A stretch of 64,000 nt of DNA from assembly GCF_015687155.1 (NCBI RefSeq), contig NZ_JADPQF010000003.1, forward strand, positions 248,001-312,000, in the 5' to 3' direction. Source of the stretch: Aliikangiella sp. G2MR2-5. GTDB taxonomy: Bacteria > Pseudomonadota > Gammaproteobacteria > Enterobacterales > Kangiellaceae. Below the pieces are notes generated by a model. That model was given only the letters and a program-made list of their open reading frames with translations, ran no database searches and had not been told where the DNA came from. How positions within the stretch are numbered: position 1 is the first letter of the stretch; each line of letters opens with the position of its first letter. A program made the position numbers and the translations under genes. Of this stretch, positions 1-64,000 are shown piece after piece.

Positions 1-66
1 CTGTAAACGCGATAGAGCATGTTAAGTTTTGTTTATAAGTGTTAAAAAATAAGGGTTTTGTTTATA

Positions 67-750
67 GTGAGTGCTTACATTGATTTTGACGAAAACATAT
101 TGACCGAGCAGCTGTTTATTCGTCAGCTAAGCAGGCAGCCCTATGTTCCTGTTTGGCAAGCAATGCAGCGATTTGCTGACTCACGAGACAAAATGACCGC
201 GGACGAACTTTGGTTAGTGGAGCATGATGCCGTGTTTACCCAAGGTCAGGCAGGGAAAGCAGAGCATATTTTAATGCCCGGTAATATTCCTGTCGTTCAG
301 GTTGATCGCGGAGGTCAGGTGACCTATCACGGTCCGGGCCAGCAAGTCGCCTATTTTTTAATTGACTTACGTCGTAAAAAGCTAGGAGTGAGGCAGCTGG
401 TTACGGCGATAGAACAGGCTGTTGTTGATACTTTGGCTGGATTTGGCATTAACAGTGCTCCTCGAGCCGATGCACCCGGAGTTTATGTTGAGGACAAAAA
501 AGTCTGTTCACTCGGTCTTCGTATCCGTAAGGGCTCTTCATTTCATGGCCTGGCACTAAATGTTAATATGGATCTGGAGCCCTTTAAGAGAATCAACCCT
601 TGCGGCTATGCCGGAATGGAAGTCACTCAGCTTGCTGCGCTCGGAGGACCGGAAAGTCTGGCGGAAATAGAAAATCCGCTAGTTACCGCAATTTGTCGGC
701 AGTTGCAGTATTCTCACCCCAGGTGGTTAGAAAATAACCTTTTTGACTAG
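67..750 (+). CDS. lipB: Octanoyltransferase LipB
   Basis: Transfers the octanoyl group from octanoyl-ACP to lipoyl domains of 2-oxoacid dehydrogenases and the glycine cleavage H protein, the first step of lipoate assembly in the cytosol. The sequence carries the family signature [11 protein letters not shown], then [18 protein letters not shown] and NPCGYAGME. The catalytic Lys and Cys of the family correspond to the Lys of KKVC and the Cys of NPCG, 34 residues apart as in E. coli LipB. I chose the GTG at 67. An in-frame TTG at 58 is also possible but lies only 2 bases from the AAGGG element at 51-55. The codon CTG followed by TAA at 1-6 could be the end of an upstream ybeD-like gene, which often precedes lipB, but two codons prove nothing. 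lipA follows after 90 bp. Confidence 0.97.
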
Positions 751-840
751 GCAGATAGCCTCCAAATGTGGATAATTGGCGCCGACCGGCAATGGCGGTG
801 ATGTGCAGTGGGCCGGGTTGAATAGATTTAGAGGTGAAAT

Positions 841-1860
841 TTGGAAGACAATAAGCGTATTCCCATAGTATTCAAGCCTGAGGGTAAAGCAATAAAATCG
901 GGAAGCAAGTTCGAAACAGAGCAGGGTTTTCGAGCGATAAAGAATGGCATAAAAGCTACCGCAAATTCGTCTTCCCGACCTATGGGGAGAAAGCCATCGT
1001 GGCTCAAAGTACAGCTACCCAATGGCGGCAAGTATCAGCAAATGAAAGCTAATGTTCGAACTAATCGCCTCGCGACTGTCTGTGAAGAGTCAATGTGCCC
1101 CAATATGGGAGAATGCTGGAGTCATGGCACCGCAACTATCATGTTAATGGGCTCTGTTTGTACTCGAGCTTGTAAGTTTTGCGCGGTAGATACCGGAAAC
1201 CCCAAAGGCTGGCTTGATAAAGACGAGCCACAAAATGCAGCAGATTCGGTTGCTGCTACTGGATTGAAATATGTTGTATTGACCTCGGTCGATCGCGATG
1301 ACCTCGAAGATGGTGGCGCTCAACATTATGCCGATTGTGTACGTGCCATCATCAAGGCTAGTCCTACCATTAATGTCGAGACCTTAACGCCCGATTTTAA
1401 GGGCAACTTGAATGACCTGGAAAAGGTTCTCGATTCAGGTATCAAAGTATTTGCACAGAACCTGGAAACAGTAAAAAGGCTAACCCATCCCGTTCGTGAT
1501 CCTCGGGCTAGCTATGAAACCACTATGAATCTATTGGCTCATTCGAAGAAGTATCGCCCGGATATTCTGACCAAAACCAGTCTGATGCTGGGTTTAGGCG
1601 AAACCGATGAGGAAATTATGCAAACCATGCGGGATTTGCGTGAAATTAACCTCGATATAGTGACTTTTGGGCAGTACCTACGCCCAACGGAAAACCATCT
1701 GCCGATTGAACGTTATGTGACTCCGGAAGAGTTTGATCGTTATCGACAATGGGGACTGGAGCTGGGATTTAAAGAAGTTGTTTCGGGTCCTTTTGTGCGA
1801 TCAAGCTATCGTGCAGAAAGAGCACTGGAAGGAAACAATGCTGGAATTAAAAATACTTAA
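841..1860 (+). CDS. lipA: Lipoyl synthase LipA (radical SAM)
   Basis: Inserts two sulfurs into the octanoyl chain made by LipB. The auxiliary 4Fe-4S ligands are Cys81, 86 and 92 ([12 protein letters not shown]). The radical-SAM CX3CX2C ligands are Cys107, 111 and 114 (CTRACKFC). The conserved C-terminal RSSY motif is present. The protein has 339 residues, with an N-terminal extension of about 50 residues before the PSWLK core. The start is TTG at 841 with GAGGTG at 831-836; no better start is evident. The core motifs [18 protein letters not shown] and [16 protein letters not shown] differ from the E. coli protein and look like the second LipA group of some pseudomonads, xanthomonads and mitochondria (from memory, not searched). 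It is co-directional with lipB. Confidence 0.96.
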
Positions 1861-1902
1861 GAACACCAGATGCTGCTGAATCTTAATCGGTTTTTGTCTC
1901 TC

Positions 1903-2280
1903 CTAACGGGGGCGACACTCAATAGATTGAATTAGATAGACTTCATTCGACTGATTATCTACCCGTTTGATATAGCAGCTATCGCCAGCCTTGTACAACT
2001 CGAAAATAATGGGTTCTTCGTCCACTCTTGTTTGTATCGGTAGTCCATCCGGTCCCATTATTGTTTTGCGCTGAATAAGCAGACGATGGCTATCAACGAA
2101 TACTTGTTTCGCCAAGGTAACATTTCTTTCATTCAATGCTTTACTGATGACTTGTTTCAGTTCATGTTGCGACTGTTCATTCAGGTTAACCACTAGCGCT
2201 GGTCTGGCATTGGCCGGCAAGCTGATTTTACAGCTTGCCAAAGAGCCGCAACAAAAGAGTAAAAGAACTAATCTGTTCAT
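1903..2280 (-). CDS. Small putative lipoprotein, unknown function
   Basis: About 125 residues with a type II signal peptide: hydrophobic LVLLLFCCG followed by the lipobox LASC, Cys at position 17 when the ATG at 2280 is used. A longer in-frame GTG start at 2316 overlaps the stop codon of the upstream peptidase gene (TAGTG), but it would add 12 residues before a complete signal peptide, so the ATG is preferred. Neither start has a convincing ribosome-binding site. The mature part has two late Cys residues (SCYIK and IECRPR) that could form a disulfide. No family recognised. It lies directly downstream of the S41 peptidase on the same strand and is probably co-transcribed with it. Confidence 0.75.
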   Translation of the reverse strand: MNRLVLLLFCCGSLASCKISLPANARPALVVNLNEQSQHELKQVISKALNERNVTLAKQVFVDSHRLLIQRKTIMGPDGLPIQTRVDEEPIIFELYKAGDSCYIKRVDNQSNEVYLIQSIECRPR

Positions 2281-2315
2281 CACAATTAAGTTGATGAAAT
2301 GCCTCAACAAAGCCA

Positions 2316-3920
2316 CTATCGGTTTGGATCCAGATAAATTTTTTGATTGAGTCTCAGCGGTAAATCAAGGATTAAGCCTTCGGCTTCTGCCTTGTTCTTT
2401 AAAGTTGGTGAATATGTTCGCTTTGGTGAAGTTGCTGCTACAGGGCAGGAACCATTAGTCCTGTAGCTTAACGCGGCTGACACCAGAGGATCACTGATTT
2501 CTCCAAGGGTTGAGGTTAAATCATCATTAACACTGCATCCGGTAATAAGTACTCCAGGGGTGGCCACGGTATTGATCGGTGAAAAACCGTCAGAATAGCC
2601 GCCTTCACCTTTATCGTTAATTCCATCGAACTGGATGGTGAAATAGGTTGTTCCACAATTATCAGTGGGGTAGAAGCCGTATGGCTTTCCGCAGGTTGTG
2701 GTGCCGACCAGGATGACTTCAATATCGATCCCTCTTAAGCCATTGATTATCGCTTCACTGGCGCTGCAGGTACTGTCTGTGGAGAGAATAAATACTCGGC
2801 TCAGGTTAAGGGTTGGCAGCGCTGTTCCCTGGGTATAATTATCACTGTACTGGCTGATAGTGCTATAAAATGGTGTTGGTTGAAGGGCCTGTCCTGTTAC
2901 AGGGTTGACCGTCGGGTATTTATCGTTGAAGCGAATTTCTTCAAATGTCTTTCCAGAGGTTGCTGTATCTCCCGCGACCATGTAGGCAAGCTGACTGGCT
3001 ATATACAAGAGTCCGCCTCCGTTATAGCGTAAATCCAGAATCAGATCGGTAACTCCTGCCTCCGACATGGCTGTCATTTCTTCATATAGTCGATCTTCCG
3101 AAACAAAATTGTGGTCATTGAAAAAGATATATCCAACCTGGCCACTGGCAAAAGTATTGACTATTGGAACGGGATCATAGGTTACTTCACTGGCTTGAAT
3201 TACTACATCGCGTGGTTGAACGGAGCCGACATCAAGCACTGTAAATGTATGCGATTCACCGCTTTCAGAAGGGAAAAGACCCGCATTTAATGTATTGACT
3301 CCCGCCTGTGTATTTGCATTTTCTACATCAACACCGTCGATGTGGGTAATTTGAGCTCCGCGTGAAAGTCCTAGCGCAATTGCATCAGCCGGTGAGCCTG
3401 GCTCTATATAGCGAATATAGAGCTCTCTGGGTGGAGTAGAGCTGACGAGCTCCCATTCGATACCATAGCTTACCGAAACCCCTGACTGGGTTAGTTGTTG
3501 GTACTCAGCGGTATCCATATAAAAATGAAAATTATCCTTGGCCGAGCCAGATTGAGTCGTCGCAGAAGTTTTCAACAGCGCAAAATAGTCTGTTGGTGAG
3601 TCGTATAAGTTAGGGTTTAAATCCGGTATTTCGCTGTACCAGAGGTAAGTATTGTTACTCCAGGAGCGCAAAAAGTGATTTTCATGGGCTGTCGTACCCT
3701 GAATATCAGGAAATGCGTCTCCATTTAAGTCGGTGCCGCTTCGGGGAGACTGGCACAGGTTTTTAAACTGTGATTCATCGGCAAAAACGCCCTGGGTCCA
3801 TGAGGTTGAAGTGCTCGGGTCAGGAGTGTCATTCAAGCCTCCACCACCGCCACAGCCCGAGAAGCTCAATAATGCAGTTACTACAATAACAGATACGGTT
3901 AGCGTTCGATTGAGAGACAT
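2316..3920 (-). CDS. S41 family (C-terminal processing-like) peptidase lipoprotein
   Basis: 534-residue exported serine peptidase of the tail-specific protease type. A signal peptide ends in the lipobox FSGC followed by a glycine run. A PDZ-like segment lies around residues 145-230 (YIEPGSPADAIALGLSRGAQI with IDGVDV). The S41 core begins at VGYIFFNDHNF and includes DLILDLRYNGGG and the strand VFILSTDSTCSASE, whose Ser in the SASE context is the likely nucleophile, followed by GTTTCGKPYGF. Probably lipid-anchored in the periplasm or outer membrane, degrading or trimming proteins there. Its stop codon adjoins the small lipoprotein gene. The divergent UDG-like gene starts 111 bp away. The length is typical for S41 lipoproteins with a PDZ domain. 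Confidence 0.9.
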   Translation of the reverse strand: MSLNRTLTVSVIVVTALLSFSGCGGGGGLNDTPDPSTSTSWTQGVFADESQFKNLCQSPRSGTDLNGDAFPDIQGTTAHENHFLRSWSNNTYLWYSEIPDLNPNLYDSPTDYFALLKTSATTQSGSAKDNFHFYMDTAEYQQLTQSGVSVSYGIEWELVSSTPPRELYIRYIEPGSPADAIALGLSRGAQITHIDGVDVENANTQAGVNTLNAGLFPSESGESHTFTVLDVGSVQPRDVVIQASEVTYDPVPIVNTFASGQVGYIFFNDHNFVSEDRLYEEMTAMSEAGVTDLILDLRYNGGGLLYIASQLAYMVAGDTATSGKTFEEIRFNDKYPTVNPVTGQALQPTPFYSTISQYSDNYTQGTALPTLNLSRVFILSTDSTCSASEAIINGLRGIDIEVILVGTTTCGKPYGFYPTDNCGTTYFTIQFDGINDKGEGGYSDGFSPINTVATPGVLITGCSVNDDLTSTLGEISDPLVSAALSYRTNGSCPVAATSPKRTYSPTLKNKAEAEGLILDLPLRLNQKIYLDPNR

Positions 3921-4031
3921 AACAACCTCTATTTATAGACCATGCATTGATTCATGCTACTATAGTTACGCACATTTTTTAAACAATAAGTTAACAAAAT
4001 TAACCTTTCTTGATGGCATCTATAACTTTCT

Positions 4032-4634
4032 ATGAGTCAACCCGTCGATTTATTAAGTGAGCTGATAAAGCGGATTGAAGGTTGCCGCTTGTGTGAGGCC
4101 AGTCTGCCTCTGGGAGCAAATCCGGTTGTTAGAGCACAGCAGAGCGCCAGATTGATTGTTGCCGGTCAGGCTCCCGGTATCAGGGTTCATAAGACTTCGA
4201 TCCCCTTTAATGACCCCAGCGGTGAGCGATTGCGGCAGTGGATGGGAGTTGATTCTGAGCTTTTTTACAATGAGTCTAAAATTGCGATTATTCCTATGGC
4301 ATTTTGTTATCCAGGAAGAGGTACGAGAGGAGATTTGCCACCGAGAAAAGAGTGTTCCACTTATTGGCACCCCAGATTGCTGCCCCTGATTCCTAAAGTT
4401 GAGCTGATACTGGCTATTGGACAGTATGCCCACACTTATTATCTAGCAGATCGGCGAAAGAAGACTCTTACCGAAACAGTCAAGGCCTGGGAAAGCTATT
4501 TACCAGAGATTTTGCCACTGCCGCACCCGAGTCCGCGAAATAACATCTGGTTGAAGAAAAATCCCTGGTTTGAACGTGAAGTGATACCCTATTTGAAAAA
4601 CCGAATTAGACGCTTATTTGAATCAAAAGAGTAA
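4032..4634 (+). CDS. Uracil-DNA glycosylase superfamily protein with Fe-S cysteines
   Basis: 200-residue member of the UDG superfamily (COG1573-like). The nucleotide-binding motif appears as GQAPG at 45-49 and the second catalytic motif as HPSPRN at 165-170. Four cysteines at 18, 21, 92 and 108 give CX2C-X70-C-X15-C, the spacing of the 4Fe-4S cluster of family 4/5 enzymes. The first motif has Gln where family 4 has Glu, and HPSPRN is like SMUG-type enzymes, so the exact substrate (uracil or another damaged base) cannot be assigned. Expected to act in base-excision repair. ATG start at 4032 without a strong Shine-Dalgarno sequence. A STAS-like gene follows 21 bp downstream on the same strand. 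Confidence 0.85.
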   Translation: MSQPVDLLSELIKRIEGCRLCEASLPLGANPVVRAQQSARLIVAGQAPGIRVHKTSIPFNDPSGERLRQWMGVDSELFYNESKIAIIPMAFCYPGRGTRGDLPPRKECSTYWHPRLLPLIPKVELILAIGQYAHTYYLADRRKKTLTETVKAWESYLPEILPLPHPSPRNNIWLKKNPWFEREVIPYLKNRIRRLFESKE

Positions 4635-4655
4635 GTTTCTGGAGTGAATTGAGAC

Positions 4656-5054
4656 ATGACAATAAAGCATAACTGGCGAACCTCCAGGCTATTGCATACA
4701 TGCTATTCCGGAGACGTTTCTGGACAGGAACTTATCGAAGAAGCGCAGCGTGTGGGGGAAGATCGCCGGTTCGAGAACGTTCGCTATGTCATCGGTGACT
4801 GGTCACAAATTGATTCTGCAGAAATCAATGCAGATGATGTTAAGGAACTGGCTGCCTACATACGAGCATTGGCAATCAGTTTTCCCGGTAGAATGAATGC
4901 CAGTATTGTATCTGATTATGAGTCAGGAACGGCAAGAGCAACTCTTTACGACATACTTCTTGAAGACACCTCCTGGCAAACCAGAACATTCTCAACATTT
5001 GAGCAAGCAATGGAATGGTTTGGTATTGAGTTAATCGATCAGAGTAAAGGCTAA
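4656..5054 (+). CDS. STAS/SpoIIAA-like domain protein
   Basis: 132-residue soluble protein with the alternating strand-helix pattern of the SpoIIAA-like (STAS/SEC14-type) family: LLHTCYSGDVSGQELIEEAQ, then YVIGDWSQIDS, a helix VKELAAYIRA, strand NASIVSD and the late segment TRTFSTFEQAMEWFG. Such proteins are usually cytosolic single-domain proteins of unclear role. No phosphorylatable Ser in the classic anti-sigma-antagonist context is evident. It lies 21 bp after the UDG-like gene and is likely in the same transcript, and it is convergent with the CBM9/DUF5916 gene (20 bp gap). The family is assigned from pattern only. Confidence 0.7.
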   Translation: MTIKHNWRTSRLLHTCYSGDVSGQELIEEAQRVGEDRRFENVRYVIGDWSQIDSAEINADDVKELAAYIRALAISFPGRMNASIVSDYESGTARATLYDILLEDTSWQTRTFSTFEQAMEWFGIELIDQSKG

Positions 5055-5074
5055 ATTAATAAGTAATAAATTTC

Positions 5075-7324
5075 CTAGAGCTGCAGCGCGTAAGAAAACT
5101 TCATAAACACCGAACGGTTTGTCTTGAATAGACGACTACTCATCTCGTCTCTGAATCCAGCATCTGAATATCCGGCAAAAAATAAAGTCTGAGGATTGAG
5201 CTTATAGGAATAAAGTAACTGGCTACTTTTATCTTTTCTCGGGTTATTGGAATCTAACTCAAAAGATTGAATCGTTAAACGTAAATAGCTGCGAATATTC
5301 ATTTGATAAGTGGTTCTAAAGTTAGAAACTTTGGCAACGAAAAGATTACCACTGCTATTGTCAAAATCGACGTGTTGATAATCTAGACGAAAGTTTAAAT
5401 GCTGATTTAATTGCCAGTCGATACTTGGGTAGTATCCCACCCGTTTGCCAAGCTCACCGTTTTCATAGTCGATAAAGTCGCCTCTATCATGGTCCAGAAC
5501 TAAAGTTAATCCACTTAAAGGTTTAAGTGATGCGCCGAAAAAATAAAAAGATTCGTCGAACAAAATTCCCTCTTCAGTTGCAATTTCTGGCTCCCAAAGT
5601 TTGTCCCTTACAACAAATCCTGCAACGAATTGGGATTGATGTTTACCCGATATGCTTAGTCTACCCTCAGTTTCCTGTTCGAGCATTTTTCCGTTGTAGT
5701 CAAAAGTCTCATCCCAGTCTCCACCAAACTCAATTTGTGTCCACCAGCTGTCTTTCTCTGACGGGTACCAACGATGATGCAGGCCTAAGATTTTTTTGTC
5801 ATATCCCACCTGACTAATAAATCCCAGATCAGCTCGAAAGTCTTTATCATATTCCATGTAGTTAATATAACCCCACCAATTGCGAGAGTCATGTCGGAAC
5901 CTTACAACAAGCGCATCGCCGCTCTGCTGTTCAGCCAGATTGAAATCTTCAATCAGTTGCCGAGGATTTTCGGTATCGGTAGAAATGTATTGAGCGTTTA
6001 TGGAGTGGTATTGATCAAACCAGTATTTTCCATCGAAAGCATTAACCTGGTTTGAGTAGCCGTCTGCACGTCTGTCAGTATTTACAAAGCCCAGGTAGTT
6101 TTTGTTTCCAAGATCGTAAGAGTATCGAGCAATTAAATTATGCGAGTCTACTTTTGGGGAGTCCGCCGAGTTGCGTATTTGAGCAATGTCTGAGCTTAGT
6201 CTGCCGGGTAAGATGATGTTGGTAAATTGGTCGTCGACCGAAATAAATCCAAAGCTATGTCCATCGATTTGTCCGCTCACTTTGGCGCCAAAATCGGGTT
6301 GTATAATATTTCTTGTGTATACAAGATTTTCCATCGAATTAAAATAGTCTGCTCCGTCTAAAAAGAAAGGTCGTTTTTCACTCAGAAATAAGGTAAAAGG
6401 ATTATTCACATCGATTTGTGCTGCATCAGCTTCAACTTGAGAGAAGTCAGGATTAATCGTTGCATTGAGAACGGTATCCTGAGTAATGCCCCAGCGAATA
6501 TCCAGACTTGCTTCACTTTCAACATCACCACTTTTCCAATTGGCAAATGGCTCTCTGCTATCTGCTCTTAGCGCAACCAATGTAGGCGCAAGCACCAGGT
6601 TTTTGGATGGCTTAATATTTTTCATTCCTACCAATTGATCAAACTGGCAAATCTGGCAAGCTATATCTCTGTCAACCGGAGTGTTGGCTATGCGGTGGCG
6701 GTGCTCTCTAGGATAAAATCGCAGGAGTTCCATTGGCCATGATTGAGCATCATTAGTTTCGGGGAAGCGCAGCGCACGGAATGGAATTGCCATTTCAACC
6801 TGATAGCCTGAGTCGTTGACCTGACCGGCACTGTCCCAGATTGCATCCCAGCTGGAGTCATCTCCAACAAAATCTTCCTGAGTTGCGTCAGCTTGTACTC
6901 CTGCCGCATTAACAAAAAACTGAAATGCTTTCTTGGATTCTCCAAATGTATCAAACTTTACGCCAACAAAGTCACTTTCCCAAATACTGTCCCGATCACT
7001 CAGATAATTCCTTATTTTTTCTGGTTCAGGGTCTTCAGCGTTGAAAGCTACGTAGAGATTTTGACCATCTTCCATTAAATATACGAGTGTTCTTACCGGT
7101 GGCGTTACGTTTTCACCGGGGCTGGTCTCAAAATTGAGTTCAACTTTTAAGGCGTTTTCCCAACTTGACTCATTGATAGAACCATCAATCTTGATTGTCT
7201 TTCCTGATTCGGGCGCAATGTGGGGAAGTTTATACGTCTGTTTGGGTGAGGCAATGGCTGTGCCTATCCCTCCTGCTAATGTCGTCGCAAGTCCAAGGAT
7301 TGTCGTTAAAGCTGTAATTTTCAT
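5075..7324 (-). CDS. CBM9-like / DUF5916 outer-membrane barrel protein
   Basis: 749 residues. A signal peptide (residues 1 to about 25, ending TAIA-SP) precedes a CBM9-like beta-sandwich at roughly 35-225 (GKTIKIDGSINESSWENA, LYVAFNAEDPEP, VEMAIPFRALRF). The rest is the DUF5916 region: FSQVEADAAQIDVNNPFTLF, SEKRPFFLDGADYF, then a long alternating hydrophobic/polar region ending SYALQL, typical of beta-barrel strands. Proteins of this architecture are common in marine and environmental bacteria and are thought to bind carbohydrate or other ligands at the outer membrane; no enzymatic function is established. A CXXC pair (CQICQF) lies near residue 225. Monocistronic by position: convergent to the STAS-like gene, with a 437-bp gap upstream. 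Confidence 0.85.
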   Translation of the reverse strand: MKITALTTILGLATTLAGGIGTAIASPKQTYKLPHIAPESGKTIKIDGSINESSWENALKVELNFETSPGENVTPPVRTLVYLMEDGQNLYVAFNAEDPEPEKIRNYLSDRDSIWESDFVGVKFDTFGESKKAFQFFVNAAGVQADATQEDFVGDDSSWDAIWDSAGQVNDSGYQVEMAIPFRALRFPETNDAQSWPMELLRFYPREHRHRIANTPVDRDIACQICQFDQLVGMKNIKPSKNLVLAPTLVALRADSREPFANWKSGDVESEASLDIRWGITQDTVLNATINPDFSQVEADAAQIDVNNPFTLFLSEKRPFFLDGADYFNSMENLVYTRNIIQPDFGAKVSGQIDGHSFGFISVDDQFTNIILPGRLSSDIAQIRNSADSPKVDSHNLIARYSYDLGNKNYLGFVNTDRRADGYSNQVNAFDGKYWFDQYHSINAQYISTDTENPRQLIEDFNLAEQQSGDALVVRFRHDSRNWWGYINYMEYDKDFRADLGFISQVGYDKKILGLHHRWYPSEKDSWWTQIEFGGDWDETFDYNGKMLEQETEGRLSISGKHQSQFVAGFVVRDKLWEPEIATEEGILFDESFYFFGASLKPLSGLTLVLDHDRGDFIDYENGELGKRVGYYPSIDWQLNQHLNFRLDYQHVDFDNSSGNLFVAKVSNFRTTYQMNIRSYLRLTIQSFELDSNNPRKDKSSQLLYSYKLNPQTLFFAGYSDAGFRDEMSSRLFKTNRSVFMKFSYALQL

Positions 7325-7761
7325 ATTATTAATATTGGAAAGAAGGTATAAAAACAGGTTGGAGATCTAATTTATTATCAGAGACATGCATCTCATTGTT
7401 TCCGAGGATAAATCAGAACTGAGTATAGGACGATCTTTTATTTGTTTCATAATTTTTCGGTTGAACAAAGGAATATATTTGAAAGTTATGTTGTATACGG
7501 CATCTGAGCATAAATTTATTCGTTTTTTGTCGTCCCTTGCTGTTGGCTTTCATAGCATCATCAAAATAGAAGTTGACGCTTTTTGATGGGAGGGCATTAC
7601 GAGGAATTAGCCTAAGGTAATGATTACCATTGTTTCAACCAGATAATTGCTCTAGTATGATTCAAATTTAAAATTGAGTTAGTAAAGTACAGCTGACGAA
7701 GCTACGTCAGATAAGTAGATAAGACTCATAGCAAACATGACGGATTTCGCTAAAGGATATT
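7325..7761. other. Intergenic region between divergent genes with two small inverted repeats
   Basis: 437 bp with no convincing gene. A 66-codon open frame at 7386-7586 has no family resemblance and no clear Shine-Dalgarno sequence. Two inverted repeats are visible: CATCAAAA (7559-7566) with TTTTGATG (7581-7588), and CTGACG (7693-7698) with CGTCAG (7705-7710). The latter lies about 50 bp upstream of the VanZ gene and could be an operator or leader hairpin. The region should hold the promoters of both divergent genes; I could not assign them reliably. Confidence 0.5.
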
Positions 7762-8937
7762 ATGCGTTCTATCTTGTTAGTTTTAATGGCTACCATTATT
7801 TATGGCACTTTGTATCCATTTCAGTTTGTGTGGCCAAATCTTGAACAAATAGAGTGGTTAGACTGGGGAACTCAGGTTTCGCAGAGGACGACTAATGGTG
7901 ACAGACTGAGCAATCTCCTCACCTTTATTCCGATTGGATTTATCGGCTTATTGCTTTGCCCCAGGCCCGCAAAAAAATACAACTCTCAGATCGTCATTCT
8001 GACTCGAGCACTTTGGGTGTTATTGGCTGCATGCTCATTTGCCTATCTTTTACAAATAGTTCAATTTTTTACGCCGAGACGCGTACCGACTGCAGCCGAT
8101 GTACTATATAATTGTTGGGGAGTTATTGTTGGTCTGCTTGTTGCAATCTGGCTAGAGTACTTTTTATCAAAAAAAGGAAATGGTGGAAAATATTGGTTTT
8201 CTCAATATGCGATTCCAGCCTTTTTAGTGTCGGTTTGGGGGCTAGTGCAGCTTTTTCCCTTCTTTTTAGCTACTGATCTGGTTACTCTGGAAAATCATCT
8301 TGTTCAGCTTATCGATCTGGAGCGATTTTCTTTTTCTCAGTTTTTCATTCAGTCAATTTTCTGGTTTACATTTTATCGATTGCTACAGGATTACTTTTTA
8401 GTTAGAAAAAGTGCTATTGTTTTAGGGCTGGTTGGAGTTGGATTTATAATCTTAAAAATACTAATACCTCACGTGGATATTAGTTTTACCTGGCTACTGG
8501 GAATGATGGCCGGTCTTCTATTTGGTATTGTTCTCACCAGAAAATTTGAAAAGGTTGAGCTGGCAAAAATTAATATTCTATTACTTCTTTTTGCTCTTAT
8601 TATTATGGAGTTTTATCCTTTCCATACAAAAATGTTTATCTCCAGTTTTAACTGGTTACCTCTAGGCTCATTTCTTAATGGTTCTCTTTGGGTCAATACG
8701 CAGCTCGTTCTTAAGTTATTCTTTGTTTACGGTAGTCTGTTATTCTGGCTAAATCTTATTTTTCCGGAGAAAATAAAAAACATACTGATACTAGTCGTCA
8801 TAGTCTTAATACAGGAAATATCGCAACTTGTTTTCTCTTTTGGTCAGGCTGATATTACTAATCCTTTGCTTGTTGGCATGCTCGGCTTTGCTTTTCTAAA
8901 GTTTGAAAAAGTTGAATTAAAGCACCTGAAAAGCTGA
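7762..8937 (+). CDS. VanZ-family multi-pass membrane protein
   Basis: 391 residues and about 11 predicted transmembrane segments. The N-terminal part has the VanZ pattern: LYPFQFVW after TM1, DRLSNLLTFIPIGFIGLLL in TM2, a third segment with LLQIVQFFTPRRVPTAADVLYNCWGVIVG. The C-terminal half repeats the theme (EFYPFHTKMF, LIQEISQLVFSFGQADITNPLLVGMLG), so it appears to be a tandem or two-half VanZ protein. VanZ proteins are linked to teicoplanin resistance in Gram-positives, but in proteobacteria the role is unknown. ATG start with AAAGGA about 5 bp upstream. It stands alone, convergent with the SRAP gene. Confidence 0.85.
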   Translation: MRSILLVLMATIIYGTLYPFQFVWPNLEQIEWLDWGTQVSQRTTNGDRLSNLLTFIPIGFIGLLLCPRPAKKYNSQIVILTRALWVLLAACSFAYLLQIVQFFTPRRVPTAADVLYNCWGVIVGLLVAIWLEYFLSKKGNGGKYWFSQYAIPAFLVSVWGLVQLFPFFLATDLVTLENHLVQLIDLERFSFSQFFIQSIFWFTFYRLLQDYFLVRKSAIVLGLVGVGFIILKILIPHVDISFTWLLGMMAGLLFGIVLTRKFEKVELAKINILLLLFALIIMEFYPFHTKMFISSFNWLPLGSFLNGSLWVNTQLVLKLFFVYGSLLFWLNLIFPEKIKNILILVVIVLIQEISQLVFSFGQADITNPLLVGMLGFAFLKFEKVELKHLKS

Positions 8938-8958
8938 TAAATTAAAAAATTAAGACGG

Positions 8959-9612
8959 TTAATCAGCATAAATTATCTGACTTTTTCCCACCGCAAATAT
9001 TGGATTTTTTTTGTCGACTGGAGTGACTTTTAAATCAAATCTTATTTTTGTTTTTAAGGTGTCTTGCCAGTAATTTATATCGTGAAAGCCATCATCTAGC
9101 CATGGGGTAATTTCTTCTGGCAACAACATCAAAGGAAATGAGTTATCATGGATGTGGATAAACTTTCGGTGAGCGGGGAGGGTGATAATTGAACAGGAGT
9201 AGTGTTTGGATTCATTTTTAACTGGCCACATTCTATAGATACCGCCAAATGCGATTGCGCTATCAGTAGGTTCAATTTTAAAACGTTTCCCATTCCATTC
9301 ATAAAAAAAGCTGGCAGGTATGACGCAGCGCTGATGGGCAAACTCATATTTGCGATTGGTAAAAAGTTTTTCCTTACGAGTATTAAAAGATCTATAGCGC
9401 TTATCATAAGAAAAGCCGTTTTCAGTCATTGTTTGAAATAACCACCAACTGGCTTCGACTCCGACCGGTTTTCCTTGCTTTCCTATTGCTATTGGAATTC
9501 TGGCATTGGGTCTAATATTATAATCCGTTTCGGTTTGGAACTTGATATTTAGCAGATCCATCAATGCTTTAACAAATGGATTATCAATAACTCTTCCAAT
9601 AGCGCCGCACAT
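8959..9612 (-). CDS. SOS response-associated peptidase (SRAP, YedK/HMCES-like)
   Basis: 217-residue SRAP protein. Family members crosslink covalently to abasic sites in single-stranded DNA through Cys2 and thereby protect forks. All key residues are visible: Cys2 after the initiator Met, the Asn/Arg segment YNIRPN at 31-36, the catalytic Glu105 in SFFYEW and His155 in HDNSFPLML. Length matches E. coli YedK (about 220). A LexA-like sequence sits just upstream of the start (separate entry), consistent with damage induction. Divergent from the hypothetical gene at 9697. Confidence 0.93.
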   Translation of the reverse strand: MCGAIGRVIDNPFVKALMDLLNIKFQTETDYNIRPNARIPIAIGKQGKPVGVEASWWLFQTMTENGFSYDKRYRSFNTRKEKLFTNRKYEFAHQRCVIPASFFYEWNGKRFKIEPTDSAIAFGGIYRMWPVKNESKHYSCSIITLPAHRKFIHIHDNSFPLMLLPEEITPWLDDGFHDINYWQDTLKTKIRFDLKVTPVDKKNPIFAVGKSQIIYAD

Positions 9613-9623
9613 AAAAGTTGAGC

Positions 9624-9639
9624 CTGTATCTTTAAGCAG
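9624..9639 (-). promoter_or_regulatory. Putative LexA operator upstream of the SRAP gene
   Basis: CTGTATCTTTAAGCAG matches 12 of 16 positions of the gammaproteobacterial LexA consensus and keeps the defining CTG-N10-CAG ends. It ends 12 bp upstream of the SRAP start codon, where bound repressor would block transcription or early elongation. The position next to an SOS-associated gene supports it; a 12/16 match alone could be chance. Confidence 0.5.
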
Positions 9640-9696
9640 AAGGGGTAATTATTGGATTATAATTAGATTACTGCAATAAATTTAGAATACCATAAA

Positions 9697-10296
9697 ATGA
9701 AAAAGTCTGTTATCGCCGTCGTCGTAACTCTACTGTTTATTAAAATCGTTATACTCAATAAACCGGAGATAACTTATGGACCTGGCGTTTCTGCTCCCGA
9801 TATGCCTGAACAGGAGAATATTAAAGGTGCTGCGCCTTTTAGGTTCAATGGCTATATTTTAACCCCCTTGGCAAACTTCAAAATCAAAGCCAAAGTTTTG
9901 TCAAAGGAAAATTATTATTTGGGAAGAGAAGCGGATTTGTCTCCCGTAGATCTGGCGCTTGGGTGGGGAAAGATGTCTGATGAAAGCGTTATTGAGCATT
10001 TCAAGATTTCACAGTCAGGTCGATGGTATCGCTGGCAAACCAGGAATAATAGCAGCCCTATTCCCTTGGCAGAAGTATCCTTAAGTAGCGCTAATATGCA
10101 CATGGTACCCATGGATGCAGATATTGAAAGCCAATTAAACGCAATTCCAGTGGGTGAGGTTGTAGAGTTAAGCGGGAAGCTTATTCGAGTTGATGCGGAC
10201 GATGGCTGGCGCTGGATAAGTTCCCTAAGAAGAGATGATACTGGAAGTGGTGCATGTGAGCTGATGTATGTTGAGTCAGTTATATATGGTTTCTAA
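9697..10296 (+). CDS. Conserved hypothetical protein with N-terminal membrane anchor
   Basis: 199 residues. An N-terminal hydrophobic stretch (SVIAVVVTLLFIKIVIL) serves as signal anchor. The soluble part contains ILTPLANFKIKAKVLSKENY, then DLSPVDLALGWGKMSD and ISQSGRWYRWQ, motifs I have met in many proteobacterial hypothetical proteins, and an OB-like ending GEVVELSGKLIRVDADDGWRW. Probably periplasmic. Function unknown. The stop is 13 bp from the convergent Lrp-type gene. Confidence 0.75.
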   Translation: MKKSVIAVVVTLLFIKIVILNKPEITYGPGVSAPDMPEQENIKGAAPFRFNGYILTPLANFKIKAKVLSKENYYLGREADLSPVDLALGWGKMSDESVIEHFKISQSGRWYRWQTRNNSSPIPLAEVSLSSANMHMVPMDADIESQLNAIPVGEVVELSGKLIRVDADDGWRWISSLRRDDTGSGACELMYVESVIYGF

Positions 10297-10309
10297 AATT
10301 TGAATTTTT

Positions 10310-10804
10310 CTATACTTTTATAGTTCTTTCAATCGGGTTTTGTAGAGATACCAGAGTTTCAGTAGCACTGATTTTTTCTATCGATTGAATCTTTCCGATA
10401 AGGACCCACTGTAAGTCATCAATCGAGTGACATCTGACTTTTATAAATATGCTAAATTTTCCAGTGGTATAGTGGGCTTCGACAACTTCATCAATTTCTT
10501 TTAATCGATCGATGACCTCAGGATAGTCGCCCGCGCTATTCAGGTTGATGCCGATATAGCAGCACACGTCGTAACCCAGCTTCTTGGGCTGAACTTTTAG
10601 CTGGGTTCCAGTGATGATACCGGCAACTTTCATTTTTTCGATTCGAACATGGATAGTTGCAGGGCTTACTTTGTGGCGCTTTGCCAGCTCTGCATAGGGA
10701 ATTCTTGCATCTTCAATCAATTCGTTGAGAATTTTTCTATCTAAATCATCGAGTTGCATCAACTCTTCTTTTACTGGTGATTTGACGATCTGATGTTTTT
10801 TCAT
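10310..10804 (-). CDS. Lrp/AsnC family transcriptional regulator
   Basis: 164 residues. An N-terminal winged-helix domain begins at LDDLDRKILNELIEDARIPY, with the recognition region SPATIHVRIEKMKVAGII. It is followed by the ligand-sensing RAM/AsnC domain (VCCYIGINLNS, VVEAHYTTGKFSIFIKV). Members form octamers that bind amino acids and regulate amino-acid metabolism. A 17-residue N-terminal tail precedes the usual LDDLDR start. It is divergent from asnB (247 bp between starts), so control of asnB and of itself from that region is plausible, by analogy with AsnC regulating asparagine synthetase in E. coli. No binding site was identified. Confidence 0.93.
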   Translation of the reverse strand: MKKHQIVKSPVKEELMQLDDLDRKILNELIEDARIPYAELAKRHKVSPATIHVRIEKMKVAGIITGTQLKVQPKKLGYDVCCYIGINLNSAGDYPEVIDRLKEIDEVVEAHYTTGKFSIFIKVRCHSIDDLQWVLIGKIQSIEKISATETLVSLQNPIERTIKV

Positions 10805-11051
10805 GATATTTACGGCAAATTATTAATGATTTGGTTAAATATTAGCTTAAAATTAAATAATATTCACCTTCTTGCTTGTTTTTGTTTTGATCTGTTTATT
10901 TTTGTCGTGTTTTGTTTAATGATTCGATTGCGTAGCTCGTTAAATATCACTATCTCGTTTAGGGAACATACGATTAAAGGCGAGATTTAGCGAATAAATT
11001 AATCAGACTCCTTGAAATATAGAGTGAGTCAGTAAGCAGGCAGATGAAGAA

Positions 11052-12758
11052 ATGTGTTCGATTTTCGGTATTTTGGATATTAAGGGTCAAACTCAGCAAG
11101 ATTTTCAATCATTGCGAAATCTGGCTTTGGCGCAGTCCAAGAAACAGAGACATCGAGGACCTGATTGGTCCGGGATATGGACTGGTGAGGAAGCAATATT
11201 GGTCCATGAACGCCTTGCTATTGTAGATATAAATAGTGGTGAACAACCCTTGCTAAATGAGCAGGGATATCTTGCGCTACTGGTAAATGGCGAAATTTAC
11301 AATTACAAAACATTGGCTGCCCAAGAAGTGTCTGACTATCAATTTCAGACTCAGTCAGATTGTGAAGTCATTCTGGGTCTATATGCAGACGACCGCCGTG
11401 AGGGTATGGTTACTGAAGCTCAGATAGAGTTTCGCCTGAATCAGCTTGAGGGTATGTTTGCTTTTATTCTTTATGATGATTCTGAAAAGCGATATCTGAT
11501 AGCAAGGGATCCGGTGGGCATTATTCCCCTATATTACGGTTTTGATCAAGAACGGAGATTGTATGTCGCATCTGAAATGAAGTCGTTGAATGAGGTGTGT
11601 ATCGAAGTTCATAGCTTCCCTCCCGGGCATTATTGGGATAGCCAGCAAGGAGCAATAAAGCCTTACTATGCTCCCGCATGGAAAGATTATGATATTGTAA
11701 AAAATCAAGTCGCTGATCCTAAGTCAATTAGTGAGGCTCTAATTGAGTCAGTCAAAAAACACATGATGTCTGATGTTCCTTATGGCGTGTTGCTTTCTGG
11801 CGGTCTTGACTCATCAATTATTTCCGCTATTGCTCAACTTAATGCAACTAAACGGGTAGAGGACGATCAAAAGTCACCGGCCTGGTGGCCACAACTTCAT
11901 TCATTTGCAGTTGGTTTGAAAGGTTCTCCTGATTTGTTAGCGGCACAAAAAGTCGCGGATAAAATTGGAACCATTCATCACGAAATCAATTTCACTATAC
12001 AGCAAGGAATTGATGCTTTAGCCGATGTTATTTATCACCTGGAAACCTATGACGTAACTACTGTGAGAGCATCTACTCCGATGTTTCTTATGGCAAGAAA
12101 AATTAAATCCATGGGAATTAAAATGGTCCTTTCTGGGGAAGGGGCTGATGAAGTTTTCGGCGGTTATCTTTATTTTCATAAAGCGCCGAACGCAAAAGAG
12201 TTTCATGAAGAAACGGTCAGGAAGTTGGAAAGGCTTTACCAGTTTGACTGTCTGCGAGCGAATAAATCGATGGCTGCCTGGGGAGTGGAGGCGAGAGTAC
12301 CTTTTCTGGATCGAAAGTTTCTTGATATAGCGATGACTATTAGTCCGGAAGCTAAGATGTGTGGTGGTGGGAAAGTAGAAAAGCACATTTTGCGGGAGGC
12401 ATTTGAAGGCTATCTGCCCGAAGAAATTCTATGGCGTCAAAAAGAGCAGTTTTCTGATGGTGTCGGCTATTCATGGATCGACTCGCTAAAAGCGTTTGCG
12501 GAAGAGCAAATTACTGATCTGGAAATGGAACGCGCGATTATCGATTATCCGATAAATACTCCTGATACCAAAGAAGGCTTATTGTATAGAAAAATATTCG
12601 CAGAGAAATTTCCATCAAACGCTGCCGCAGCGACTGTTCCTGGTGGCAAGTCGGTTGCATGCAGTACCAAAGAAGCTCTCGCATGGGATAAAGCTTTTAC
12701 TGAAAACGCCGACCCTTCAGGTCGTTCTGTTAGCGGTGTACATGAGTTCGCAGCTTAG
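11052..12758 (+). CDS. asnB: Asparagine synthase B (glutamine-hydrolysing)
   Basis: 568 residues. Makes asparagine from aspartate, glutamine and ATP. The N-terminal class II amidotransferase nucleophile is Cys2 (MCSIFGI), with RHRGPDWSG and the glutaminase motifs LVNGEIYNYK and SDCEVIL. The synthetase half has the ATP-pyrophosphatase loop LLSGGLDSSI and LSGEGADEVFGGY. The tail PGGKSVACSTKEALAWDKAF closely resembles E. coli AsnB. The start is fixed by the requirement that Cys follow Met. The neighbouring divergent AsnC/Lrp-type regulator suggests asparagine- or amino-acid-responsive expression. A perfect 18-bp palindrome follows its stop codon. Confidence 0.97.
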   Translation: MCSIFGILDIKGQTQQDFQSLRNLALAQSKKQRHRGPDWSGIWTGEEAILVHERLAIVDINSGEQPLLNEQGYLALLVNGEIYNYKTLAAQEVSDYQFQTQSDCEVILGLYADDRREGMVTEAQIEFRLNQLEGMFAFILYDDSEKRYLIARDPVGIIPLYYGFDQERRLYVASEMKSLNEVCIEVHSFPPGHYWDSQQGAIKPYYAPAWKDYDIVKNQVADPKSISEALIESVKKHMMSDVPYGVLLSGGLDSSIISAIAQLNATKRVEDDQKSPAWWPQLHSFAVGLKGSPDLLAAQKVADKIGTIHHEINFTIQQGIDALADVIYHLETYDVTTVRASTPMFLMARKIKSMGIKMVLSGEGADEVFGGYLYFHKAPNAKEFHEETVRKLERLYQFDCLRANKSMAAWGVEARVPFLDRKFLDIAMTISPEAKMCGGGKVEKHILREAFEGYLPEEILWRQKEQFSDGVGYSWIDSLKAFAEEQITDLEMERAIIDYPINTPDTKEGLLYRKIFAEKFPSNAAAATVPGGKSVACSTKEALAWDKAFTENADPSGRSVSGVHEFAA

Positions 12759-12762
12759 AATT

Positions 12763-12780
12763 TTCATACTCGAGTATGAA
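12763..12780. repeat. Perfect 18-bp palindrome downstream of asnB
   Basis: TTCATACTCGAGTATGAA begins four bases after the asnB stop codon and lies about 95 bp before the orphan HTH gene. It could be a transcription-factor operator for the downstream gene or the core of a terminator hairpin. There is no T-tract after it, which argues against an intrinsic terminator. Confidence 0.6.
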
Positions 12781-12875
12781 TCTGCATACGTATTCTTGTG
12801 CATTGGTATTTATTTTTGTGGCATGTTTTAAAACAATTCGAGCATCAGTTTCTAGATGTTTTATAAGGGGGAAAA

Positions 12876-13187
12876 ATGAAATTACAACAACTTCGGTTTA
12901 TTTTGGCGATCAAAGAGTGCGGTTTGAATATTACCCAGGCATCGCAACGTTTGTATACTTCACAACCGGGAGTAAGTAAACAGTTGCGTTTACTCGAAGA
13001 AGAGTTAGGGATTGAGATTTTTTCTCGCAATGGCAAGGCTTTAGTGGGTGTTACCGAAGCGGGCAACGTTGTATTGGATAAAGCACAGAAAATTATGGAT
13101 ACCGTTGATGATATTAAGCTTTTCTCGAAAGAGTCGAGCGATAATAATCAACATGTTTCAATTGCTCAGTATATGAATTGTGCCTGA
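12876..13187 (+). CDS. Orphan CysB/LysR-type HTH domain, effector domain missing
   Basis: 103 residues matching only the N-terminal DNA-binding part of CysB-like LysR regulators: MKLQQLRFI, TQASQRLYTSQPGVSKQLRLLEEELGI and IFSRNGKALVGVTEAG, then the start of the linker helix. Full-length family members are about 320 residues. Here the frame ends after AQYMNCA, where CysB would enter its substrate-binding domain, and only 19 bp separate the stop from the next gene, so there is no room for a frameshifted remainder. An excellent Shine-Dalgarno (AAGGGGGA just before the ATG) and an intact reading frame suggest it may still be made. It is either a deletion remnant or a stand-alone DNA-binding protein that could compete with full-length CysB. 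Confidence 0.8.
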   Translation: MKLQQLRFILAIKECGLNITQASQRLYTSQPGVSKQLRLLEEELGIEIFSRNGKALVGVTEAGNVVLDKAQKIMDTVDDIKLFSKESSDNNQHVSIAQYMNCA

Positions 13188-13206
13188 TACATTTAGTTAA
13201 AATCAT

Positions 13207-14073
13207 TTACGAAAACAAGCCGACATATTCAGAAATCAGGGCGCGCTTTTGAGGGTCTTCATCGACGAAACGTACCGTTACCTGAAGTCGTTCACAGTCT
13301 GGTCTGGGCTCAAGTGCTTTCATCGATAGAATAAAGCCGTTGATTCTGACAACCTTTTTGTCGTTGTTATGATGAAATTCAAGATCCATAGATACCTGAT
13401 CCAGTAGCCTTGGCAAATGTTCTTCGGCTTTAAATACTCCCACCATATGGTTTAGGTCCAGTTGCTTAAGCGCACATCGAACTTCTCCCTCCGGTGTGCG
13501 CAATAAAGCGATTCCTTTGGCCATCGGCTTTTGCGGTTTCTTGCTGTTGGGTGCAGCCTGAGTCGTTCGTCCTGCCGTTAATACAGCCAGAGAATCCCCG
13601 CCCATACCTGTAGGGGGCTTTTTAGGAGAGGTTTGCGAAGTATTCTGTATGTATTGAGGAGCATTGATAAAGGCGCTTCTGGCAATGTTGACGCCATGGC
13701 GTTTAAACGACTTATAAATTTTTTCCAGAAACTGCTTGGTATTAAAGGGCTTTACCAGATAATCGCTGACTTGTGCTGCGATGGCTTTTTGTACATATTC
13801 TTTATCTCCTCTGCTGGTTACCATGATGAAGGGTTTGTTTTTGAGATGCTCCTGAGTTCTAGCCCAGCGTAGTAGTTCTTCTCCATTCATTTCCGGCATT
13901 TCCCAGTCGCAAAGAATGAGGTCTACCGGTTGACGTTTGAGCAATTTCATTGCATTTTGGCCATTGTCAGCTTCAAAAACCTTAGCGTCTACGAAATTTT
14001 GGCGTATAAACTTTTTAACCAGATCACGGATCATGGTTGCATCATCAATAACAGCAATTTTTAGCTGGGCCAT
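13207..14073 (-). CDS. Response regulator with C-terminal PilZ-like domain
   Basis: 288 residues. The CheY-like receiver spans 1-120 with acidic residues Asp10 and Asp11, phospho-acceptor Asp56 (LILCDWEMPEMNG), Thr86 and Lys108 (YLVKPF). A low-complexity linker (about 135-185) leads to a C-terminal domain beginning VRCALKQLDLNHMVGVFKAEEHLPRLL that resembles a PilZ domain in pattern, but the canonical RXXXR and DXSXXG c-di-GMP motifs are not clear. No output HTH. No cognate kinase is adjacent. Likely cytosolic, signalling by protein interaction. Convergent with the orphan HTH gene. Confidence 0.85.
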   Translation of the reverse strand: MAQLKIAVIDDATMIRDLVKKFIRQNFVDAKVFEADNGQNAMKLLKRQPVDLILCDWEMPEMNGEELLRWARTQEHLKNKPFIMVTSRGDKEYVQKAIAAQVSDYLVKPFNTKQFLEKIYKSFKRHGVNIARSAFINAPQYIQNTSQTSPKKPPTGMGGDSLAVLTAGRTTQAAPNSKKPQKPMAKGIALLRTPEGEVRCALKQLDLNHMVGVFKAEEHLPRLLDQVSMDLEFHHNNDKKVVRINGFILSMKALEPRPDCERLQVTVRFVDEDPQKRALISEYVGLFS

Positions 14074-14268
14074 TCCTCTTATCCTGTTTAATAAGCCTTT
14101 TCTTTAGCGAGAATCGGGAGGATTAGTACAAAACAGACTTATTTAATTGTAGTTCATAATTCAGTGTTCAGAAGATAAAGCGCTGGCTTGTTTTTGTCCG
14201 GTGATTCAGGTAGCTTTTGGATTAATTTTGATCAAAGCCGGTTCGCTAACCCTGTGGAGGGGGCGATT

Positions 14269-15435
14269 ATGACGCATAGAGGATTGGGAATTTCTGCTAT
14301 TTCGACAGAAGATTTCAGGCATATTGCTCGTAAAAAGTTACCGCGCCAGTTTTTCGATTATATAGACGGCGGCTCTTATTCTGAAACTACCCTTCGTCAA
14401 AACATCAATAGTTTTGCTCAGATAGAGCTGCGCCAGCGAGTACTAAGGGACGTTTCCCATATAGATACAAGTACTAGGATTTTTAATAGAAATTTCGATC
14501 TTCCTCTTGTTCTTGCACCAGTAGGTCTGGCTGGCTGTTACGCCAGACGGGGAGAGGTTCAGGCATTTCTGGCTGCGGCTAAAGCTAACATACCTTTTAC
14601 TCTTTCCACTGTTGGTATTTGTTCTATTGAAGAATTACATCGCTCTGATCCGACATCGTTCTGGTTCCAGCTATATGTAATTCGTGATAGAAAATACGCG
14701 CTTGATCTGATGCAACGAGCAAGAGCTGCAGGGTGCGATACCTTGGTATTTACCGTCGATCTCCCGGTATTGGGAGAGAGGTACAGAGACAAACGAAATG
14801 GATTGAGTGGTGGCACTAATTGGTTGGGGTCATTTAAAAGAGCTGTGGATTTCGCACGACATCCTGCGTGGATTTGGAATGTGGCGATAAGGGGGCGACC
14901 ATTCACTTTTGGAAATCTGCAACAGGCGGTTCCTAATGCCAACTCTTTGTCTGATTTTAAAAGGTGGGTCGACAGTCAGTTTGATGCCAGTATGACCTGG
15001 AAAGATCTGCACTGGATTAGAGAAAACTGGTCAGGCAATTTCGTTATCAAAGGCATACTTGACTCTGAGGATGCTAGAAAGGCGGTTGAAGCGGGAGCCG
15101 ACGGAATAGTTGTCTCAAACCATGGAGGACGCCAGCTCGATGGGGCTCCGGCATCTCTTAGTGTACTTCCTGAAATTGTCGATGTAATCAAAGGGGAGTG
15201 TAAAGTTTTTCTAGATAGCGGCGTACGGAGTGGTCTTGACATTGTGAAGGCGATCGCATTGGGAGCCGATGGTTGCATGGTAGGAAGGGCGTGGGCTTAC
15301 GCCCTTGCAGCTGCGGGCGAAAAAGGGGTAGCCCAGGTAATTAAGATTTTAAAAGACGAAATAAAGGTTGCAATGGCGTTGACAGGAGTTAGCCGCATAC
15401 AGGACATTGACCGTAGAATTTTGAGAAATAGATAA
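14269..15435 (+). CDS. lldD: FMN-dependent L-lactate dehydrogenase (LldD type)
   Basis: 388 residues from the ATG at 14269, chosen because a strong Shine-Dalgarno (GGAGGGGG) sits just upstream and the product then begins like E. coli LldD; the longer frame to 14188 lacks support. It oxidises L-lactate to pyruvate, passing electrons to the respiratory chain at the inner membrane. Visible: FFDYIDGGSYSETTLRQN, FMN-binding LAPVGLAGCYARRGE, STVGICSIEE, FQLYVIRDR, TVDLPVLGERYRD, Lys261 in VIKGIL, active-site His285 and Arg288 in SNHGGRQLDG, and the phosphate-binding DSGVRSGLDI...GADGCMVGRAW. No lactate permease or LldR is nearby. Another FMN-dependent alpha-hydroxy-acid oxidase activity is the alternative. 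Confidence 0.9.
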   Translation: MTHRGLGISAISTEDFRHIARKKLPRQFFDYIDGGSYSETTLRQNINSFAQIELRQRVLRDVSHIDTSTRIFNRNFDLPLVLAPVGLAGCYARRGEVQAFLAAAKANIPFTLSTVGICSIEELHRSDPTSFWFQLYVIRDRKYALDLMQRARAAGCDTLVFTVDLPVLGERYRDKRNGLSGGTNWLGSFKRAVDFARHPAWIWNVAIRGRPFTFGNLQQAVPNANSLSDFKRWVDSQFDASMTWKDLHWIRENWSGNFVIKGILDSEDARKAVEAGADGIVVSNHGGRQLDGAPASLSVLPEIVDVIKGECKVFLDSGVRSGLDIVKAIALGADGCMVGRAWAYALAAAGEKGVAQVIKILKDEIKVAMALTGVSRIQDIDRRILRNR

Positions 15436-15549
15436 ATACTGGTGAAAACCGTCTTTGTTAAGAACGGAGCCATCTGGCTATTTTCTGCATTAGACTCCAA
15501 AAGATAAAAGCGTTATATTGCCACCAACTTTTTGTGCCGGAGAGAAAGA

Positions 15550-15747
15550 ATGAAAGGCAACGATAAAATGAGAGTATTTGTTTTGTTGGGTGGGGCACTC
15601 ATTCTTCTATCACTGCTCTGGCTTGGTTACGCATATTGGACAGGTAGCAAGGTTAGTTTGGCGATATTTACCAATATAGTGGTTGGTACAATATTGATAC
15701 TTATTGGAAAGATCAAGCCGCAAAACAACGCTCGGCCCAGAGATTAA
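15550..15747 (+). CDS. Small two-TM hypothetical membrane protein
   Basis: About 65 residues. ATG at 15550 follows GGAGAG with 5-bp spacing; an upstream in-frame start at 15532 would place the start before this site and is less likely. Two hydrophobic segments (VFVLLGGALILLSLLWLGYAYW and LAIFTNIVVGTILILIGKI) are separated by a short polar loop, with a basic C-terminal tail. Family unknown. Between lldD and another small exported gene on the same strand. Confidence 0.65.
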   Translation: MKGNDKMRVFVLLGGALILLSLLWLGYAYWTGSKVSLAIFTNIVVGTILILIGKIKPQNNARPRD

Positions 15748-15867
15748 TTTGCGCTTAAAAAGTGTAAGCTTGGATTAACCCTGAATCGCAATATTTTGCG
15801 TTATAAGTAAGCTGGCAGAGTCGAAAGCTTGCTTAAAGGTTGTAATTAAAACATACCGGAGAAAAAT

Positions 15868-16296
15868 GTGAGTCAATGGACAAAACTTTTTATCGCCGCC
15901 GCCGCGGCTCTGATACTGGTTGTTCTGGTCCTGGTCTTCATGATTTTCAATTTTGATAGTGGCGATTGTCATAATAGAATTCATCAGGAGTATCGATCTC
16001 CAGGAAATGTTTACAAGGCATTGGTATTTGAGCGGCAGTGTGGTGGCAACGAGCGCTATAGTACGCAAGTTTATTTACTAAAAGCTAATGATCCTTTTCC
16101 GACTGATGCCGGCAATATTCTTATTTTGGATGGAAGAGCTTCGTTGGTAGCGCCTACTCTTTATTGGAATTTACCAAATGAACTTTGGATTTATCATCAC
16201 GTTAGCGGAAATGAATACCGGTTGGAAAATTCCTGGCATGGTAATGATGGAGTGAATGGCGAAGTCAGGATTCAATATAAGTCGAAGCCACAGTAG
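15868..16296 (+). CDS. Hypothetical membrane-anchored protein
   Basis: 142 residues with a GTG start preceded by GGAGAAAAAT. One N-terminal transmembrane anchor (LFIAAAAALILVVLVLVFMIF) is followed by a periplasmic part with two Cys residues (GDCHNR and RQCGGNER) that could form a disulfide and a pattern (SPGNVYKALVFERQCGGN, YSTQVYLL, LPNELWIYH) resembling small DUF5412-like proteins. No function can be assigned. It lies 24 bp upstream of the methyltransferase gene and may share its transcript. Confidence 0.7.
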   Translation: MSQWTKLFIAAAAALILVVLVLVFMIFNFDSGDCHNRIHQEYRSPGNVYKALVFERQCGGNERYSTQVYLLKANDPFPTDAGNILILDGRASLVAPTLYWNLPNELWIYHHVSGNEYRLENSWHGNDGVNGEVRIQYKSKPQ

Positions 16297-16320
16297 ATAA
16301 TCCTTGAGGATTTAGCGAGT

Positions 16321-16992
16321 ATGTCACAGCAGCTTTCGAGAAGTGTGCAGACGAATCAGGAAGGTGTGCACGAGCGTTTGGAAGATTACGTCCAACGTCA
16401 TATACGGCACTCGTTTCAAAAGCCAATTCAAAAACATAATGAGGAAGCTTTTTCTACTCTGCAGTCTGCGCTAAAAAAGTTTGACGGACACCCTTTGATT
16501 TTAGACTCCTGCTGTGGTACCGGAATGAGTAGTATCAATCTGGCTAGACTCAATCCAGATGCGTTGATTATCGGACTGGATCAATCTTATCACCGACTAA
16601 ACAAGTACGGCGTAGCGGAAGACACTCCAGAAAACTGTATTTTGCTTCGCGCCAATTGTGAAGACATTTGGCGACTTTGTGCAGATAACGATATTCGATT
16701 TGAACAGCACACAATTTTTTATCCTAATCCCTGGCCCAAGTCAGTACACTTGAAGCGACGCTGGCATGGACACCCTGTTTTTCCTAAACTGAAACAACTT
16801 TCAACGAGTCTGGAGTTAAGAAGTAACTGGAAACTCTATCTAGAGGAGTTTGCCGTAGCCTGGAGAATCCTTTGTGGCGAAGATGTTCTTGTTAAAGAGC
16901 TAGAGATTAAAGATCCCTTTACTTTATTCGAGAAAAAATATCACGCAAGTGGCCAGCCGCTTTTTCAGCTTAAAATTGAGAATATCGACTAA
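16321..16992 (+). CDS. TrmB-like SAM-dependent methyltransferase
   Basis: 223 residues. SAM-binding motif LILDSCCGTGMSSINLA, then GLDQSYHRL, and the TrmB hallmark FYPNPWPKSVHLKRRWHGHPVFP, which in TrmB (tRNA guanine-46 N7 methyltransferase) includes catalytic Asp and Lys residues. Here FPDPWPK is FYPNPWPK, that is Asp to Asn, and the family's C-terminal part is short. It may be the divergent TrmB-related paralogue that many gammaproteobacteria carry besides true TrmB. Soluble and cytosolic. RNA or tRNA methylation is inferred from the family. Convergent with the deaminase gene, 1 bp apart. Confidence 0.8.
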   Translation: MSQQLSRSVQTNQEGVHERLEDYVQRHIRHSFQKPIQKHNEEAFSTLQSALKKFDGHPLILDSCCGTGMSSINLARLNPDALIIGLDQSYHRLNKYGVAEDTPENCILLRANCEDIWRLCADNDIRFEQHTIFYPNPWPKSVHLKRRWHGHPVFPKLKQLSTSLELRSNWKLYLEEFAVAWRILCGEDVLVKELEIKDPFTLFEKKYHASGQPLFQLKIENID

Positions 16993-16993
16993 A

Positions 16994-17467
16994 TTAGTAT
17001 TTTTTTCTTAATGGATTTGAAAGCCAGGCTTTAAAGGGAGCAATTGAAGAGTCGACTTTGATTCGTTCCATTTGGACAATTTCTTGCAACTGTCTTTCTT
17101 CAATAGCATGATATATTTTTTGATCATCAAACCCTGCATTGGCCGCAGCTTCTCTCCCCTCGGCATAAACAACTCTGTCGATTCTTGCCCAGATGATTGC
17201 GCTTAAACACATTGGGCAAGGTTCGCAGGAAGAGTAAATAGTGCATCCTGTCAGTGAAAAGCTATCCAGCGTTTTGCAAGCCTTGCGAATTGCAACTATT
17301 TCTGCGTGAGCAGTTGGATCGTGAGATTTAACCACTTCATTCCAGCCTTCGGCTATTATTTTATTATCCTTTACTATTACAGCGCCAAAAGGACCATTTT
17401 CACCGGAGTAAGAATATTTCGCAGCAATTTCAACTGCAAGTGATAAGTAATAGTCGTCAGATTTCAT
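16994..17467 (-). CDS. guaD: Nucleoside/guanine deaminase
   Basis: 157-residue zinc-dependent cytidine/deoxycytidylate-deaminase-fold enzyme, closest by eye to Bacillus guanine deaminase: GPFGAVIVKDNKIIAEGWN, DPTAHAEIVAIRKAC and SSCEPCPMCLSAIIWAR. Zinc ligands are His54, Cys84 and Cys87, with Glu56 as the proton shuttle. The C-terminal tail AGFDDQKIYHAI and SPFKAW-like ending (IAPFKAWLSN) also match the guanine deaminase group rather than TadA. It converts guanine to xanthine in purine salvage. The symbol is a family-level assignment. Confidence 0.85.
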   Translation of the reverse strand: MKSDDYYLSLAVEIAAKYSYSGENGPFGAVIVKDNKIIAEGWNEVVKSHDPTAHAEIVAIRKACKTLDSFSLTGCTIYSSCEPCPMCLSAIIWARIDRVVYAEGREAAANAGFDDQKIYHAIEERQLQEIVQMERIKVDSSIAPFKAWLSNPLRKKY

Positions 17468-17562
17468 AAAAAGACTCTAGATTATCAATGAACTGTTTCT
17501 AATCAAATTGTAAACTACCTGTTCAAATATGAAAATCTAAATAATCTTGCAGCAAGCTTCGA

Positions 17563-18654
17563 TCAAAAGCTATATTGCGCTCTAAGCGATATAGCTTTTC
17601 CTGAATCCTGCTCGAAATCGTCTTCGTAGTGACTCGCCTTAATATAGTTGAACATGAATTTGATATCTTTGTTCCAATAATAGTTAATTCCAAAGGAAAG
17701 AGTTTGTGCTGACTTAGACTCTTCAAGTAATCGCAATTCACTGGCTCGAAGAGCTACTTCCCAGTTTCCATTCTGATTAGATTCATCCAGACCTTTTAGC
17801 ACTCCGTTTTTGTACTTTCGAGAGGTACCACCAAATAGATATCCAAGTTGAAGGTATCCACCATCATAAGTAAATTTTTGTGACGCAATATCCACTACCT
17901 CTGAACGTTGCCACTCAGTCATTAATAGAAAACTATTTTTCATAAATAGGGTTTCAAACCCAGTTAGAGATTTTGAGTCAGCAATGATTGTATCTCCCTC
18001 AAGTAAACTGTCTGATGTATGAATTTCAAGTTTTTCATTAATACGATATTCGGTCGAGTTGGAGTTTCTTTTACTAAAAGCAAAACCGAGGTGGAGAAGT
18101 GTATCTTCTTTCTTCAAAGGTGACCAGCTGGCTCGTCCTGTTATCGCATTCGCTTCATTGTCTTCAATATAGTAACCTAATTTCCAGTCCCAGTTTTGAG
18201 TGTCGCCCGAAAAGCTGATTCCCGGGGTTCGTCCAGGAGAAAATGCTTCAGTGGACAAGCTGCGTTCAATCATAAGAAGATTTCGAGAGCTTATTAACTT
18301 TTCCAGTCCGAAAGGTTCTTTTTGTTGACCAACAGTGACTGTTGCCAAATTCCAACCTGAATACTTTAAGTAAACGTCTTTAAAGTCAAACTTCTTATCA
18401 TCGTAACTTAATTGGATTTTACTCTCCCAGTTTTTAGAAAATTTATATTTTGTCGCTATTCTTAACCGTCTTAGCTCAGCTTCATCACTCTCGTTATAGC
18501 TATCTTCTAGAAATGCAGGATCGAACTGATCATAATCAAGCATCGCGTATCCATTAATGTCAAAGTCAGGTTGCCTTTTCTCGCTAGCATAGGTTATGAA
18601 AGGGGCACAGGACGAAACCATAAAAAGTATTATAAGCTGTCGATAGAAATTCAT
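17563..18654 (-). CDS. OprP/OprO-like porin
   Basis: 363 residues. A signal peptide (residues 1-23, ITYASEK) is followed by alternating beta-strands, with features of the phosphate-selective porin O/P family: DINGYAMLDYDQFDP, AELRRLRIATKYKFSKNWESKIQLSYDDKKFDFKDVYLKY, GQQKEPFGLEKLISSRN, ERSLSTEAFSPGRTPGI, and a C-terminal Phe after LRAQYSF, needed for outer-membrane assembly. It is expected to form outer-membrane channels for phosphate, pyrophosphate or other anions. A strong AGGAGGT precedes the ATG, which overlaps the stop of the DUF4956 gene (ATGA). It is the last gene of the CotH-VTC-DUF4956 cluster. Confidence 0.85.
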   Translation of the reverse strand: MNFYRQLIILFMVSSCAPFITYASEKRQPDFDINGYAMLDYDQFDPAFLEDSYNESDEAELRRLRIATKYKFSKNWESKIQLSYDDKKFDFKDVYLKYSGWNLATVTVGQQKEPFGLEKLISSRNLLMIERSLSTEAFSPGRTPGISFSGDTQNWDWKLGYYIEDNEANAITGRASWSPLKKEDTLLHLGFAFSKRNSNSTEYRINEKLEIHTSDSLLEGDTIIADSKSLTGFETLFMKNSFLLMTEWQRSEVVDIASQKFTYDGGYLQLGYLFGGTSRKYKNGVLKGLDESNQNGNWEVALRASELRLLEESKSAQTLSFGINYYWNKDIKFMFNYIKASHYEDDFEQDSGKAISLRAQYSF

Positions 18655-19277
18655 GAGAGAACCTCCTTTTCTTCAGAAAGTGATGTCGAATTCTTGTTTA
18701 TTTTTTGCGATCGAGGCAGGTATTCAATGGTTAAAAGCGCTGTGTCCCTTAAAAAATCGATTTGCTCTATTTTTACTTCCTTAATTTCCAGTCCCGTTCT
18801 CGCCTGAAGATCTGCAAATAGAAATGACCTTCGATCCGGTCGTATGTTTTCTATTTTTTCATATTTTATAGACTGTTTTTTTGCGCTACCTTGAATGATT
18901 TTAGAGTCCAGCAGGAACGCTGCCAGACAAAGCAAGCTATTTACGAGAGCTATCTCAGCTATCGTGGCCTGGCCAACTGCAGTAAGAAGAGCTATTGAGA
19001 TAATGATAAAAAGATAAGTCATTTCTTTAATTGATATTGGCTCGGTTCGATATCTAAGCATCGTGAAAATTGCGAATAGTCCAAAGGCAAAACCCATCGA
19101 AATATCCGCTCGATGAAGAAGGTTGGTGATTATAAATATGCCAATTCCGAATAGAACCAGGGAAGAAGCAATCTGTCGATTTCTTGAAGTTCTGTAGTAG
19201 CAAAAGAAACTCAGAATAAAGCTGAATATCAGGTTGATTGCAAAGCGTAATAAAAAATCATGGGTCAAGGTATTCAT
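18651..19277 (-). CDS. DUF4956 membrane protein
   Basis: 208 residues from the ATG at 19277, preceded by TGAGGA within the end of the VTC gene; the longer TTG start at 19289 lacks a Shine-Dalgarno. Four or five membrane helices (FAINLIFSFILSFFCYY, SLVLFGIGIFIITNLL, GFAFGLFAIFTMLRYRTEPISIKEMTYLFIIISIALL) contain the family signature FGLFAIFTMLRYRTEPI. A cytosolic C-terminal domain (DLQARTGLEIKEVKIEQIDFLRD) follows. DUF4956 proteins are recurrently encoded beside VTC-domain and CotH proteins. Its biochemical role is not established. Confidence 0.9.
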   Translation of the reverse strand: MNTLTHDFLLRFAINLIFSFILSFFCYYRTSRNRQIASSLVLFGIGIFIITNLLHRADISMGFAFGLFAIFTMLRYRTEPISIKEMTYLFIIISIALLTAVGQATIAEIALVNSLLCLAAFLLDSKIIQGSAKKQSIKYEKIENIRPDRRSFLFADLQARTGLEIKEVKIEQIDFLRDTALLTIEYLPRSQKINKNSTSLSEEKEVLS

Positions 19278-19285
19278 ATCTATCC

Positions 19286-20131
19286 TCAATTAAGCATTGG
19301 CTGAATGCTTTTTAAAACAGGTTTGAAACGGTTGGTTTTTAAAGTTTGACCAAATAACAGGGCGCAACCAATGCAGTACTTACTGAAGCGCAAAGGATGA
19401 AAATGAGAGCTGCTCATTATCTGGAAAAATGGGGAGTGTTTATTTATCTTGTGCTGTTTTAACTCAGCAATAAAAATGTCGGGTAGTTCGACCAAAGAAC
19501 CGTTTTCAGGAGACTGATACCATAAGTTGATATCCAGTGTAAGTCTTTCTCTGTATTCTTTATTGGCCAGTGCAATACGCTGATATCCGCCAACCTGGGT
19601 TACATGCAGGTCGCTCAAGCTAAAGCCTACTTTTTGCTGGACCAGTTGTTCTGCTTTTCCAGTATTTAAACCGGAAAGTCTAACACGGCTTTTTATCGTT
19701 CTTTTTTTATTGTTCTTGTGTTTTACTTCGATAAAACGACTGTTAGTATCGATGTAATGACGCTGTCTCACTTTGTAACGGTTGGTCTTCCCGTTATGAT
19801 GCTGTGTGTAAAATAAAAGATTAGCGGTATCAAAATATTGATTGCGATAGGTAAATATGTTTTCACTATCGATCTCGAGACAACTATAGAAAGGCTGAAG
19901 CTTATCTAATAGTTCTCTTAAGTAAGTTCGAGGTAATAAGAACTTAGTATCTACTCTATTCATTAACGTGGTGTTTTTAAGTTCGTCCAGGCGATGTTTT
20001 TTAAACTGCTGTAGCCGGTTTTCTATGACAGTATCAGAGTAGATTTCATTTGTGGTAGTTGATAAACCTGTTTCTATGTCAATTGCTGCTGCTTGATCAT
20101 AGGTTGGATATCGTAGGGGATCGAGGATCAA
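19286..20131 (-). CDS. VTC-domain (polyphosphate polymerase-like) protein
   Basis: About 281 residues. Catalytic tunnel motifs of the VTC/CYTH-type fold: NRVDTKFLLPRTYL, YFDTANLLFYTQHHNGK, NRYKVRQRHY and FIEVKHKNNKKRTIKSRV, giving the clusters of Arg and Lys that bind triphosphate and polyphosphate. Eukaryotic VTC4 makes polyphosphate; bacterial members are less studied. The start is uncertain: AGGAG ends 1 bp before a TTG at 20137 but 7 bp before an in-frame TTG at 20131, so I used the latter. The first 50 residues are not part of the core. It sits 106 bp downstream of the CotH gene and directly upstream of DUF4956. Confidence 0.9.
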   Translation of the reverse strand: MILDPLRYPTYDQAAAIDIETGLSTTTNEIYSDTVIENRLQQFKKHRLDELKNTTLMNRVDTKFLLPRTYLRELLDKLQPFYSCLEIDSENIFTYRNQYFDTANLLFYTQHHNGKTNRYKVRQRHYIDTNSRFIEVKHKNNKKRTIKSRVRLSGLNTGKAEQLVQQKVGFSLSDLHVTQVGGYQRIALANKEYRERLTLDINLWYQSPENGSLVELPDIFIAELKQHKINKHSPFFQIMSSSHFHPLRFSKYCIGCALLFGQTLKTNRFKPVLKSIQPMLN

Positions 20132-20243
20132 CTTCAAGCTCCTGTTAATTAGCCTAGGTTATTGGAGTTAGATTTTTTCTCTGGGGGCCTTTCATTTAGT
20201 AAGGATCCCAGAGAAGGGTATGTGAATTATTCTTCGTTCTGTA

Positions 20244-22805
20244 TCAAAATGGCGGTGGCGTTCTACCATCACAGAAGCCGCTTCCGTCGCCTGAAGCAGG
20301 GATTTCTCCTAGAAGCTGTAGACGAATATTTTCAACTCGGTACTCCATGAACTCTGTAAGTCCATAGAAACGATCTACGCTGGTATTCAAATTCAGCTCA
20401 AAGTCGTCATAGGAATAAAATGCGGTCGGATCTTGGGCAACATAACTTGCGATCAGCTCTGCATGTTGTGCTACCCTGCTCGAAAAGTTACTACTCTCTA
20501 ATGGTCCTTCTATTAGTTCCCAAAGATAGTTGTGATAGTTGTTCAGGTACTCAGAGTTGGCAAACAGGGTCGCAATTAAGGGCTTATCACTGAGAGGACC
20601 TACAGTTGGCTCATCAATGTAGAGATCGCGCACATCTTGATCTTCACAGCCCATTTGAAAGGATCCAAAGGCTTCATTCAAATCCCAGGGTATAAATGAA
20701 AATATGCCATCCTGCTCATAAATATAATAGTTGTGAGAGAGTGGTCCGTGATAAGAGTCAAGATTCGACAAAGCTACGCTAACAGACATGTAGCGCAACA
20801 CGCTCTCGGCATCAATGACTGATTCACCGTCGCCAAACTGCATCTGGTATACGAGGTTAATAAAGGCGCCGTTATCTGAAGTGTCTTCATTGGTTTTCAG
20901 ATCTACACCTGAATAGCTGTTAAAGTTATCGTCAATCCACAAAAGATCACTCCCGGTTCCATCGGGCTTATATAGGTCGCCATTGGCATTGGCAAAGTGA
21001 TTTTCAAGAAACTCTCCATCGATTGCTTCGACCATCAAATACAAGCCATGAAGCTGACCATTAACATATAGATTGACATAGGCATGCTGTGGACTAGGAA
21101 CACCCATTTCATCAAGCAGCTCATAAGCAATCACTTCGCGCATATACGCAGGATCGTTAAAGAAGTTGTTGAGAGTGAATTTTTTCAGGCCGAAGAATTT
21201 TTGACCGTCGACATATTCATTAATGTCGACTTTAAAGCTAAATCGTTCGCTGCCTGTTTGAGCTACGTGACTTAAACTAGAATTCCCTTTTGTTCTGATT
21301 GCAATGTTGTCAAGTGTTATGCCATTAAAACTTATATTTGCTGAGTGATACTCTTCATCGAGAGCATTATCCATCATATCCTGCCAATCAGCCTCGTCTA
21401 TTTCTATTGAAATGGACCTAACCGAAGTTTTGCTAAATACGGTAGTCGATTGATTTGCTTCTCCCGGTGTAGGGTTAAGGGTGTCTTTGACCCAGCTTCC
21501 GTCAGGAGACAATCCATAGCTATAGCCACTGATAACGTCACTTTCGTCCCAAACAATGTAATCAACAGTTTCGCCATTCAGAATCAGGCTAAGCTCATCG
21601 TTGTTTCCGAGTTTGAAAGGAACAAAGTATTCACCAGGATCTTGGTCCGTGGCATAAATAACTATGTATTCGCCTGCGCCTAGATTAATGTTTGGCAAGC
21701 TTTGAGGCTCTATATCGTCACTTTCATCTATAACCTGGTAGTCTCCAAGATATATTGCCGAGTCGCTATTGTTGAATATTTCGAACCAGTCATTTCCTCC
21801 AGATGAATCGTTGGCTAGTACTTCATTGAGTACCAATGGACCGTGTTCAGCGAGCTTGTTTGAAGAGTTTATGGTAGGCAAAAGAGTAGAGGTGGAGTCA
21901 CTTCCATCTGGATATCGTCCATAGCTGTAGTTTATTAATGCCTCGCCTTTTTTCCAGTCCAGTTGATCAATCAGATCGTCACCTAGAAACAACTTTACTT
22001 CATCGTTCAGACCAAGATTGAAGTTAACCTTTTCTATATCGTTGACTTCTTCAGTAGTCGCATATATTCGATAGTATTCGCCCGGAGCCAATGTAACAGA
22101 TGGAAGAGTATAGAGAACATTATTTTCATCCGATAGCGAATAATCACCCAGATAAACATTATTGCCGCCAGTGACGAATAACTCTATCCAGTCATAGCCA
22201 CCATTAGAATCCTTGGCGACGATCTCATTAATCCTTATTTCAGCATTATCATTGATAATAGTATCAAGAACTTGTACTTCAGCGGCGGCCATATTGGTTG
22301 TGCCTGGCGTTGGTGTCAAAACTTGTGGGGTTCCTGTCCCGTCCGGTAGTCGACCAAAGCTAAATCCTTCCTCTGCTTCGCCTTCAGACCAGTCAAGCTG
22401 GTCGACCAGAGTAGCGTTTTTATACAGGAAAACGGCATCATCTGATCCTAATTTGAAAGTAACGTAGTAGTTATCTGTCGGGGCTGATTCATCTTCTCCA
22501 ATTGCCTGTATTACCAGATATTCACCTGCACTCAGGGTAACTGATGGCAGGCTTTGTGCTTCATGCTCACTATTGTCATCAACAATGGAATACTCCGATA
22601 GATCGACGCTTCCCTCAGTGACATATAGCTCTATCCAGTCAGTGTCATCTGCCGAAGGACTAGCGACTATTTCATTGATGACCAGGTTTGAATCGGAAGT
22701 TGTCGCTGTTGATTCAGTTGTATCGTCGCTCGAAGAACCACATCCGTATATACCTGCTAATAGAACTATTGAACACGGCAGTTGAAATGCACTCTTTAAA
22801 CTCAT
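20244..22805 (-). CDS. CotH-kinase lipoprotein with three lamin-tail domains
   Basis: 853 residues. The lipobox GIYGC follows a signal peptide, then a Ser/Thr/Asp linker. Three lamin-tail domains follow in tandem, each beginning with an INEI or LNEV motif (INEIVASPSADDTDWIELY, INEIVAKDSNGGYDWIELF, LNEVLANDSSGGNDWFEIF), with GEY repeats and a closing FSFGRLPDGT-like motif. The C-terminal CotH domain (from about residue 470) shows RTKGNSSLSH, FFGLKKFTLNNFFNDPAYMREVIAYELL, YGLYLMVE-like HGLYLMVEAID, DLYKPDG and the Asp-containing FIPWDLNEAFG. CotH proteins are atypical kinases. A GAGGTA site precedes the ATG. First gene of the CotH-VTC-DUF4956-porin cluster. Confidence 0.9.
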   Translation of the reverse strand: MSLKSAFQLPCSIVLLAGIYGCGSSSDDTTESTATTSDSNLVINEIVASPSADDTDWIELYVTEGSVDLSEYSIVDDNSEHEAQSLPSVTLSAGEYLVIQAIGEDESAPTDNYYVTFKLGSDDAVFLYKNATLVDQLDWSEGEAEEGFSFGRLPDGTGTPQVLTPTPGTTNMAAAEVQVLDTIINDNAEIRINEIVAKDSNGGYDWIELFVTGGNNVYLGDYSLSDENNVLYTLPSVTLAPGEYYRIYATTEEVNDIEKVNFNLGLNDEVKLFLGDDLIDQLDWKKGEALINYSYGRYPDGSDSTSTLLPTINSSNKLAEHGPLVLNEVLANDSSGGNDWFEIFNNSDSAIYLGDYQVIDESDDIEPQSLPNINLGAGEYIVIYATDQDPGEYFVPFKLGNNDELSLILNGETVDYIVWDESDVISGYSYGLSPDGSWVKDTLNPTPGEANQSTTVFSKTSVRSISIEIDEADWQDMMDNALDEEYHSANISFNGITLDNIAIRTKGNSSLSHVAQTGSERFSFKVDINEYVDGQKFFGLKKFTLNNFFNDPAYMREVIAYELLDEMGVPSPQHAYVNLYVNGQLHGLYLMVEAIDGEFLENHFANANGDLYKPDGTGSDLLWIDDNFNSYSGVDLKTNEDTSDNGAFINLVYQMQFGDGESVIDAESVLRYMSVSVALSNLDSYHGPLSHNYYIYEQDGIFSFIPWDLNEAFGSFQMGCEDQDVRDLYIDEPTVGPLSDKPLIATLFANSEYLNNYHNYLWELIEGPLESSNFSSRVAQHAELIASYVAQDPTAFYSYDDFELNLNTSVDRFYGLTEFMEYRVENIRLQLLGEIPASGDGSGFCDGRTPPPF

Positions 22806-22992
22806 AGCTTACCTCGAAAAAAATTCTGCAAGAGAAAGCTAGGTTAATTTATAATATTGGGTGAATTTTGAACCAAATGTGTAAATAAAAAGAAAATGCA
22901 TTAGTTATGCACTTAAATGGTAAAGAAGAGTCAAGGATATATGTTGATACTATTCATAATGGGACCAAGTAGGATAGCCCCAAGGTATCACT

Positions 22993-23874
22993 CTAATATT
23001 CAAACTTTTCCAGAGAACTGAAGGTCTGCAAATGGGGTTGCACCAGGCAGGACTGAAGTTCCTGAATTGAAACACTGGAACCCGTAGTTGATTTTTCACC
23101 TGCCTTGCTCGTATGGATCTCCAGGATGGTTAATTTTTCTTTACTGGAAAACTCATTGAAAAGATCTGAAAATTGACAAGCTGTTTGTAGAATTTTCTCA
23201 ACCTGATTAGAACGAGTGTCAGGTATTTCTTGCTCGCCGGGGTTGCTTGCGTGACTTTCAAGCTGCGCTATCCTCTTTTTATTTTCAAGACGCAGGAACT
23301 CAAATTCCTTTGCTTTTTCACGCAAAACTCTCAACTCTTCATCGATTGTTTTTTGCTCTTCTTTGGTGGCATTTTTTCGAATTTTTTCTAATTGACGACT
23401 TTGTTCCCGTACCTGGTAAGCTGCATGCGATATTTCTCGAGCTTTAAGATCAAGCTGTGCTCTATTTAACCTGCTATTGGGTGCTGTAGTATTGGGTGCT
23501 GTAGTACTGGATGATATGCTATTGGAGTGAGCTAACTCTGGCTGTGGCATGACTTTCTGCTCTTCTCGGACAGAACCTGTATTTGATTGCTTTTCTCGCT
23601 GTTTTTCACTGGGTGAGTAGTTTATCGTGATCAAAATTCCTTGCTTGAATAAATAGTTGATTTGAATAGTTTTGTTTGATTCGGAAAAGCTTTTATCAAT
23701 ATTTTTCTCTTGTGTTTGATTTTCTTGTTGTAATAATTGATATTGAAGTGTATCCAATGTCTCCTGCACTTTACTCAGCTCGGTCGTATCTCTCGCCTCG
23801 CACAGCTTAGCGCTAATACATATCGTTACAAAGGCAATAAATTTGGTAAAAATTGATAGCTTAGTTGTTCGCAT
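22993..23874 (-). CDS. Exported coiled-coil protein, unknown function
   Basis: 293 residues. A signal peptide (residues 1 to about 27, KLCEARD) is followed by a Gln-rich helix (LSKVQETLDTLQYQLLQQENQ), a Ser/Thr-rich spacer with a short repeat (TTAPNTTAPNS), and a long predicted coiled coil (about 140-215: LKAREISHAAYQVREQSRQLEK through ENKKRIAQLES). The C-terminal quarter has two Cys residues (TACQF and QSCLV). The family is unknown; the layout is that of a periplasmic or envelope scaffold. It lies downstream of the M9 peptidase on the same strand across a strong hairpin. Confidence 0.7.
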   Translation of the reverse strand: MRTTKLSIFTKFIAFVTICISAKLCEARDTTELSKVQETLDTLQYQLLQQENQTQEKNIDKSFSESNKTIQINYLFKQGILITINYSPSEKQREKQSNTGSVREEQKVMPQPELAHSNSISSSTTAPNTTAPNSRLNRAQLDLKAREISHAAYQVREQSRQLEKIRKNATKEEQKTIDEELRVLREKAKEFEFLRLENKKRIAQLESHASNPGEQEIPDTRSNQVEKILQTACQFSDLFNEFSSKEKLTILEIHTSKAGEKSTTGSSVSIQELQSCLVQPHLQTFSSLEKFEY

Positions 23875-23970
23875 ACTATTTACTCTTTTTGACTTTAAAC
23901 GTCGATACTTTCCTGCTCTGAAAAGTTGCTCTTTTGCTCACTATGCAAAATGCAATCAGGAGGTGTGAGC

Positions 23971-24008
23971 TTTCCTCCGCACATGACTGCTTGAGTGTGC
24001 GGAGGAAA
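23971..24008. repeat. 13-bp perfect inverted repeat (hairpin)
   Basis: TTTCCTCCGCACA (23971-23983) and TGTGCGGAGGAAA (23996-24008) form a perfect 13-bp stem with a 12-nt loop, 16 bp after the stop of the M9-like peptidase gene. No T-tract follows on either strand, so it may be an mRNA 3' stabiliser or a terminator of non-canonical form. Confidence 0.75.
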
Positions 24009-24024
24009 TACATTGACTATTTGA

Positions 24025-25209
24025 CTAATTACTCGTATTGACAGCAGTTAGGCTGACATTACTGAAACTACTATAACCATACAGGCCTATATGGTAAGTA
24101 CCATCGGCAGATACTGTTAGCGAACAGGACTCTTCATTACCATTCTTATAAGGACGACAGTCCCAATCACCAGAGGAAGGTTGACTGCCGGCTTTGACGT
24201 ATAAATCAGCATCGCCACTTCCACCGCTGATTTGAACGGTTAAGGTACCGGCTACTGCGTCAACACTGTAATAATTCCAGCTACCTTGCGCTCCAGAGGC
24301 TATCGTTTCTAACAGCGTGGTGTCACCACCTGTACCGCCGCCATTGCCTCCACCGCCGGAGTCTCCTCCAGCAAGCGCTACTAGCCAGTCTTGCCACTCT
24401 TGTTCATAAGCACTTCCCCAGGCGCTCAGAAGGTTTTGGTAGGTTGACCAGTCTCCGTTGCGCGTAGCCGACCGTAAATCGCGGATATCCTGCATATGGT
24501 TTTCAAACATAAACCGGTTTCCAAGATAACCCCAGTCGTATATTTCTTCCACTGTGTTGTTGTAGGTAGTTGCGAATACCTGAGAGAGAGTTCTGTTACT
24601 TCCGTTGCTATTGATTAGTGAAACTGCGTCGCTATTGCTATCTTGTTTGGAAATGTATTCTGCAAGCCCTTCGGCCCACCACACAGTATTACTGGGGTAA
24701 TCACTGAAATTACCCTTCAGGTCAAAACGACCATCGAGATAATGAACGTATTCATGTTCCAGGTTCCAGATAACAAATTCCGGCCGAAGCCAGTCGGCTT
24801 CATGCGCATAGAAAGCAGCCTGATTGTTAGGATCTTCTGCGTTGCCTTCAATGTAGATACCGCCATTATTAGTAGAAATACCATAGATGCGGCTACCGTA
24901 GCGGTTATATTGGTTGTAATCGTCGAATATTACCATTTTCAAGTCGTCATTTTGGTCGCCGTAAACTGGCAAGTTATTGGTTTCAAGTTTGCTGTGAAAG
25001 TAAGTTTCTTCAGAACCAACCTTGTTACAAGAATCGACAAACTGTTGATAAGTCATGTCTTGCGCACGGAATTTAAGCGTATTGCTACAAGTATGAGTTA
25101 AAGGCAGCACGCTTTCTTCTGTTGGTCTTCCTTTGGCGCTCAGTTCAGAAATTCCGTTACCAAGACTCACAAGGATGAGTGAAGTGATCAGTGTTTTAGC
25201 TTTTAGCAT
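24025..25209 (-). CDS. Minimal M9-type collagenase-like metallopeptidase with PPC domain
   Basis: 394 residues from the ATG at 25209, chosen for the AGGAGG 7 bp upstream; a 16-residue longer form from 25257 would precede the signal peptide. After the signal peptide comes the zinc site HEYVHYLDGRFD (H152, E153, H156) and WWAEGLAEYI (E180), characteristic of bacterial collagenases. A Gly-rich linker leads to a prepeptidase C-terminal domain (GSWNYYSVDAVAGTLTVQISGGSGDADLYVK). The usual N-terminal activator half of M9 collagenases is absent, so activity on native collagen is uncertain. Secreted. Confidence 0.88.
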   Translation of the reverse strand: MLKAKTLITSLILVSLGNGISELSAKGRPTEESVLPLTHTCSNTLKFRAQDMTYQQFVDSCNKVGSEETYFHSKLETNNLPVYGDQNDDLKMVIFDDYNQYNRYGSRIYGISTNNGGIYIEGNAEDPNNQAAFYAHEADWLRPEFVIWNLEHEYVHYLDGRFDLKGNFSDYPSNTVWWAEGLAEYISKQDSNSDAVSLINSNGSNRTLSQVFATTYNNTVEEIYDWGYLGNRFMFENHMQDIRDLRSATRNGDWSTYQNLLSAWGSAYEQEWQDWLVALAGGDSGGGGNGGGTGGDTTLLETIASGAQGSWNYYSVDAVAGTLTVQISGGSGDADLYVKAGSQPSSGDWDCRPYKNGNEESCSLTVSADGTYHIGLYGYSSFSNVSLTAVNTSN

Positions 25210-25560
25210 TGAGTGTCCTCCTACCCCAGAGGTTTTTTGAATACGATGGTAATTCAAGGCTATCTATTTGTTTTTTATAGTTAAATTACCCCTCCCAAGA
25301 TCCATTTTCAAAATATATCAAATCCGTGATATTGATTAATATATGATCTATGAACTCAAAATACAATATTTTGTACGCAAAAATATAAAATAATTTACTG
25401 GTTACTCTAACTTGTTTGGGAATTTATTCCGACAAGGACTGTTTATTTCTATCGTCCTATTTCGAAAGGAGATGTTTTGTGCTTTCGCAAGATTTGTTGT
25501 GATAGTGTGTTCTATACTTGAGCGAGTAGTATTTGTAAAAGTTAAAGTGATTTTCGCGCC
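25210..25560. other. Intergenic region between divergent M9 and HD-GYP genes
   Basis: 351 bp, AT-rich. An inverted repeat CAAAATA (25357-25363) / TATTTTG (25367-25373) with a 3-nt centre is a candidate operator. An open frame overlapping the next gene in another frame (25412-25675) has no family features and is judged a shadow. No promoter could be assigned with confidence. Confidence 0.45.
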
Positions 25561-26898
25561 ATGTTCAGTGATACCAGTAGCTCAAAAGAGTCAATCCAGA
25601 GTGATGCAGACTCTCTCACCGACGCCGGAGTTTATTCCGAGCACCTGTCTGAAGTTAATAGGAAAAATAAAGTAAGGGCGACACGGAATATTTACAATCA
25701 AAATGGTGTGCTTCTTGTCGCTAAAGGAATCGAGATCACTCCCAAGATAGCGACCACAATTGCGCAGCATAAATTGCAGAAGCCGATTGAACATGACATT
25801 AATCTGGAAAAAGTGGTCAATTCAGACAAGCTATATGATGAGTTATTAAAATTATTGGAAAATGATGATGAGCTTGGTCTGATTTATGAAAAGTTACAGC
25901 TCAAAAAAACATTACTCGCCTGCTGTGAGTATTATTCTCGCTATAATATTATTGTCCAGAAAATTACCGTTATGTCGACCCAGTGCCCACGACTGTACTA
26001 TCGTTCTTTGATTTGTAGTTTGCTTGCGCTCGCGGTATGTCGATGTTCTGAAAATAGCGAGCTTGATAAACGAGAAGCTTTTGTCGCAGCATTGATACGT
26101 GATATGGGGTTTTTACATTTGCCTCATGAGATTTCTGTAAAAGATGGGAATTTTACTCCTGAAGAAGAAAAAGCGATTAAAAGTCATCCGTTAGTAGCAA
26201 AGTTGATATTGGACGAAGTTAAAGAGATTCCATCAACAATAAAAATTGCGGTAACGGAGCATCATGAGAGAAATGATGGTACCGGTTATCCTCGCAGCAA
26301 AAAGGGACGAGCAATCAGTTTGTTAGGTCATCTGTTGGCAATGTGTAATGATATCCAGGAGTTGTGTCGAACCGAAGAAGACAGCATTCAACAGTACTTT
26401 GGAAATCTAGAGCCATTCATTGCAATGAACACATTTAGCCATACAGAAGAAGTAGCTCAATCTGTGCAAAATATGTTGTACTTGGTTCAATTGCCCGTAG
26501 TCAGAATTATTGATGATTCGAAAATGTTGGAGTTACTCGAAAAATTAGAAGTGCGATCAGCTGAACTGGGGATTGTCTTTGAAGAATTGAAAAGCTTTGT
26601 TGATAGCTATAGTGTCAAAGAAAATGGTGAGTCAGTAGCGGTAGCTCTTGGTTCGGCACTTTCCAATACTTTAATTCAATCTGGATTGCTGAGTGAGGTT
26701 TATGTTCGTTGGATAGTTTATGTTAAAGAAAGCGAGCTAAAATCTGCTTATGAAGAAATGGAGTCGGTTAAATTGATGCACCAGGAGTTGCTCAAACAAT
26801 TCAACCGAGTCGTTGCCAGCTGTTTTCAATCGAAGTTATCAAGCGTAAACGAGTTTGGGCTGCATATGCAAAATCAGCTTCAAAATCTTTCTATTTGA
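25561..26898 (+). CDS. HD-GYP-related protein with altered HD motif
   Basis: 445 residues. An N-terminal segment (KVRATRNIYNQNGVLLVAKGIEITPKIATTI) precedes an HD-GYP-like domain at about 150-280. Canonical HD-GYP phosphodiesterases have a HD dyad followed by GK; here the segment reads ALIRDMGFLHLP, so the first metal His is Arg and the Lys is Phe. Later motifs are kept: SHPLVA, and EHHERNDGTGYPRSKKG with the GYP element. The final ADVFDA-like motif has become AMCNDIQEL. Weak or no c-di-GMP hydrolysis is expected (inference). The C-terminal 130 residues are helical with no domain recognised. Convergent with yejK. Confidence 0.85.
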   Translation: MFSDTSSSKESIQSDADSLTDAGVYSEHLSEVNRKNKVRATRNIYNQNGVLLVAKGIEITPKIATTIAQHKLQKPIEHDINLEKVVNSDKLYDELLKLLENDDELGLIYEKLQLKKTLLACCEYYSRYNIIVQKITVMSTQCPRLYYRSLICSLLALAVCRCSENSELDKREAFVAALIRDMGFLHLPHEISVKDGNFTPEEEKAIKSHPLVAKLILDEVKEIPSTIKIAVTEHHERNDGTGYPRSKKGRAISLLGHLLAMCNDIQELCRTEEDSIQQYFGNLEPFIAMNTFSHTEEVAQSVQNMLYLVQLPVVRIIDDSKMLELLEKLEVRSAELGIVFEELKSFVDSYSVKENGESVAVALGSALSNTLIQSGLLSEVYVRWIVYVKESELKSAYEEMESVKLMHQELLKQFNRVVASCFQSKLSSVNEFGLHMQNQLQNLSI

Positions 26899-26907
26899 AA
26901 AAAAAGT

Positions 26908-26926
26908 TTAAATTCTCAGAATTTTA
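26908..26926. terminator. Possible bidirectional terminator between HD-GYP-like gene and yejK
   Basis: AAATTC (26910-26915) and GAATTT (26919-26924) form a short hairpin flanked by an A-run on the left and TTATT on the right, between two convergent stop codons. The stem is only 6 bp and AT-rich, so termination would be weak. Confidence 0.35.
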
Positions 26927-27931
26927 TTAAGCTTTTTCAAGATACTTCGCTAGCTGTTGTCTTAGTGACTTTGGTACCTCTTTGAGTATGAGCTCTCCAG
27001 TATCAGGGTTATAAACAACGTTTTCTCCTACCATATCTGAAGAGAAGCTGATACTGAGATCTTTTTCTCTGCCGTAAAAACGTACAAATTTTTTGATGCT
27101 GTTTCTATGGGTATAAATTTCTTCCTTCGGATCTTCCATTTTCTGACTAACGAAGTTAGAAAAATGCTCAGGGTTGGCGGAATTTAGCTCTTCAGATAAA
27201 TTCCTGACATTGATGGGGCTGCCTTGCATATCCTGTTCTACACAATAATCGACAATCTTATTTTTGTAGGTCTTACTCTCTTCAGGAGAAAGTGATTTAG
27301 AGTACTCTTCAACAACTTCCAGAAATTCGTTGGTTTGTTGTTGTAGATTGACACTGGAAACAAAACCACAAAACTGTAAAAAAGCTTGCGCAATTTCTTT
27401 ACTTCCGCGACTGGTAATTACCGACAGATACTGTTGCCAGTTTTCAACCTGCCACTGGTTAAAGTCAAGCTTCAGAACATAGTTCATCTTACCACTGTCA
27501 ACAAACTCGATATGGTCAATCTCCATTTCTGAGTCGATATATTGTCCTTCGCTATGTGTGACCCAGAAAATATAAAGCTGTTTTTCTTCTAGAAGTTCTT
27601 CAACAACATAAAGAATGTGTGCACTGAATCCTTCACTGATTTCTTCAAGTTTGGACTTAAGATGTTCGGAGAGCTTTTGCGCTACGCTTGTAAATCCCAT
27701 TGACTCAGACTCCAGCTGTTTTAGCCAGCCAGGAAGCGGGTTGTCTCCTTGTTCAGGATCAAACAGACCATATTGTCGGGTAGCGCTACGTTGAAAGCTT
27801 TGTTTTAACTGGGTGAAGAGAGAAACAATAGGTCCTTCCGGTGTGTTTTCATTGTCCCGGATGGTAAGTTGGACATCACCAGACTCAACAGTGCGCTTTA
27901 ATGAATGGATAATACAGTGTTTGATTGACAT
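26927..27931 (-). CDS. yejK: Nucleoid-associated protein YejK (NdpA)
   Basis: 334 residues, the usual length for this nucleoid-associated family. N-terminal MSIKHCIIHSLKR and the sequence through FTQLKQSF, then HILYVVEELLEEKQLYIFWVTHSEG, LKLDFNQWQ and SRGSKEIAQAFLQFCGF are family motifs. The C-terminal domain includes VRFYGREKDLSISFSSDMVGENVVYNPDTGELIL. Cytosolic, nucleoid-bound; molecular function not settled. Monocistronic. The region upstream up to the TonB receptor is 344 bp. Confidence 0.93.
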   Translation of the reverse strand: MSIKHCIIHSLKRTVESGDVQLTIRDNENTPEGPIVSLFTQLKQSFQRSATRQYGLFDPEQGDNPLPGWLKQLESESMGFTSVAQKLSEHLKSKLEEISEGFSAHILYVVEELLEEKQLYIFWVTHSEGQYIDSEMEIDHIEFVDSGKMNYVLKLDFNQWQVENWQQYLSVITSRGSKEIAQAFLQFCGFVSSVNLQQQTNEFLEVVEEYSKSLSPEESKTYKNKIVDYCVEQDMQGSPINVRNLSEELNSANPEHFSNFVSQKMEDPKEEIYTHRNSIKKFVRFYGREKDLSISFSSDMVGENVVYNPDTGELILKEVPKSLRQQLAKYLEKA

Positions 27932-28275
27932 TTTTTCTTAGTTTTCAAATAGATGTTATTAAAAACGAGTGACGCACAGTGGCCTCTCACAAAATAGGTC
28001 GGATATTTTATAGTATTTGCGTCCTGCTCGCGATATCTGTGGATCGACGGTGTATGAGCTGAGCACTGTTGATATTCTCGTTTGCTCCCGCTAACCCATG
28101 GAATTTACTGAATATTCTACAAAAAATAAGTGAATATTAACAAAACTCACAATGTTACCAATTGATACTTTTATTCTGATTTCCCATCAGGTAATTTTAG
28201 GACCCGCTTTATCTGATGTGTGCTCCCAATGGTATTTTAGCCTCGGAGCTGGTTTTTCTCAGTTGTCTATGAGTT
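27932..28275. other. Intergenic region between divergent yejK and TonB receptor
   Basis: 344 bp, AT-rich towards the receptor. I see an imperfectly placed inverted repeat CATCAG (28185-28190) / CTGATG (28213-28218), but no good Fur box and no riboswitch. It must hold promoters of both divergent genes. Confidence 0.4.
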
Positions 28276-30201
28276 ATGAAGTCTATGTGTAAAAAAACAG
28301 TTATTCATTCGAAAGTAGTTTTCTTGCTAGCTACGATTCTGAGTTTTACTGTTCATGCTCAAGGAGAAAGCGGGGCTGAACAGGCAACATCTGACCTTAT
28401 GCCGGATTCGGCAGCTCCAGTTGTCGTTGTAACCGGTACCAGACATGAAAAAGATGATGCGCTGATCAATGATTTTGTGAGCATTGATGAAGTTGCCAAA
28501 GCACCAAACTCGGTTGTGAAGCTTTTGGATAATCAGCCAGGGTTGGCGGCCAATGGTCAGCCTGGCCTATTTCAAACAATCAATATTCGTGGACTTGCCA
28601 GACAAAGAGTCCAAGCCTATATCAGTGGAATGCGAATAACTTCAGAGCGTCGAGCAGGCATTGCCGCTTCTTTTGTTGATCCGGCCTTGTTGTCCGGAGC
28701 AGAAGTAACCCAGGGACCGGCATCAACCTATTATGGGAGCGGGGCGATTGCGGGTACGATACATCTTCAGACTCGTCAGGAAGATCGCCCCTGGATGATG
28801 CTCGGATATCATGCTGATGGGAATGAATGGGTTACTGCGGGGGGGACTGGCGACGACACCTATTCGATAAATCTGGCCTATCGAACCAGAGACAATGGTG
28901 AAACAGTTACAGGTACTCCGAAAAATAACCAGTTTTCACAACATTCACTAAATTTTGTTCGTCATTTTGAGTTGGGTAACTACAACCTTGACTGGCAGGT
29001 AATTGAAAGCCAGGGCAGAGATATTGGTAAAGATAATCTGCGCTTTCCGGAAAGCAGAATTACCTCCTATCCGGAAGAAAATCATTTACTGTCACAGTTG
29101 ACTCTCAGTAGTGACGCAAGCTGGTTTGCTCGACTTTATTTTCATGATCAGGATTTAGTCACCCAGGATATTCGACCTGAAAATAGAATTAATCGAGTAA
29201 CAACTAACTCGCTTGATATAGGTTTCAGTCTGGAAGACAGTTGGCAGCAAGGAGACTGGAAAGGAATTTATGGCGTTGAATACTTTGGACGGCGAGGTGT
29301 GGATAGTGTTGAAGAAGAAATCGATATTGCTACGCGAGCAAGCCAAAGTTATTGGGCGCTTGAAAGCGGTGAGGAAAATGAATCTGCATTATTCGCCACG
29401 ATTAACCGGGAGTTTAATAGCTGGTCTTTTCATAGTGGTATCCGAATTAATTACTTGTCTCAAAAGAGTGACATTTCAGAAAGTTTAAGTGATAGTTATA
29501 CAACTTATTTCTCGACGCTAAAGAAACAGTTGGGAGACTGGGAACTTGGTGTTAGTTACGGAACAGGATTTAGATTTGCAACAGTTTCGGAGCGGCTTTT
29601 TAATGGAACGACTGCGCGAGGGCAAGTCCTGGGAAATCCGGATTTATTACCGGAAGAGTCTGAATCTTTGGATCTTAGTGTCAGCTATGCAGGGGAATCA
29701 TTAAAGTTCGAAGCTCACGGTTTTAATACCGATATTGAAAACTTCATCGAACGAATCAGCATTGACGATGATACCAGGACTTTCAGAAACATTACTGACG
29801 GTAAAATTTCAGGTTGGCAGTATAAATCTGAATATATTGCCTCTAACTCTATTTCATTGGTTTTGGCTGGACAGGGAATAAGTGGTCATGATGCCGATGG
29901 CAACTGGCTAGCGGATATTCCGGCTGAAAGAAACTCTTTATCACTACTATATCAACCAGACAACTGGATAACGCAGCTTAGCTATGTCAAACGCTCCGCA
30001 AAATCCAAGGCTGGTGACGGAGAGGTTCCCTTAGACGCAGCAGATATTATTGATTTTAAACTCGGTTATCGAATCAACCCGGACTGGCGAATACAGTTTG
30101 TTATTGAAAACCTTTTGGACGAAGCATACTTTAGTTCTGCCGACGATCTGGCTACTCAGGCTACCGGTAGAAACTTTGGTTTAAGTATTTTTTATCGATA
30201 G
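28276..30201 (+). CDS. TonB-dependent outer-membrane receptor
   Basis: 641 residues. A signal peptide (ending VHAQGE) precedes a plug domain with a TonB-box-like start (APVVVVTGTRHEKD), LLDNQPGLAANGQPGLFQTINIRGLARQRVQAYISGMR and VTQGPASTYYGSGAIAGTIHLQTR. The barrel includes the TonB-receptor signature near GNPDLLPEESESLDLSV and ends with the FGLSIFYR terminus (FVIENLLDEAYFSS upstream). By motif it is like haem or siderophore receptors, but the substrate cannot be set. It takes up a ligand across the outer membrane with energy from TonB-ExbBD, none of which is encoded here. No Fur box recognised upstream. Confidence 0.92.
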   Translation: MKSMCKKTVIHSKVVFLLATILSFTVHAQGESGAEQATSDLMPDSAAPVVVVTGTRHEKDDALINDFVSIDEVAKAPNSVVKLLDNQPGLAANGQPGLFQTINIRGLARQRVQAYISGMRITSERRAGIAASFVDPALLSGAEVTQGPASTYYGSGAIAGTIHLQTRQEDRPWMMLGYHADGNEWVTAGGTGDDTYSINLAYRTRDNGETVTGTPKNNQFSQHSLNFVRHFELGNYNLDWQVIESQGRDIGKDNLRFPESRITSYPEENHLLSQLTLSSDASWFARLYFHDQDLVTQDIRPENRINRVTTNSLDIGFSLEDSWQQGDWKGIYGVEYFGRRGVDSVEEEIDIATRASQSYWALESGEENESALFATINREFNSWSFHSGIRINYLSQKSDISESLSDSYTTYFSTLKKQLGDWELGVSYGTGFRFATVSERLFNGTTARGQVLGNPDLLPEESESLDLSVSYAGESLKFEAHGFNTDIENFIERISIDDDTRTFRNITDGKISGWQYKSEYIASNSISLVLAGQGISGHDADGNWLADIPAERNSLSLLYQPDNWITQLSYVKRSAKSKAGDGEVPLDAADIIDFKLGYRINPDWRIQFVIENLLDEAYFSSADDLATQATGRNFGLSIFYR

Positions 30202-30342
30202 TCGATAGTTTATATAGTAAAAAATCAATATTTTAATTTAACATTCAAGCATTATCGAGTTGAAATTAATAAGAGAATTGCTGATTATTAGTTCCGGCTT
30301 TTTGCTACTTTATACTAATTTAAAATGGGAATGGAATAATCG

Positions 30343-33060
30343 ATGAAAGTTAATGGAAATCGTTTTTTATCTTTGCCTCTGGTGATAGGTTTGTCATCAA
30401 TTGTCGCCTGTGGTGGTGGAGGCGGCTCATCTAACCAGCCTCCAACAGTTTCTTCAACCTCGCCAGACTCTATAGAAGAACGAACCCAGGCGACGCTATC
30501 TGTGAGCGCTACAGATTCTGATGGCTCTATTACGAGCTATCAATGGGAGCAGCAATCGGGACCCAATGTGTCTGTTGACGGCGCAACATCACAGTTAACA
30601 TTTATCGCACCAGAGGTGAATGCAGATACCGAAATTAGTTTCCTGGTTACGGTAACCGACAATCTGGGGGCTACGGCTTCTACGACTGTTACTTCAACGA
30701 TTGTTGATGTTAACCGTACACCGTCAGCAGTTGATAGCACTGTTGCCGTGGAGTTTAATTCCAGCGTTGAATTTTCTCTTGATAACACTGATCCCGATGG
30801 TGATGAAGTTAGCATCGATGTTATCCAGGCTCCTGCATCTGGAACGCTAGAGTTGCTGAATGAAGCAACTCATACTTATCGATTTACTCCGGAGAGTGAC
30901 TCGATAGTTAGTGAGTCGTTATCATACCAGGCCAGTGATGGAGAATTAACTTCTACAGCAATCATTACATTGGATATGGTAGATACGACTGCACCTGTCT
31001 TGCAGTCAGTTTCTCCGGTTAATGAGAGCGAAAGAGTTTCTGTAAACACTAGCTTGACACTGACATTTGATGATTTCGTTGAACCGAGTACTTTTGAAAA
31101 TGTTGGGCCGGAATGTTCTGGAGGGATCCAGGTATCACATGATAATTTTACAACATGTGAATATGTTGCTTTGGTAACGCCAGATGAGCCTTCAAGAAGC
31201 ATTGAAATTAGTTTTGCTGAAATGCTGGAGCATGAGAAAGAGTATCAGGTAAAAATATCAACGGGTGCTCAAAATTTCCATGGCACAGGCGCGGTAGAAA
31301 GTATCGTTTCTTCGTTCACAACAGAATATTCTGATCTCAGAATTACTGAAGTGTCTACTTCTTACTATGCTGATGATAATCGCTGGATTGAGGTTTTTAA
31401 TGGAACCTCCAGTGCAATTGATTTGGCTAACTATGTTATTCGAGCTGACTCTATCGATCTGGACGCATGTTGTAATGCAGCTGGTATTGCTGACTTTAGC
31501 TTACCTGAAAAGCTGATTCAGCCAGGACAATTTATTGTATTACAAGGCCGAACTGGCAATGGCTACTGGCAGTCTTCAGTTGAGCAATCTGATCAACTAG
31601 TCTTGGTGGGGGCGACAGAAAATAATATTCGACCACTATGGTATGCTACAGGTTTTGTGGAGCTACTCAATGCAGCCGGGGATAAGACAGTCGACTTTGT
31701 CAGGTTTGGTGATAGTAACCAGATACCTGTTTCGGCTGAGCACTGGGTGGTTGATGAGACGTCTATAAGTTCCGAACAGGTGTTAGGTAAGAGTCTTGTC
31801 AGAGACCTCTACCATAATGATACTAATTCCACTGCTGACTGGAGACTTGCCAGTTTTATTACCCCTGCCGGAATCAATGATATCTTCTGTGATGTGGATG
31901 CTGATGAGGATGGAATTCCTGATTGCGCAGAGCAGGAAGGTGGCAGTTTTGCCGGACTTCCTCTATATGATTGGGGCGCGCGTGCGGGCGTAAAAGATAT
32001 TTTTATCGAAGTCGATTATATGGAAAGTAATGATGAAGGTATTCGTCCACAGCGTGAAGCATTGCAAAAGGTTGTAGACAGTTTTGCCGCTAAAGGTTTT
32101 GCTGTACATTTTGATGCAGGAGACTTATTCCACAACGCCGAGGGAATTTCTCATGATGATTTTGATCTGGGCGGAGGTAATCAGATTACTTACTATGCGC
32201 AAACAACATTTCAATCATTACCCAACTCGCCAAGTATACTCGATCACAAAATAGTCAATTCAGACCTACGTCGAAAGCCTGTTTTTCACTATATGTTGAT
32301 GGCAAACAGCCAAAATGAAGATGGATCCGGAGGCTCTTCCGGGGTGGCAGAAATTAATGGTAATGATCTGATTATTTCGATTGGAAACTGGGGACTTAAT
32401 CGTGGTGATGAGATCAACACCAATATGACCATTAACTTCCAGGCCTCAACTATCATGCATGAGCTGGGCCATAACTTAAGTCTTCGTCACGGTGGTTTTG
32501 AAAATACAAACTACAAGCCCAACTATTTAAGTGTGATGAATTATCTTTATCAGTTATATGGATTGCCTTCCATTGGTAATCGAGAAGGCGACAGATACTA
32601 TCGAGTTTTCTTCCGCGATAATTTGAACTGCAATTTAGAAGGGAATGAGCTGGTCAACGGGTTTATGGGATCTCCAGAGAATTTCGCAATGGACTATTCT
32701 GATGGTTCAGGTAGTTCAATCAATGAAAACTCAGTCGCAGAAAATCTGGGCCTGAGACGTAGTGGTTCTACCTCCGTTGATTTTGACTGTAATGGTGTTC
32801 TTGATGAGACGCTTGTTAATCAGGATATAAATGGCAACTCTATCGATACTGATACATTACTGGACTCTGATGATTGGAGTCAGGTTGACCTACAGTTCAG
32901 TAAGCAATGGAATGGCTCTGTGAGTGGAAGCGAGAATGATAAGACTCCTCAGTCAAACAGAACCAGCAATGTGATGAACAATGATAGTCAGCCTGTTATT
33001 GAGGAAACATCACCTCCTGCCTCCCTGTTTGAAGCCATTAAGAGTAAATCTGTAAAATGA
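30343..33060 (+). CDS. Multi-domain metzincin-type metalloprotease lipoprotein
   Basis: 905 residues. Lipobox SIVACGGGGG. Domain order by eye: PKD/REJ-like (about 28-125), cadherin-like (about 128-215), a Big-5-type Ig-like domain (about 218-330), a lamin-tail-like domain (LRITEVSTSYYADDNRWIEVF, about 332-480), a Ca-binding-type DVDADEDGIPDCAEQE stretch, and a peptidase domain with HELGHNLSLRHGG (zinc His706, His710, His716 with Glu707) and a Met-turn SVMNYLYQ. The set is typical of a secreted or surface-tethered protease. Its stop overlaps the start of the next lipoprotein gene, so they are translationally coupled. Confidence 0.88.
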   Translation: MKVNGNRFLSLPLVIGLSSIVACGGGGGSSNQPPTVSSTSPDSIEERTQATLSVSATDSDGSITSYQWEQQSGPNVSVDGATSQLTFIAPEVNADTEISFLVTVTDNLGATASTTVTSTIVDVNRTPSAVDSTVAVEFNSSVEFSLDNTDPDGDEVSIDVIQAPASGTLELLNEATHTYRFTPESDSIVSESLSYQASDGELTSTAIITLDMVDTTAPVLQSVSPVNESERVSVNTSLTLTFDDFVEPSTFENVGPECSGGIQVSHDNFTTCEYVALVTPDEPSRSIEISFAEMLEHEKEYQVKISTGAQNFHGTGAVESIVSSFTTEYSDLRITEVSTSYYADDNRWIEVFNGTSSAIDLANYVIRADSIDLDACCNAAGIADFSLPEKLIQPGQFIVLQGRTGNGYWQSSVEQSDQLVLVGATENNIRPLWYATGFVELLNAAGDKTVDFVRFGDSNQIPVSAEHWVVDETSISSEQVLGKSLVRDLYHNDTNSTADWRLASFITPAGINDIFCDVDADEDGIPDCAEQEGGSFAGLPLYDWGARAGVKDIFIEVDYMESNDEGIRPQREALQKVVDSFAAKGFAVHFDAGDLFHNAEGISHDDFDLGGGNQITYYAQTTFQSLPNSPSILDHKIVNSDLRRKPVFHYMLMANSQNEDGSGGSSGVAEINGNDLIISIGNWGLNRGDEINTNMTINFQASTIMHELGHNLSLRHGGFENTNYKPNYLSVMNYLYQLYGLPSIGNREGDRYYRVFFRDNLNCNLEGNELVNGFMGSPENFAMDYSDGSGSSINENSVAENLGLRRSGSTSVDFDCNGVLDETLVNQDINGNSIDTDTLLDSDDWSQVDLQFSKQWNGSVSGSENDKTPQSNRTSNVMNNDSQPVIEETSPPASLFEAIKSKSVK

Positions 33061-33608
33061 TAAAACCACTTTTTATTACTGGTTTTGTTTTGTTGACTTT
33101 AGCGGGCTGTCAACCTGGTGTTGATAGCCCGCAAGAAGACATGCAAATGGAACAGAAGTCTGTAAATCAATGGCAAATCATTAATGGTGAGGTCAAGCTT
33201 AACAATGTTCCATTGAGTTGGGATTCGAATAAAGTACCTGGCTGTGAAGCGTGTAGAATTGAAACAAGAACCGAGTTTCATCCATCAGGGCCAGTTAGTA
33301 ATAAGCTTTTATTTGAAAATGATAAATTCAGAGCGATTCAAGGAACTGCTCACTTACCTTGGCTGACTAGTTTCAGAAATGGCAAGCCTGTAAAAATTAA
33401 TATGCTATTCGAAAAGGAAAAAAAGAAGCTTTGGCTTAAAATCGAAAGCGAGCTGGTTGAATTAAGTTCTCACTCAAAAATTTCTTTTTCATTTAAGAGT
33501 AATGACTATCAGTTGTGGGTAAGTCGCTTAATTTTTTCCGATTCTGATTTAAAAGTCGTTCCAGAAAAAAATGACTTTAAATTAGAGTATCTGTTAGTTC
33601 AAAATTAG
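33057..33608 (+). CDS. Putative lipoprotein coupled to the metzincin gene
   Basis: 183 residues with a 4-bp ATGA overlap with the upstream protease gene. The lipobox is LTLAGC (signal peptide FITGFVLLTLAGC). The mature part has CEACR, a Cys-X2-Cys motif, and beta-rich stretches. Family unknown. Overlap and co-direction suggest a partner of the metzincin lipoprotein, for example an inhibitor, chaperone or anchoring factor. This is inference from context only. Confidence 0.7.
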   Translation: MIKPLFITGFVLLTLAGCQPGVDSPQEDMQMEQKSVNQWQIINGEVKLNNVPLSWDSNKVPGCEACRIETRTEFHPSGPVSNKLLFENDKFRAIQGTAHLPWLTSFRNGKPVKINMLFEKEKKKLWLKIESELVELSSHSKISFSFKSNDYQLWVSRLIFSDSDLKVVPEKNDFKLEYLLVQN

Positions 33609-33623
33609 TTACGTTCATTAAAT

Positions 33624-33660
33624 AAGGGCCAGAATTCTGGCCTTTATTCTTACTTTATTT
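33624..33660 (+). terminator. Intrinsic terminator after the metzincin operon
   Basis: The palindrome GGCCAGAATTCTGGCC (33627-33642), extended by AAG/CTT pairs, is followed by a T-rich stretch. It lies 18 bp after the stop of the lipoprotein gene. Hairpin stability and T-tract are reasonable for Rho-independent termination. Confidence 0.7.
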
Positions 33661-33951
33661 TTTATATCCACCCAAAAAGTATTCGCTATCAATCGCAAGA
33701 TTGACGTGAGACTTTCGTTTTTAGCCTGATTGTTAGTTTGAAAATTTTATATTCCAGAAATAACAGGTTATTTCGTTATGAGAAGTATGGCAAGGCTTGA
33801 TTATTGATTGCATTTTGCCACTTCTGTACCGAGTACGATAAAACGACAGAATAATTCAATCGTTGTGATGGATAGAGCCGGGTATTGGACGCCGCAGTGT
33901 TCTATCTGTGCGGCGCCTTCAATCTAGCTGGTCTTCGTTCTACGCCCCCGA
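33661..33951. other. Intergenic region with a G+C-rich hairpin after the amidohydrolase gene
   Basis: The rest of the 343-bp gap to the convergent amidohydrolase has no gene. CGCCGCA (33890-33896) and TGCGGCG (33909-33915) form a 7-bp G+C-rich stem with a 12-nt loop, 36 bp beyond the amidohydrolase stop. There is no T-tract. Confidence 0.5.
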
Positions 33952-35442
33952 CTATTGTGGATTAATCGCCAATGCGCTTCTTGAAATATTTTCTCCTCCT
34001 AAAATGACACTGTCTATCGAGTTATAAGCCTCTACTGTTTCAAGCGGATTCTGATTAAGAATTAGGAGGTTGGCCTTTTTTCCAGGTAGAACCGTTCCAT
34101 ATCGTTTTTCCAAACCAAAAGCCTTTGCATTATTAAGTGTCGCAGCTTGTAGAATTTTTTTCAGGCTGACTCCGGATTTGGCCATATGCAGGATCTCCTG
34201 ATAGGTTGATAGTCCTGGTTGCTGGGCAAAAGTTGGAGAAGAAGGAGTATCACTAGCAATCACAAGAGGATGGTCTTTCTTGTCAAGGTAGCGGACTATC
34301 TCCTCTCCTTGTTTGATATTAATATCCTGCCTTCGGTGAATTTTTTCTTTCGATAAACCCTCAAAACCTTCAATCATTTCACGTGCAAACCATTGCCCTT
34401 CCTCACTGGCATACCATTCCAAAGTCTCCCTGTCGACTACTTTTTTTATCAAAGGTTGCTCAAGTCCCGCCGGTATTGTTACGCCTTTTAGCCCATCCAT
34501 TACGCCAAAGGTTGCTTGGTAGGTGATACCTTTGTCGATAATTTCCTTCGCCATATTCTTGATTTGTGCAGGAAGGCTATCGACCCCATCCTGCTCATTC
34601 CAGTTCCACATTCCATGAGCAATAATATCTACTCCTGCTTCTATCGCAAGCTGTTGCATATCAATGGCATTGGCGTGGGCTACCATCAATAAATCATATT
34701 GATTCGCTGCCTCACGAACTCTTTTAAGAGTATCGAGGTTAATTGATGGCCAGGAACTATCAGCGCCAAAACCATTTTCGATAAATACCTTGACGCAAAC
34801 TGCATCGCTAGAAGCTATTTTCTTTAGCTGTGCTTCAGGAGTATGTTTTGAAAGGTCTACACCCAATGGTGCTTGCTCTCCCTGAATTGGTTGATAGAGG
34901 AACTCTTTAAATTCATTTATTCGCTTATCTTTATCAACAAAAATTGTGGGATAGCCGTGCAATATCGGTAGTGCCTGACATCGAAAAATATCCGGTCTGA
35001 TCCTGAAATCCATAAATCTAGCGTAAGCGTCACTTGATTGCGCCAGGTCGACTATCTGAGTAACACCAAAGTACAGGTAGTTTCTGGGTTGACGTTCTTC
35101 AAACCTGGCTTGAAGACGCTTCATTTTCGGACTGTCTTTTTGAGCAAAGTCGAGACCAGGCATATTAGATATATGAACATGCGAATCCATCAGGCCGGGG
35201 ATCAAAAACTTTCCGGAACCATCAATTATCGTGCTTTCAGGCGATGCTTTTAGCGGCGAATTTGACAGTTCGATGATTGTGTCATCTCTGATCCGAACTG
35301 AGGCACTCATTAACGGTTCAGCACGTTCCGGTGAAATCAGGGTGATATTTTTTATTAGCAGCTCTTTGGCCTGGAGAGCGGGAATACAGTGAAACATAAT
35401 AATCGAGAGAAGCAGAATAGTTTTGGCAAGTGTTTTAATCAT
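33952..35442 (-). CDS. Exported amidohydrolase-superfamily protein
   Basis: 496 residues. A signal peptide (ILLLSIIMFHCIPALQAKE) precedes the amidohydrolase TIM barrel: metal-binding DSHVHISN (HXH), the carboxylated-Lys candidate VCVKVFIENG, VAHANAIDMQQLA, DIIAHGMWNWNE and VIASDTPSS, ending with the typical GTVLPGKKANLLILNQNPLE composite domain. It is likely a periplasmic imidazolonepropionase/prolidase-like hydrolase, but the substrate is unknown. Divergent from a CadC-type regulator gene 184 bp away, which may control it. Confidence 0.88.
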   Translation of the reverse strand: MIKTLAKTILLLSIIMFHCIPALQAKELLIKNITLISPERAEPLMSASVRIRDDTIIELSNSPLKASPESTIIDGSGKFLIPGLMDSHVHISNMPGLDFAQKDSPKMKRLQARFEERQPRNYLYFGVTQIVDLAQSSDAYARFMDFRIRPDIFRCQALPILHGYPTIFVDKDKRINEFKEFLYQPIQGEQAPLGVDLSKHTPEAQLKKIASSDAVCVKVFIENGFGADSSWPSINLDTLKRVREAANQYDLLMVAHANAIDMQQLAIEAGVDIIAHGMWNWNEQDGVDSLPAQIKNMAKEIIDKGITYQATFGVMDGLKGVTIPAGLEQPLIKKVVDRETLEWYASEEGQWFAREMIEGFEGLSKEKIHRRQDINIKQGEEIVRYLDKKDHPLVIASDTPSSPTFAQQPGLSTYQEILHMAKSGVSLKKILQAATLNNAKAFGLEKRYGTVLPGKKANLLILNQNPLETVEAYNSIDSVILGGENISRSALAINPQ

Positions 35443-35626
35443 TAAAGTTACCTTCGGTTTAACCTGAGAGCTGTCTATTTTTACTCGTTGTGCTGTGAAA
35501 AGACTTATTGTGAGTCTGAAAAAAATCTAAAATTTTTCTGAATCATTATAAAATCAATAAGATAGATAAAATTGTTGTCGGGGATTTGTTAATATTCAGA
35601 TATCGGCTTTTTATTGTTAGACAACT

Positions 35627-37876
35627 GTGGATTTTAATTTGTCAAAACCATATCCTGTCAAAATTGGTGAGTGGATCGTTAACCCCGAACTCAACCTGCT
35701 AGTCAGAGGCAGTGAAGAAGTGGTTCTCGTACCCAGAGTAATGCAACTGCTACTTTGCCTGGTAGAGCATGCTCCTGGGCCAGTGAGTCAGGATAAGCTA
35801 TTTGCTGAACTTTGGCCCGGGCAAGTTGTTTCAGATGCCTCTCTCTATCAGGCGGTCGCACAGCTGAGAAAAGCGCTGGGTGACACTGGAAAGCAGAAGA
35901 CCTATATCGAAAGAGTATCGGGGAAGGGATATCGTCTAGTCATGCCAGTAAAGCCTGGCGAGAGAAGCTTTACTGCCAGCAGCTCCAGGCAACTCCCATC
36001 AGCCAATAGCGATCACCGAGGTTTGGGCAAATTGACTGCTGTTTCAGTCGTAATCATCGCATTAGGTCTGTTGGCAGCAATTTGGGGAAAGGGGTTATTG
36101 GGTCCCAGCCTCAAGAGTGATACTGAAAAGGTTCAACAGTCAGGGCAGATAAAAGAAAAAATAGACAATGTCATTGCACAGATAGACTCTGTTGCGCTCA
36201 TTCGCCTGGAGCTACAATTTATAACGGATGAATACAGTCCTTTGGCGGCTTTTAATGATTTATTGCTAACCCAGTTAGGTTATATCGAGAAATTAAAGGT
36301 TATCAGTCTGGATGAGGTTGTCGATGACATCAATGTTGATGCCTACCTGACCGGACGTTTGGCTAAAGAAGGCTCCAATATTCGAGTGTATTTACGACTA
36401 GAAGATCGCAACAGTCGCCAGGTTATCTGGGCAAAGCTCTTCACTGGCAAAGAAAGTACCTTGTTTGAGTTGCAAGATGAAGTTATGCAAAGTTTGCAAC
36501 TCCTGTTTGATAAAAGACAGCAGGTTACTTTTTCAAAAAATACGATTCCGGCTAAGGTATTTGAACAATATTTGATGGCCAGATATCTATGGGAAAAGCG
36601 AACAGAGGACGCTTTATTGCAAGCCAGAAGCATACTGGAAGGCTTGAAGGCCAAAAATAAGTTGTTTCCGTTGGCCGCGGTAGCCTTATGTGAAACTTAT
36701 CATTATCTTTACATTTATTCTGACTGGGACTTTTCAAGAGTTAGTGCTGAGTGTCAGCCGTTACTGGAAATGGCGTTAACTTCGAAGCCAGATCTGGGGC
36801 AGGCTTTGGCAGCAAAAGGTCTCCTGTCTACAAGCTCACAGAAATATTCACAAGCCCTGGTCTACTTTGAGCGTGCGATCGCCCTTTCTCCTAACTATGC
36901 TCTGGGGTATTTGTGGTACGGCAATCTATTGCGCTCGCTTGGACAATACAAAAAAGCATTAACAATGTCGAAGAAGGCTTTCGAATTGGCGCCAATGTCT
37001 CCCGTGATTAATCGCAGTTTGGCCTATTCACTTCTAAATTTACGAGACTTTAAACAGGCAAAATATTACTACGAGCGAGCTTTAACTTTAGAACCTGATT
37101 ATATCCATCGACCGATTGGTGATCTGGATTTCTTTCCATTAACGGTCGATAGCGCTAAAGCTTTTCTGGTTTGGGCCAGGGGCAATTCAAAAGTATTTGA
37201 AAGGAATTCGGTTTACCGGTTAAACCTGGCTCAAGTATGGATTGCACTTGGAGAGTTGGAAAAAGCAGAAAAAATAATTCAAGAGTTTGAAGTAACTCGT
37301 TTAAATCCAGGGTTTACTCAGTATGTAAAGGCTAGTTTACAAATTGCACGAGAAAATTTAGGCGAGGCGGTTGAAACTTTTGAGCACCGACTTGAGTTAA
37401 CCGGTGAAAACGAGCGAGTATTTGTTCCTTACGTTCAAGCTTTAGCCTTTGTTGGAAAGTATCCCGATTCACTTAAAACCTTTTTGGACTGGTTCCCGGA
37501 ATTTAACGATAATGGGGTAGCCATTTCTGAAAGAAATTTTTACCACGCGATGCTTTTTATCAAGTTGGTTCAGGCGAACAAGATGGTTAAAGGTACCGAG
37601 AAACTGGCGAGTCAGATTGATTTGGTGGTTGAAAAACTGAGTTTTCCTGTCTCCATGGCCACAGCTGAATGGCTTGTATTTCGTGGACAGAAAGATAGAG
37701 CTCGTTCCATGATCTCTGAAATGATGCAACAAGGCTGGTTGCCGGACACCAATGCAGAGCCATTTGCATTGGTAAGAATGCGTCAGCTCCACATTGATAG
37801 TGGTTTTACTCTTCCAGAATTTGAGCAGCGACTGGAGAAAAACAGACTGCAGGTTTTATCTTTTCCAGAAGACTAG
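35627..37876 (+). CDS. CadC-like transmembrane winged-helix regulator with TPR sensor
   Basis: 749 residues. GTG start. A cytosolic OmpR/PhoB-type winged helix at 10-110 (VLVPRVMQLLLCLVEHAPGPVSQDKLFAELWPG, IERVSGKGYRLV), one transmembrane segment near 135-158 (LTAVSVVIIALGLLAAIWGKG), then a TolB-like region and TPR repeats in the periplasm (AQALAAKGLLSTSSQKYSQALVYFERAIALSPNYALGYLWYG and following). This is a one-component membrane-integrated regulator sensing a periplasmic signal. The divergent amidohydrolase is the obvious candidate target. Confidence 0.88.
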   Translation: MDFNLSKPYPVKIGEWIVNPELNLLVRGSEEVVLVPRVMQLLLCLVEHAPGPVSQDKLFAELWPGQVVSDASLYQAVAQLRKALGDTGKQKTYIERVSGKGYRLVMPVKPGERSFTASSSRQLPSANSDHRGLGKLTAVSVVIIALGLLAAIWGKGLLGPSLKSDTEKVQQSGQIKEKIDNVIAQIDSVALIRLELQFITDEYSPLAAFNDLLLTQLGYIEKLKVISLDEVVDDINVDAYLTGRLAKEGSNIRVYLRLEDRNSRQVIWAKLFTGKESTLFELQDEVMQSLQLLFDKRQQVTFSKNTIPAKVFEQYLMARYLWEKRTEDALLQARSILEGLKAKNKLFPLAAVALCETYHYLYIYSDWDFSRVSAECQPLLEMALTSKPDLGQALAAKGLLSTSSQKYSQALVYFERAIALSPNYALGYLWYGNLLRSLGQYKKALTMSKKAFELAPMSPVINRSLAYSLLNLRDFKQAKYYYERALTLEPDYIHRPIGDLDFFPLTVDSAKAFLVWARGNSKVFERNSVYRLNLAQVWIALGELEKAEKIIQEFEVTRLNPGFTQYVKASLQIARENLGEAVETFEHRLELTGENERVFVPYVQALAFVGKYPDSLKTFLDWFPEFNDNGVAISERNFYHAMLFIKLVQANKMVKGTEKLASQIDLVVEKLSFPVSMATAEWLVFRGQKDRARSMISEMMQQGWLPDTNAEPFALVRMRQLHIDSGFTLPEFEQRLEKNRLQVLSFPED

Positions 37877-38126
37877 AGGCGGCTGTTTAGACCGCCACTA
37901 TCACCCTGATAGCTTCCGGTAGCAGCCGTTCTCTAAGGCTAAGTCAAAAATCTTAGTTTTCTTTTATCAAACATCATTGTGATGAGTAGTATTTTGGATT
38001 TTGAATAGTTTTTTTTATCCCTCAATATGCAGCTTCGTCACAATTCATTTGTAGCCATTAAATGTTTCTTGAGAAGGTCTGTAGGCTAAACAGTCTATCT
38101 TAAAACCAACTTAAGGATCTGATGTT
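37877..38126. other. Intergenic region between TPR regulator and RHS gene
   Basis: 250 bp. A hairpin with GGCGG (37878-37882) and CCGCC (37892-37896) starts immediately after the regulator stop, without a T-tract. AAGGA at 38113-38117 is the likely RBS for the RHS gene. No promoter is assigned. Confidence 0.5.
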
Positions 38127-41100
38127 ATGATTGGATATAAAAAGCGGTGTAATAAAGATGATAGGGTGAGGATAAACTCACCTAGTAACAAATTACACTC
38201 AAGATTATTGCTAACTATTGCAGCCGGTATTACTAGTTTTACGCTACAAGCACAACTCCCCGCCGGTCTCGAAGGTGGGGCGGGTGGCTCTATGTCGCAA
38301 GAGCAAAGGACTGCCAAGTCCAATATGCAAGTTGGCAGTAGTGGAGCTGTTTCGTTTAGTCTTCCATTAGGTGGTGGTCAATCCGTTTCTTATTCGTCTA
38401 GTGGCGGCTGGCATGCAGGTTCAGCTCCTGGTGTTATTGGGCGTTCAGGGAAGTTTGGTCAACCCAAATATAACGATTCAGATATCTTTACATTAAACGG
38501 CCAGGAAATGGCGTGTAAAGCTGGAGATTGTGGTAAGGATGGGGTGTACCACTTAAAAAATGAGTCTTTTCAAAAAATAGAATATATTGACGATGGTGGC
38601 AACGGCTACTGGAAAATCAGAAATAAAGATGGCAGTTTTAGTGAATATGGGGTGAACACCAACACTCATGTTAACAGTGTCGCTACGCCTGATACTGCGC
38701 CAGCCCCTCGTCAATGGATGTTATCTTACACCTACAATCCAGCTAACGGTCAAGAAACAAAATATTATTATGACCAGGAAGAATTCAGTAATGAAGTGAC
38801 ACTGCTCAGAGTCACTTCGAAAAATATTGCCTCCAGTCTTAATGCTTCGTGTACAGATTTTTTCTATTGGGAAATGCCGCCTCAAACGCAATCATTTTCT
38901 TATCGAGATGGGTATTTAAGTGGAAATAAACGATATCTGAGAGAGGTTGTTAATAAAGTAGACTGCTCAGAATCAACGGGATATCGAACCTCCAGAGTTA
39001 GACTACACTGGGAGACATCTCCTAAAACCAAGCAGCACCGCATAACACAAATAAATACTTATGGTGCAACTGATAGCGATGCAAGCAATCCTTACAAATT
39101 TACTTACTACGATCTTAATGAGGGCTTTACGCAACCTTATGATCTTGGAAAGCCCAACTCTGCTAACAATGACGCGACTACTGAATACTCTGACCAAGTG
39201 ACTAAAGCTGAATTAATCGACATGAACGGTGACGGACTGCCCGACAGAGTGCGTAAAAATGATTCTGAGGATAGCTTTAAGATTTGGCTCAATGAAGGTA
39301 ATAGCTTTGCTTCTTCGTATCAGGCTTGGGATCAGGTTTTATATGCCGATGATGGTATTCGAGAAGGAGAACTTGAGGGCTCATACGGAACACTCTCTTA
39401 TACCGATCTTATCGATATGAATGGCGACGGCATTTTAGATCGAGTTCGTAAAAACCATGAAGATGGAGAGGGAAGAAGCCAGCACTTTAATATCCACTTT
39501 GGTAATGGCTCAGGCTTTGAGCAAGACCCCGTGATATGGGACGATCCTGACCAAGGAGATGGAACCCATGGATTTGTAGAGGGATACAGTTTAAGAAGTT
39601 CCAGCAATACCGGCACTATCGTTGATATGGTTGATATGAATGGTGACGGGTTACCTGACAGGGTTTACATGGGCTCATCGACAAACTCAGACATGTTTGA
39701 GTTAGATTATATAAAGTATAACGATACAGGTGACGATGGAAATGAAAAAGATGCCAGAGATACCAACATATTCGTTGCGCTTAATACGGGAAATGGATTT
39801 ACCAATCCGATGGATTGGGGGGATCTGAATATACAAGCTCATGCTAAAGGCTGGATAAGTACCTCAAAGAACCTTCGTCATACAGAAGGCAAAGAAACCA
39901 TAACTGACCTAATTGATATGAACGGGGACGGATTACCCGACTGGGTGTTATCTTCTTCACGAGGCTATGCAGATGATGATCCTGATACGCGTGATCCCCA
40001 TGGGTTTTATGTTTGGTACAACAACGGCAGCGGCTTTGAAGCGCCCGTTATGCTCGGTGGCAAAAACGAAGAAATATCTACCGATGGAAAAGAGTTTGCT
40101 GTTGCTTTAGATAAATACAATATCCGTAGTACAGAAAATGACCGAACAATTGCAGATTTGATGGATATGAACGGTGATGGTTTGCCGGATCGTGTTTTTA
40201 AATCTAATCAAACGGATACAGGCTATACCTTAGGCAGTATGCTGGTGCGTTATGGTGTGGTAGGTAATGCTTTTGATGCTGACGAGCATTTGTTAGCAAA
40301 ATCCGATGGCAGTAATATTGATGACGCTGCGCTTCGTTTTAATGATGGCTCCAACTCTGTTTATGCTTTTCATGATATGAACGGCGACAGCTTAATTGAT
40401 CGAGTAGGTAAAAGCCCTGAAGGCGTTTTTGTTGTCCATTTAAATAGTGCTTACCCTTCTGAGACCATGCTACACACGGTTACTAACCCCAACGGAGGAA
40501 AAACTACTTATCGGTATCAACCGTTAGATTTGGGACCTGTAAGCAACAATAGTGACTTTGGCAATAAACAATGGGTAGTTTTAGATAAGGTTACCGATGA
40601 TGGCGTTGGCAATAGTGGCCGTTCAGAAGCTGAGCGTACAACACGCTACAAATTTTTCGGCGCAAAGTATGACCGAGAATCTCGTCGCCACCAGGGCTTT
40701 GCAAAAATGATGACGACAGCACCAACAGGTGATGTCACTGAAACTCACTACTTACAAACAGAAGGTTTAGAGGGAAGACCCTGGAAAGTCATTACGCGCA
40801 GGAACGGCCAAAATGGACTTATTTATGGATATAAAAAATATACATATACCAGCTATCATAACGATACTGATAATTATGCTAACGGGATCAGCCAACCTCG
40901 CCTATATCCTTTTTCAAGTTTGTCGGTAGATACTACTGCTTACTTATTGGAAAACGAAGTTGATTATCTAATCAACGGCAATACAAACTCTGAAATTGAC
41001 AGCAATGGAGACGGTATACTTGACGCACCTGCAGGTAATAGCAACAACTACCGTGTTAAACGTGTTACTCATGAGTTTGATAATTACGGAAATGAAATTG

Positions 41101-44100
41101 TTGTAACTGACCATGGTTTTGTCAATAGTGCAGACCCTATGATTGAAAAGGGAATGGATGATGTAACCACCACTACCTCCTTTGTTATTAGTGTTAATGG
41201 TACAGATGCTTATCAATGGTTAATGAAACCTAATCAAATTGATATCAAGCAAAAGAATGGCAATGGCGCTTACTACACGGAAAGAACGGCTAAAAAAATC
41301 TGGTATGTCGACGGCAGTTTCAGCTCGCCAGGAACTCATATAGTTAAGGTATGGAGTTATGCTAGTAGCGCAACCGATGATTACATAGAAGAAAAGTTTA
41401 GCTATAACACAGGGGAAGGTGAAAATCAGCTTTTAGCTTCTAAAACTGATGGTAATGGACATATAACTACCTATAACTATGGTCATACAACACAAAAGCA
41501 CCTGGTTACTTCCGTGAACTATCCATCCGTCCACGACAATATTAGCCACTCAACTTCGACCAGTTATGATGACTATTTAAGAAAGCATATTGATAGTGAT
41601 TTTAATAGCAGAAATACAACTTACACTTATGATGGATTTGGTCGTTTAAGTACTGTAACCAACGCAAGAAATGTGATGTCAAATAGTTATACTTACGTTG
41701 ATTATGCAAGTGCTAGTAGTCCAGCCTACACGGAAGAAGTTCGCTTTAAAGACAGTGCTCACTCTGGCTATAAGAGTCGAGTTTATGTCGATGGCTTTGG
41801 TCAAACGATTCAAGAGAAAAAAGAAATTTCAGGTTCAGAGTATCGAACAGTGAATTACTGGAACTATATTGATGACAATAAAAATGTGAAAGAATCCAGT
41901 GCAACATTCACTTCGCCTAATTTTAGTTTCTCCCGCGGCGCAACTCCAATGTCAAAACGTCCTACAATAAGCCCTCATATTGGTTCTCGTACAGAGTTCT
42001 TTCTTTCTGATGGTCAGGATGATTATGGTTTAGGCCGTATAACCAAAACTACCTCTCCAAGTGGCAACGAAACTTACTCTATCGACAGGATATTTGAGGT
42101 AGTCAATATTGATGCCAACGAGCATGTGAAACAAAATTTTATTGATGAAGTTGGGCTAACAATTTATCACAGGGAATACACAGGTAAATTTCCTTCACAC
42201 CAGGTTTATTCATCTACATCAATTACCACCACTTTTAACAAAGTGACTTTAACTGACCATATGGGAAATATCTCGACATCAGTTAAAGACTGGCTTGGGC
42301 GTAAAATACGAAGCAATGATATGGATCGTGGTCAATGGTTTTATCAATATGACAACAATGGCAACCAAACTCATGTCACTGATGCGCTAGGTGATACAAC
42401 GGTAATGTCCTACGATGTGTTAAACAGAGTAGTGACCAAATCTTACGATGATGGTGGTGAAATAAGATATTATTATGATGGTGATTATAATGGTGATGGT
42501 GTGATCGATCTGGAGAACCAAAAAGGTCGACTTAACCATGTCTCAGATCTCAGTGGTGATACCTATATCGGCTATGACCCATTAGGCTATAAACGCTGGG
42601 AATCAAAAAGAATTAATGGAATTTCAATAAGTCAGCAAACTCAATACAGATATAACTCAGCAGGTGAACTGACAAGAATGCAGATCCCAACTCTTAGTTC
42701 AAACTGGATCGACTTTGGTTATAACCAAGGCGGCGAGTTAATTCAGGTTGGCGATGTAGTCACCGATATTGAATATAACAATCGCGGTAATCTGGACAAA
42801 ATACACTTTCCAGGTAGTTATCAAAATTATGACTATTATGGTTACACAAATGATCATCGTCTGCGTCGTATTGATAGCAAAAAGACGGATAATTCTCCGC
42901 TTTATGGCTACGAATATACCTATGATAATGTGGGGAATATTTTGAATATTACTGCAACCAAAGCTGGAACCGGACAGCCAAACTTAAATCGTGCATATAC
43001 TTACGATGAAATGAATCGTGTAAAAGCACAAACCAATGGAAGTTACTACGGCGTAGGAACTGAAAACTTTCAATACAACGAAATTGGTAACATCACTGTT
43101 AAAAATAGTATTAGTTACAAGTATCCTGATGCAGGTGACGCTCATCCTCACGGACTAACTCGGTTTGGAAACCGTACCTACGGTTACAATGACAATGGTG
43201 ATATCACCAACTACAACGGCACGACAGTCACTTATAATAAAGCTCATCAAGTTGAAAGTGTGGGAGACGAGAGTTACTTATATGACTATACTGGCCGCCG
43301 GGTTAAAAAAAACAAGAACGGAAATTCCACATACTATTATAGTAAATATCACGAGAAACGCGACGATGCTGACATTGTTTATTATTACGCATTGGGGCGA
43401 AAAATCGCACAAAGAAATTTCAAATATGGTGGAACACCACGCTTTTATCATAGCGATCATTTAAGCAGCACTAGCGCCATATTTGATAGTGATGGTGACG
43501 AAATTCAATTTAGCGCTTACTCCACTTTTGGTACGACTGTTCATGAGTCAGGAGTAAAATCCACTAGTTATCAGTATACCGGTAAAGAGCAGGATAGTAC
43601 TGGGCTGTATTATTATGGTGCTCGTTACTATGATCCTGCCATTGGGCGGTTTATTCAGGCGGATAGTCTTTATGATCCTGGGGCTGGGATACAAGGCGTT
43701 AATCGATATAGTTATGTTGCGAATAATCCTGTTAAGTTTAATGATCCTACTGGGCATTCATTAGCTGAAGGAGCTAAAAATTCTGGAGAAGTAGATGATG
43801 CCAAACCTAAAAAACAAGACTCTCCTCCACCTTGTACGAAAGGAAATTGCCCACCATTAAACCCTAACATTGACTATTCTCCTGGGAGCGGTCTTACATT
43901 CCATCTTTATACGCCAAAGACGTATCATATCATCCCTAAGACAAAATACCCTCACCCTATGTCTGCGTATCCAAGCGATGCTCCGACAATGTACTCTGTA
44001 GGAACAGCAAAACTCTCAGCAACAGTAGACTCTGAAGGGCTTCATGTGGGTCCTGATTTATCTCTCGACTTTACAATATATAACCCTCTTGAAGGTGGAA

Positions 44101-44453
44101 AATTTGAACAAACTACAGGCTTCATTTTGGGCGGCGCTACATTTACAATAGATATTGATGAGAATGGAATAAGCTGGGATATTGGAGTTACTGGCCCAGC
44201 AACAGAAATAAAGCTAGCTCATAATGAATCAAAAAACGCTATTGGTATAGCTGTTGGATCAGGATTTAAATTTAGTGGTACCATTGGTGATTTAACACAG
44301 CTACCGCAAATGCTGGAGGATGTTAGCACTACAGTAAATGCGAATATGGAATACATTGAAGCTAGAAAAGAGCACAATTTGCAACATCGTAACGACAAAG
44401 ACTGGAGTATTTATCGGTTTTATAACTTACCTTCCTCCGGTGTGTTCTATTAG
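38127..44453 (+). CDS. Large SpvB/VCBS/RHS-repeat exported protein with unknown C-terminal domain
   Basis: 2108 residues. A signal peptide (LLLTIAAGITSFTLQAQ) precedes an SpvB-like N-terminal region. Six calcium-binding-like repeats (DMNGDGLPDRV and variants) lie near residues 364, 429, 502, 597, 680 and 750. A TcdB/RHS segment has YD-type repeats (YTYDGFGRLSTVTNARN, YQYDNNGNQTHVTDALGD), followed by the RHS core (YYGARYYDPAIGRFIQADSLYDPG, NRYSYVANNPVKFNDPTGH) ending about residue 1876. The last 230 residues are beta-rich and match no toxin I recognise. RHS proteins usually carry variable toxic tips. No small immunity-type gene follows directly. A strong 14-bp hairpin follows the stop. Confidence 0.92.
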   Translation: MIGYKKRCNKDDRVRINSPSNKLHSRLLLTIAAGITSFTLQAQLPAGLEGGAGGSMSQEQRTAKSNMQVGSSGAVSFSLPLGGGQSVSYSSSGGWHAGSAPGVIGRSGKFGQPKYNDSDIFTLNGQEMACKAGDCGKDGVYHLKNESFQKIEYIDDGGNGYWKIRNKDGSFSEYGVNTNTHVNSVATPDTAPAPRQWMLSYTYNPANGQETKYYYDQEEFSNEVTLLRVTSKNIASSLNASCTDFFYWEMPPQTQSFSYRDGYLSGNKRYLREVVNKVDCSESTGYRTSRVRLHWETSPKTKQHRITQINTYGATDSDASNPYKFTYYDLNEGFTQPYDLGKPNSANNDATTEYSDQVTKAELIDMNGDGLPDRVRKNDSEDSFKIWLNEGNSFASSYQAWDQVLYADDGIREGELEGSYGTLSYTDLIDMNGDGILDRVRKNHEDGEGRSQHFNIHFGNGSGFEQDPVIWDDPDQGDGTHGFVEGYSLRSSSNTGTIVDMVDMNGDGLPDRVYMGSSTNSDMFELDYIKYNDTGDDGNEKDARDTNIFVALNTGNGFTNPMDWGDLNIQAHAKGWISTSKNLRHTEGKETITDLIDMNGDGLPDWVLSSSRGYADDDPDTRDPHGFYVWYNNGSGFEAPVMLGGKNEEISTDGKEFAVALDKYNIRSTENDRTIADLMDMNGDGLPDRVFKSNQTDTGYTLGSMLVRYGVVGNAFDADEHLLAKSDGSNIDDAALRFNDGSNSVYAFHDMNGDSLIDRVGKSPEGVFVVHLNSAYPSETMLHTVTNPNGGKTTYRYQPLDLGPVSNNSDFGNKQWVVLDKVTDDGVGNSGRSEAERTTRYKFFGAKYDRESRRHQGFAKMMTTAPTGDVTETHYLQTEGLEGRPWKVITRRNGQNGLIYGYKKYTYTSYHNDTDNYANGISQPRLYPFSSLSVDTTAYLLENEVDYLINGNTNSEIDSNGDGILDAPAGNSNNYRVKRVTHEFDNYGNEIVVTDHGFVNSADPMIEKGMDDVTTTTSFVISVNGTDAYQWLMKPNQIDIKQKNGNGAYYTERTAKKIWYVDGSFSSPGTHIVKVWSYASSATDDYIEEKFSYNTGEGENQLLASKTDGNGHITTYNYGHTTQKHLVTSVNYPSVHDNISHSTSTSYDDYLRKHIDSDFNSRNTTYTYDGFGRLSTVTNARNVMSNSYTYVDYASASSPAYTEEVRFKDSAHSGYKSRVYVDGFGQTIQEKKEISGSEYRTVNYWNYIDDNKNVKESSATFTSPNFSFSRGATPMSKRPTISPHIGSRTEFFLSDGQDDYGLGRITKTTSPSGNETYSIDRIFEVVNIDANEHVKQNFIDEVGLTIYHREYTGKFPSHQVYSSTSITTTFNKVTLTDHMGNISTSVKDWLGRKIRSNDMDRGQWFYQYDNNGNQTHVTDALGDTTVMSYDVLNRVVTKSYDDGGEIRYYYDGDYNGDGVIDLENQKGRLNHVSDLSGDTYIGYDPLGYKRWESKRINGISISQQTQYRYNSAGELTRMQIPTLSSNWIDFGYNQGGELIQVGDVVTDIEYNNRGNLDKIHFPGSYQNYDYYGYTNDHRLRRIDSKKTDNSPLYGYEYTYDNVGNILNITATKAGTGQPNLNRAYTYDEMNRVKAQTNGSYYGVGTENFQYNEIGNITVKNSISYKYPDAGDAHPHGLTRFGNRTYGYNDNGDITNYNGTTVTYNKAHQVESVGDESYLYDYTGRRVKKNKNGNSTYYYSKYHEKRDDADIVYYYALGRKIAQRNFKYGGTPRFYHSDHLSSTSAIFDSDGDEIQFSAYSTFGTTVHESGVKSTSYQYTGKEQDSTGLYYYGARYYDPAIGRFIQADSLYDPGAGIQGVNRYSYVANNPVKFNDPTGHSLAEGAKNSGEVDDAKPKKQDSPPPCTKGNCPPLNPNIDYSPGSGLTFHLYTPKTYHIIPKTKYPHPMSAYPSDAPTMYSVGTAKLSATVDSEGLHVGPDLSLDFTIYNPLEGGKFEQTTGFILGGATFTIDIDENGISWDIGVTGPATEIKLAHNESKNAIGIAVGSGFKFSGTIGDLTQLPQMLEDVSTTVNANMEYIEARKEHNLQHRNDKDWSIYRFYNLPSSGVFY

Positions 44454-44464
44454 ACAATTAATGA

Positions 44465-44496
44465 CTATCAGCTAAATTAGCAAATTTAGCTGATAG
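44465..44496. repeat. 13-14-bp perfect hairpin downstream of the RHS gene
   Basis: CTATCAGCTAAAT (44465-44477) and ATTTAGCTGATAG (44484-44496) are complementary, with one further T-A pair closing to a 4-nt loop, 12 bp after the RHS stop. There is no T-tract, so it is a possible non-canonical terminator or 3' stabiliser. It also lies before the repeat-peptide gene. Confidence 0.75.
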
Positions 44497-44649
44497 GTAA
44501 TGCTACCCAATCTAAACAAAAAGTATTTAACTGTCACTCAAACTAACAACTCATCACATAATTATTGATATACACCTCTTTTTGCTGCAATTTTGATTCG
44601 CCCCTACGGCATAAATAAAAATCAAGTAACTATTTAAAAGGTGTAAATC

Positions 44650-45177
44650 ATGATCAAAAAAACGCTTAAAACTCACTCACTTTCTATTATTGCATGTGCG
44701 CTAACCATATCTTCTGCATTTGCAGAAGTACAAACTGCCGAAAGATTTGCAGCGAATAACCTGGAAAAAGTTTCAATTAAACAATTAGACATCAAAGAAT
44801 TGAGAAAAAGTACTGCCGCAATTACTACCTCTGAATTAGTAGAGCTAGAAAAAAGTGTTTCCGACGCTGAAGTAAAAGAATTGGGAGGTAACATCAGAAA
44901 CATCTCCGATGCAGAAGTGAAAGAACTCGGCGGCAACATTGGTAATATTTCTGATGCTGAGGTGAAAGAGTTGGGCGGCAATATCGGTAACATTTCTGAT
45001 GCTGAAGTGAAAGAGCTAGGTGGTAATATCGGCAATATTTCTGATGCTGAGGTGAAGGAGTTGGGCGGCAATATCGGTAACATTTCTGATGCTGAGGTGA
45101 AAGAGCTGGGCGGTAATATCGGCAATATTTCTGATGCTGAGGTGAAAGAGCTGGGCGGCAATATCGGCAATATTTGA
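44650..45177 (+). CDS. Exported protein of seven identical 15-residue tandem repeats with a Gly-Gly motif
   Basis: 175 residues. Sec signal peptide ending SSAFA-EV. A linker (AERFAANNLEKVSIKQLDIKELRKSTAAITTSELVELEKSV) leads to seven copies of SDAEVKELGGNIGNI (copy 1 has Arg for Gly), and the frame stops right after the last copy. Each repeat contains EVKELGG, reminiscent of double-glycine leader motifs of exported peptides (typically E-L-X2-I-X-G-G), but one residue shorter between the hydrophobic position and GG. The N-terminal linker reads like an extra, unrepeated version (ITTSELVELEKSV). AAAAGGTG ribosome-binding site. Function unknown. An outer-membrane zinc-peptidase/barrel gene starts 40-64 bp downstream and may be co-transcribed. 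Confidence 0.85.
   Translation: MIKKTLKTHSLSIIACALTISSAFAEVQTAERFAANNLEKVSIKQLDIKELRKSTAAITTSELVELEKSVSDAEVKELGGNIRNISDAEVKELGGNIGNISDAEVKELGGNIGNISDAEVKELGGNIGNISDAEVKELGGNIGNISDAEVKELGGNIGNISDAEVKELGGNIGNI
44860..45174 (+). repeat. Seven 45-bp in-frame tandem repeats
   Basis: Units at 44860, 44905, 44950, 44995, 45040, 45085 and 45130, each 45 bp. Copies differ at third codon positions (for example ctc/ttg/cta/ctg for Leu and gag/gaa for Glu), while six of the seven protein repeats are identical. Confidence 0.95.
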
Positions 45178-45216
45178 TTATTATTGAAAGGTGCTTTATG
45201 AGGTATCGAAGTCGTA

Positions 45217-48195
45217 TTGTGTAGTTGCGGAATAAATGAAGTGAGGCACCTGTTCTTTCCAAATGTAAAACGGAGTAATCCATTTTTGTATTTTATTTTT
45301 CTCGTTTACATTTACTCCCCGAACGCCTTTGCAAATGATGAGTGGTTAAAAAAGGAATCTGAAAATTTTATTGTTGTCTTTAAGTCTCAGCATAGTAATT
45401 ACCTGAATGATGTTATCAAAATTGCAGAGTCGTCATTAACTCGTATCGGCACACTTCTTGACTATAAGCCTCCAAAAAAGCTTTATATCAAATTAGTTGA
45501 CCATCGTGATGAAGGCAGTGGTAGAGCAACTTCGCTGCCTGTTAACCGAATAACAATTAACCTGTCATCCTATACGGTCACCGATTATGAATATAAACTC
45601 GTTTCCAATACGCTAACCTGGCTTGTTAGCCACGAGCTAGTACATATTGCGGTTTCTGATCAAGCTACCCCGCTACAGGAATTGATGAGAAAACTATTTG
45701 GTAAAGTCATGCCAAGACGGTCATCCCCTTTATCGCTCATTTATTCAAGTCTAGCCAACTCCGAAGTTTATTCACCTGCTTGGTACCATGAAGGGATTGC
45801 TGTATTTTTTGAAACCTGGCTAAACACCGGTAAAGGCAGGTTATTTTCTGCGTTTGATGAAATGTATTTTAGAACGTTGGAAAAAGAAGGATTGTTAACT
45901 GTCGCGCGCAGTGAAAACCAATGGCATCAAGCGAATATTGCACATGACCAATTTATTGTCGGTGCTAAAGCCTATCTATTTGGCAGCCGCTTTATTCTGC
46001 ACCTATCAAAAAAGTATGGTGTTGAACAATTACTCGCCTGGATTAAAGTATCAAAAAAATCGAACACCTTCAGCTTTGAAAAAAAATTTAAGGAGGCTTT
46101 TAATGTCACTATTGAAGCTGAGTGGTCCTGTTTTATTGAGGAAGAATCAGATTTTCAGCGTAAAAATCTTTCAAGACTGGCTTTATCTCCAGTCACTTTA
46201 ACAAAACCGCTTTCTTTAAGAAATGGCTGGGTTAGCCGTCCTGCTATAAGTCGAAATAAGGAGATTATTTATGCTTCCTTTGAGCCCGGTGAGTTAGCAA
46301 AACTAATAGCTCTAAATGTTGAAAAGGGAACCGAGCGAATTATTGCGGACATACCAACGCCAGGCCTAGTTAGAGTTAGCGAACTTTCTTTATTGAAAGA
46401 AACGGTTTTTTTTACCACGCACAATAACTCAGGTTACCGAGATTTATGGAGTATAAATATAGACGGAAAAAATAAGAAAAGGATATGGAAAGATGCTCGA
46501 CTTAGCCATTTAGCTGTCAACAATACCAGTGGAGAACTATGGGGAATAAAAAAAACAGGCATGAATTTCGCTTTGATTAAGCTAGAAGCGCCATTCACCA
46601 AGTACCAGCATGTATATACTCTGCCGAAAAATATCGTATTAACCGATCTGGCTTTTAAAAAAGATGGAACCAGATTACTTGCGACCCTTAAGTCGGATAA
46701 AATTGAGCAATCAATTGTTTCGATCGATGTAGAAGCGTTAGAGCTTCAGAGTAGATTCTTATATAAGGTAATCTCAAACTCAGGTAATCCAGAACACCCA
46801 AGTTGGGGAACCTATAACCAAGATAAAATTTACTGGCACGCGACAGTCAATGGTGTATCCAATATCTATTCGCACGGTATTAATGACGACACTAATATTC
46901 AGACCAATACCTTGACGGGACTTTATTCTCCGCTCGAATTCGACGAAAAAAAAGTATTCGCCTTTGAGTTTAATAGCCAGGGATTTAGCCCCGTTACGTT
47001 TGACTTGAACAAAGCTGATGAGAAACAAATTGATAAGCAAGTTAATGCGATAAATTTTAAGGCGCAACAACTTGTTCTGGACCACCCGCCATTATTACAA
47101 TGGAATATTAATAATTCAGATGCCACCTCGACTAATTTTGATGAACCTGTAAGTGTTTATTCAGGGTTGTTCTCGATGGAACGAATTTCTTCCATACCGG
47201 TATTTGGCTATTTTGATAATAAAGCAGTCTTCGGTGGATACTTTGAGTTTGCCGACCCTCTGGAAACTCACAGTTTTCGGCTCGGAATAGGAAAGTCGAA
47301 AAATAACTTTCATATAGATGCAAATTACTTGTTTGAGCATAAGGTACTAGTTAATTATCAACAAAAGCCCATGAGTTTCTATAATTACTCCAAAGAATCA
47401 GCAAATGAAAAGCTAAGTTCATCTCTTGGTTTAGAACTTAAACATTATTGGAGATATGATCGGCCATCAGAAGTTTCGCAGATATTTTATAGTCGTCTTA
47501 ATCAGCAAAGAACTCAAGATAATAGTGCGGTTAAACAAAGCTCTTTTCATATAGGGACAAAGCTTCAATTTAAAAGCTTGAGAAAAACCATCGGTTATTC
47601 CGGCTACGAACATGGGTACAAAGTCGAAATAGACTACCAGCATATTTTTAATACTAATGCGCTTATTGAATTCAGCGAAAGATGGTCAGCAAACCTGAAT
47701 TATATGCATCCTATTTTTTTGCAGCACAATATTTTAAATTGCCAAATCTCATATGGTCAATATACAGGAAAAAAATTAGATGCGGGTATATTCTATTTCA
47801 GTGATTCTGATTCTGGTTTTTTCGAAGAAGGAACGAGCCGACGGTATCAACTTGAACATTACCTGGCAAACACAAAACTTGCTGTTGGTGCCAAGAAATA
47901 CAAAAAGCTATTAATTGAAAACCGTTTTCCTCCTTTTTCGATAAGTGCTAAAATTGGGCCTCTAACTTTTAATCGAGCGGATCTATCAGTATATGCAATG
48001 TATACTGATATTGTAACTTTTGACTCACCCTCTTATCTTGATTCCAATAAATATTGGGGTATTCAAATGACATCTTACTTTGACACCGTGTACTCATTGA
48101 ATTCAAGCCTGTCAATAGGCTATGTTTCGCCCCTAGATTCAAATAGCTTTAAAGATGGAAAGCTTTATCTCTATGCTAAGTTCTTTCAATTTTAG
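45217..48195 (+). CDS. Surface zinc-peptidase (peptidase MA-like) with beta-propeller and outer-membrane barrel
   Basis: Up to 992 residues. The start is uncertain: TTG at 45217 or GTG at 45241; neither has a strong Shine-Dalgarno, but a signal peptide (LYFIFLVYIYSPNAFA-ND) follows in either case. The peptidase domain has HELVH (His139, Glu140, His143 from 45217) and the third ligand in YHEGIAVFFE (Glu192), as in MA-like gluzincins. A middle section with WD/TolB-like repeats (VEKGTERIIADIPTPGLVRVSELSLLKETVFFTTHNNSGYRDLWSIN-type units) is followed by a C-terminal region of alternating strands ending KLYLYAKFFQF, typical of an outer-membrane barrel. Surface or secreted. Confidence 0.85.
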   Translation: MCSCGINEVRHLFFPNVKRSNPFLYFIFLVYIYSPNAFANDEWLKKESENFIVVFKSQHSNYLNDVIKIAESSLTRIGTLLDYKPPKKLYIKLVDHRDEGSGRATSLPVNRITINLSSYTVTDYEYKLVSNTLTWLVSHELVHIAVSDQATPLQELMRKLFGKVMPRRSSPLSLIYSSLANSEVYSPAWYHEGIAVFFETWLNTGKGRLFSAFDEMYFRTLEKEGLLTVARSENQWHQANIAHDQFIVGAKAYLFGSRFILHLSKKYGVEQLLAWIKVSKKSNTFSFEKKFKEAFNVTIEAEWSCFIEEESDFQRKNLSRLALSPVTLTKPLSLRNGWVSRPAISRNKEIIYASFEPGELAKLIALNVEKGTERIIADIPTPGLVRVSELSLLKETVFFTTHNNSGYRDLWSINIDGKNKKRIWKDARLSHLAVNNTSGELWGIKKTGMNFALIKLEAPFTKYQHVYTLPKNIVLTDLAFKKDGTRLLATLKSDKIEQSIVSIDVEALELQSRFLYKVISNSGNPEHPSWGTYNQDKIYWHATVNGVSNIYSHGINDDTNIQTNTLTGLYSPLEFDEKKVFAFEFNSQGFSPVTFDLNKADEKQIDKQVNAINFKAQQLVLDHPPLLQWNINNSDATSTNFDEPVSVYSGLFSMERISSIPVFGYFDNKAVFGGYFEFADPLETHSFRLGIGKSKNNFHIDANYLFEHKVLVNYQQKPMSFYNYSKESANEKLSSSLGLELKHYWRYDRPSEVSQIFYSRLNQQRTQDNSAVKQSSFHIGTKLQFKSLRKTIGYSGYEHGYKVEIDYQHIFNTNALIEFSERWSANLNYMHPIFLQHNILNCQISYGQYTGKKLDAGIFYFSDSDSGFFEEGTSRRYQLEHYLANTKLAVGAKKYKKLLIENRFPPFSISAKIGPLTFNRADLSVYAMYTDIVTFDSPSYLDSNKYWGIQMTSYFDTVYSLNSSLSIGYVSPLDSNSFKDGKLYLYAKFFQF

Positions 48196-48359
48196 ATAGG
48201 GAGATATTCGAGAATGATTGTTGCAATCAGGTAGGGGTAATTAAATTGACGCTGGTGATACACTTGAAATATTCAGATTTATAGCAACTTTTTACAAGAA
48301 GCTTAGATACCAACGCGGTAAACTGTTGTTAGTCTTAGTAATAGGTAGGTTTTAGCGTT

Positions 48360-49244
48360 GTGATTAAGACACTATTTCATATTGAACAAAAAAATTCCTC
48401 AATTCCTAAGGTATATTTAAAAAGGAGATACAATGGACTAGAGAAGTTTGCAGATAGAAAAAGTTTTCGACCAAAGATCTCTACTAAGAATAAGATTACC
48501 ATTGGGCTATTATTTGTTCACGTTTTGGGTGTTTTAGTTGTTTTACTATTTCAATTTCTCGATCAGGCAAACCAAAACCAGTCAGTCGTTGGTGAGTTAA
48601 TCTATTTCTTCTTGCCAATATTACTTGCGACCCCCGAGCTAGGGAATATTATCTATAGCCCTCCCGAAAGAGGGTGTTCACGACTCAAAGTCTGTACTAC
48701 ATGGTATTCTATATGGGGGTGGGGAGGATTGAGTACTCTGCTTGTTGCGACACTATATTACCAGTCAATTGATAGTATTTTTACAGTTTTAACTGGTATT
48801 GTATTTATTTACTTAGTTTCAACACTTTATTTTCTTTACACTCGATTGAGATACTTTTCTAAGAAGCAAAATAATACCAATATTTCTGGTGCAACCCCTA
48901 ATCTAGAAGACAGTGGAGCAATGAATATAGTGGCGCAGAAACAGGCGATTAGCTACGAAGTTGATATCAGCGAAATTTTGTGGATAAAGTCGAACGGAAA
49001 CTATGTTGATATACATGCACGAAATAAAAAATATACAAAAAGAAATACTCTAAAATCTCTTGAAAATAAGTTACCAACAAAGTTGTTTAGGCGAATCCAC
49101 CGTTCAACAATTGTTAATATCCAATATATTGAGAAGGTTCTTTCATCTGGTGATGGAACTGCTACTTTAGTTATGTGTGGTGGAGAAAAACTTTCGGTTA
49201 GTCGCTCTTATCGGAAGAATGTTAAAATATTACCTCAATCTTAA
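48360..49244 (+). CDS. Membrane protein with LytTR DNA-binding domain
   Basis: 294 residues. GTG start. Four predicted membrane segments (TIGLLFVHVLGVLVVLLFQFL, LIYFFLPILLATPEL, WGWGGLSTLLVATLYY, IFTVLTGIVFIYLVSTLYFLY) with no periplasmic domain of note, then a C-terminal LytTR domain from about residue 198: AISYEVDISEILWIKSNGNYVDIHAR, FRRIHRSTIVNIQYIEKVLSSGDG, LSVSRSYRKNVKIL. Such membrane-LytTR regulators sense a signal within the membrane and bind DNA directly. It is downstream of the peptidase gene (164 bp) on the same strand and could regulate the nearby repeat-peptide/peptidase genes (inference). Confidence 0.88.
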   Translation: MIKTLFHIEQKNSSIPKVYLKRRYNGLEKFADRKSFRPKISTKNKITIGLLFVHVLGVLVVLLFQFLDQANQNQSVVGELIYFFLPILLATPELGNIIYSPPERGCSRLKVCTTWYSIWGWGGLSTLLVATLYYQSIDSIFTVLTGIVFIYLVSTLYFLYTRLRYFSKKQNNTNISGATPNLEDSGAMNIVAQKQAISYEVDISEILWIKSNGNYVDIHARNKKYTKRNTLKSLENKLPTKLFRRIHRSTIVNIQYIEKVLSSGDGTATLVMCGGEKLSVSRSYRKNVKILPQS

Positions 49245-49319
49245 ATAAAGATTTGTTCTATTTTTTGAGTGATTGTTTGAACGGGGATGAAGGAGAAGGG
49301 GGGCGAAGTATTCTAGAAA

Positions 49320-50147
49320 TTAAATCGACTGGTCGATATAGATCTTTAATTGTTCGCTATTCCCATAAAATTGATTCGGACTGCTTCCTGTAATCCCCTT
49401 AAAAGTTTTGCTGAAGTGAGCTAAGTCGGTAAAGTTTGCTTCGTGAGCCGAATCGGTTAATTTTTGGTGTTGGGCAAATGCATAGTTAAATGCTTTGAGT
49501 TTACATATTTTTTTGAAGTTTCCCCAAGTCATTCCTAGCTCAGACTTAAATAAATGAAGCATTCTGTATTTGCTCAATCCTATTTGCTTGGCATGCTCTT
49601 CGCTTGTTGAAATCTCATTTGGATTATTTAACATTGATAGGGCCAAGTGTCTAATTCTAGATTCCCTCACTTTGGAAGAAATATCCAGATTATTGGGGTT
49701 GAGGGCCTTGCTGATTAAATCACTTGCTTTTGAAGCATCAAGGCCAGTAGAGTCGATTTTTAGAAACGCTGATATAAGCGAGTGAGGAAACTCCCTAAAG
49801 AGAGAGAAAGCTTCATTATCTTCTAAGGAGTAGTTTGCGAGAAGAAATTCTATATCTGCTGTCAGGGGAGTTAATGATAGAATGAAGAGGCGACTGTTTT
49901 TAACACTAAGCTTAAGTTTACTCGCTGGTTCAATTAAAACCGCTTTTGACTCTAAATATTTGGAACGAGATATCTGTGAATTTGTACCTTCTATAACAAT
50001 AGGGCTATTAGCGCTGATGACTAATGAATTCATGATGTTATTAGTGCAGAAGTCGCCATTTACAGTACCGATTGTAAGTGCTCGCATTGGCCATAAATAA
50101 AGCTTTGCTTCTTTTATTTCAGCCAAGTCAGATTTTTTATTTTTCAT
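49320..50147 (-). CDS. AraC-family transcriptional regulator
   Basis: 275 residues. The C-terminal AraC HTH pair lies at about 165-270 (HAKQIGLSKYRMLHLFKSELGMTWGNFKKICKLKAFNYAF, then DSAHEANFTDLAHFSKTFKGITGSSPNQFY). The N-terminal 150 residues are an effector domain without recognisable motifs. Convergent with the LytTR gene and upstream (same strand, 73 bp) of nothing else of its own operon except rapA further on. Target unknown. Confidence 0.88.
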   Translation of the reverse strand: MKNKKSDLAEIKEAKLYLWPMRALTIGTVNGDFCTNNIMNSLVISANSPIVIEGTNSQISRSKYLESKAVLIEPASKLKLSVKNSRLFILSLTPLTADIEFLLANYSLEDNEAFSLFREFPHSLISAFLKIDSTGLDASKASDLISKALNPNNLDISSKVRESRIRHLALSMLNNPNEISTSEEHAKQIGLSKYRMLHLFKSELGMTWGNFKKICKLKAFNYAFAQHQKLTDSAHEANFTDLAHFSKTFKGITGSSPNQFYGNSEQLKIYIDQSI

Positions 50148-50220
50148 TGCTATTGTTAGAAGAGGTAAGCAAGTATTTTATCTCTAATTATGTCCTTATC
50201 GCGTGCTGTAGGACGGCCAA

Positions 50221-53079
50221 TTAAACCGCCACTATTACCCTTACCGCATCCAGTTGAAGATCCGTGCTACCGATATATCTGGTAAGAAGCTCGGTCTGAC
50301 TTTTAACAAAATCGATTTCTTCTTCACGAATATTTGGATTCTTTTTTTGTAGAGAAAGCAAGCGGTTGAGCTCTTCCTTCTGCTTGTGTTGCATTTTGCC
50401 AAGAACACCATCGAGAATTTCCTTAGAATGTGCTTTGGCTTTTATCTCTGCTTTTTCCAGCATTTTCTTAAGTGTTCTTTCTTCGCTTTTTAATACCTGT
50501 CGACCAGAATTTTTCTGTAATTTTTTGCATTGCTTGCTTAGCCCTTCATGGCTAACTTTTGCTGCCAGATCATTTCCATTGACATCAACCAGAACTCGAA
50601 TTGATGTGAAAGGCAAGAAGCGTTGTGCCTGTAAGTACTTAGGGGCAACACATTCCACATGGTAGAGAACTTCCATCAATAGGGTACCTGCTTTAATTGC
50701 CTTGTTTTTCAGTATACAAACACAAGCATTTCCCTTATCTTCGGAAAGTACCATTTCTACAGCACCACTTACCATCGGATGTTCCCAGCTTAAAAATTGA
50801 ATATCGTCTCTGGAAAGTGCGGTTTGTCTGTCGTAGGTTACGGTAACGCCATCTTCCGGTAGCGCTGGAAAACTGCCTATAAACATGTGGTCACCTGGAG
50901 TCACTACATAAGATTTTTCTGAGTGCTCTTCCAGATTAACGCCAAAACGATCCCAGCACGACTCCATAAAGCTTCTTGGTGCAAGACTGTCTCTTTCCGC
51001 AACACGTTCCACGAGTTCGTCGGCTGCTGTTTGATCAAAAGAGGCCATTTCCAATAGCCTGTCACGACCTGACTCCATTGACTTATTTATTTCAGCAGTA
51101 ATCTGCTGAGTGTTTTCTACCAATGTTTTTTGAGTTTCAACTTTTTGATAGCCAAGCAGTGCTTCAAACAGGGATGCCTTGGTTTTTGCGTATATGGCTG
51201 CACCTGCGGCATTCGTTTTTTCAAATGCATTCATACCTTGATGGTACCAGTTGAAAATGACCTCTTGTGCACTTTTCTGCATAAATGGCACATGGATTTC
51301 AATATCATGTTTTTGACCAATTCTATCGAGACGGCCAATTCTCTGCTCCAGAAGATCAGGGTTTACCGGTAAGTCCATTAGCACTAATTGGTGACTGAAT
51401 TGAAAATTACGACCTTCACTACCAATTTCAGAACAAAACATGGCTTGCGCACCGTCTTCTGAATCAGCAAAATGCGCTGCCGCTCGGTCTCGGCTGATTA
51501 GGTCCATATCTTCATGGAATGTGCAACAGTTCACTCCAAGCTTAAAGCGACAATGTAAATCAAGTGCAATAGCGGTATCTTTATGTGCACAAATAATAAG
51601 TATTTTCTTATCACGATTTTGTTTGAGAAAGTCTTTTAGCCATTCGATTCTAGGATCGAATTGCAACCAGGATTCATCGGTATATTGAGTTTCCGGATGA
51701 AGTAGGTAATTGATAGTTTCTTCCAGGTTTTCGCCAACGTCGTCAAAATATTTGTCGCAAGGGGCTACTGGATGAGGAATGACTTTTCTTTTTGGAAATC
51801 CTTTGATGTGTTTTCTGGTATTTCGGTAAAGTACCCGCCCGGTTCCATTTCGATCAATAAGCTCTCCGATTATGTCCTCCCGGTTTGACTCGTCGATTTC
51901 AATATCATCAATGTATTTTTTTAAACTTTTCTTTAAGTCCGAATCCCAGCTTTCTTGCTCAATCACCTGGTTAGCCAGTTCGGCGATTGGCTGATAGGAA
52001 TTCTGTTCTTCTTTAAAAGCTTCCAGACTGTGGAACCTGTCAGGATCGAGCAACCTTAATCGGGCAAAGTGGCTGTCCTGACCCAGTTGCTCTGGCGTTG
52101 CCGAAAGCAAGAGCAGACCCGGTGTATTTTCAGATATAGCCTGAACACGCAAGTAATCTTTTCCTGGATTCTCAGGGTGCCACTCGAGATGATGAGCTTC
52201 ATCAACTACCAATAGATCCCACTCACCTTGAGTGATCAGATTTAGGTCACATTCTGCCAGGAATTCACTACTGCACAGAACGAGTTGTTCCGAAAGGTAC
52301 GGGTTTTCTAACTCGAGTTGGTCCAGGTCGACATCTTCTCCCAGAGCAAGATCTTCCATGCTTGTCAGTGATTCAATCCGTTCCTGATCGAAGATACTGA
52401 AGTGCAGATTAAAGCGACGAATCATTTCTACAAACCATTGATTGACCAAAGGCTGAGGGACAACTATTAGCACCCGGTGGGCGCGATGGTTAATCAGCTG
52501 CTGGTGTATGATCAAGCCTGCTTCAATTGTCTTTCCGAGGCCGACCTCGTCAGCTAATAGTACTCTCGGCGCATACCGACTACCGACTTCCGAAGCAATG
52601 TAGAGCTGATGACCAATCAAATCGACTCTCGCTCCTTGTAGTCCGGTAACTTCGCTTCTCTGCTGACGCTCCTTGGCTTTCATTGCGGCATGGCGTAGTT
52701 CAAACCAACGCTTGGAGTCAATTTGGCCAGAAAACAATCTGTCTGAAGCTTTGTTGAGCTGAAGGTGGTAAGAGAGTTGAGTTTCCGGTACCGGTACAAT
52801 GTCACCACTCGCTTCATCTTTAGCCATATAGACCAGAATATCATTTAGGGGCTCGACGCTTTCAACAATCAACTGCTCTCCATGCAGTGTTTCAATCGAA
52901 TCCCCCACCTCAAAAGATTTGCGAGATAAGGGGGCGTTGTTTTTGGCGTAGGTTCGTTGTTCTTCGTTTGCGGGATAAAAAATGGTGACCAGACGGTGGT
53001 CGACACTTTGAACCATTCCTAATCCTAGTTCGGTTTCATTTTCACTCAGCCAGCGCTGGCCAACGGCAAATTCTGTCAT
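50221..53079 (-). CDS. rapA: RNA polymerase-associated ATPase RapA
   Basis: 952 residues, close to the E. coli length of 968. SWI2/SNF2-type ATPase that recycles RNA polymerase. N-terminal FAVGQRWLSENETELGLGMVQSVDHRLVTIFYPA (Tudor-like). Walker A LADEVGLGKTIEAGLI, DEAH box VVDEAHHLEWH, later helicase motifs LLLSATPEQLG and SEIGSEGRNFQFSHQLVLMDLPVNPDLLEQRIGRLDRIGQ. The C-terminal region is helical as in the family. Divergent from the acetyltransferase gene. Near the S10 operon only by accident of order. Confidence 0.97.
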   Translation of the reverse strand: MTEFAVGQRWLSENETELGLGMVQSVDHRLVTIFYPANEEQRTYAKNNAPLSRKSFEVGDSIETLHGEQLIVESVEPLNDILVYMAKDEASGDIVPVPETQLSYHLQLNKASDRLFSGQIDSKRWFELRHAAMKAKERQQRSEVTGLQGARVDLIGHQLYIASEVGSRYAPRVLLADEVGLGKTIEAGLIIHQQLINHRAHRVLIVVPQPLVNQWFVEMIRRFNLHFSIFDQERIESLTSMEDLALGEDVDLDQLELENPYLSEQLVLCSSEFLAECDLNLITQGEWDLLVVDEAHHLEWHPENPGKDYLRVQAISENTPGLLLLSATPEQLGQDSHFARLRLLDPDRFHSLEAFKEEQNSYQPIAELANQVIEQESWDSDLKKSLKKYIDDIEIDESNREDIIGELIDRNGTGRVLYRNTRKHIKGFPKRKVIPHPVAPCDKYFDDVGENLEETINYLLHPETQYTDESWLQFDPRIEWLKDFLKQNRDKKILIICAHKDTAIALDLHCRFKLGVNCCTFHEDMDLISRDRAAAHFADSEDGAQAMFCSEIGSEGRNFQFSHQLVLMDLPVNPDLLEQRIGRLDRIGQKHDIEIHVPFMQKSAQEVIFNWYHQGMNAFEKTNAAGAAIYAKTKASLFEALLGYQKVETQKTLVENTQQITAEINKSMESGRDRLLEMASFDQTAADELVERVAERDSLAPRSFMESCWDRFGVNLEEHSEKSYVVTPGDHMFIGSFPALPEDGVTVTYDRQTALSRDDIQFLSWEHPMVSGAVEMVLSEDKGNACVCILKNKAIKAGTLLMEVLYHVECVAPKYLQAQRFLPFTSIRVLVDVNGNDLAAKVSHEGLSKQCKKLQKNSGRQVLKSEERTLKKMLEKAEIKAKAHSKEILDGVLGKMQHKQKEELNRLLSLQKKNPNIREEEIDFVKSQTELLTRYIGSTDLQLDAVRVIVAV

Positions 53080-53376
53080 CTTTTTAAATCTTGTCTTCGC
53101 TAAAGCCTTTCAGGGACACAAAATCAGGTACCCGAAAATACTTTTAGTATAGGAGGTTTTGGAAAAGGCGCGGATTATATCACCACCATTCGCCAAAATC
53201 AGTGTTGCTGAACAAACTATTTTTTGAGTCTCTTTTCCGAATTTTTAGGTTTGTAAAGCTGCTTTAATATCAAGGACATAGTCTAATAACTTCTTGTTGT
53301 AATCAGCCCGAAGCAATCGCACGATATTTTTGTTATGCTGTTATTTGCGTTTCGTTAAACAGGGAATTACAAGGTT

Positions 53377-53883
53377 ATGGTACTGATTGAAACCGAAAGG
53401 CTGAAGTTAAGAGAACTGACTCTGGATGATGCCGCTTTTATTCAAGGCATTGTAAATGAGCCTTCGTGGCTCGAAAATATTGGAGATCGAAATGTTCACT
53501 CAATCGCGGACGCTGAGCGCTACCTGAGAGAAGGTCCTGTTAAAAGCTACCAGGAGCATGGTTTTGGATTGTATCTGGTTGAGCTGAAACTAAAAAAGAT
53601 ACCCATTGGAATGTGTGGACTGGTTAAAAGAGAAGACCTGGATTTTCCCGACATAGGTTATGCATTGTTGCCTGAGTATTGGGGAGCTGGACTGGCTTCA
53701 GAGGCAGCCGCAGCGACACTTGAATATGCCAGAAATGAGCTAGGGCTTAGCGAAATCCTCGGAATCACCAGTCTGGAAAACGCTAGCTCTATTCGTGTGC
53801 TGGAAAAGATAGGGATGCGCTATGACAAAGAAATTATGCTTCCCGGTTATGACGGACCTAGCCGGTTATTTGTCCTGAAGTAA
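53377..53883 (+). CDS. GNAT acetyltransferase (RimJ/RimL type)
   Basis: 168 residues. MVLIETERLKLRELTLDDAAFI is the typical RimL-like start; acetyl-CoA binding appears around DIGYALLPEYWGAGLASEAAAATLEYARNELGLSEI and SLENASSIRVLEKIGMRYDKEI. Probably N-terminal or small-molecule amine acetylation; substrate not identifiable. The 297-bp gap before it, shared with rapA, holds both promoters but no recognised motif. Confidence 0.9.
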   Translation: MVLIETERLKLRELTLDDAAFIQGIVNEPSWLENIGDRNVHSIADAERYLREGPVKSYQEHGFGLYLVELKLKKIPIGMCGLVKREDLDFPDIGYALLPEYWGAGLASEAAAATLEYARNELGLSEILGITSLENASSIRVLEKIGMRYDKEIMLPGYDGPSRLFVLK

Positions 53884-54022
53884 CGATTTTCTTTGTGGTG
53901 GTATTCCGATTCTTTCCGAGCATTGCCTAAACTCTCGATTACTGCAGTTGAATTTCCATCGACTATAATGGATTAAAGAAGCTTGGTTCTGGAATTAATC
54001 CTGATTAGTTCAAGGGAGAAAG

Positions 54023-55921
54023 ATGTTTGGTCAGCGAGTAAACTTGATTGTTCTGACTCGATGCCTGGTCATTATCTGGCTGACATCAACCTATTGTTAT
54101 GCAAGCTCCGAGTCTCTGGAGGAACTTAACTTAAGCGAGTATCAGGAGTTGTTGTCGACTGCGCCTCAGCGGGTTGTAGATGAGCTGGGGCCATACCTGA
54201 TAAGTGAACCATCTTCGAAACACTTCAAGAAACAACTAGAAGTTTACTATCTACTCTGCAATGCGCATTACTTTCTGTCACAACGAAGCGAAATTCGGTC
54301 TATTGCTCAGCAAGCGCTTTCTTTAGCTGAGAATACTCAAAGCTATGACTATATCGCTCGTTTTTACGGAATGTTAGCGATCGCCAGTCTCGCTAGTCAA
54401 GAGTTTGAAAAGGCTACTCAAAATGCAATGAAAGGTACGCAGATCGCGCGCGAACACTTTCCCGATTCCACCTTGCTCGGAGAAGTTTTAATGCTTGAAG
54501 CCAACGTTCATTATGAGTCAGGTTCAATTGAAAATGCGCTTAGAGTCATGGTTGAAGCTAACGATATTTTCACTGAAAAAGGAGACGACAAAAATCGTTC
54601 TGAAGCCATGGGTAGTATTGCTTTAATGTATGATGAACTCGGACAGCCACAGCAAGCAATAGACTTCCATTTGAAATCACTCGAGTTAATTGATGTAGAA
54701 GACAATATCATTGAGGCATCGATAACTTACTACAATGTAGCCTTAACTTTTCGAAATATGGGAAAGCTTAGTGAAGGTAAAAAGTATGCAGAACTTTCTT
54801 TGAGCTACGCACAACGGGCCGATGATATTATTGGTAGTGCCTATGCCCTTTATGAGTTGGCGGCAATTGAAGAGGAAGAGGGAATGTACTCCACATCGCT
54901 TTCTCGAATTGAAGATATTCTGCCTGTTTTTGATGAAGCCAAAATAAACGGCATGATAATTCTTACTCACTTATTGAGAGCAAGACTTAAAGCAAGATTG
55001 AGCTTACCCGGATGGGAGCATGACCTGTCGATTGCCAGACCGCTAGTGGAAAAAGTCGGCTCATTGAAAAGACTGATTGCGTTGGCGAAGTCGGAAGCTT
55101 TAGTCTACAGGCTTATAGGAGACAAGGATTTAGCATTGCACGCTTACCAGCGCTGGGTAGAACTACATAACAGGCAGCTAAAAGAAACTCAGGAGCAGGC
55201 AACAAGGCGTTACCAGGCGATGTTCGAGCTTAAAGAAGCTGAGACAGTGAATAAGTTATTACTTGCTGAAAAGAAGTTAGCAGAAGCGCAGCTGGTTGCG
55301 AGTGAAAACAAAGAAATTATTATGATGATTGCTGGTTTTGTCCTGTTAATGTTTCTGGCCTCTTTGCTCTATATTTTAAAACTCCAGATTCAGACCAAAC
55401 AGAAATTCCGCGATCTTGCCCTGATTGATGAGTTAACAAAAACTCGAAACCGTAGGAGCATAACTGTTTTCGCGGAAAGAGCGATTCAGGAAGCAGAGCT
55501 CTCAAATCAACCTCTTTCTCTTGCGATGCTTGATATCGACTATTTCAAACGATTTAACGATGTCTATGGGCACGATATAGGTGATCAGGTCTTGCAGGTA
55601 ACAGCAACAGCGATTAGTGAAACACTGAGAGCCAGTGATGCTTTAGGTCGTTGGGGTGGAGAAGAGTGGTTAATCGTTTTACCTGGAAGCAAAAGTCAGA
55701 ATTTGGTTCAGTTATTTAAAAGAATACAAAGCAGACTTGAAAATATTGAGCTGGCGGAATTAGCCAATGAAAAAATCACAGTGAGCATGGGAGTGGCAGA
55801 AAAGGAGCAAAAAGAAACGCTTGATTCGATCGTAAAGCGAGCTGATGACGCATTATATCTTGCCAAGAATAGGGGGAGAAATCGTATTGAGCTAAGCTCG
55901 GTTCAGAGCGAACAAAGTTGA
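54023..55921 (+). CDS. TPR-domain diguanylate cyclase (GGDEF)
   Basis: 632 residues. A signal peptide/anchor (VLTRCLVIIWLTSTYCYASS) precedes about ten TPR-like helical repeats in the periplasm, then a transmembrane segment near 430-452 (IIMMIAGFVLLMFLASLLYIL) and a cytosolic GGDEF domain: DELTKTRNRRS, LDIDYFKRFNDVYGHDIGDQVL, active-site GGEEW at 545-549 preceded by an RASD I-site, so it is predicted active and product-inhibited, producing c-di-GMP from GTP. AAGGGAGA Shine-Dalgarno. Sensor input through the TPRs is inferred. Confidence 0.92.
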   Translation: MFGQRVNLIVLTRCLVIIWLTSTYCYASSESLEELNLSEYQELLSTAPQRVVDELGPYLISEPSSKHFKKQLEVYYLLCNAHYFLSQRSEIRSIAQQALSLAENTQSYDYIARFYGMLAIASLASQEFEKATQNAMKGTQIAREHFPDSTLLGEVLMLEANVHYESGSIENALRVMVEANDIFTEKGDDKNRSEAMGSIALMYDELGQPQQAIDFHLKSLELIDVEDNIIEASITYYNVALTFRNMGKLSEGKKYAELSLSYAQRADDIIGSAYALYELAAIEEEEGMYSTSLSRIEDILPVFDEAKINGMIILTHLLRARLKARLSLPGWEHDLSIARPLVEKVGSLKRLIALAKSEALVYRLIGDKDLALHAYQRWVELHNRQLKETQEQATRRYQAMFELKEAETVNKLLLAEKKLAEAQLVASENKEIIMMIAGFVLLMFLASLLYILKLQIQTKQKFRDLALIDELTKTRNRRSITVFAERAIQEAELSNQPLSLAMLDIDYFKRFNDVYGHDIGDQVLQVTATAISETLRASDALGRWGGEEWLIVLPGSKSQNLVQLFKRIQSRLENIELAELANEKITVSMGVAEKEQKETLDSIVKRADDALYLAKNRGRNRIELSSVQSEQS

Positions 55922-55959
55922 ACGTTTATGAAGTGCTTCTCAAGATTATTTATACGACC

Positions 55960-56481
55960 TTAGTAGAGCCACAAGTAGGCAATAAGCAATCCCAGCAGGA
56001 GGGTCAAAAGTAGAACGGCATAGATTAGAGTAGGAGGTTTGTTTGTAGGCTTTTCTTCATGATTAACTTTTACTGGTACTAGTTGTTTTCCGCAGTTTTG
56101 GCAATAAGGCATCAAAGGTTGTCGAACCCCACATTTTTTGCATTCTACAATTTCTCCATCGTTATATTTTTTGAGGAGATCACGGTAGGGTGTATTTTCT
56201 TCGCCTTCGGGAACCAGAGAAAATTCGGCGCTTTTTTCAATTGCCGGAACTCTTAATAAGCTCGCCTCAAAACCTGTCGCCTTGAGCATTTGTTGATATT
56301 TATAGGCTTGCTGATGGCTAAGTCCTGACTTCACTTCTTTTGGAGCACCAGCAAGTAAAGAAGATATCTCTGCTTGCGAAAGCTTAAACAAAGCAGCCAG
56401 TTTACCGTGCGCAATTTTCGCAGGATACTTTCCGTTTAGACTTCCTGACAATAAGACAGTATAAGTGTCTTGAGTACTCAT
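55960..56481 (-). CDS. Zinc-ribbon membrane protein with L7/L12-like N-terminal fold
   Basis: 173 residues. The first 85 residues (YTVLLSGSLNGKYPAKIAHGKLAALFKL, then EVKSGLSHQQAYKYQQMLKATGFEASLLR) follow the strand-helix pattern of ribosomal L7/L12 C-terminal-like domains, in which the second part resembles VKEGVSKEEAEKIKKQLEEAG. A zinc ribbon of the type CKKC-X10-CQNC follows, and a C-terminal transmembrane segment (LIYAVLLLTLLLGLLIAYLWLY) anchors it. Function unknown. Convergent with the GGDEF gene. Confidence 0.75.
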   Translation of the reverse strand: MSTQDTYTVLLSGSLNGKYPAKIAHGKLAALFKLSQAEISSLLAGAPKEVKSGLSHQQAYKYQQMLKATGFEASLLRVPAIEKSAEFSLVPEGEENTPYRDLLKKYNDGEIVECKKCGVRQPLMPYCQNCGKQLVPVKVNHEEKPTNKPPTLIYAVLLLTLLLGLLIAYLWLY

Positions 56482-56734
56482 TTATTAATGTCTCATATAA
56501 AGCGATAGCTGTGTTTTCCAGTATATCATCAGTGATTATTACACCATAGAAAATCTCTTGAAGTGATTTGCTGCTGGTTATAAAAAGCATATCTGCTCAT
56601 AATATATCTCATAAAGTTAATAAGAACGCTAAGGTTATCGATACTTCAAATCTCATCAGATGTAAGAAAATGCCGAAATTTATGTGAGCTACTAGACACT
56701 TTTATGGTTTGGATCTAGTCTGAAAGTGATATTT

Positions 56735-56822
56735 GACAAAGGCAAGCACAAGCGAAAGCAGTTGCACGCAAAGCCACCTGTCTAAGGTCTGGAATTTCAG
56801 ACTATGATCGAGGGGCTTCCAA
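56735..56822 (+). promoter_or_regulatory. c-di-GMP-I (GEMM) riboswitch
   Basis: Aptamer features in order: GACAAAGGCAAGC (56735-56747); helix P2 CAAGC/GC-AG-TTG capped by the GAAA tetraloop (54-57 in 56754-56757); the invariant ACGCAAAGCCA (56766-56776); TCTAAGG; helix P3 GTCTG (56787-56791)/CAGAC (56798-56802); and closing GCTTCC (56815-56820) complementary to GGCAAGC with one bulge. This matches the GEMM-I consensus (GGCAAAC-GAAA-GACGCAAAGCC-CTAA-GCCGGGTTGCC) known from Vibrio Vc2, and the next gene encodes an HD-GYP-related protein. The aptamer lies about 145 bp upstream of the start codon. Confidence 0.85.
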
Positions 56823-56919
56823 TGTAGTTGTATATATTTCTTGCCGCCTTTTTCTAATCTCCAATCATAAGCCTGCTAATCGGAATAGCCTAGTCGTGTA
56901 GGAACACCCGTTTGAACCG

Positions 56920-56941
56920 GTTTAGTGATATGTCACTAAAC
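56920..56941. promoter_or_regulatory. 9-bp inverted repeat near the DUF3391/HD-GYP-like start, possible expression platform or operator
   Basis: GTTTAGTGA and TCACTAAAC with a 4-nt loop (TATG), ending 26 bp before the start codon at 56968. It may be a downstream part of the riboswitch expression platform (a hairpin near the RBS) or an operator. Confidence 0.5.
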
Positions 56942-56967
56942 AACAATGTGCCAGTGAGCAGTAGATT

Positions 56968-58281
56968 ATGGCTAGACATATAGAGACGACAGAAATTCCA
57001 ATTACCGAATTGCGTATTGGCATGTATGTTACCAAGTTACAGGTTCCATGGAGTGCGACCCCATTTCCACTAGAAGGCGTTTTGGTTGAAAACAATGAAG
57101 ATATAATAGAATTGACCCAGTATGGAAATTCTCTTTTCATTGATCAATCCAAAAGTCTTCAGTCCACTACACCAAGCCTGTTAGAAAACATTAGCGATCA
57201 AACTGGTGTATTTGTCGGGCTGGAAGAGTCACGTAAGAAATTGCGTTCATGGAGAAAGTATTGCAATCGAAAATATCAAATTCAGCGCCCACTTAATAAA
57301 GAGCTGATCAGGGCAACTTACCTTTTTGAACGCTTTTTCAAGGTAATTAATGCTATACGAAGGGACCCGGAAATTAGAAGTGTTAAAAATACACGCGAAC
57401 TTGAGGCTGTGTCTAAGGGAATTGTGGATTCAATTATCGGGCATCCGGATGCACTAGTCTGGTTATCAAGAGTTAAAACTTGTGGTAGTGCGGTATTTGA
57501 CCATTGTTTACGTACCGCAATCTGGGCGAGCCTTGTCGGGCGCTCGATGGGCCTTATCAAGTCGGCATTGCAGCAATTGAATCAGGCAATACTATTGTCT
57601 GGGGTAGGAAAAATTTATCTCGACAAAAAAGACTGGCAGCATTGCGATAATCCGGATATTCATCCCGATTTTGCCAAATGGTCCAGTATCGCTTTGAAGA
57701 AGTTAGCACACAGTAAAATAGAAAAGAAAGTTCTGATAATTCTGGCCAATATGACAGAGCGTTTAGATGGCTCGGGTTTTCCTCATCAGAAGCAAGGAAG
57801 GGCAATCCACTATCTTTCACAGATAGCTGGACTGGCTGAAACCTTTGATCTTTGTATGTACCCCATCAGGCAAAACCGTAGAAGAACAGTCGGTCAGTCA
57901 TTATGTCGAGTATACTGGTGTCGAGACCGCTTATTCGATGCAGACTTGATTGAAGAACTTATTCAAGCAGTTGGTCTTTATCCGGCAGGCAGTGCGGTAG
58001 AGCTCTCTAATGGCGAAAAAGGAGTTGTAATTGAAGAATCCAAGGAAAGAAGAATCAGGGCTAGAGTCATTATTACCCACGACAAAGCCGGACGTTTTAA
58101 GAGAAAGCCTCAGGTTGTTAACCTCGGCGGGCGCAACTATCGTGAAGTGATAATTCGCCAGGAGTCTGCTGAGTTACCGCTTAATGGACAACAGTCCAAG
58201 TGCCTTAACAAAGCCTTATTAAGATATCACTTCGGTTTTATTCGAGGCACTTACTATCAATATACTGGTCTTTTGCAGTAG
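56968..58281 (+). CDS. DUF3391 protein with degenerate HD-GYP domain
   Basis: 437 residues. The N-terminal DUF3391 domain (ITELRIGMYVTKLQVPWSATPFPLEGVLVENNEDI) is typical of HD-GYP proteins. The HD-GYP domain follows, but the metal site is eroded: the HD dyad reads ILLSGVGKIYL (His-Asp to Ser-Gly), the HHERXDGXGYP motif reads ANMTERLDGSGFPHQKQG (His-His lost, GYP to GFP), and the third motif reads AGLAETFDL. Hydrolysis of c-di-GMP is unlikely; a ligand-binding or regulatory role is inferred. The gene lies downstream of a c-di-GMP riboswitch. It ends with a C-terminal domain (from EKGVVIEESKERRIRARVIITHDKAG). Confidence 0.9.
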   Translation: MARHIETTEIPITELRIGMYVTKLQVPWSATPFPLEGVLVENNEDIIELTQYGNSLFIDQSKSLQSTTPSLLENISDQTGVFVGLEESRKKLRSWRKYCNRKYQIQRPLNKELIRATYLFERFFKVINAIRRDPEIRSVKNTRELEAVSKGIVDSIIGHPDALVWLSRVKTCGSAVFDHCLRTAIWASLVGRSMGLIKSALQQLNQAILLSGVGKIYLDKKDWQHCDNPDIHPDFAKWSSIALKKLAHSKIEKKVLIILANMTERLDGSGFPHQKQGRAIHYLSQIAGLAETFDLCMYPIRQNRRRTVGQSLCRVYWCRDRLFDADLIEELIQAVGLYPAGSAVELSNGEKGVVIEESKERRIRARVIITHDKAGRFKRKPQVVNLGGRNYREVIIRQESAELPLNGQQSKCLNKALLRYHFGFIRGTYYQYTGLLQ

Positions 58282-58360
58282 CCACTACCTTAAATTTAGT
58301 GAAACAGGCTATACTGACCCGCGTCCTTATACCACAATCGACTCAACGATAGCCCGACTC

Positions 58361-58386
58361 ACGAGCTACTATTTTTCATAGCTCGT
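58361..58386. repeat. 8-bp inverted repeat after the HD-GYP-like gene
   Basis: ACGAGCTA (58361-58368) and TAGCTCGT (58379-58386) with a 10-nt loop containing five Ts. Without a downstream T-tract it is not a canonical terminator. Confidence 0.5.
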
Positions 58387-58411
58387 TGGACACTAAATGC
58401 TCAAAATAGAG

Positions 58412-58440
58412 TTGTAATTCCGAATCTATTTCTATATAAT
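58412..58440 (+). promoter_or_regulatory. Predicted S10 operon promoter
   Basis: TTGTAA (58412-58417) and TATAAT (58435-58440) separated by 17 bp, followed by a G+C-rich discriminator CGCGCTCC, as expected for a growth-rate/ppGpp-controlled ribosomal promoter. The perfect -10 and ideal spacing compensate for a 4/6 -35. It lies about 195 bp upstream of rpsJ. Confidence 0.75.
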
Positions 58441-58637
58441 CGCGCTCCCAATTTGGATGAATCCAAGCGGGAAACTGATGAAAGCCGCATTAATTAAGGC
58501 TTTCAGCGGGCTGAAATGAACACCTTAAGCCCTGAACAGTCAGCCTGATTTTGGCTGAAAAGAATTTATACCGCACTCCTTGATAATGGGAGAGGCGGAT
58601 TTTTAACGTTTAATTTTTAACTTTGGAGATTCTTTGC
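58441..58637 (+). ncRNA. S10 operon leader with attenuator-like hairpin
   Basis: Untranslated leader of about 190 nt. Three hairpins: TGAAAGCC (58479-58486)/GGCTTTCA (58498-58505); TCAGCC (58540-58545)/GGCTGA (58553-58558); and a stem of CCGC (58571-58574), CTCC (58576-58579) with GGAG (58589-58592), GCGG (58595-58598) followed directly by ATTTTTAA, the form of an intrinsic terminator 40 bp upstream of rpsJ. In E. coli ribosomal protein L4 represses its operon by binding the S10 leader and promoting termination at such an attenuator; the same arrangement is inferred here. Confidence 0.7.
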
Positions 58638-58949
58638 ATGGCTAAGCAGCGAATCCGAATACGCTTAAAGTCGTTTGATCATAAGCTGATTGATTTATCA
58701 ACAGTTGAGATTGTTAATACTGCAAAGCGCACCGGTGCACAAGTTCGTGGTCCTATCCCGTTACCGACTCGCAAAGAGCGTTATACGGTTCTGATCTCTC
58801 CACACGTCAACAAAGACGCTCGAGATCAATATGAAATTAGAACTCACAAGCGAATGGTAGATATCGAAGAGCCTACAGAAAAAACAGTTGATGCTTTAAT
58901 GAAGCTTGACTTGGCTGCAGGTGTAGACGTTCAAATCAGCCTTTCATAA
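58638..58949 (+). CDS. rpsJ: 30S ribosomal protein S10
   Basis: 103 residues from ATG at 58638 ([19 protein letters not shown]), matching the family start and length; an upstream in-frame ATG at 58623 would overlap the Shine-Dalgarno GGAG (58625-58628). First gene of the S10 operon, followed by rplC. S10 also serves as NusE in antitermination. Family signature [23 protein letters not shown] is present. Confidence 0.98.
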
Positions 58950-59048
58950 GACTGATACGTTTGTAAGTGATTTTGCGCGCTAATTTAGCGCCTTAGGTTA
59001 ATAAATATCAGTTGTAGGCTTCTGCAACATATTTAGAGGGTTTTTAAA

Positions 59049-59681
59049 ATGGCAATCGGAATTGTTGGTCGCAAATGCGGCATGACCCGAGTGTTTGATG
59101 AAAACGGTGTTTCAACTCCTGTGACAGTCATTGAAGTTGAGCCGAATCGCATCACTCAGGTTAAAACACAAGAAAACGACGGCTACCAGGCAATTCAGGT
59201 AACTACCGGTGTGCGTAAAGCAAATCGTGTAACCAAGCCTGAAGCTGGTCACTTCAAAAAAGCTGGCGTAGAAGCTGGCCGTGGACTTTGGGAGTTCCGT
59301 ACGGATTCTCTTGAAGGATTTGAAGCTGGCGGAGAGATCAAAGTTGATATCTTCGAAGATGGTCAAATTGTTGATGTTACTGGTACATCGAAAGGTAAGG
59401 GTTTCCAGGGCGGTATCAAGCGTTGGAACTTCCATAGTCAAGATATGACTCACGGTAACTCTTTGTCTCACCGTTCAAATGGTTCTATCGGTCAGAACCA
59501 GTCACCCGGTAAAGTTTTCAAGGGTAAGAAAATGTCTGGCCACATGGGTGCTGAGCAAGTAACTACACAAAATCTTTCTGTAGTTCGTGTTGACGCTGAG
59601 CGCAATATTCTTCTAATTAAAGGCGCCGTACCTGGGGCTACTGGCGGTGACGTTATCGTTCGCCCAGCAGTTAAGGTTTAG
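59049..59681 (+). CDS. rplC: 50S ribosomal protein L3
   Basis: 210 residues: [20 protein letters not shown], then the [11 protein letters not shown] and [28 protein letters not shown] loop reaching the peptidyl-transferase centre. Assembly initiator of the 50S subunit. Gap of 99 bp after rpsJ; the Shine-Dalgarno-like GAGGG precedes the ATG. Confidence 0.98.
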
Positions 59682-59693
59682 GGGGATTAGAGA

Positions 59694-60311
59694 ATGGAAA
59701 TTAATTTAGCTGTTGCTGGTAGCGGAAAAGGCTCTGCAGTAGAAGTATCTGAAACGACTTTTGGTCGTGAATTCAACGAAGCGTTGGTTCATCAGGTAGT
59801 TGTTGCATATATGGCTGGTGCTCGTGCTGGTACTCGTAAGCAAAAAACTCGTAGCGAAGTAAGTGGCGGTGGCGCTAAGCCATGGCGTCAAAAAGGTACT
59901 GGCCGTGCTCGTGCTGGTACAATCCGTAGCCCAATCTGGCGCACCGGTGGTACAACTTTCGCTGCTCGTCCACAAGATCACTCACAAAAAGTTAACCGCA
60001 AAATGTATCGCGGTGCTATGCAGTGCATCTTGTCTGAGTTGATTCGTCAAGATCGTCTTTTAGTTGTAGAGTCTTTCGCAATTGATGCTCCTAAAACTAA
60101 AGAACTTGTTAAAAAGTTAGGCGAGTTTGGTGTTTCTGACGCATTAATCGTTACTACTGACGTTGAAGAGAACTTGTACTTGGCTTCACGCAACTTGCAC
60201 AAAGTTGACGTTCGTGACGTTCAAGCTTGTGATCCTGTCAGCCTGATTGCTTTCGATAAAGTAATCATGACTGTAGACGCAGTGAAAAAATTTGAGGAGA
60301 TGTGGGGATGA
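59694..60311 (+). CDS. rplD: 50S ribosomal protein L4
   Basis: 205 residues. The exit-tunnel loop has [27 protein letters not shown]. In E. coli L4 also autoregulates its operon by binding the S10 leader; a leader with an attenuator-like hairpin is present here upstream. Its stop codon overlaps the rplW start (ATGA). Confidence 0.98.
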
Positions 60312-60601
60312 ACCAAGAAAGAATCATGAGCATCCTGTTAGCTCCACACGTATCTGAAAAAGCAAGCATTGCTGCTGAAAAAGGCGAGTTTGTTTTTAAA
60401 GTTGCAAAAAACGCGACTAAATTGGAAATCAAAAAAGCTGTAGAGGCTATGTTCGACGTTAAAGTTGAGCGAGTAACTACTGCCGTTGCCAAGGGTAAAA
60501 CCAAGCGCACTGGTCAGGTTTCCGGACGTCGTTCTGATTGGAAAAAAGCCTACGTGTCACTGCAAGAAGGTCAGGACATCGACTTTGTAGGCGCCGAGTA
60601 A
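60308..60601 (+). CDS. rplW: 50S ribosomal protein L23
   Basis: 97 residues from ATG at 60308, which overlaps the rplD stop as ATGA and has GAGGAG at 60295-60300; a GTG at 60302 is a less likely start. Motifs [34 protein letters not shown] and [12 protein letters not shown] are typical. L23 sits at the exit-tunnel rim and docks SRP and trigger factor. Confidence 0.98.
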
Positions 60602-60617
60602 GCGAAGGGGTAAGAAA

Positions 60618-61445
60618 ATGGCTCTAATGAAAGCTAAACCAACATCGCCAGGTCGTCGCTTTGTCGTCAAAGTGGTAAATCCAGATCTGCATAAAGGTGC
60701 ACCACATGCTCCTTTGTTGGACAAAAAGTCTAAAAGCGGTGGTCGTAACAACAACGGTCGAATTACTGTTCGTCACGTTGGTGGAGGCCATAAGCAACAT
60801 TACAGAATCATCGATTTCAAACGAAACAAAGATGGTATTCCAGCGACAATTGAGCGTCTCGAATACGATCCAAACCGTAGTGCAAATATCGCGCTAGTAC
60901 TTTATGCCGATGGTGAGCGTCGCTACATTATCGCGCCTAAAGGTTTGAAAGCAGGTGATAAAATCGTTTCTGGTGAAGATGCGCCAATCAAAGTTGGTAA
61001 CACTTTACCTATGAGAAATATTCCAGTAGGTACAACAGTTCACTGTGTTGAAATGAAGCCTGGTAAAGGCGCTCAGATCGCACGTAGTGCTGGTACTTAC
61101 GTTCAACTCGTTGCTCGTGACGGTGCTTACGCAACTCTTCGTTTAAGAAGCGGTGAAATGCGTAAAGTTCTTGCTGAATGTCGTGCAACAGTTGGGGAAG
61201 TTGGTAACGCTGAACATATGCTACGTTCACTCGGTAAAGCGGGTGCAACAAGATGGCGTGGTGTACGACCTACTGTTCGAGGCGTTGCTATGAACCCAGT
61301 CGACCATCCACATGGTGGTGGTGAGGGACGTACCTCAGGTGGTAGACATCCTGTAACTCCATGGGGTGTACCAACTAAGGGCAAAAAGACTCGTAGTAAC
61401 AAGCGTACAGACAAGTTAATTGTCCGTCGCCGTAACCGTAAATAG
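60618..61445 (+). CDS. rplB: 50S ribosomal protein L2
   Basis: 275 residues, the family's usual length. [41 protein letters not shown], the C-terminal loop with the conserved His in [29 protein letters not shown]2 is essential for subunit association and the peptidyl-transferase centre. Confidence 0.99.
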
Positions 61446-61474
61446 CTGTTAGCTAGAACATAGAGGAATCAATC

Positions 61475-61750
61475 GTGCCACGTTCACTAAAGAAAGGCCC
61501 ATTTATTGATCTTCATCTGCTTAAGAAAGTTGAAGATGCAGTGGCCTCAAATAACAGAAAGCCGATTAAAACCTGGTCTCGACGTTCAACTGTCTATCCT
61601 GAGATGGTTGGATTGACGATTGCCGTTCATAATGGACGTCAACACGTACCTGTTCTGATCAACGAAGACATGGTAGGTCACAAGTTGGGTGAATTTGCTC
61701 CAACTCGTACTTATAAAGGTCATGTTGCAGACAAGAAAGCGAAGCGATAG
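61475..61750 (+). CDS. rpsS: 30S ribosomal protein S19
   Basis: 91 residues with a GTG start preceded by [26 protein letters not shown] and the [27 protein letters not shown] motif are diagnostic. Located in the S10 operon as in E. coli. Confidence 0.98.
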
Positions 61751-61760
61751 GAGATAGATG

Positions 61761-62093
61761 ATGGAAACTCAAGCTGTTTTACGTCACGCACGTATCTCTC
61801 CTCAAAAAGCTCGTTTGGTAGCTGATCAGGTGAGAGGTCTGCCGGTAGAAAAAGCTTTGAACATGCTGAAGTTCAGCAATAAAAAAGCTGCAGACATTAT
61901 CAAAAAAGTTTTAGATTCTGCCATCGCTAATGCTGAGCATAATGATGGTGCAGACATCGATGAACTAAAAGTTTCTACAATTTTTGTAGATGAAGGCCCA
62001 ACGCTAAAGCGTATCAAAACGCGTGCGAAGGGTAGAGCGGATCGCATTTTTAAGCGTTCTTGTCATATCACCGTTAAAGTTTCGGATAACTAG
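61761..62093 (+). CDS. rplV: 50S ribosomal protein L22
   Basis: 110 residues from the second of two adjacent ATGs (61758 and 61761); the second has better spacing (6 bp) from AGGAGA and matches the METXA start of the family. [24 protein letters not shown] and [18 protein letters not shown] are family motifs; the C-terminal loop lines the exit tunnel. Confidence 0.97.
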
Positions 62094-62104
62094 GAGATAG
62101 ATCC

Positions 62105-62797
62105 ATGGGTCAAAAAGTACATCCAAATGGTATCCGTCTTGGCATCGTTAAAAAGCATAGCTCTATTTGGTATGCAGAACGCGGTGAATATGCGGATTTC
62201 TTGGAAAGCGATATCAAAATTCGCGAATGGTTAATGAACGAACTTTCTCGCGCTTCGGTTTCTAAAATCGATATCGAGCGTCCAGCGAAAGCGCTTCGCG
62301 TTACTATCCACACTGCCCGTCCAGGTATTGTGATTGGTAAGAAAGGCGAAGACATTGAAAAGCTACGTAAGAAAGTTTCTCAAATGACTGGCGTACAAAC
62401 TCAAATCAATATTGAGCAAGTACGTAAGCCAGAACTAGATGCGCAATTGGTTGCTGATAGCATTGCTCAGCAGTTAGAGCGTCGTGTTATGTTCCGTCGT
62501 GCTATGAAGCGTGCCGTTCAAAACACTATGCGTGCAGGCGCTGAAGGTATCAAGGTTCAAGTAAGTGGTCGTTTAGGCGGCGCAGATATTGCTCGTGCTG
62601 AGTGGTATCGTGAAGGTCGAGTGCCATTGCACACATTGCGTGCTGACATCGACTATGCAACTGCTGAAGCTGCAACCACCTACGGAATTATTGGTGTTAA
62701 GGTCTGGATTTTCAAAGGTGAGGTATTCGGTGATGAGCCACAAGTTGTGGCCGAAGAGAAGCCGAAAAAGAAACCTTCCCGAGCTAAGAAACAGTAG
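62105..62797 (+). CDS. rpsC: 30S ribosomal protein S3
   Basis: 230 residues: [20 protein letters not shown], a KH domain with [16 protein letters not shown], and the C-terminal domain with [30 protein letters not shown]. Lies at the mRNA entry channel. Ends with a basic Lys/Arg-rich tail. Confidence 0.98.
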
Positions 62798-62808
62798 GGG
62801 AATAGACC

Positions 62809-63216
62809 ATGTTACAACCAAAAAGAACGAAATTTCGTAAGCAACACACCGGCCGCAATCGCGGTGTTGTTAACCACACGGTAAGCTTTGGTGAGTTTGG
62901 TCTTAAGTCTGCTGCACGTGGACGTATGACCGCTCGTCAAATCGAGGCTGCTCGTCGTGCTATGACTCGTCATATGCGTCGTCAAGGTAAAGTCTACATC
63001 CGTGTCTTCCCAGACAAGCCGATTACCAAAAAACCTTTGGAAGTTCGTATGGGTAAAGGTAAAGGTAGTGTGGAATATTGGGTAGCACAAATTCAGCCAG
63101 GACGTATGTTGTTCGAAGTTGAAGGTGTGCCAGAAGGTTTAGCGCGTGATGCTTTTGCATTAGCAGCAGCTAAACTTCCTTTTAAAACAACTTTTGTTAA
63201 GCGGACGGTACTGTAA
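62809..63216 (+). CDS. rplP: 50S ribosomal protein L16
   Basis: 135 residues. [71 protein letters not shown] are diagnostic. Binds near the A site and 5S rRNA. The stop is immediately followed by the rpmC ATG. Confidence 0.98.
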
Positions 63217-63420
63217 ATGAAAGCTTCAGAGTTGAAAGATAAAAGCGTCGAGGAGCTCAACAACGAGCTACTTGAGCTACGCAAAGAGCAGTTCAATCTG
63301 CGAATGGCGAAAGCAACTGGACAGTCTAATCAGACTCATACGTTGAAAAACGTACGTCGCGACATTGCGCGAGTTAAGACTGTACTTAATCAGAAGGCTT
63401 CTACCGGAGAGCAGAACTAA
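63217..63420 (+). CDS. rpmC: 50S ribosomal protein L29
   Basis: 67 residues. [36 protein letters not shown] is the L29 signature. Starts the base after the rplP stop and its own stop overlaps the rpsQ start (TAATG), so translation is probably coupled. L29 helps form the rim of the exit tunnel. Confidence 0.97.
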
Positions 63421-63680
63421 TGAGTGAGCAGAAAGTAATCAAGCGTACTCTGACTGGTAAAGTCGTCAGCGACAAGATGGATAAAACCATCACTGTTAAA
63501 GTTGAGCGTCAAGTTAAGCATCCTTTATATGGAAAGTTTATCAAGCGTTCTACTAAAGTTCATGCGCATGACGAAGCCAATGAGTGCAGAGTAGGCGACA
63601 CTGTCACTGTTGTAGAAAGCAGACCGCTTTCTAAGAACAAGACTTGGCAGTTAGTTGAGGTTGTTGAAAAAGCTAACTAA
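63420..63680 (+). CDS. rpsQ: 30S ribosomal protein S17
   Basis: 86 residues. [46 protein letters not shown] and the [18 protein letters not shown] motif are diagnostic. Last gene of the S10 operon; a 145-bp gap follows before rplN. Confidence 0.98.
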
Positions 63681-63728
63681 AGATTTGGAAAATTCCTTAT
63701 CTTTACCGTAGCTGAATCAATTGAATGA

Positions 63729-63737
63729 TGGTATACT
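63729..63737 (+). promoter_or_regulatory. Extended -10 element, candidate spc operon promoter
   Basis: TGGTATACT gives TG-N followed by TATACT (5 of 6 to the -10 consensus) in the 145-bp gap between rpsQ and rplN, which starts the spc operon in E. coli. No clear -35 box at 17-bp spacing was found; an extended -10 would need none. Confidence 0.5.
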
Positions 63738-63825
63738 CCCGCTCCTTTTGCGCGGCATGGCCTTAAATCTGCTTGATTTTTAGGCGATTGCGTGGATATA
63801 GAGCGGGAATTCTTGGAGAAAACCA

Positions 63826-64000
63826 ATGATCCAGATGCAAACCCAGCTTGACGTGGCTGATAATAGCGGTGCACGTCGAGTTCAGTGTATTAAGGTTCTT
63901 GGAGGATCACACCGCCGTTACGCAAGAATCGGTGACGTGATCAAGGTAAGCGTTAAAGAAGCTATCCCTCGCGGTAAAGCGAAAAAGGGTGATGTTTTAA
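63826..64000 (+). CDS. rplN: 50S ribosomal protein L14 (partial, cut by window end)
   Basis: The ATG at 63826 opens [20 protein letters not shown] and continues [37 protein letters not shown] to the last base, matching the first 58 residues of L14 (about 122 in total). Shine-Dalgarno TGGAGA upstream. First gene of the spc operon; 3' end missing. Confidence 0.97.

Follow-up and report, generated by a model that had tools for sequence, protein, structure and literature searches.

Cell-surface signalling of the FecIRA type relies on three components, a sigma factor, an anti-sigma factor and an outer-membrane receptor. In two-partner secretion (TpsA/TpsB), a repeat exoprotein is paired with a barrel protein of the Omp85 superfamily. 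In double-glycine peptides, C39 domains cleave the leader in the cytosol. The locus described here lies in a 64,000-nucleotide stretch of Aliikangiella sp. G2MR2-5 DNA, which was analysed as a whole (the window); it consists of a short repeat gene and the peptidase gene that follows it (Table 1). Judging from its sequence, the repeat protein appears to be the exported half of a two-gene envelope module, being encoded directly upstream of a protein that combines an intact metallopeptidase motif with a TolB-like propeller and a probable Omp85-like barrel. The partner proteins of this module fall into two classes, A and B, and the window groups with class B.

Like FecIRA systems, many class-A loci string together an ECF sigma factor, an anti-sigma factor and an outer-membrane-type protein. 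Different from FecIRA, this last protein is a metallopeptidase with a propeller and a probable Omp85 barrel, not a TonB-dependent receptor; the exported element often has a tandem-repeat tail, and the window locus has no adjoining sigma or anti-sigma gene. Like TpsA/TpsB, the module places a repeat exoprotein with a conserved N-terminal motif next to a probable Omp85-superfamily barrel. However, no TPS or POTRA domain was recognised in it, its barrel protein also contains a gluzincin and a TolB-like propeller, and the class-A partners look membrane-anchored. Compared to TolB, whose ligands are Pal and the colicin TolB box, the propeller of the module is fused to a protease and a barrel, and other propellers score equally. 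The EVKELGG stretch of the window repeat resembles the end of a double-glycine leader; however, the window protein has a Sec-type signal, its sites are internal and the second G is unconserved. In the proteins scanned, Pfam and NCBIfam gave no name to either half, apart from weak domain matches, and the literature searched, which included few subscription papers, contained no paper on the module or the repeat. The module lacks defining features of FecIRA systems and of double-glycine peptides; it is apparently widespread and undescribed.

The repeat gene (44650–45177, + strand) starts with an ATG, with AAGGTG 6 bases 5' of it, and encodes a protein of 175 residues. Residues 1–25 resemble a Sec signal peptide by eye and end in AFA; a linker of 45 residues separates this start from the repeat array. 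The preliminary description had read the frame as a Sec signal followed by seven repeats, the last of which ends at a repeat boundary. This reading holds, as seven 45-bp units fill the array and a TGA follows immediately; the stretch ITTSELVELEKSV in front of the array, which by eye resembles a further, degenerate unit, had been overlooked. Units 2–7 are identical in protein (SDAEVKELGGNIGNI), and unit 1 differs by an R for G at position 13.

Table 1. Features of the repeat gene, the partner gene and the gene 3' of the pair (window positions)
Feature	Position	Strand	Basis or remark
Signal peptide MIKKTLKTHSLSIIACALTISSAFA	44650–44724	+	Sequence, judged by eye
VQTAERF, conserved mature N-terminal motif of the partner family	44728–44748	+	N-terminal HMM
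Degenerate repeat unit ITTSELVELEKSV, residues 58–70	44821–44859	+	Sequence only, by eye
Seven 15-residue repeats SDAEVKELGGNI(G/R)NI, up to the stop codon	44860–45174	+	Sequence, Tandem Repeats Finder, class-B motif
Partner gene: exported gluzincin metallopeptidase / TolB-like propeller / Omp85-type barrel	45241–48195	+	
HELVH motif (HExxH)	45631–45645	+	Downstream Glu at 45790–45792
TolB-like beta-propeller	46186–47025	+	
C-terminal beta-barrel, Omp85-like (probable)	47179–48192	+	Model strands, weak Omp85_2
LytTR regulator, possible part of the locus (uncertain)	48360–49244	+	Pfam LytTR 3e-26; adjacency only

That six copies are identical in protein while their DNA differs at third positions had been noted before, together with the claim that selection acts on the peptide. 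Both points are confirmed, the second strongly. Across the seven copies, each of the 15 third codon positions is variable, and the columns of the array require at least 20 substitutions, only one of which alters an amino acid, against a synonymous share of 24–33% expected by chance (P about 3e-11 to 1e-8). For the window array, pS is 0.74 and pN is 0.02 (over 6/7 units). The peptide is therefore held by selection, including residues that are usually free to change. Tandem Repeats Finder reported periods of 45 (7.1 copies) and 90 (3.5 copies) for the array; units 3 and 5 differ by one base, and so do units 6 and 7. This near-identity and the 90-base period indicate that the array is partly young and has grown in part by recent duplication.

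The repeat protein itself was searched for in several collections. A scan of 84,980 collected genomes gave 118 pattern matches, of which none could be confirmed as a homologue, and phages gave no match. Within 61 neighbourhood genomes, its own included, matches were limited to its own genome, G041 and G001, and within 394 genomes of the order to its own genome and G041; by sequence, the G041 match is an EAKLDEA-type repeat protein and the G001 match is pentapeptide-like. With the N-terminus as the query, 40 genomes of the family returned the own genome plus G012 (E 0.055) and G063 (E 0.09), both of which are other proteins by sequence. The plasmid matches (53 records, 51 from Piscirickettsia and 2 from Lactococcus; best E 2e-5, 36% identity) were judged from the annotation of one record and taken as chance likeness of repetitive proteins. 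The earlier remark that the protein belongs to no known family holds for Pfam and NCBIfam, as the matches fall on the repeats and come from unrelated families. UvsW-1 (3e-8) and Dodecin (5e-6) scored above the Pfam cut-off on the window repeats, and STI1, UBQLN1, SPMIP5 and others were matched by the relatives' repeats; all were disbelieved, because many unrelated families match such repeats.

The adjacent protease gene had been left unused in the preliminary description, and it is this gene that places the repeat protein. It follows the repeat gene on the same strand. Its frame is open from a TTG at 45217, and a GTG at 45241 is the start chosen here; the peptidase seems to start at one of these two codons, leaving a gap of 39 bp or 63 bp, respectively. 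The best-looking ribosome-binding site and ATG before it (GAAAGGTGCTTTATG, 45198–45224) open an eight-codon frame that is not that of the peptidase. H100, E101, H104 and E153 are invariant in all 43 aligned peptidases, the window's included. HExxH is present in 93 of the 97 rows, paralogues counted; three of the misses (L085, L028 and L094) are wrong-frame, wrongly trimmed or cut rows, and the fourth, L024 (HETMS), looks real.

In a structure search of the peptidase protein, the listed matches were taken up by propeller folds. According to their titles, TolB–colicin peptide complexes are among them, with other propellers scoring as high; these titles indicate that TolB propellers bind peptides. 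The model of the peptidase protein has 17 strands between residues 616 and 949, and weak Omp85_2 matches were found in 12 of the 43 peptidases, the window's own not among them. The modelled barrel is probably Omp85-like; barrels of the Omp85 superfamily are C-terminal and have 16 strands. Cu_amine_oxidN1 was matched by six of the 43 peptidases (best 5e-7), presumably L033–L037 and L039, which have frames of ~1210 residues. The peptidase frame in L106 (G770) is broken by one TAA.

Relatives of the peptidase are distant in 61 nearby genomes (21–29% identity), where no motif-bearing gene lies upstream of them. Four distant paralogues from the window's own family (L007, L008, L011 and L012) lack a repeat gene and adjoin what we take to be polynucleotide phosphorylase. 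In the order sample, matches were limited to the own genome and a single one in G058 (4e-31); a phylum sample of 398 genomes searched at 1e-60 gave the own genome only, plasmids gave no further peptidase relatives, and none of 74 pattern matches on viral contigs was confirmed. At class level (369 genomes), eight genomes matched at 1e-20, the own genome included, and closer relatives were present in three genomes (four genes, L022, L023, L024 and L029). L022 and L023 have a repeat protein upstream with a sequence quite unlike the window's, the N-terminus of the L023 protein lying beyond the sequence examined; upstream of L024 and L029 is a small alanine-rich, low-complexity protein, recognised neither by periodicity nor by HMM.

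An alignment-based scan yielded 461 peptidase relatives, and by record titles the peptidase relatives bear more than 10 phylum-level labels. The best 80 of the 461 were analysed as loci, in which a partner was flagged when an ORF within 1.1 kb upstream either was periodic or matched an HMM built on the N-terminal region. Among these best 80, a partner was flagged upstream in 62 of the 67 loci with at least 1 kb upstream (55 by HMM), a count that is not independent, since the HMM was built iteratively from the same loci. None of the 80 was flagged downstream, where some have less than 1.1 kb. Of the five unflagged loci, three (L030, L032 and L041) show an upstream ORF that combines a signal peptide with IEKAERY, L063 has a long ORF with weak periodicity, and L031 has none. 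What we take to be a short REP-type transposase-like ORF lies between partner and peptidase in L041; the same ORF is found in L031, with no partner in view. The partner motif occurs in none of 12 paralogue controls outside the clade, one of which, L010, has an unrelated low-complexity ORF.

Twenty genomes chosen for holding the pair were searched genome-wide. Of these, 17 of the 18 class-A genomes carry a single partner and a single peptidase, and the remaining one carries both in duplicate; the two class-B genomes have one peptidase each, and the class-A motif is absent from them. By these one-to-one counts, there are no stray copies of either gene in those genomes. G772 (locus L076), titled Gammaproteobacteria, has two copies of the pair, on contigs C60 and C54.

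The peptidase is present in 52 of the 164 genomes of G782's order (G782 counted). We also fetched a fresh set of 40 upstream stretches, seven of which repeat earlier loci; among the 33 new ones, 21 have at least 1.2 kb upstream. A partner was found in 18 of these 21 (3 class A and 15 class B), which are not independent events, as the fresh genomes all come from one order. The pattern [AS][EQ][VLI]x[ED]LG, fixed before the fresh loci were fetched, occurs in 14 of the 15 class-B partners. L156, L160 and L172 have no adjoining partner, indicating that the peptidase can stand alone; L171, which has another gene upstream, is probably a further such locus. In the 12 fresh loci with less than 1.2 kb upstream, L171 among them, a repeat array was visible in three (L161, L167 and L170).

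Class-A partners have an N-terminus resembling a membrane anchor (by eye), a motif around GTIGG(VEKAE)KYRAEQITDKDVxL and then a tail; the tails are often repeats, with periods such as 6, 9, 11, 12, 18 and 27, and some have no clear repeats. Class-B partners have a signal peptide; their motif in most cases reads [VI]-x-x-[AS]-x-R-[YF], and their units are 15 or 16 residues long, for example SNSQLEELGSRYGFLR and IDRAQVQELGGGSIAA; the class-B unit motif [AS][EQ][VLI]x[ED]LG is common to the window array. In two quick peptidase trees, the window falls within the class-B signal-peptide clade (SH-aLRT 99). The nearest relatives of its peptidase are from Thiotrichaceae (35% identity; SH-aLRT 91 and 93 for the grouping), and the branch of the window is long. 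Both trees exclude rows of 550 residues or fewer; the first contains row L085 in the wrong frame, and the second leaves out L085, L013, L028, L086 and L094. With 51 rows typed by hand from their periods, repeat type tracks the peptidase tree, requiring 8 changes compared to a shuffled mean of 22.5 (0 of 200 shuffles as low). The 11-residue repeat group is not clustered on the tree (500 of 500 shuffles as low).

An ECF sigma gene lies upstream in 34 of the 47 loci, of both classes, that have at least 4 kb upstream. The 13 without one are eight class-B loci and the class-A loci L046, L067, L069, L092 and L093. The HMM used for sigma genes derives from ORFs of these same loci, and the sigma ORF of L042 was checked with Pfam and NCBIfam. 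In 8 of the 58 HMM-defined partners, an anti-sigma domain forms the N-terminus (E 1.5e-15 to 6.6e-24), and these gene fusions tie the repeat protein to a sigma/anti-sigma circuit. No ECF sigma or anti-sigma was found among the 12 other window-locus proteins scanned with Pfam. As no ECF sigma lies within 4 kb upstream in those eight class-B loci, a signalling role may not extend to the window. By eye, what we presume to be a sigma-54 type activator lies near L035, L036 and L039 and an HTH protein near L030 and L032, all of them class-B loci.

The reading that we prefer, and to which we give a little short of an even chance, is that the propeller-protease has the exported repeat protein as its multivalent ligand or its substrate. 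Once exported, the repeat protein would be marked for its partner by the N-terminal motif, and its 15-mers would serve the propeller/peptidase as multivalent ligands or as cleavage substrates. If every unit must fit the same site, the 15 residues would be fixed, the silent sites would drift and the copy number would be free. This reading draws on the adjacency in both sets of loci, the genome-wide pairing, the anti-sigma fusions, the place of the window peptidase in the tree, the agreement of repeat type with that tree and the TolB–colicin complexes; it is weakened by the poor similarity scores of the window protein and by the loci that have a peptidase and no recognised partner. In class A, the larger class, the partner looks anchored in the inner membrane and is linked to an anti-sigma factor; there it probably informs the cell of the state of the outer-membrane protein. 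The window version would lack the sigma circuit and be released. The alternatives are not all exclusive of the ligand or substrate reading.

The repeat protein may instead be cargo, as in two-partner secretion, with the Omp85-type barrel exporting it to the surface. In that case, the N-terminal motif would be a targeting tag, the peptidase would trim the protein, and the repeats would form a coat, adhesin or decoy outside. The gene order, in which a probable Omp85-like barrel adjoins a repeat protein with a conserved N-terminal motif, is consistent with such export, and so are the signal-peptide-like N-termini of class B. However, the class-A partners look anchored in a membrane by eye and some are fused to an anti-sigma domain, and the Pfam scans made gave no TPS or POTRA family, although both can diverge past detection. 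We consider export of this kind rather unlikely.

Purely structural repeats are a further alternative, in which an elongated rod or spacer would lie between the membranes or round the peptidase, its units being identical for folding and without specific docking. AlphaFold2 predicted a solenoid for the repeat array with pLDDT about 91 in the array, and the class-A partners look anchored at the N-terminus; both would suit a linker. However, the five models average pLDDT 78, 69, 46, 45 and 41, and the predicted solenoid has no good match among the solved structures of the PDB (best E 0.57). According to PMC11795689, AlphaFold2 produces confident false solenoids from perfect repeats, and we regard the predicted solenoid as doubtful. 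A continuous amphipathic helix was rejected, as the helical-range hydrophobic moments are not above those of within-unit shuffles (182 of 500 as high for the window); none of seven unit types stood out in this test.

The relatives' arrays also bear on the structural reading and on the preferred one. Partner length differs by 33 to 162 residues in four of six close pairs and hardly in the other two. The 162-residue difference separates L080 and L087, which are near-identical loci (508 vs 346 aa at 90% peptidase identity), and it argues against a linker, as does the window form, which has no evident anchor. Among 25 arrays of relatives examined, pN/pS is below 0.3 in 17, in favour of the ligand or substrate reading, and 0.3 or more in eight, with a maximum of 0.94 (L071); these eight, like the two pairs of nearly constant length, count against it. 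Homogeneous arrays together with a changing copy number are easier to reconcile with multiple copies of a single docking site than with a fixed-length ruler. A structural linker, which is not strictly exclusive of the ligand or substrate reading, is in our view distinctly unlikely.

A class-B N-terminal HMM, built from 21 relatives with the window excluded, ranked the window ORF 13th among 6725 ORFs (307 of which stem from the window), with a weak E of 0.07; the 12 ORFs above it (seven of them in the model) and the next five below are all partners. With a repeat-unit HMM, the whole window array ranked tenth after nine class-B partners (E 0.63), and the best single window unit ranked only 83 (E 180). 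The class-A HMM missed the window ORF, the first N-terminal HMM put it at rank 51 (E 34), and the core HMM at rank 641. The N-terminal and repeat motifs co-occur in 7 of the 6725 ORFs, namely six class-B partners and the window ORF, by two patterns that were written after these sequences were seen. Taken together, position, tree, signal peptide and motifs suggest that the window protein belongs to the module, as it appears to do jointly on these grounds without one strong score. That it is an unrelated orphan, upstream of the peptidase by chance, would agree with the direct searches, which gave no homologue, and with the weak HMM evidence; it is nevertheless improbable, as the signal peptide, the N-terminal motif, the ELG repeats and the position all match the subclass of the neighbouring peptidase.

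The preliminary description had proposed a multi-copy precursor cut after GG to release 15-mers, for which there are identical units with silent divergence, an adjacent protease gene, and GG in all window units, in some units of L038 and in L165, L169, L178 and L180; this is not supported and very improbable, because class-B units keep the first G and have D, W, A, S, T or G in place of the second, the signal is of Sec type rather than a leader, and the two C39 matches of the genome lie on contigs C35 and C31, with the window on C23. A different cut by the adjacent protease falls under the ligand or substrate reading.

A broader proposal is, in our judgement, possible while leaning towards doubtful. 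The module may be a new envelope signalling/secretion system of many phyla, in which fast-changing arrays of near-identical peptides would be read by an outer-membrane propeller-protease, the arrays being borne by an anti-sigma partner anchored in the inner membrane in class A and released as a Sec-exported protein in class B, the window included. If true, the class-B array would be a diffusible, repeat-encoded messenger, or an address tag directed at its own outer-membrane partner. The analysis ties an apparently orphan repeat gene to a conserved partner across more than 10 phylum-level labels, and the module offers a natural series in which the length, sequence and number of the repeats change while the partner enzyme stays. 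It raises the questions of what the propeller-protease recognises, how the outer membrane could drive a sigma/anti-sigma circuit in the absence of a TonB receptor, and why every residue of the unit is kept in some tandem-repeat proteins whose silent sites have drifted far.

The surroundings of the pair in the window showed some further features. Directly upstream of the repeat gene, an RHS protein of 2108 residues is encoded at 38127–44453, with matches to TcdB_toxin_midN and Rhs core. A TonB-dependent-receptor-like ORF (by eye) lies at 28276–30201, 14 kb upstream of the repeat gene, and a 15-bp short tandem repeat of 2.4 copies is located at 23475–23510. On the 3' side of the pair, the LytTR regulator has a hydrophobic N-terminal half.
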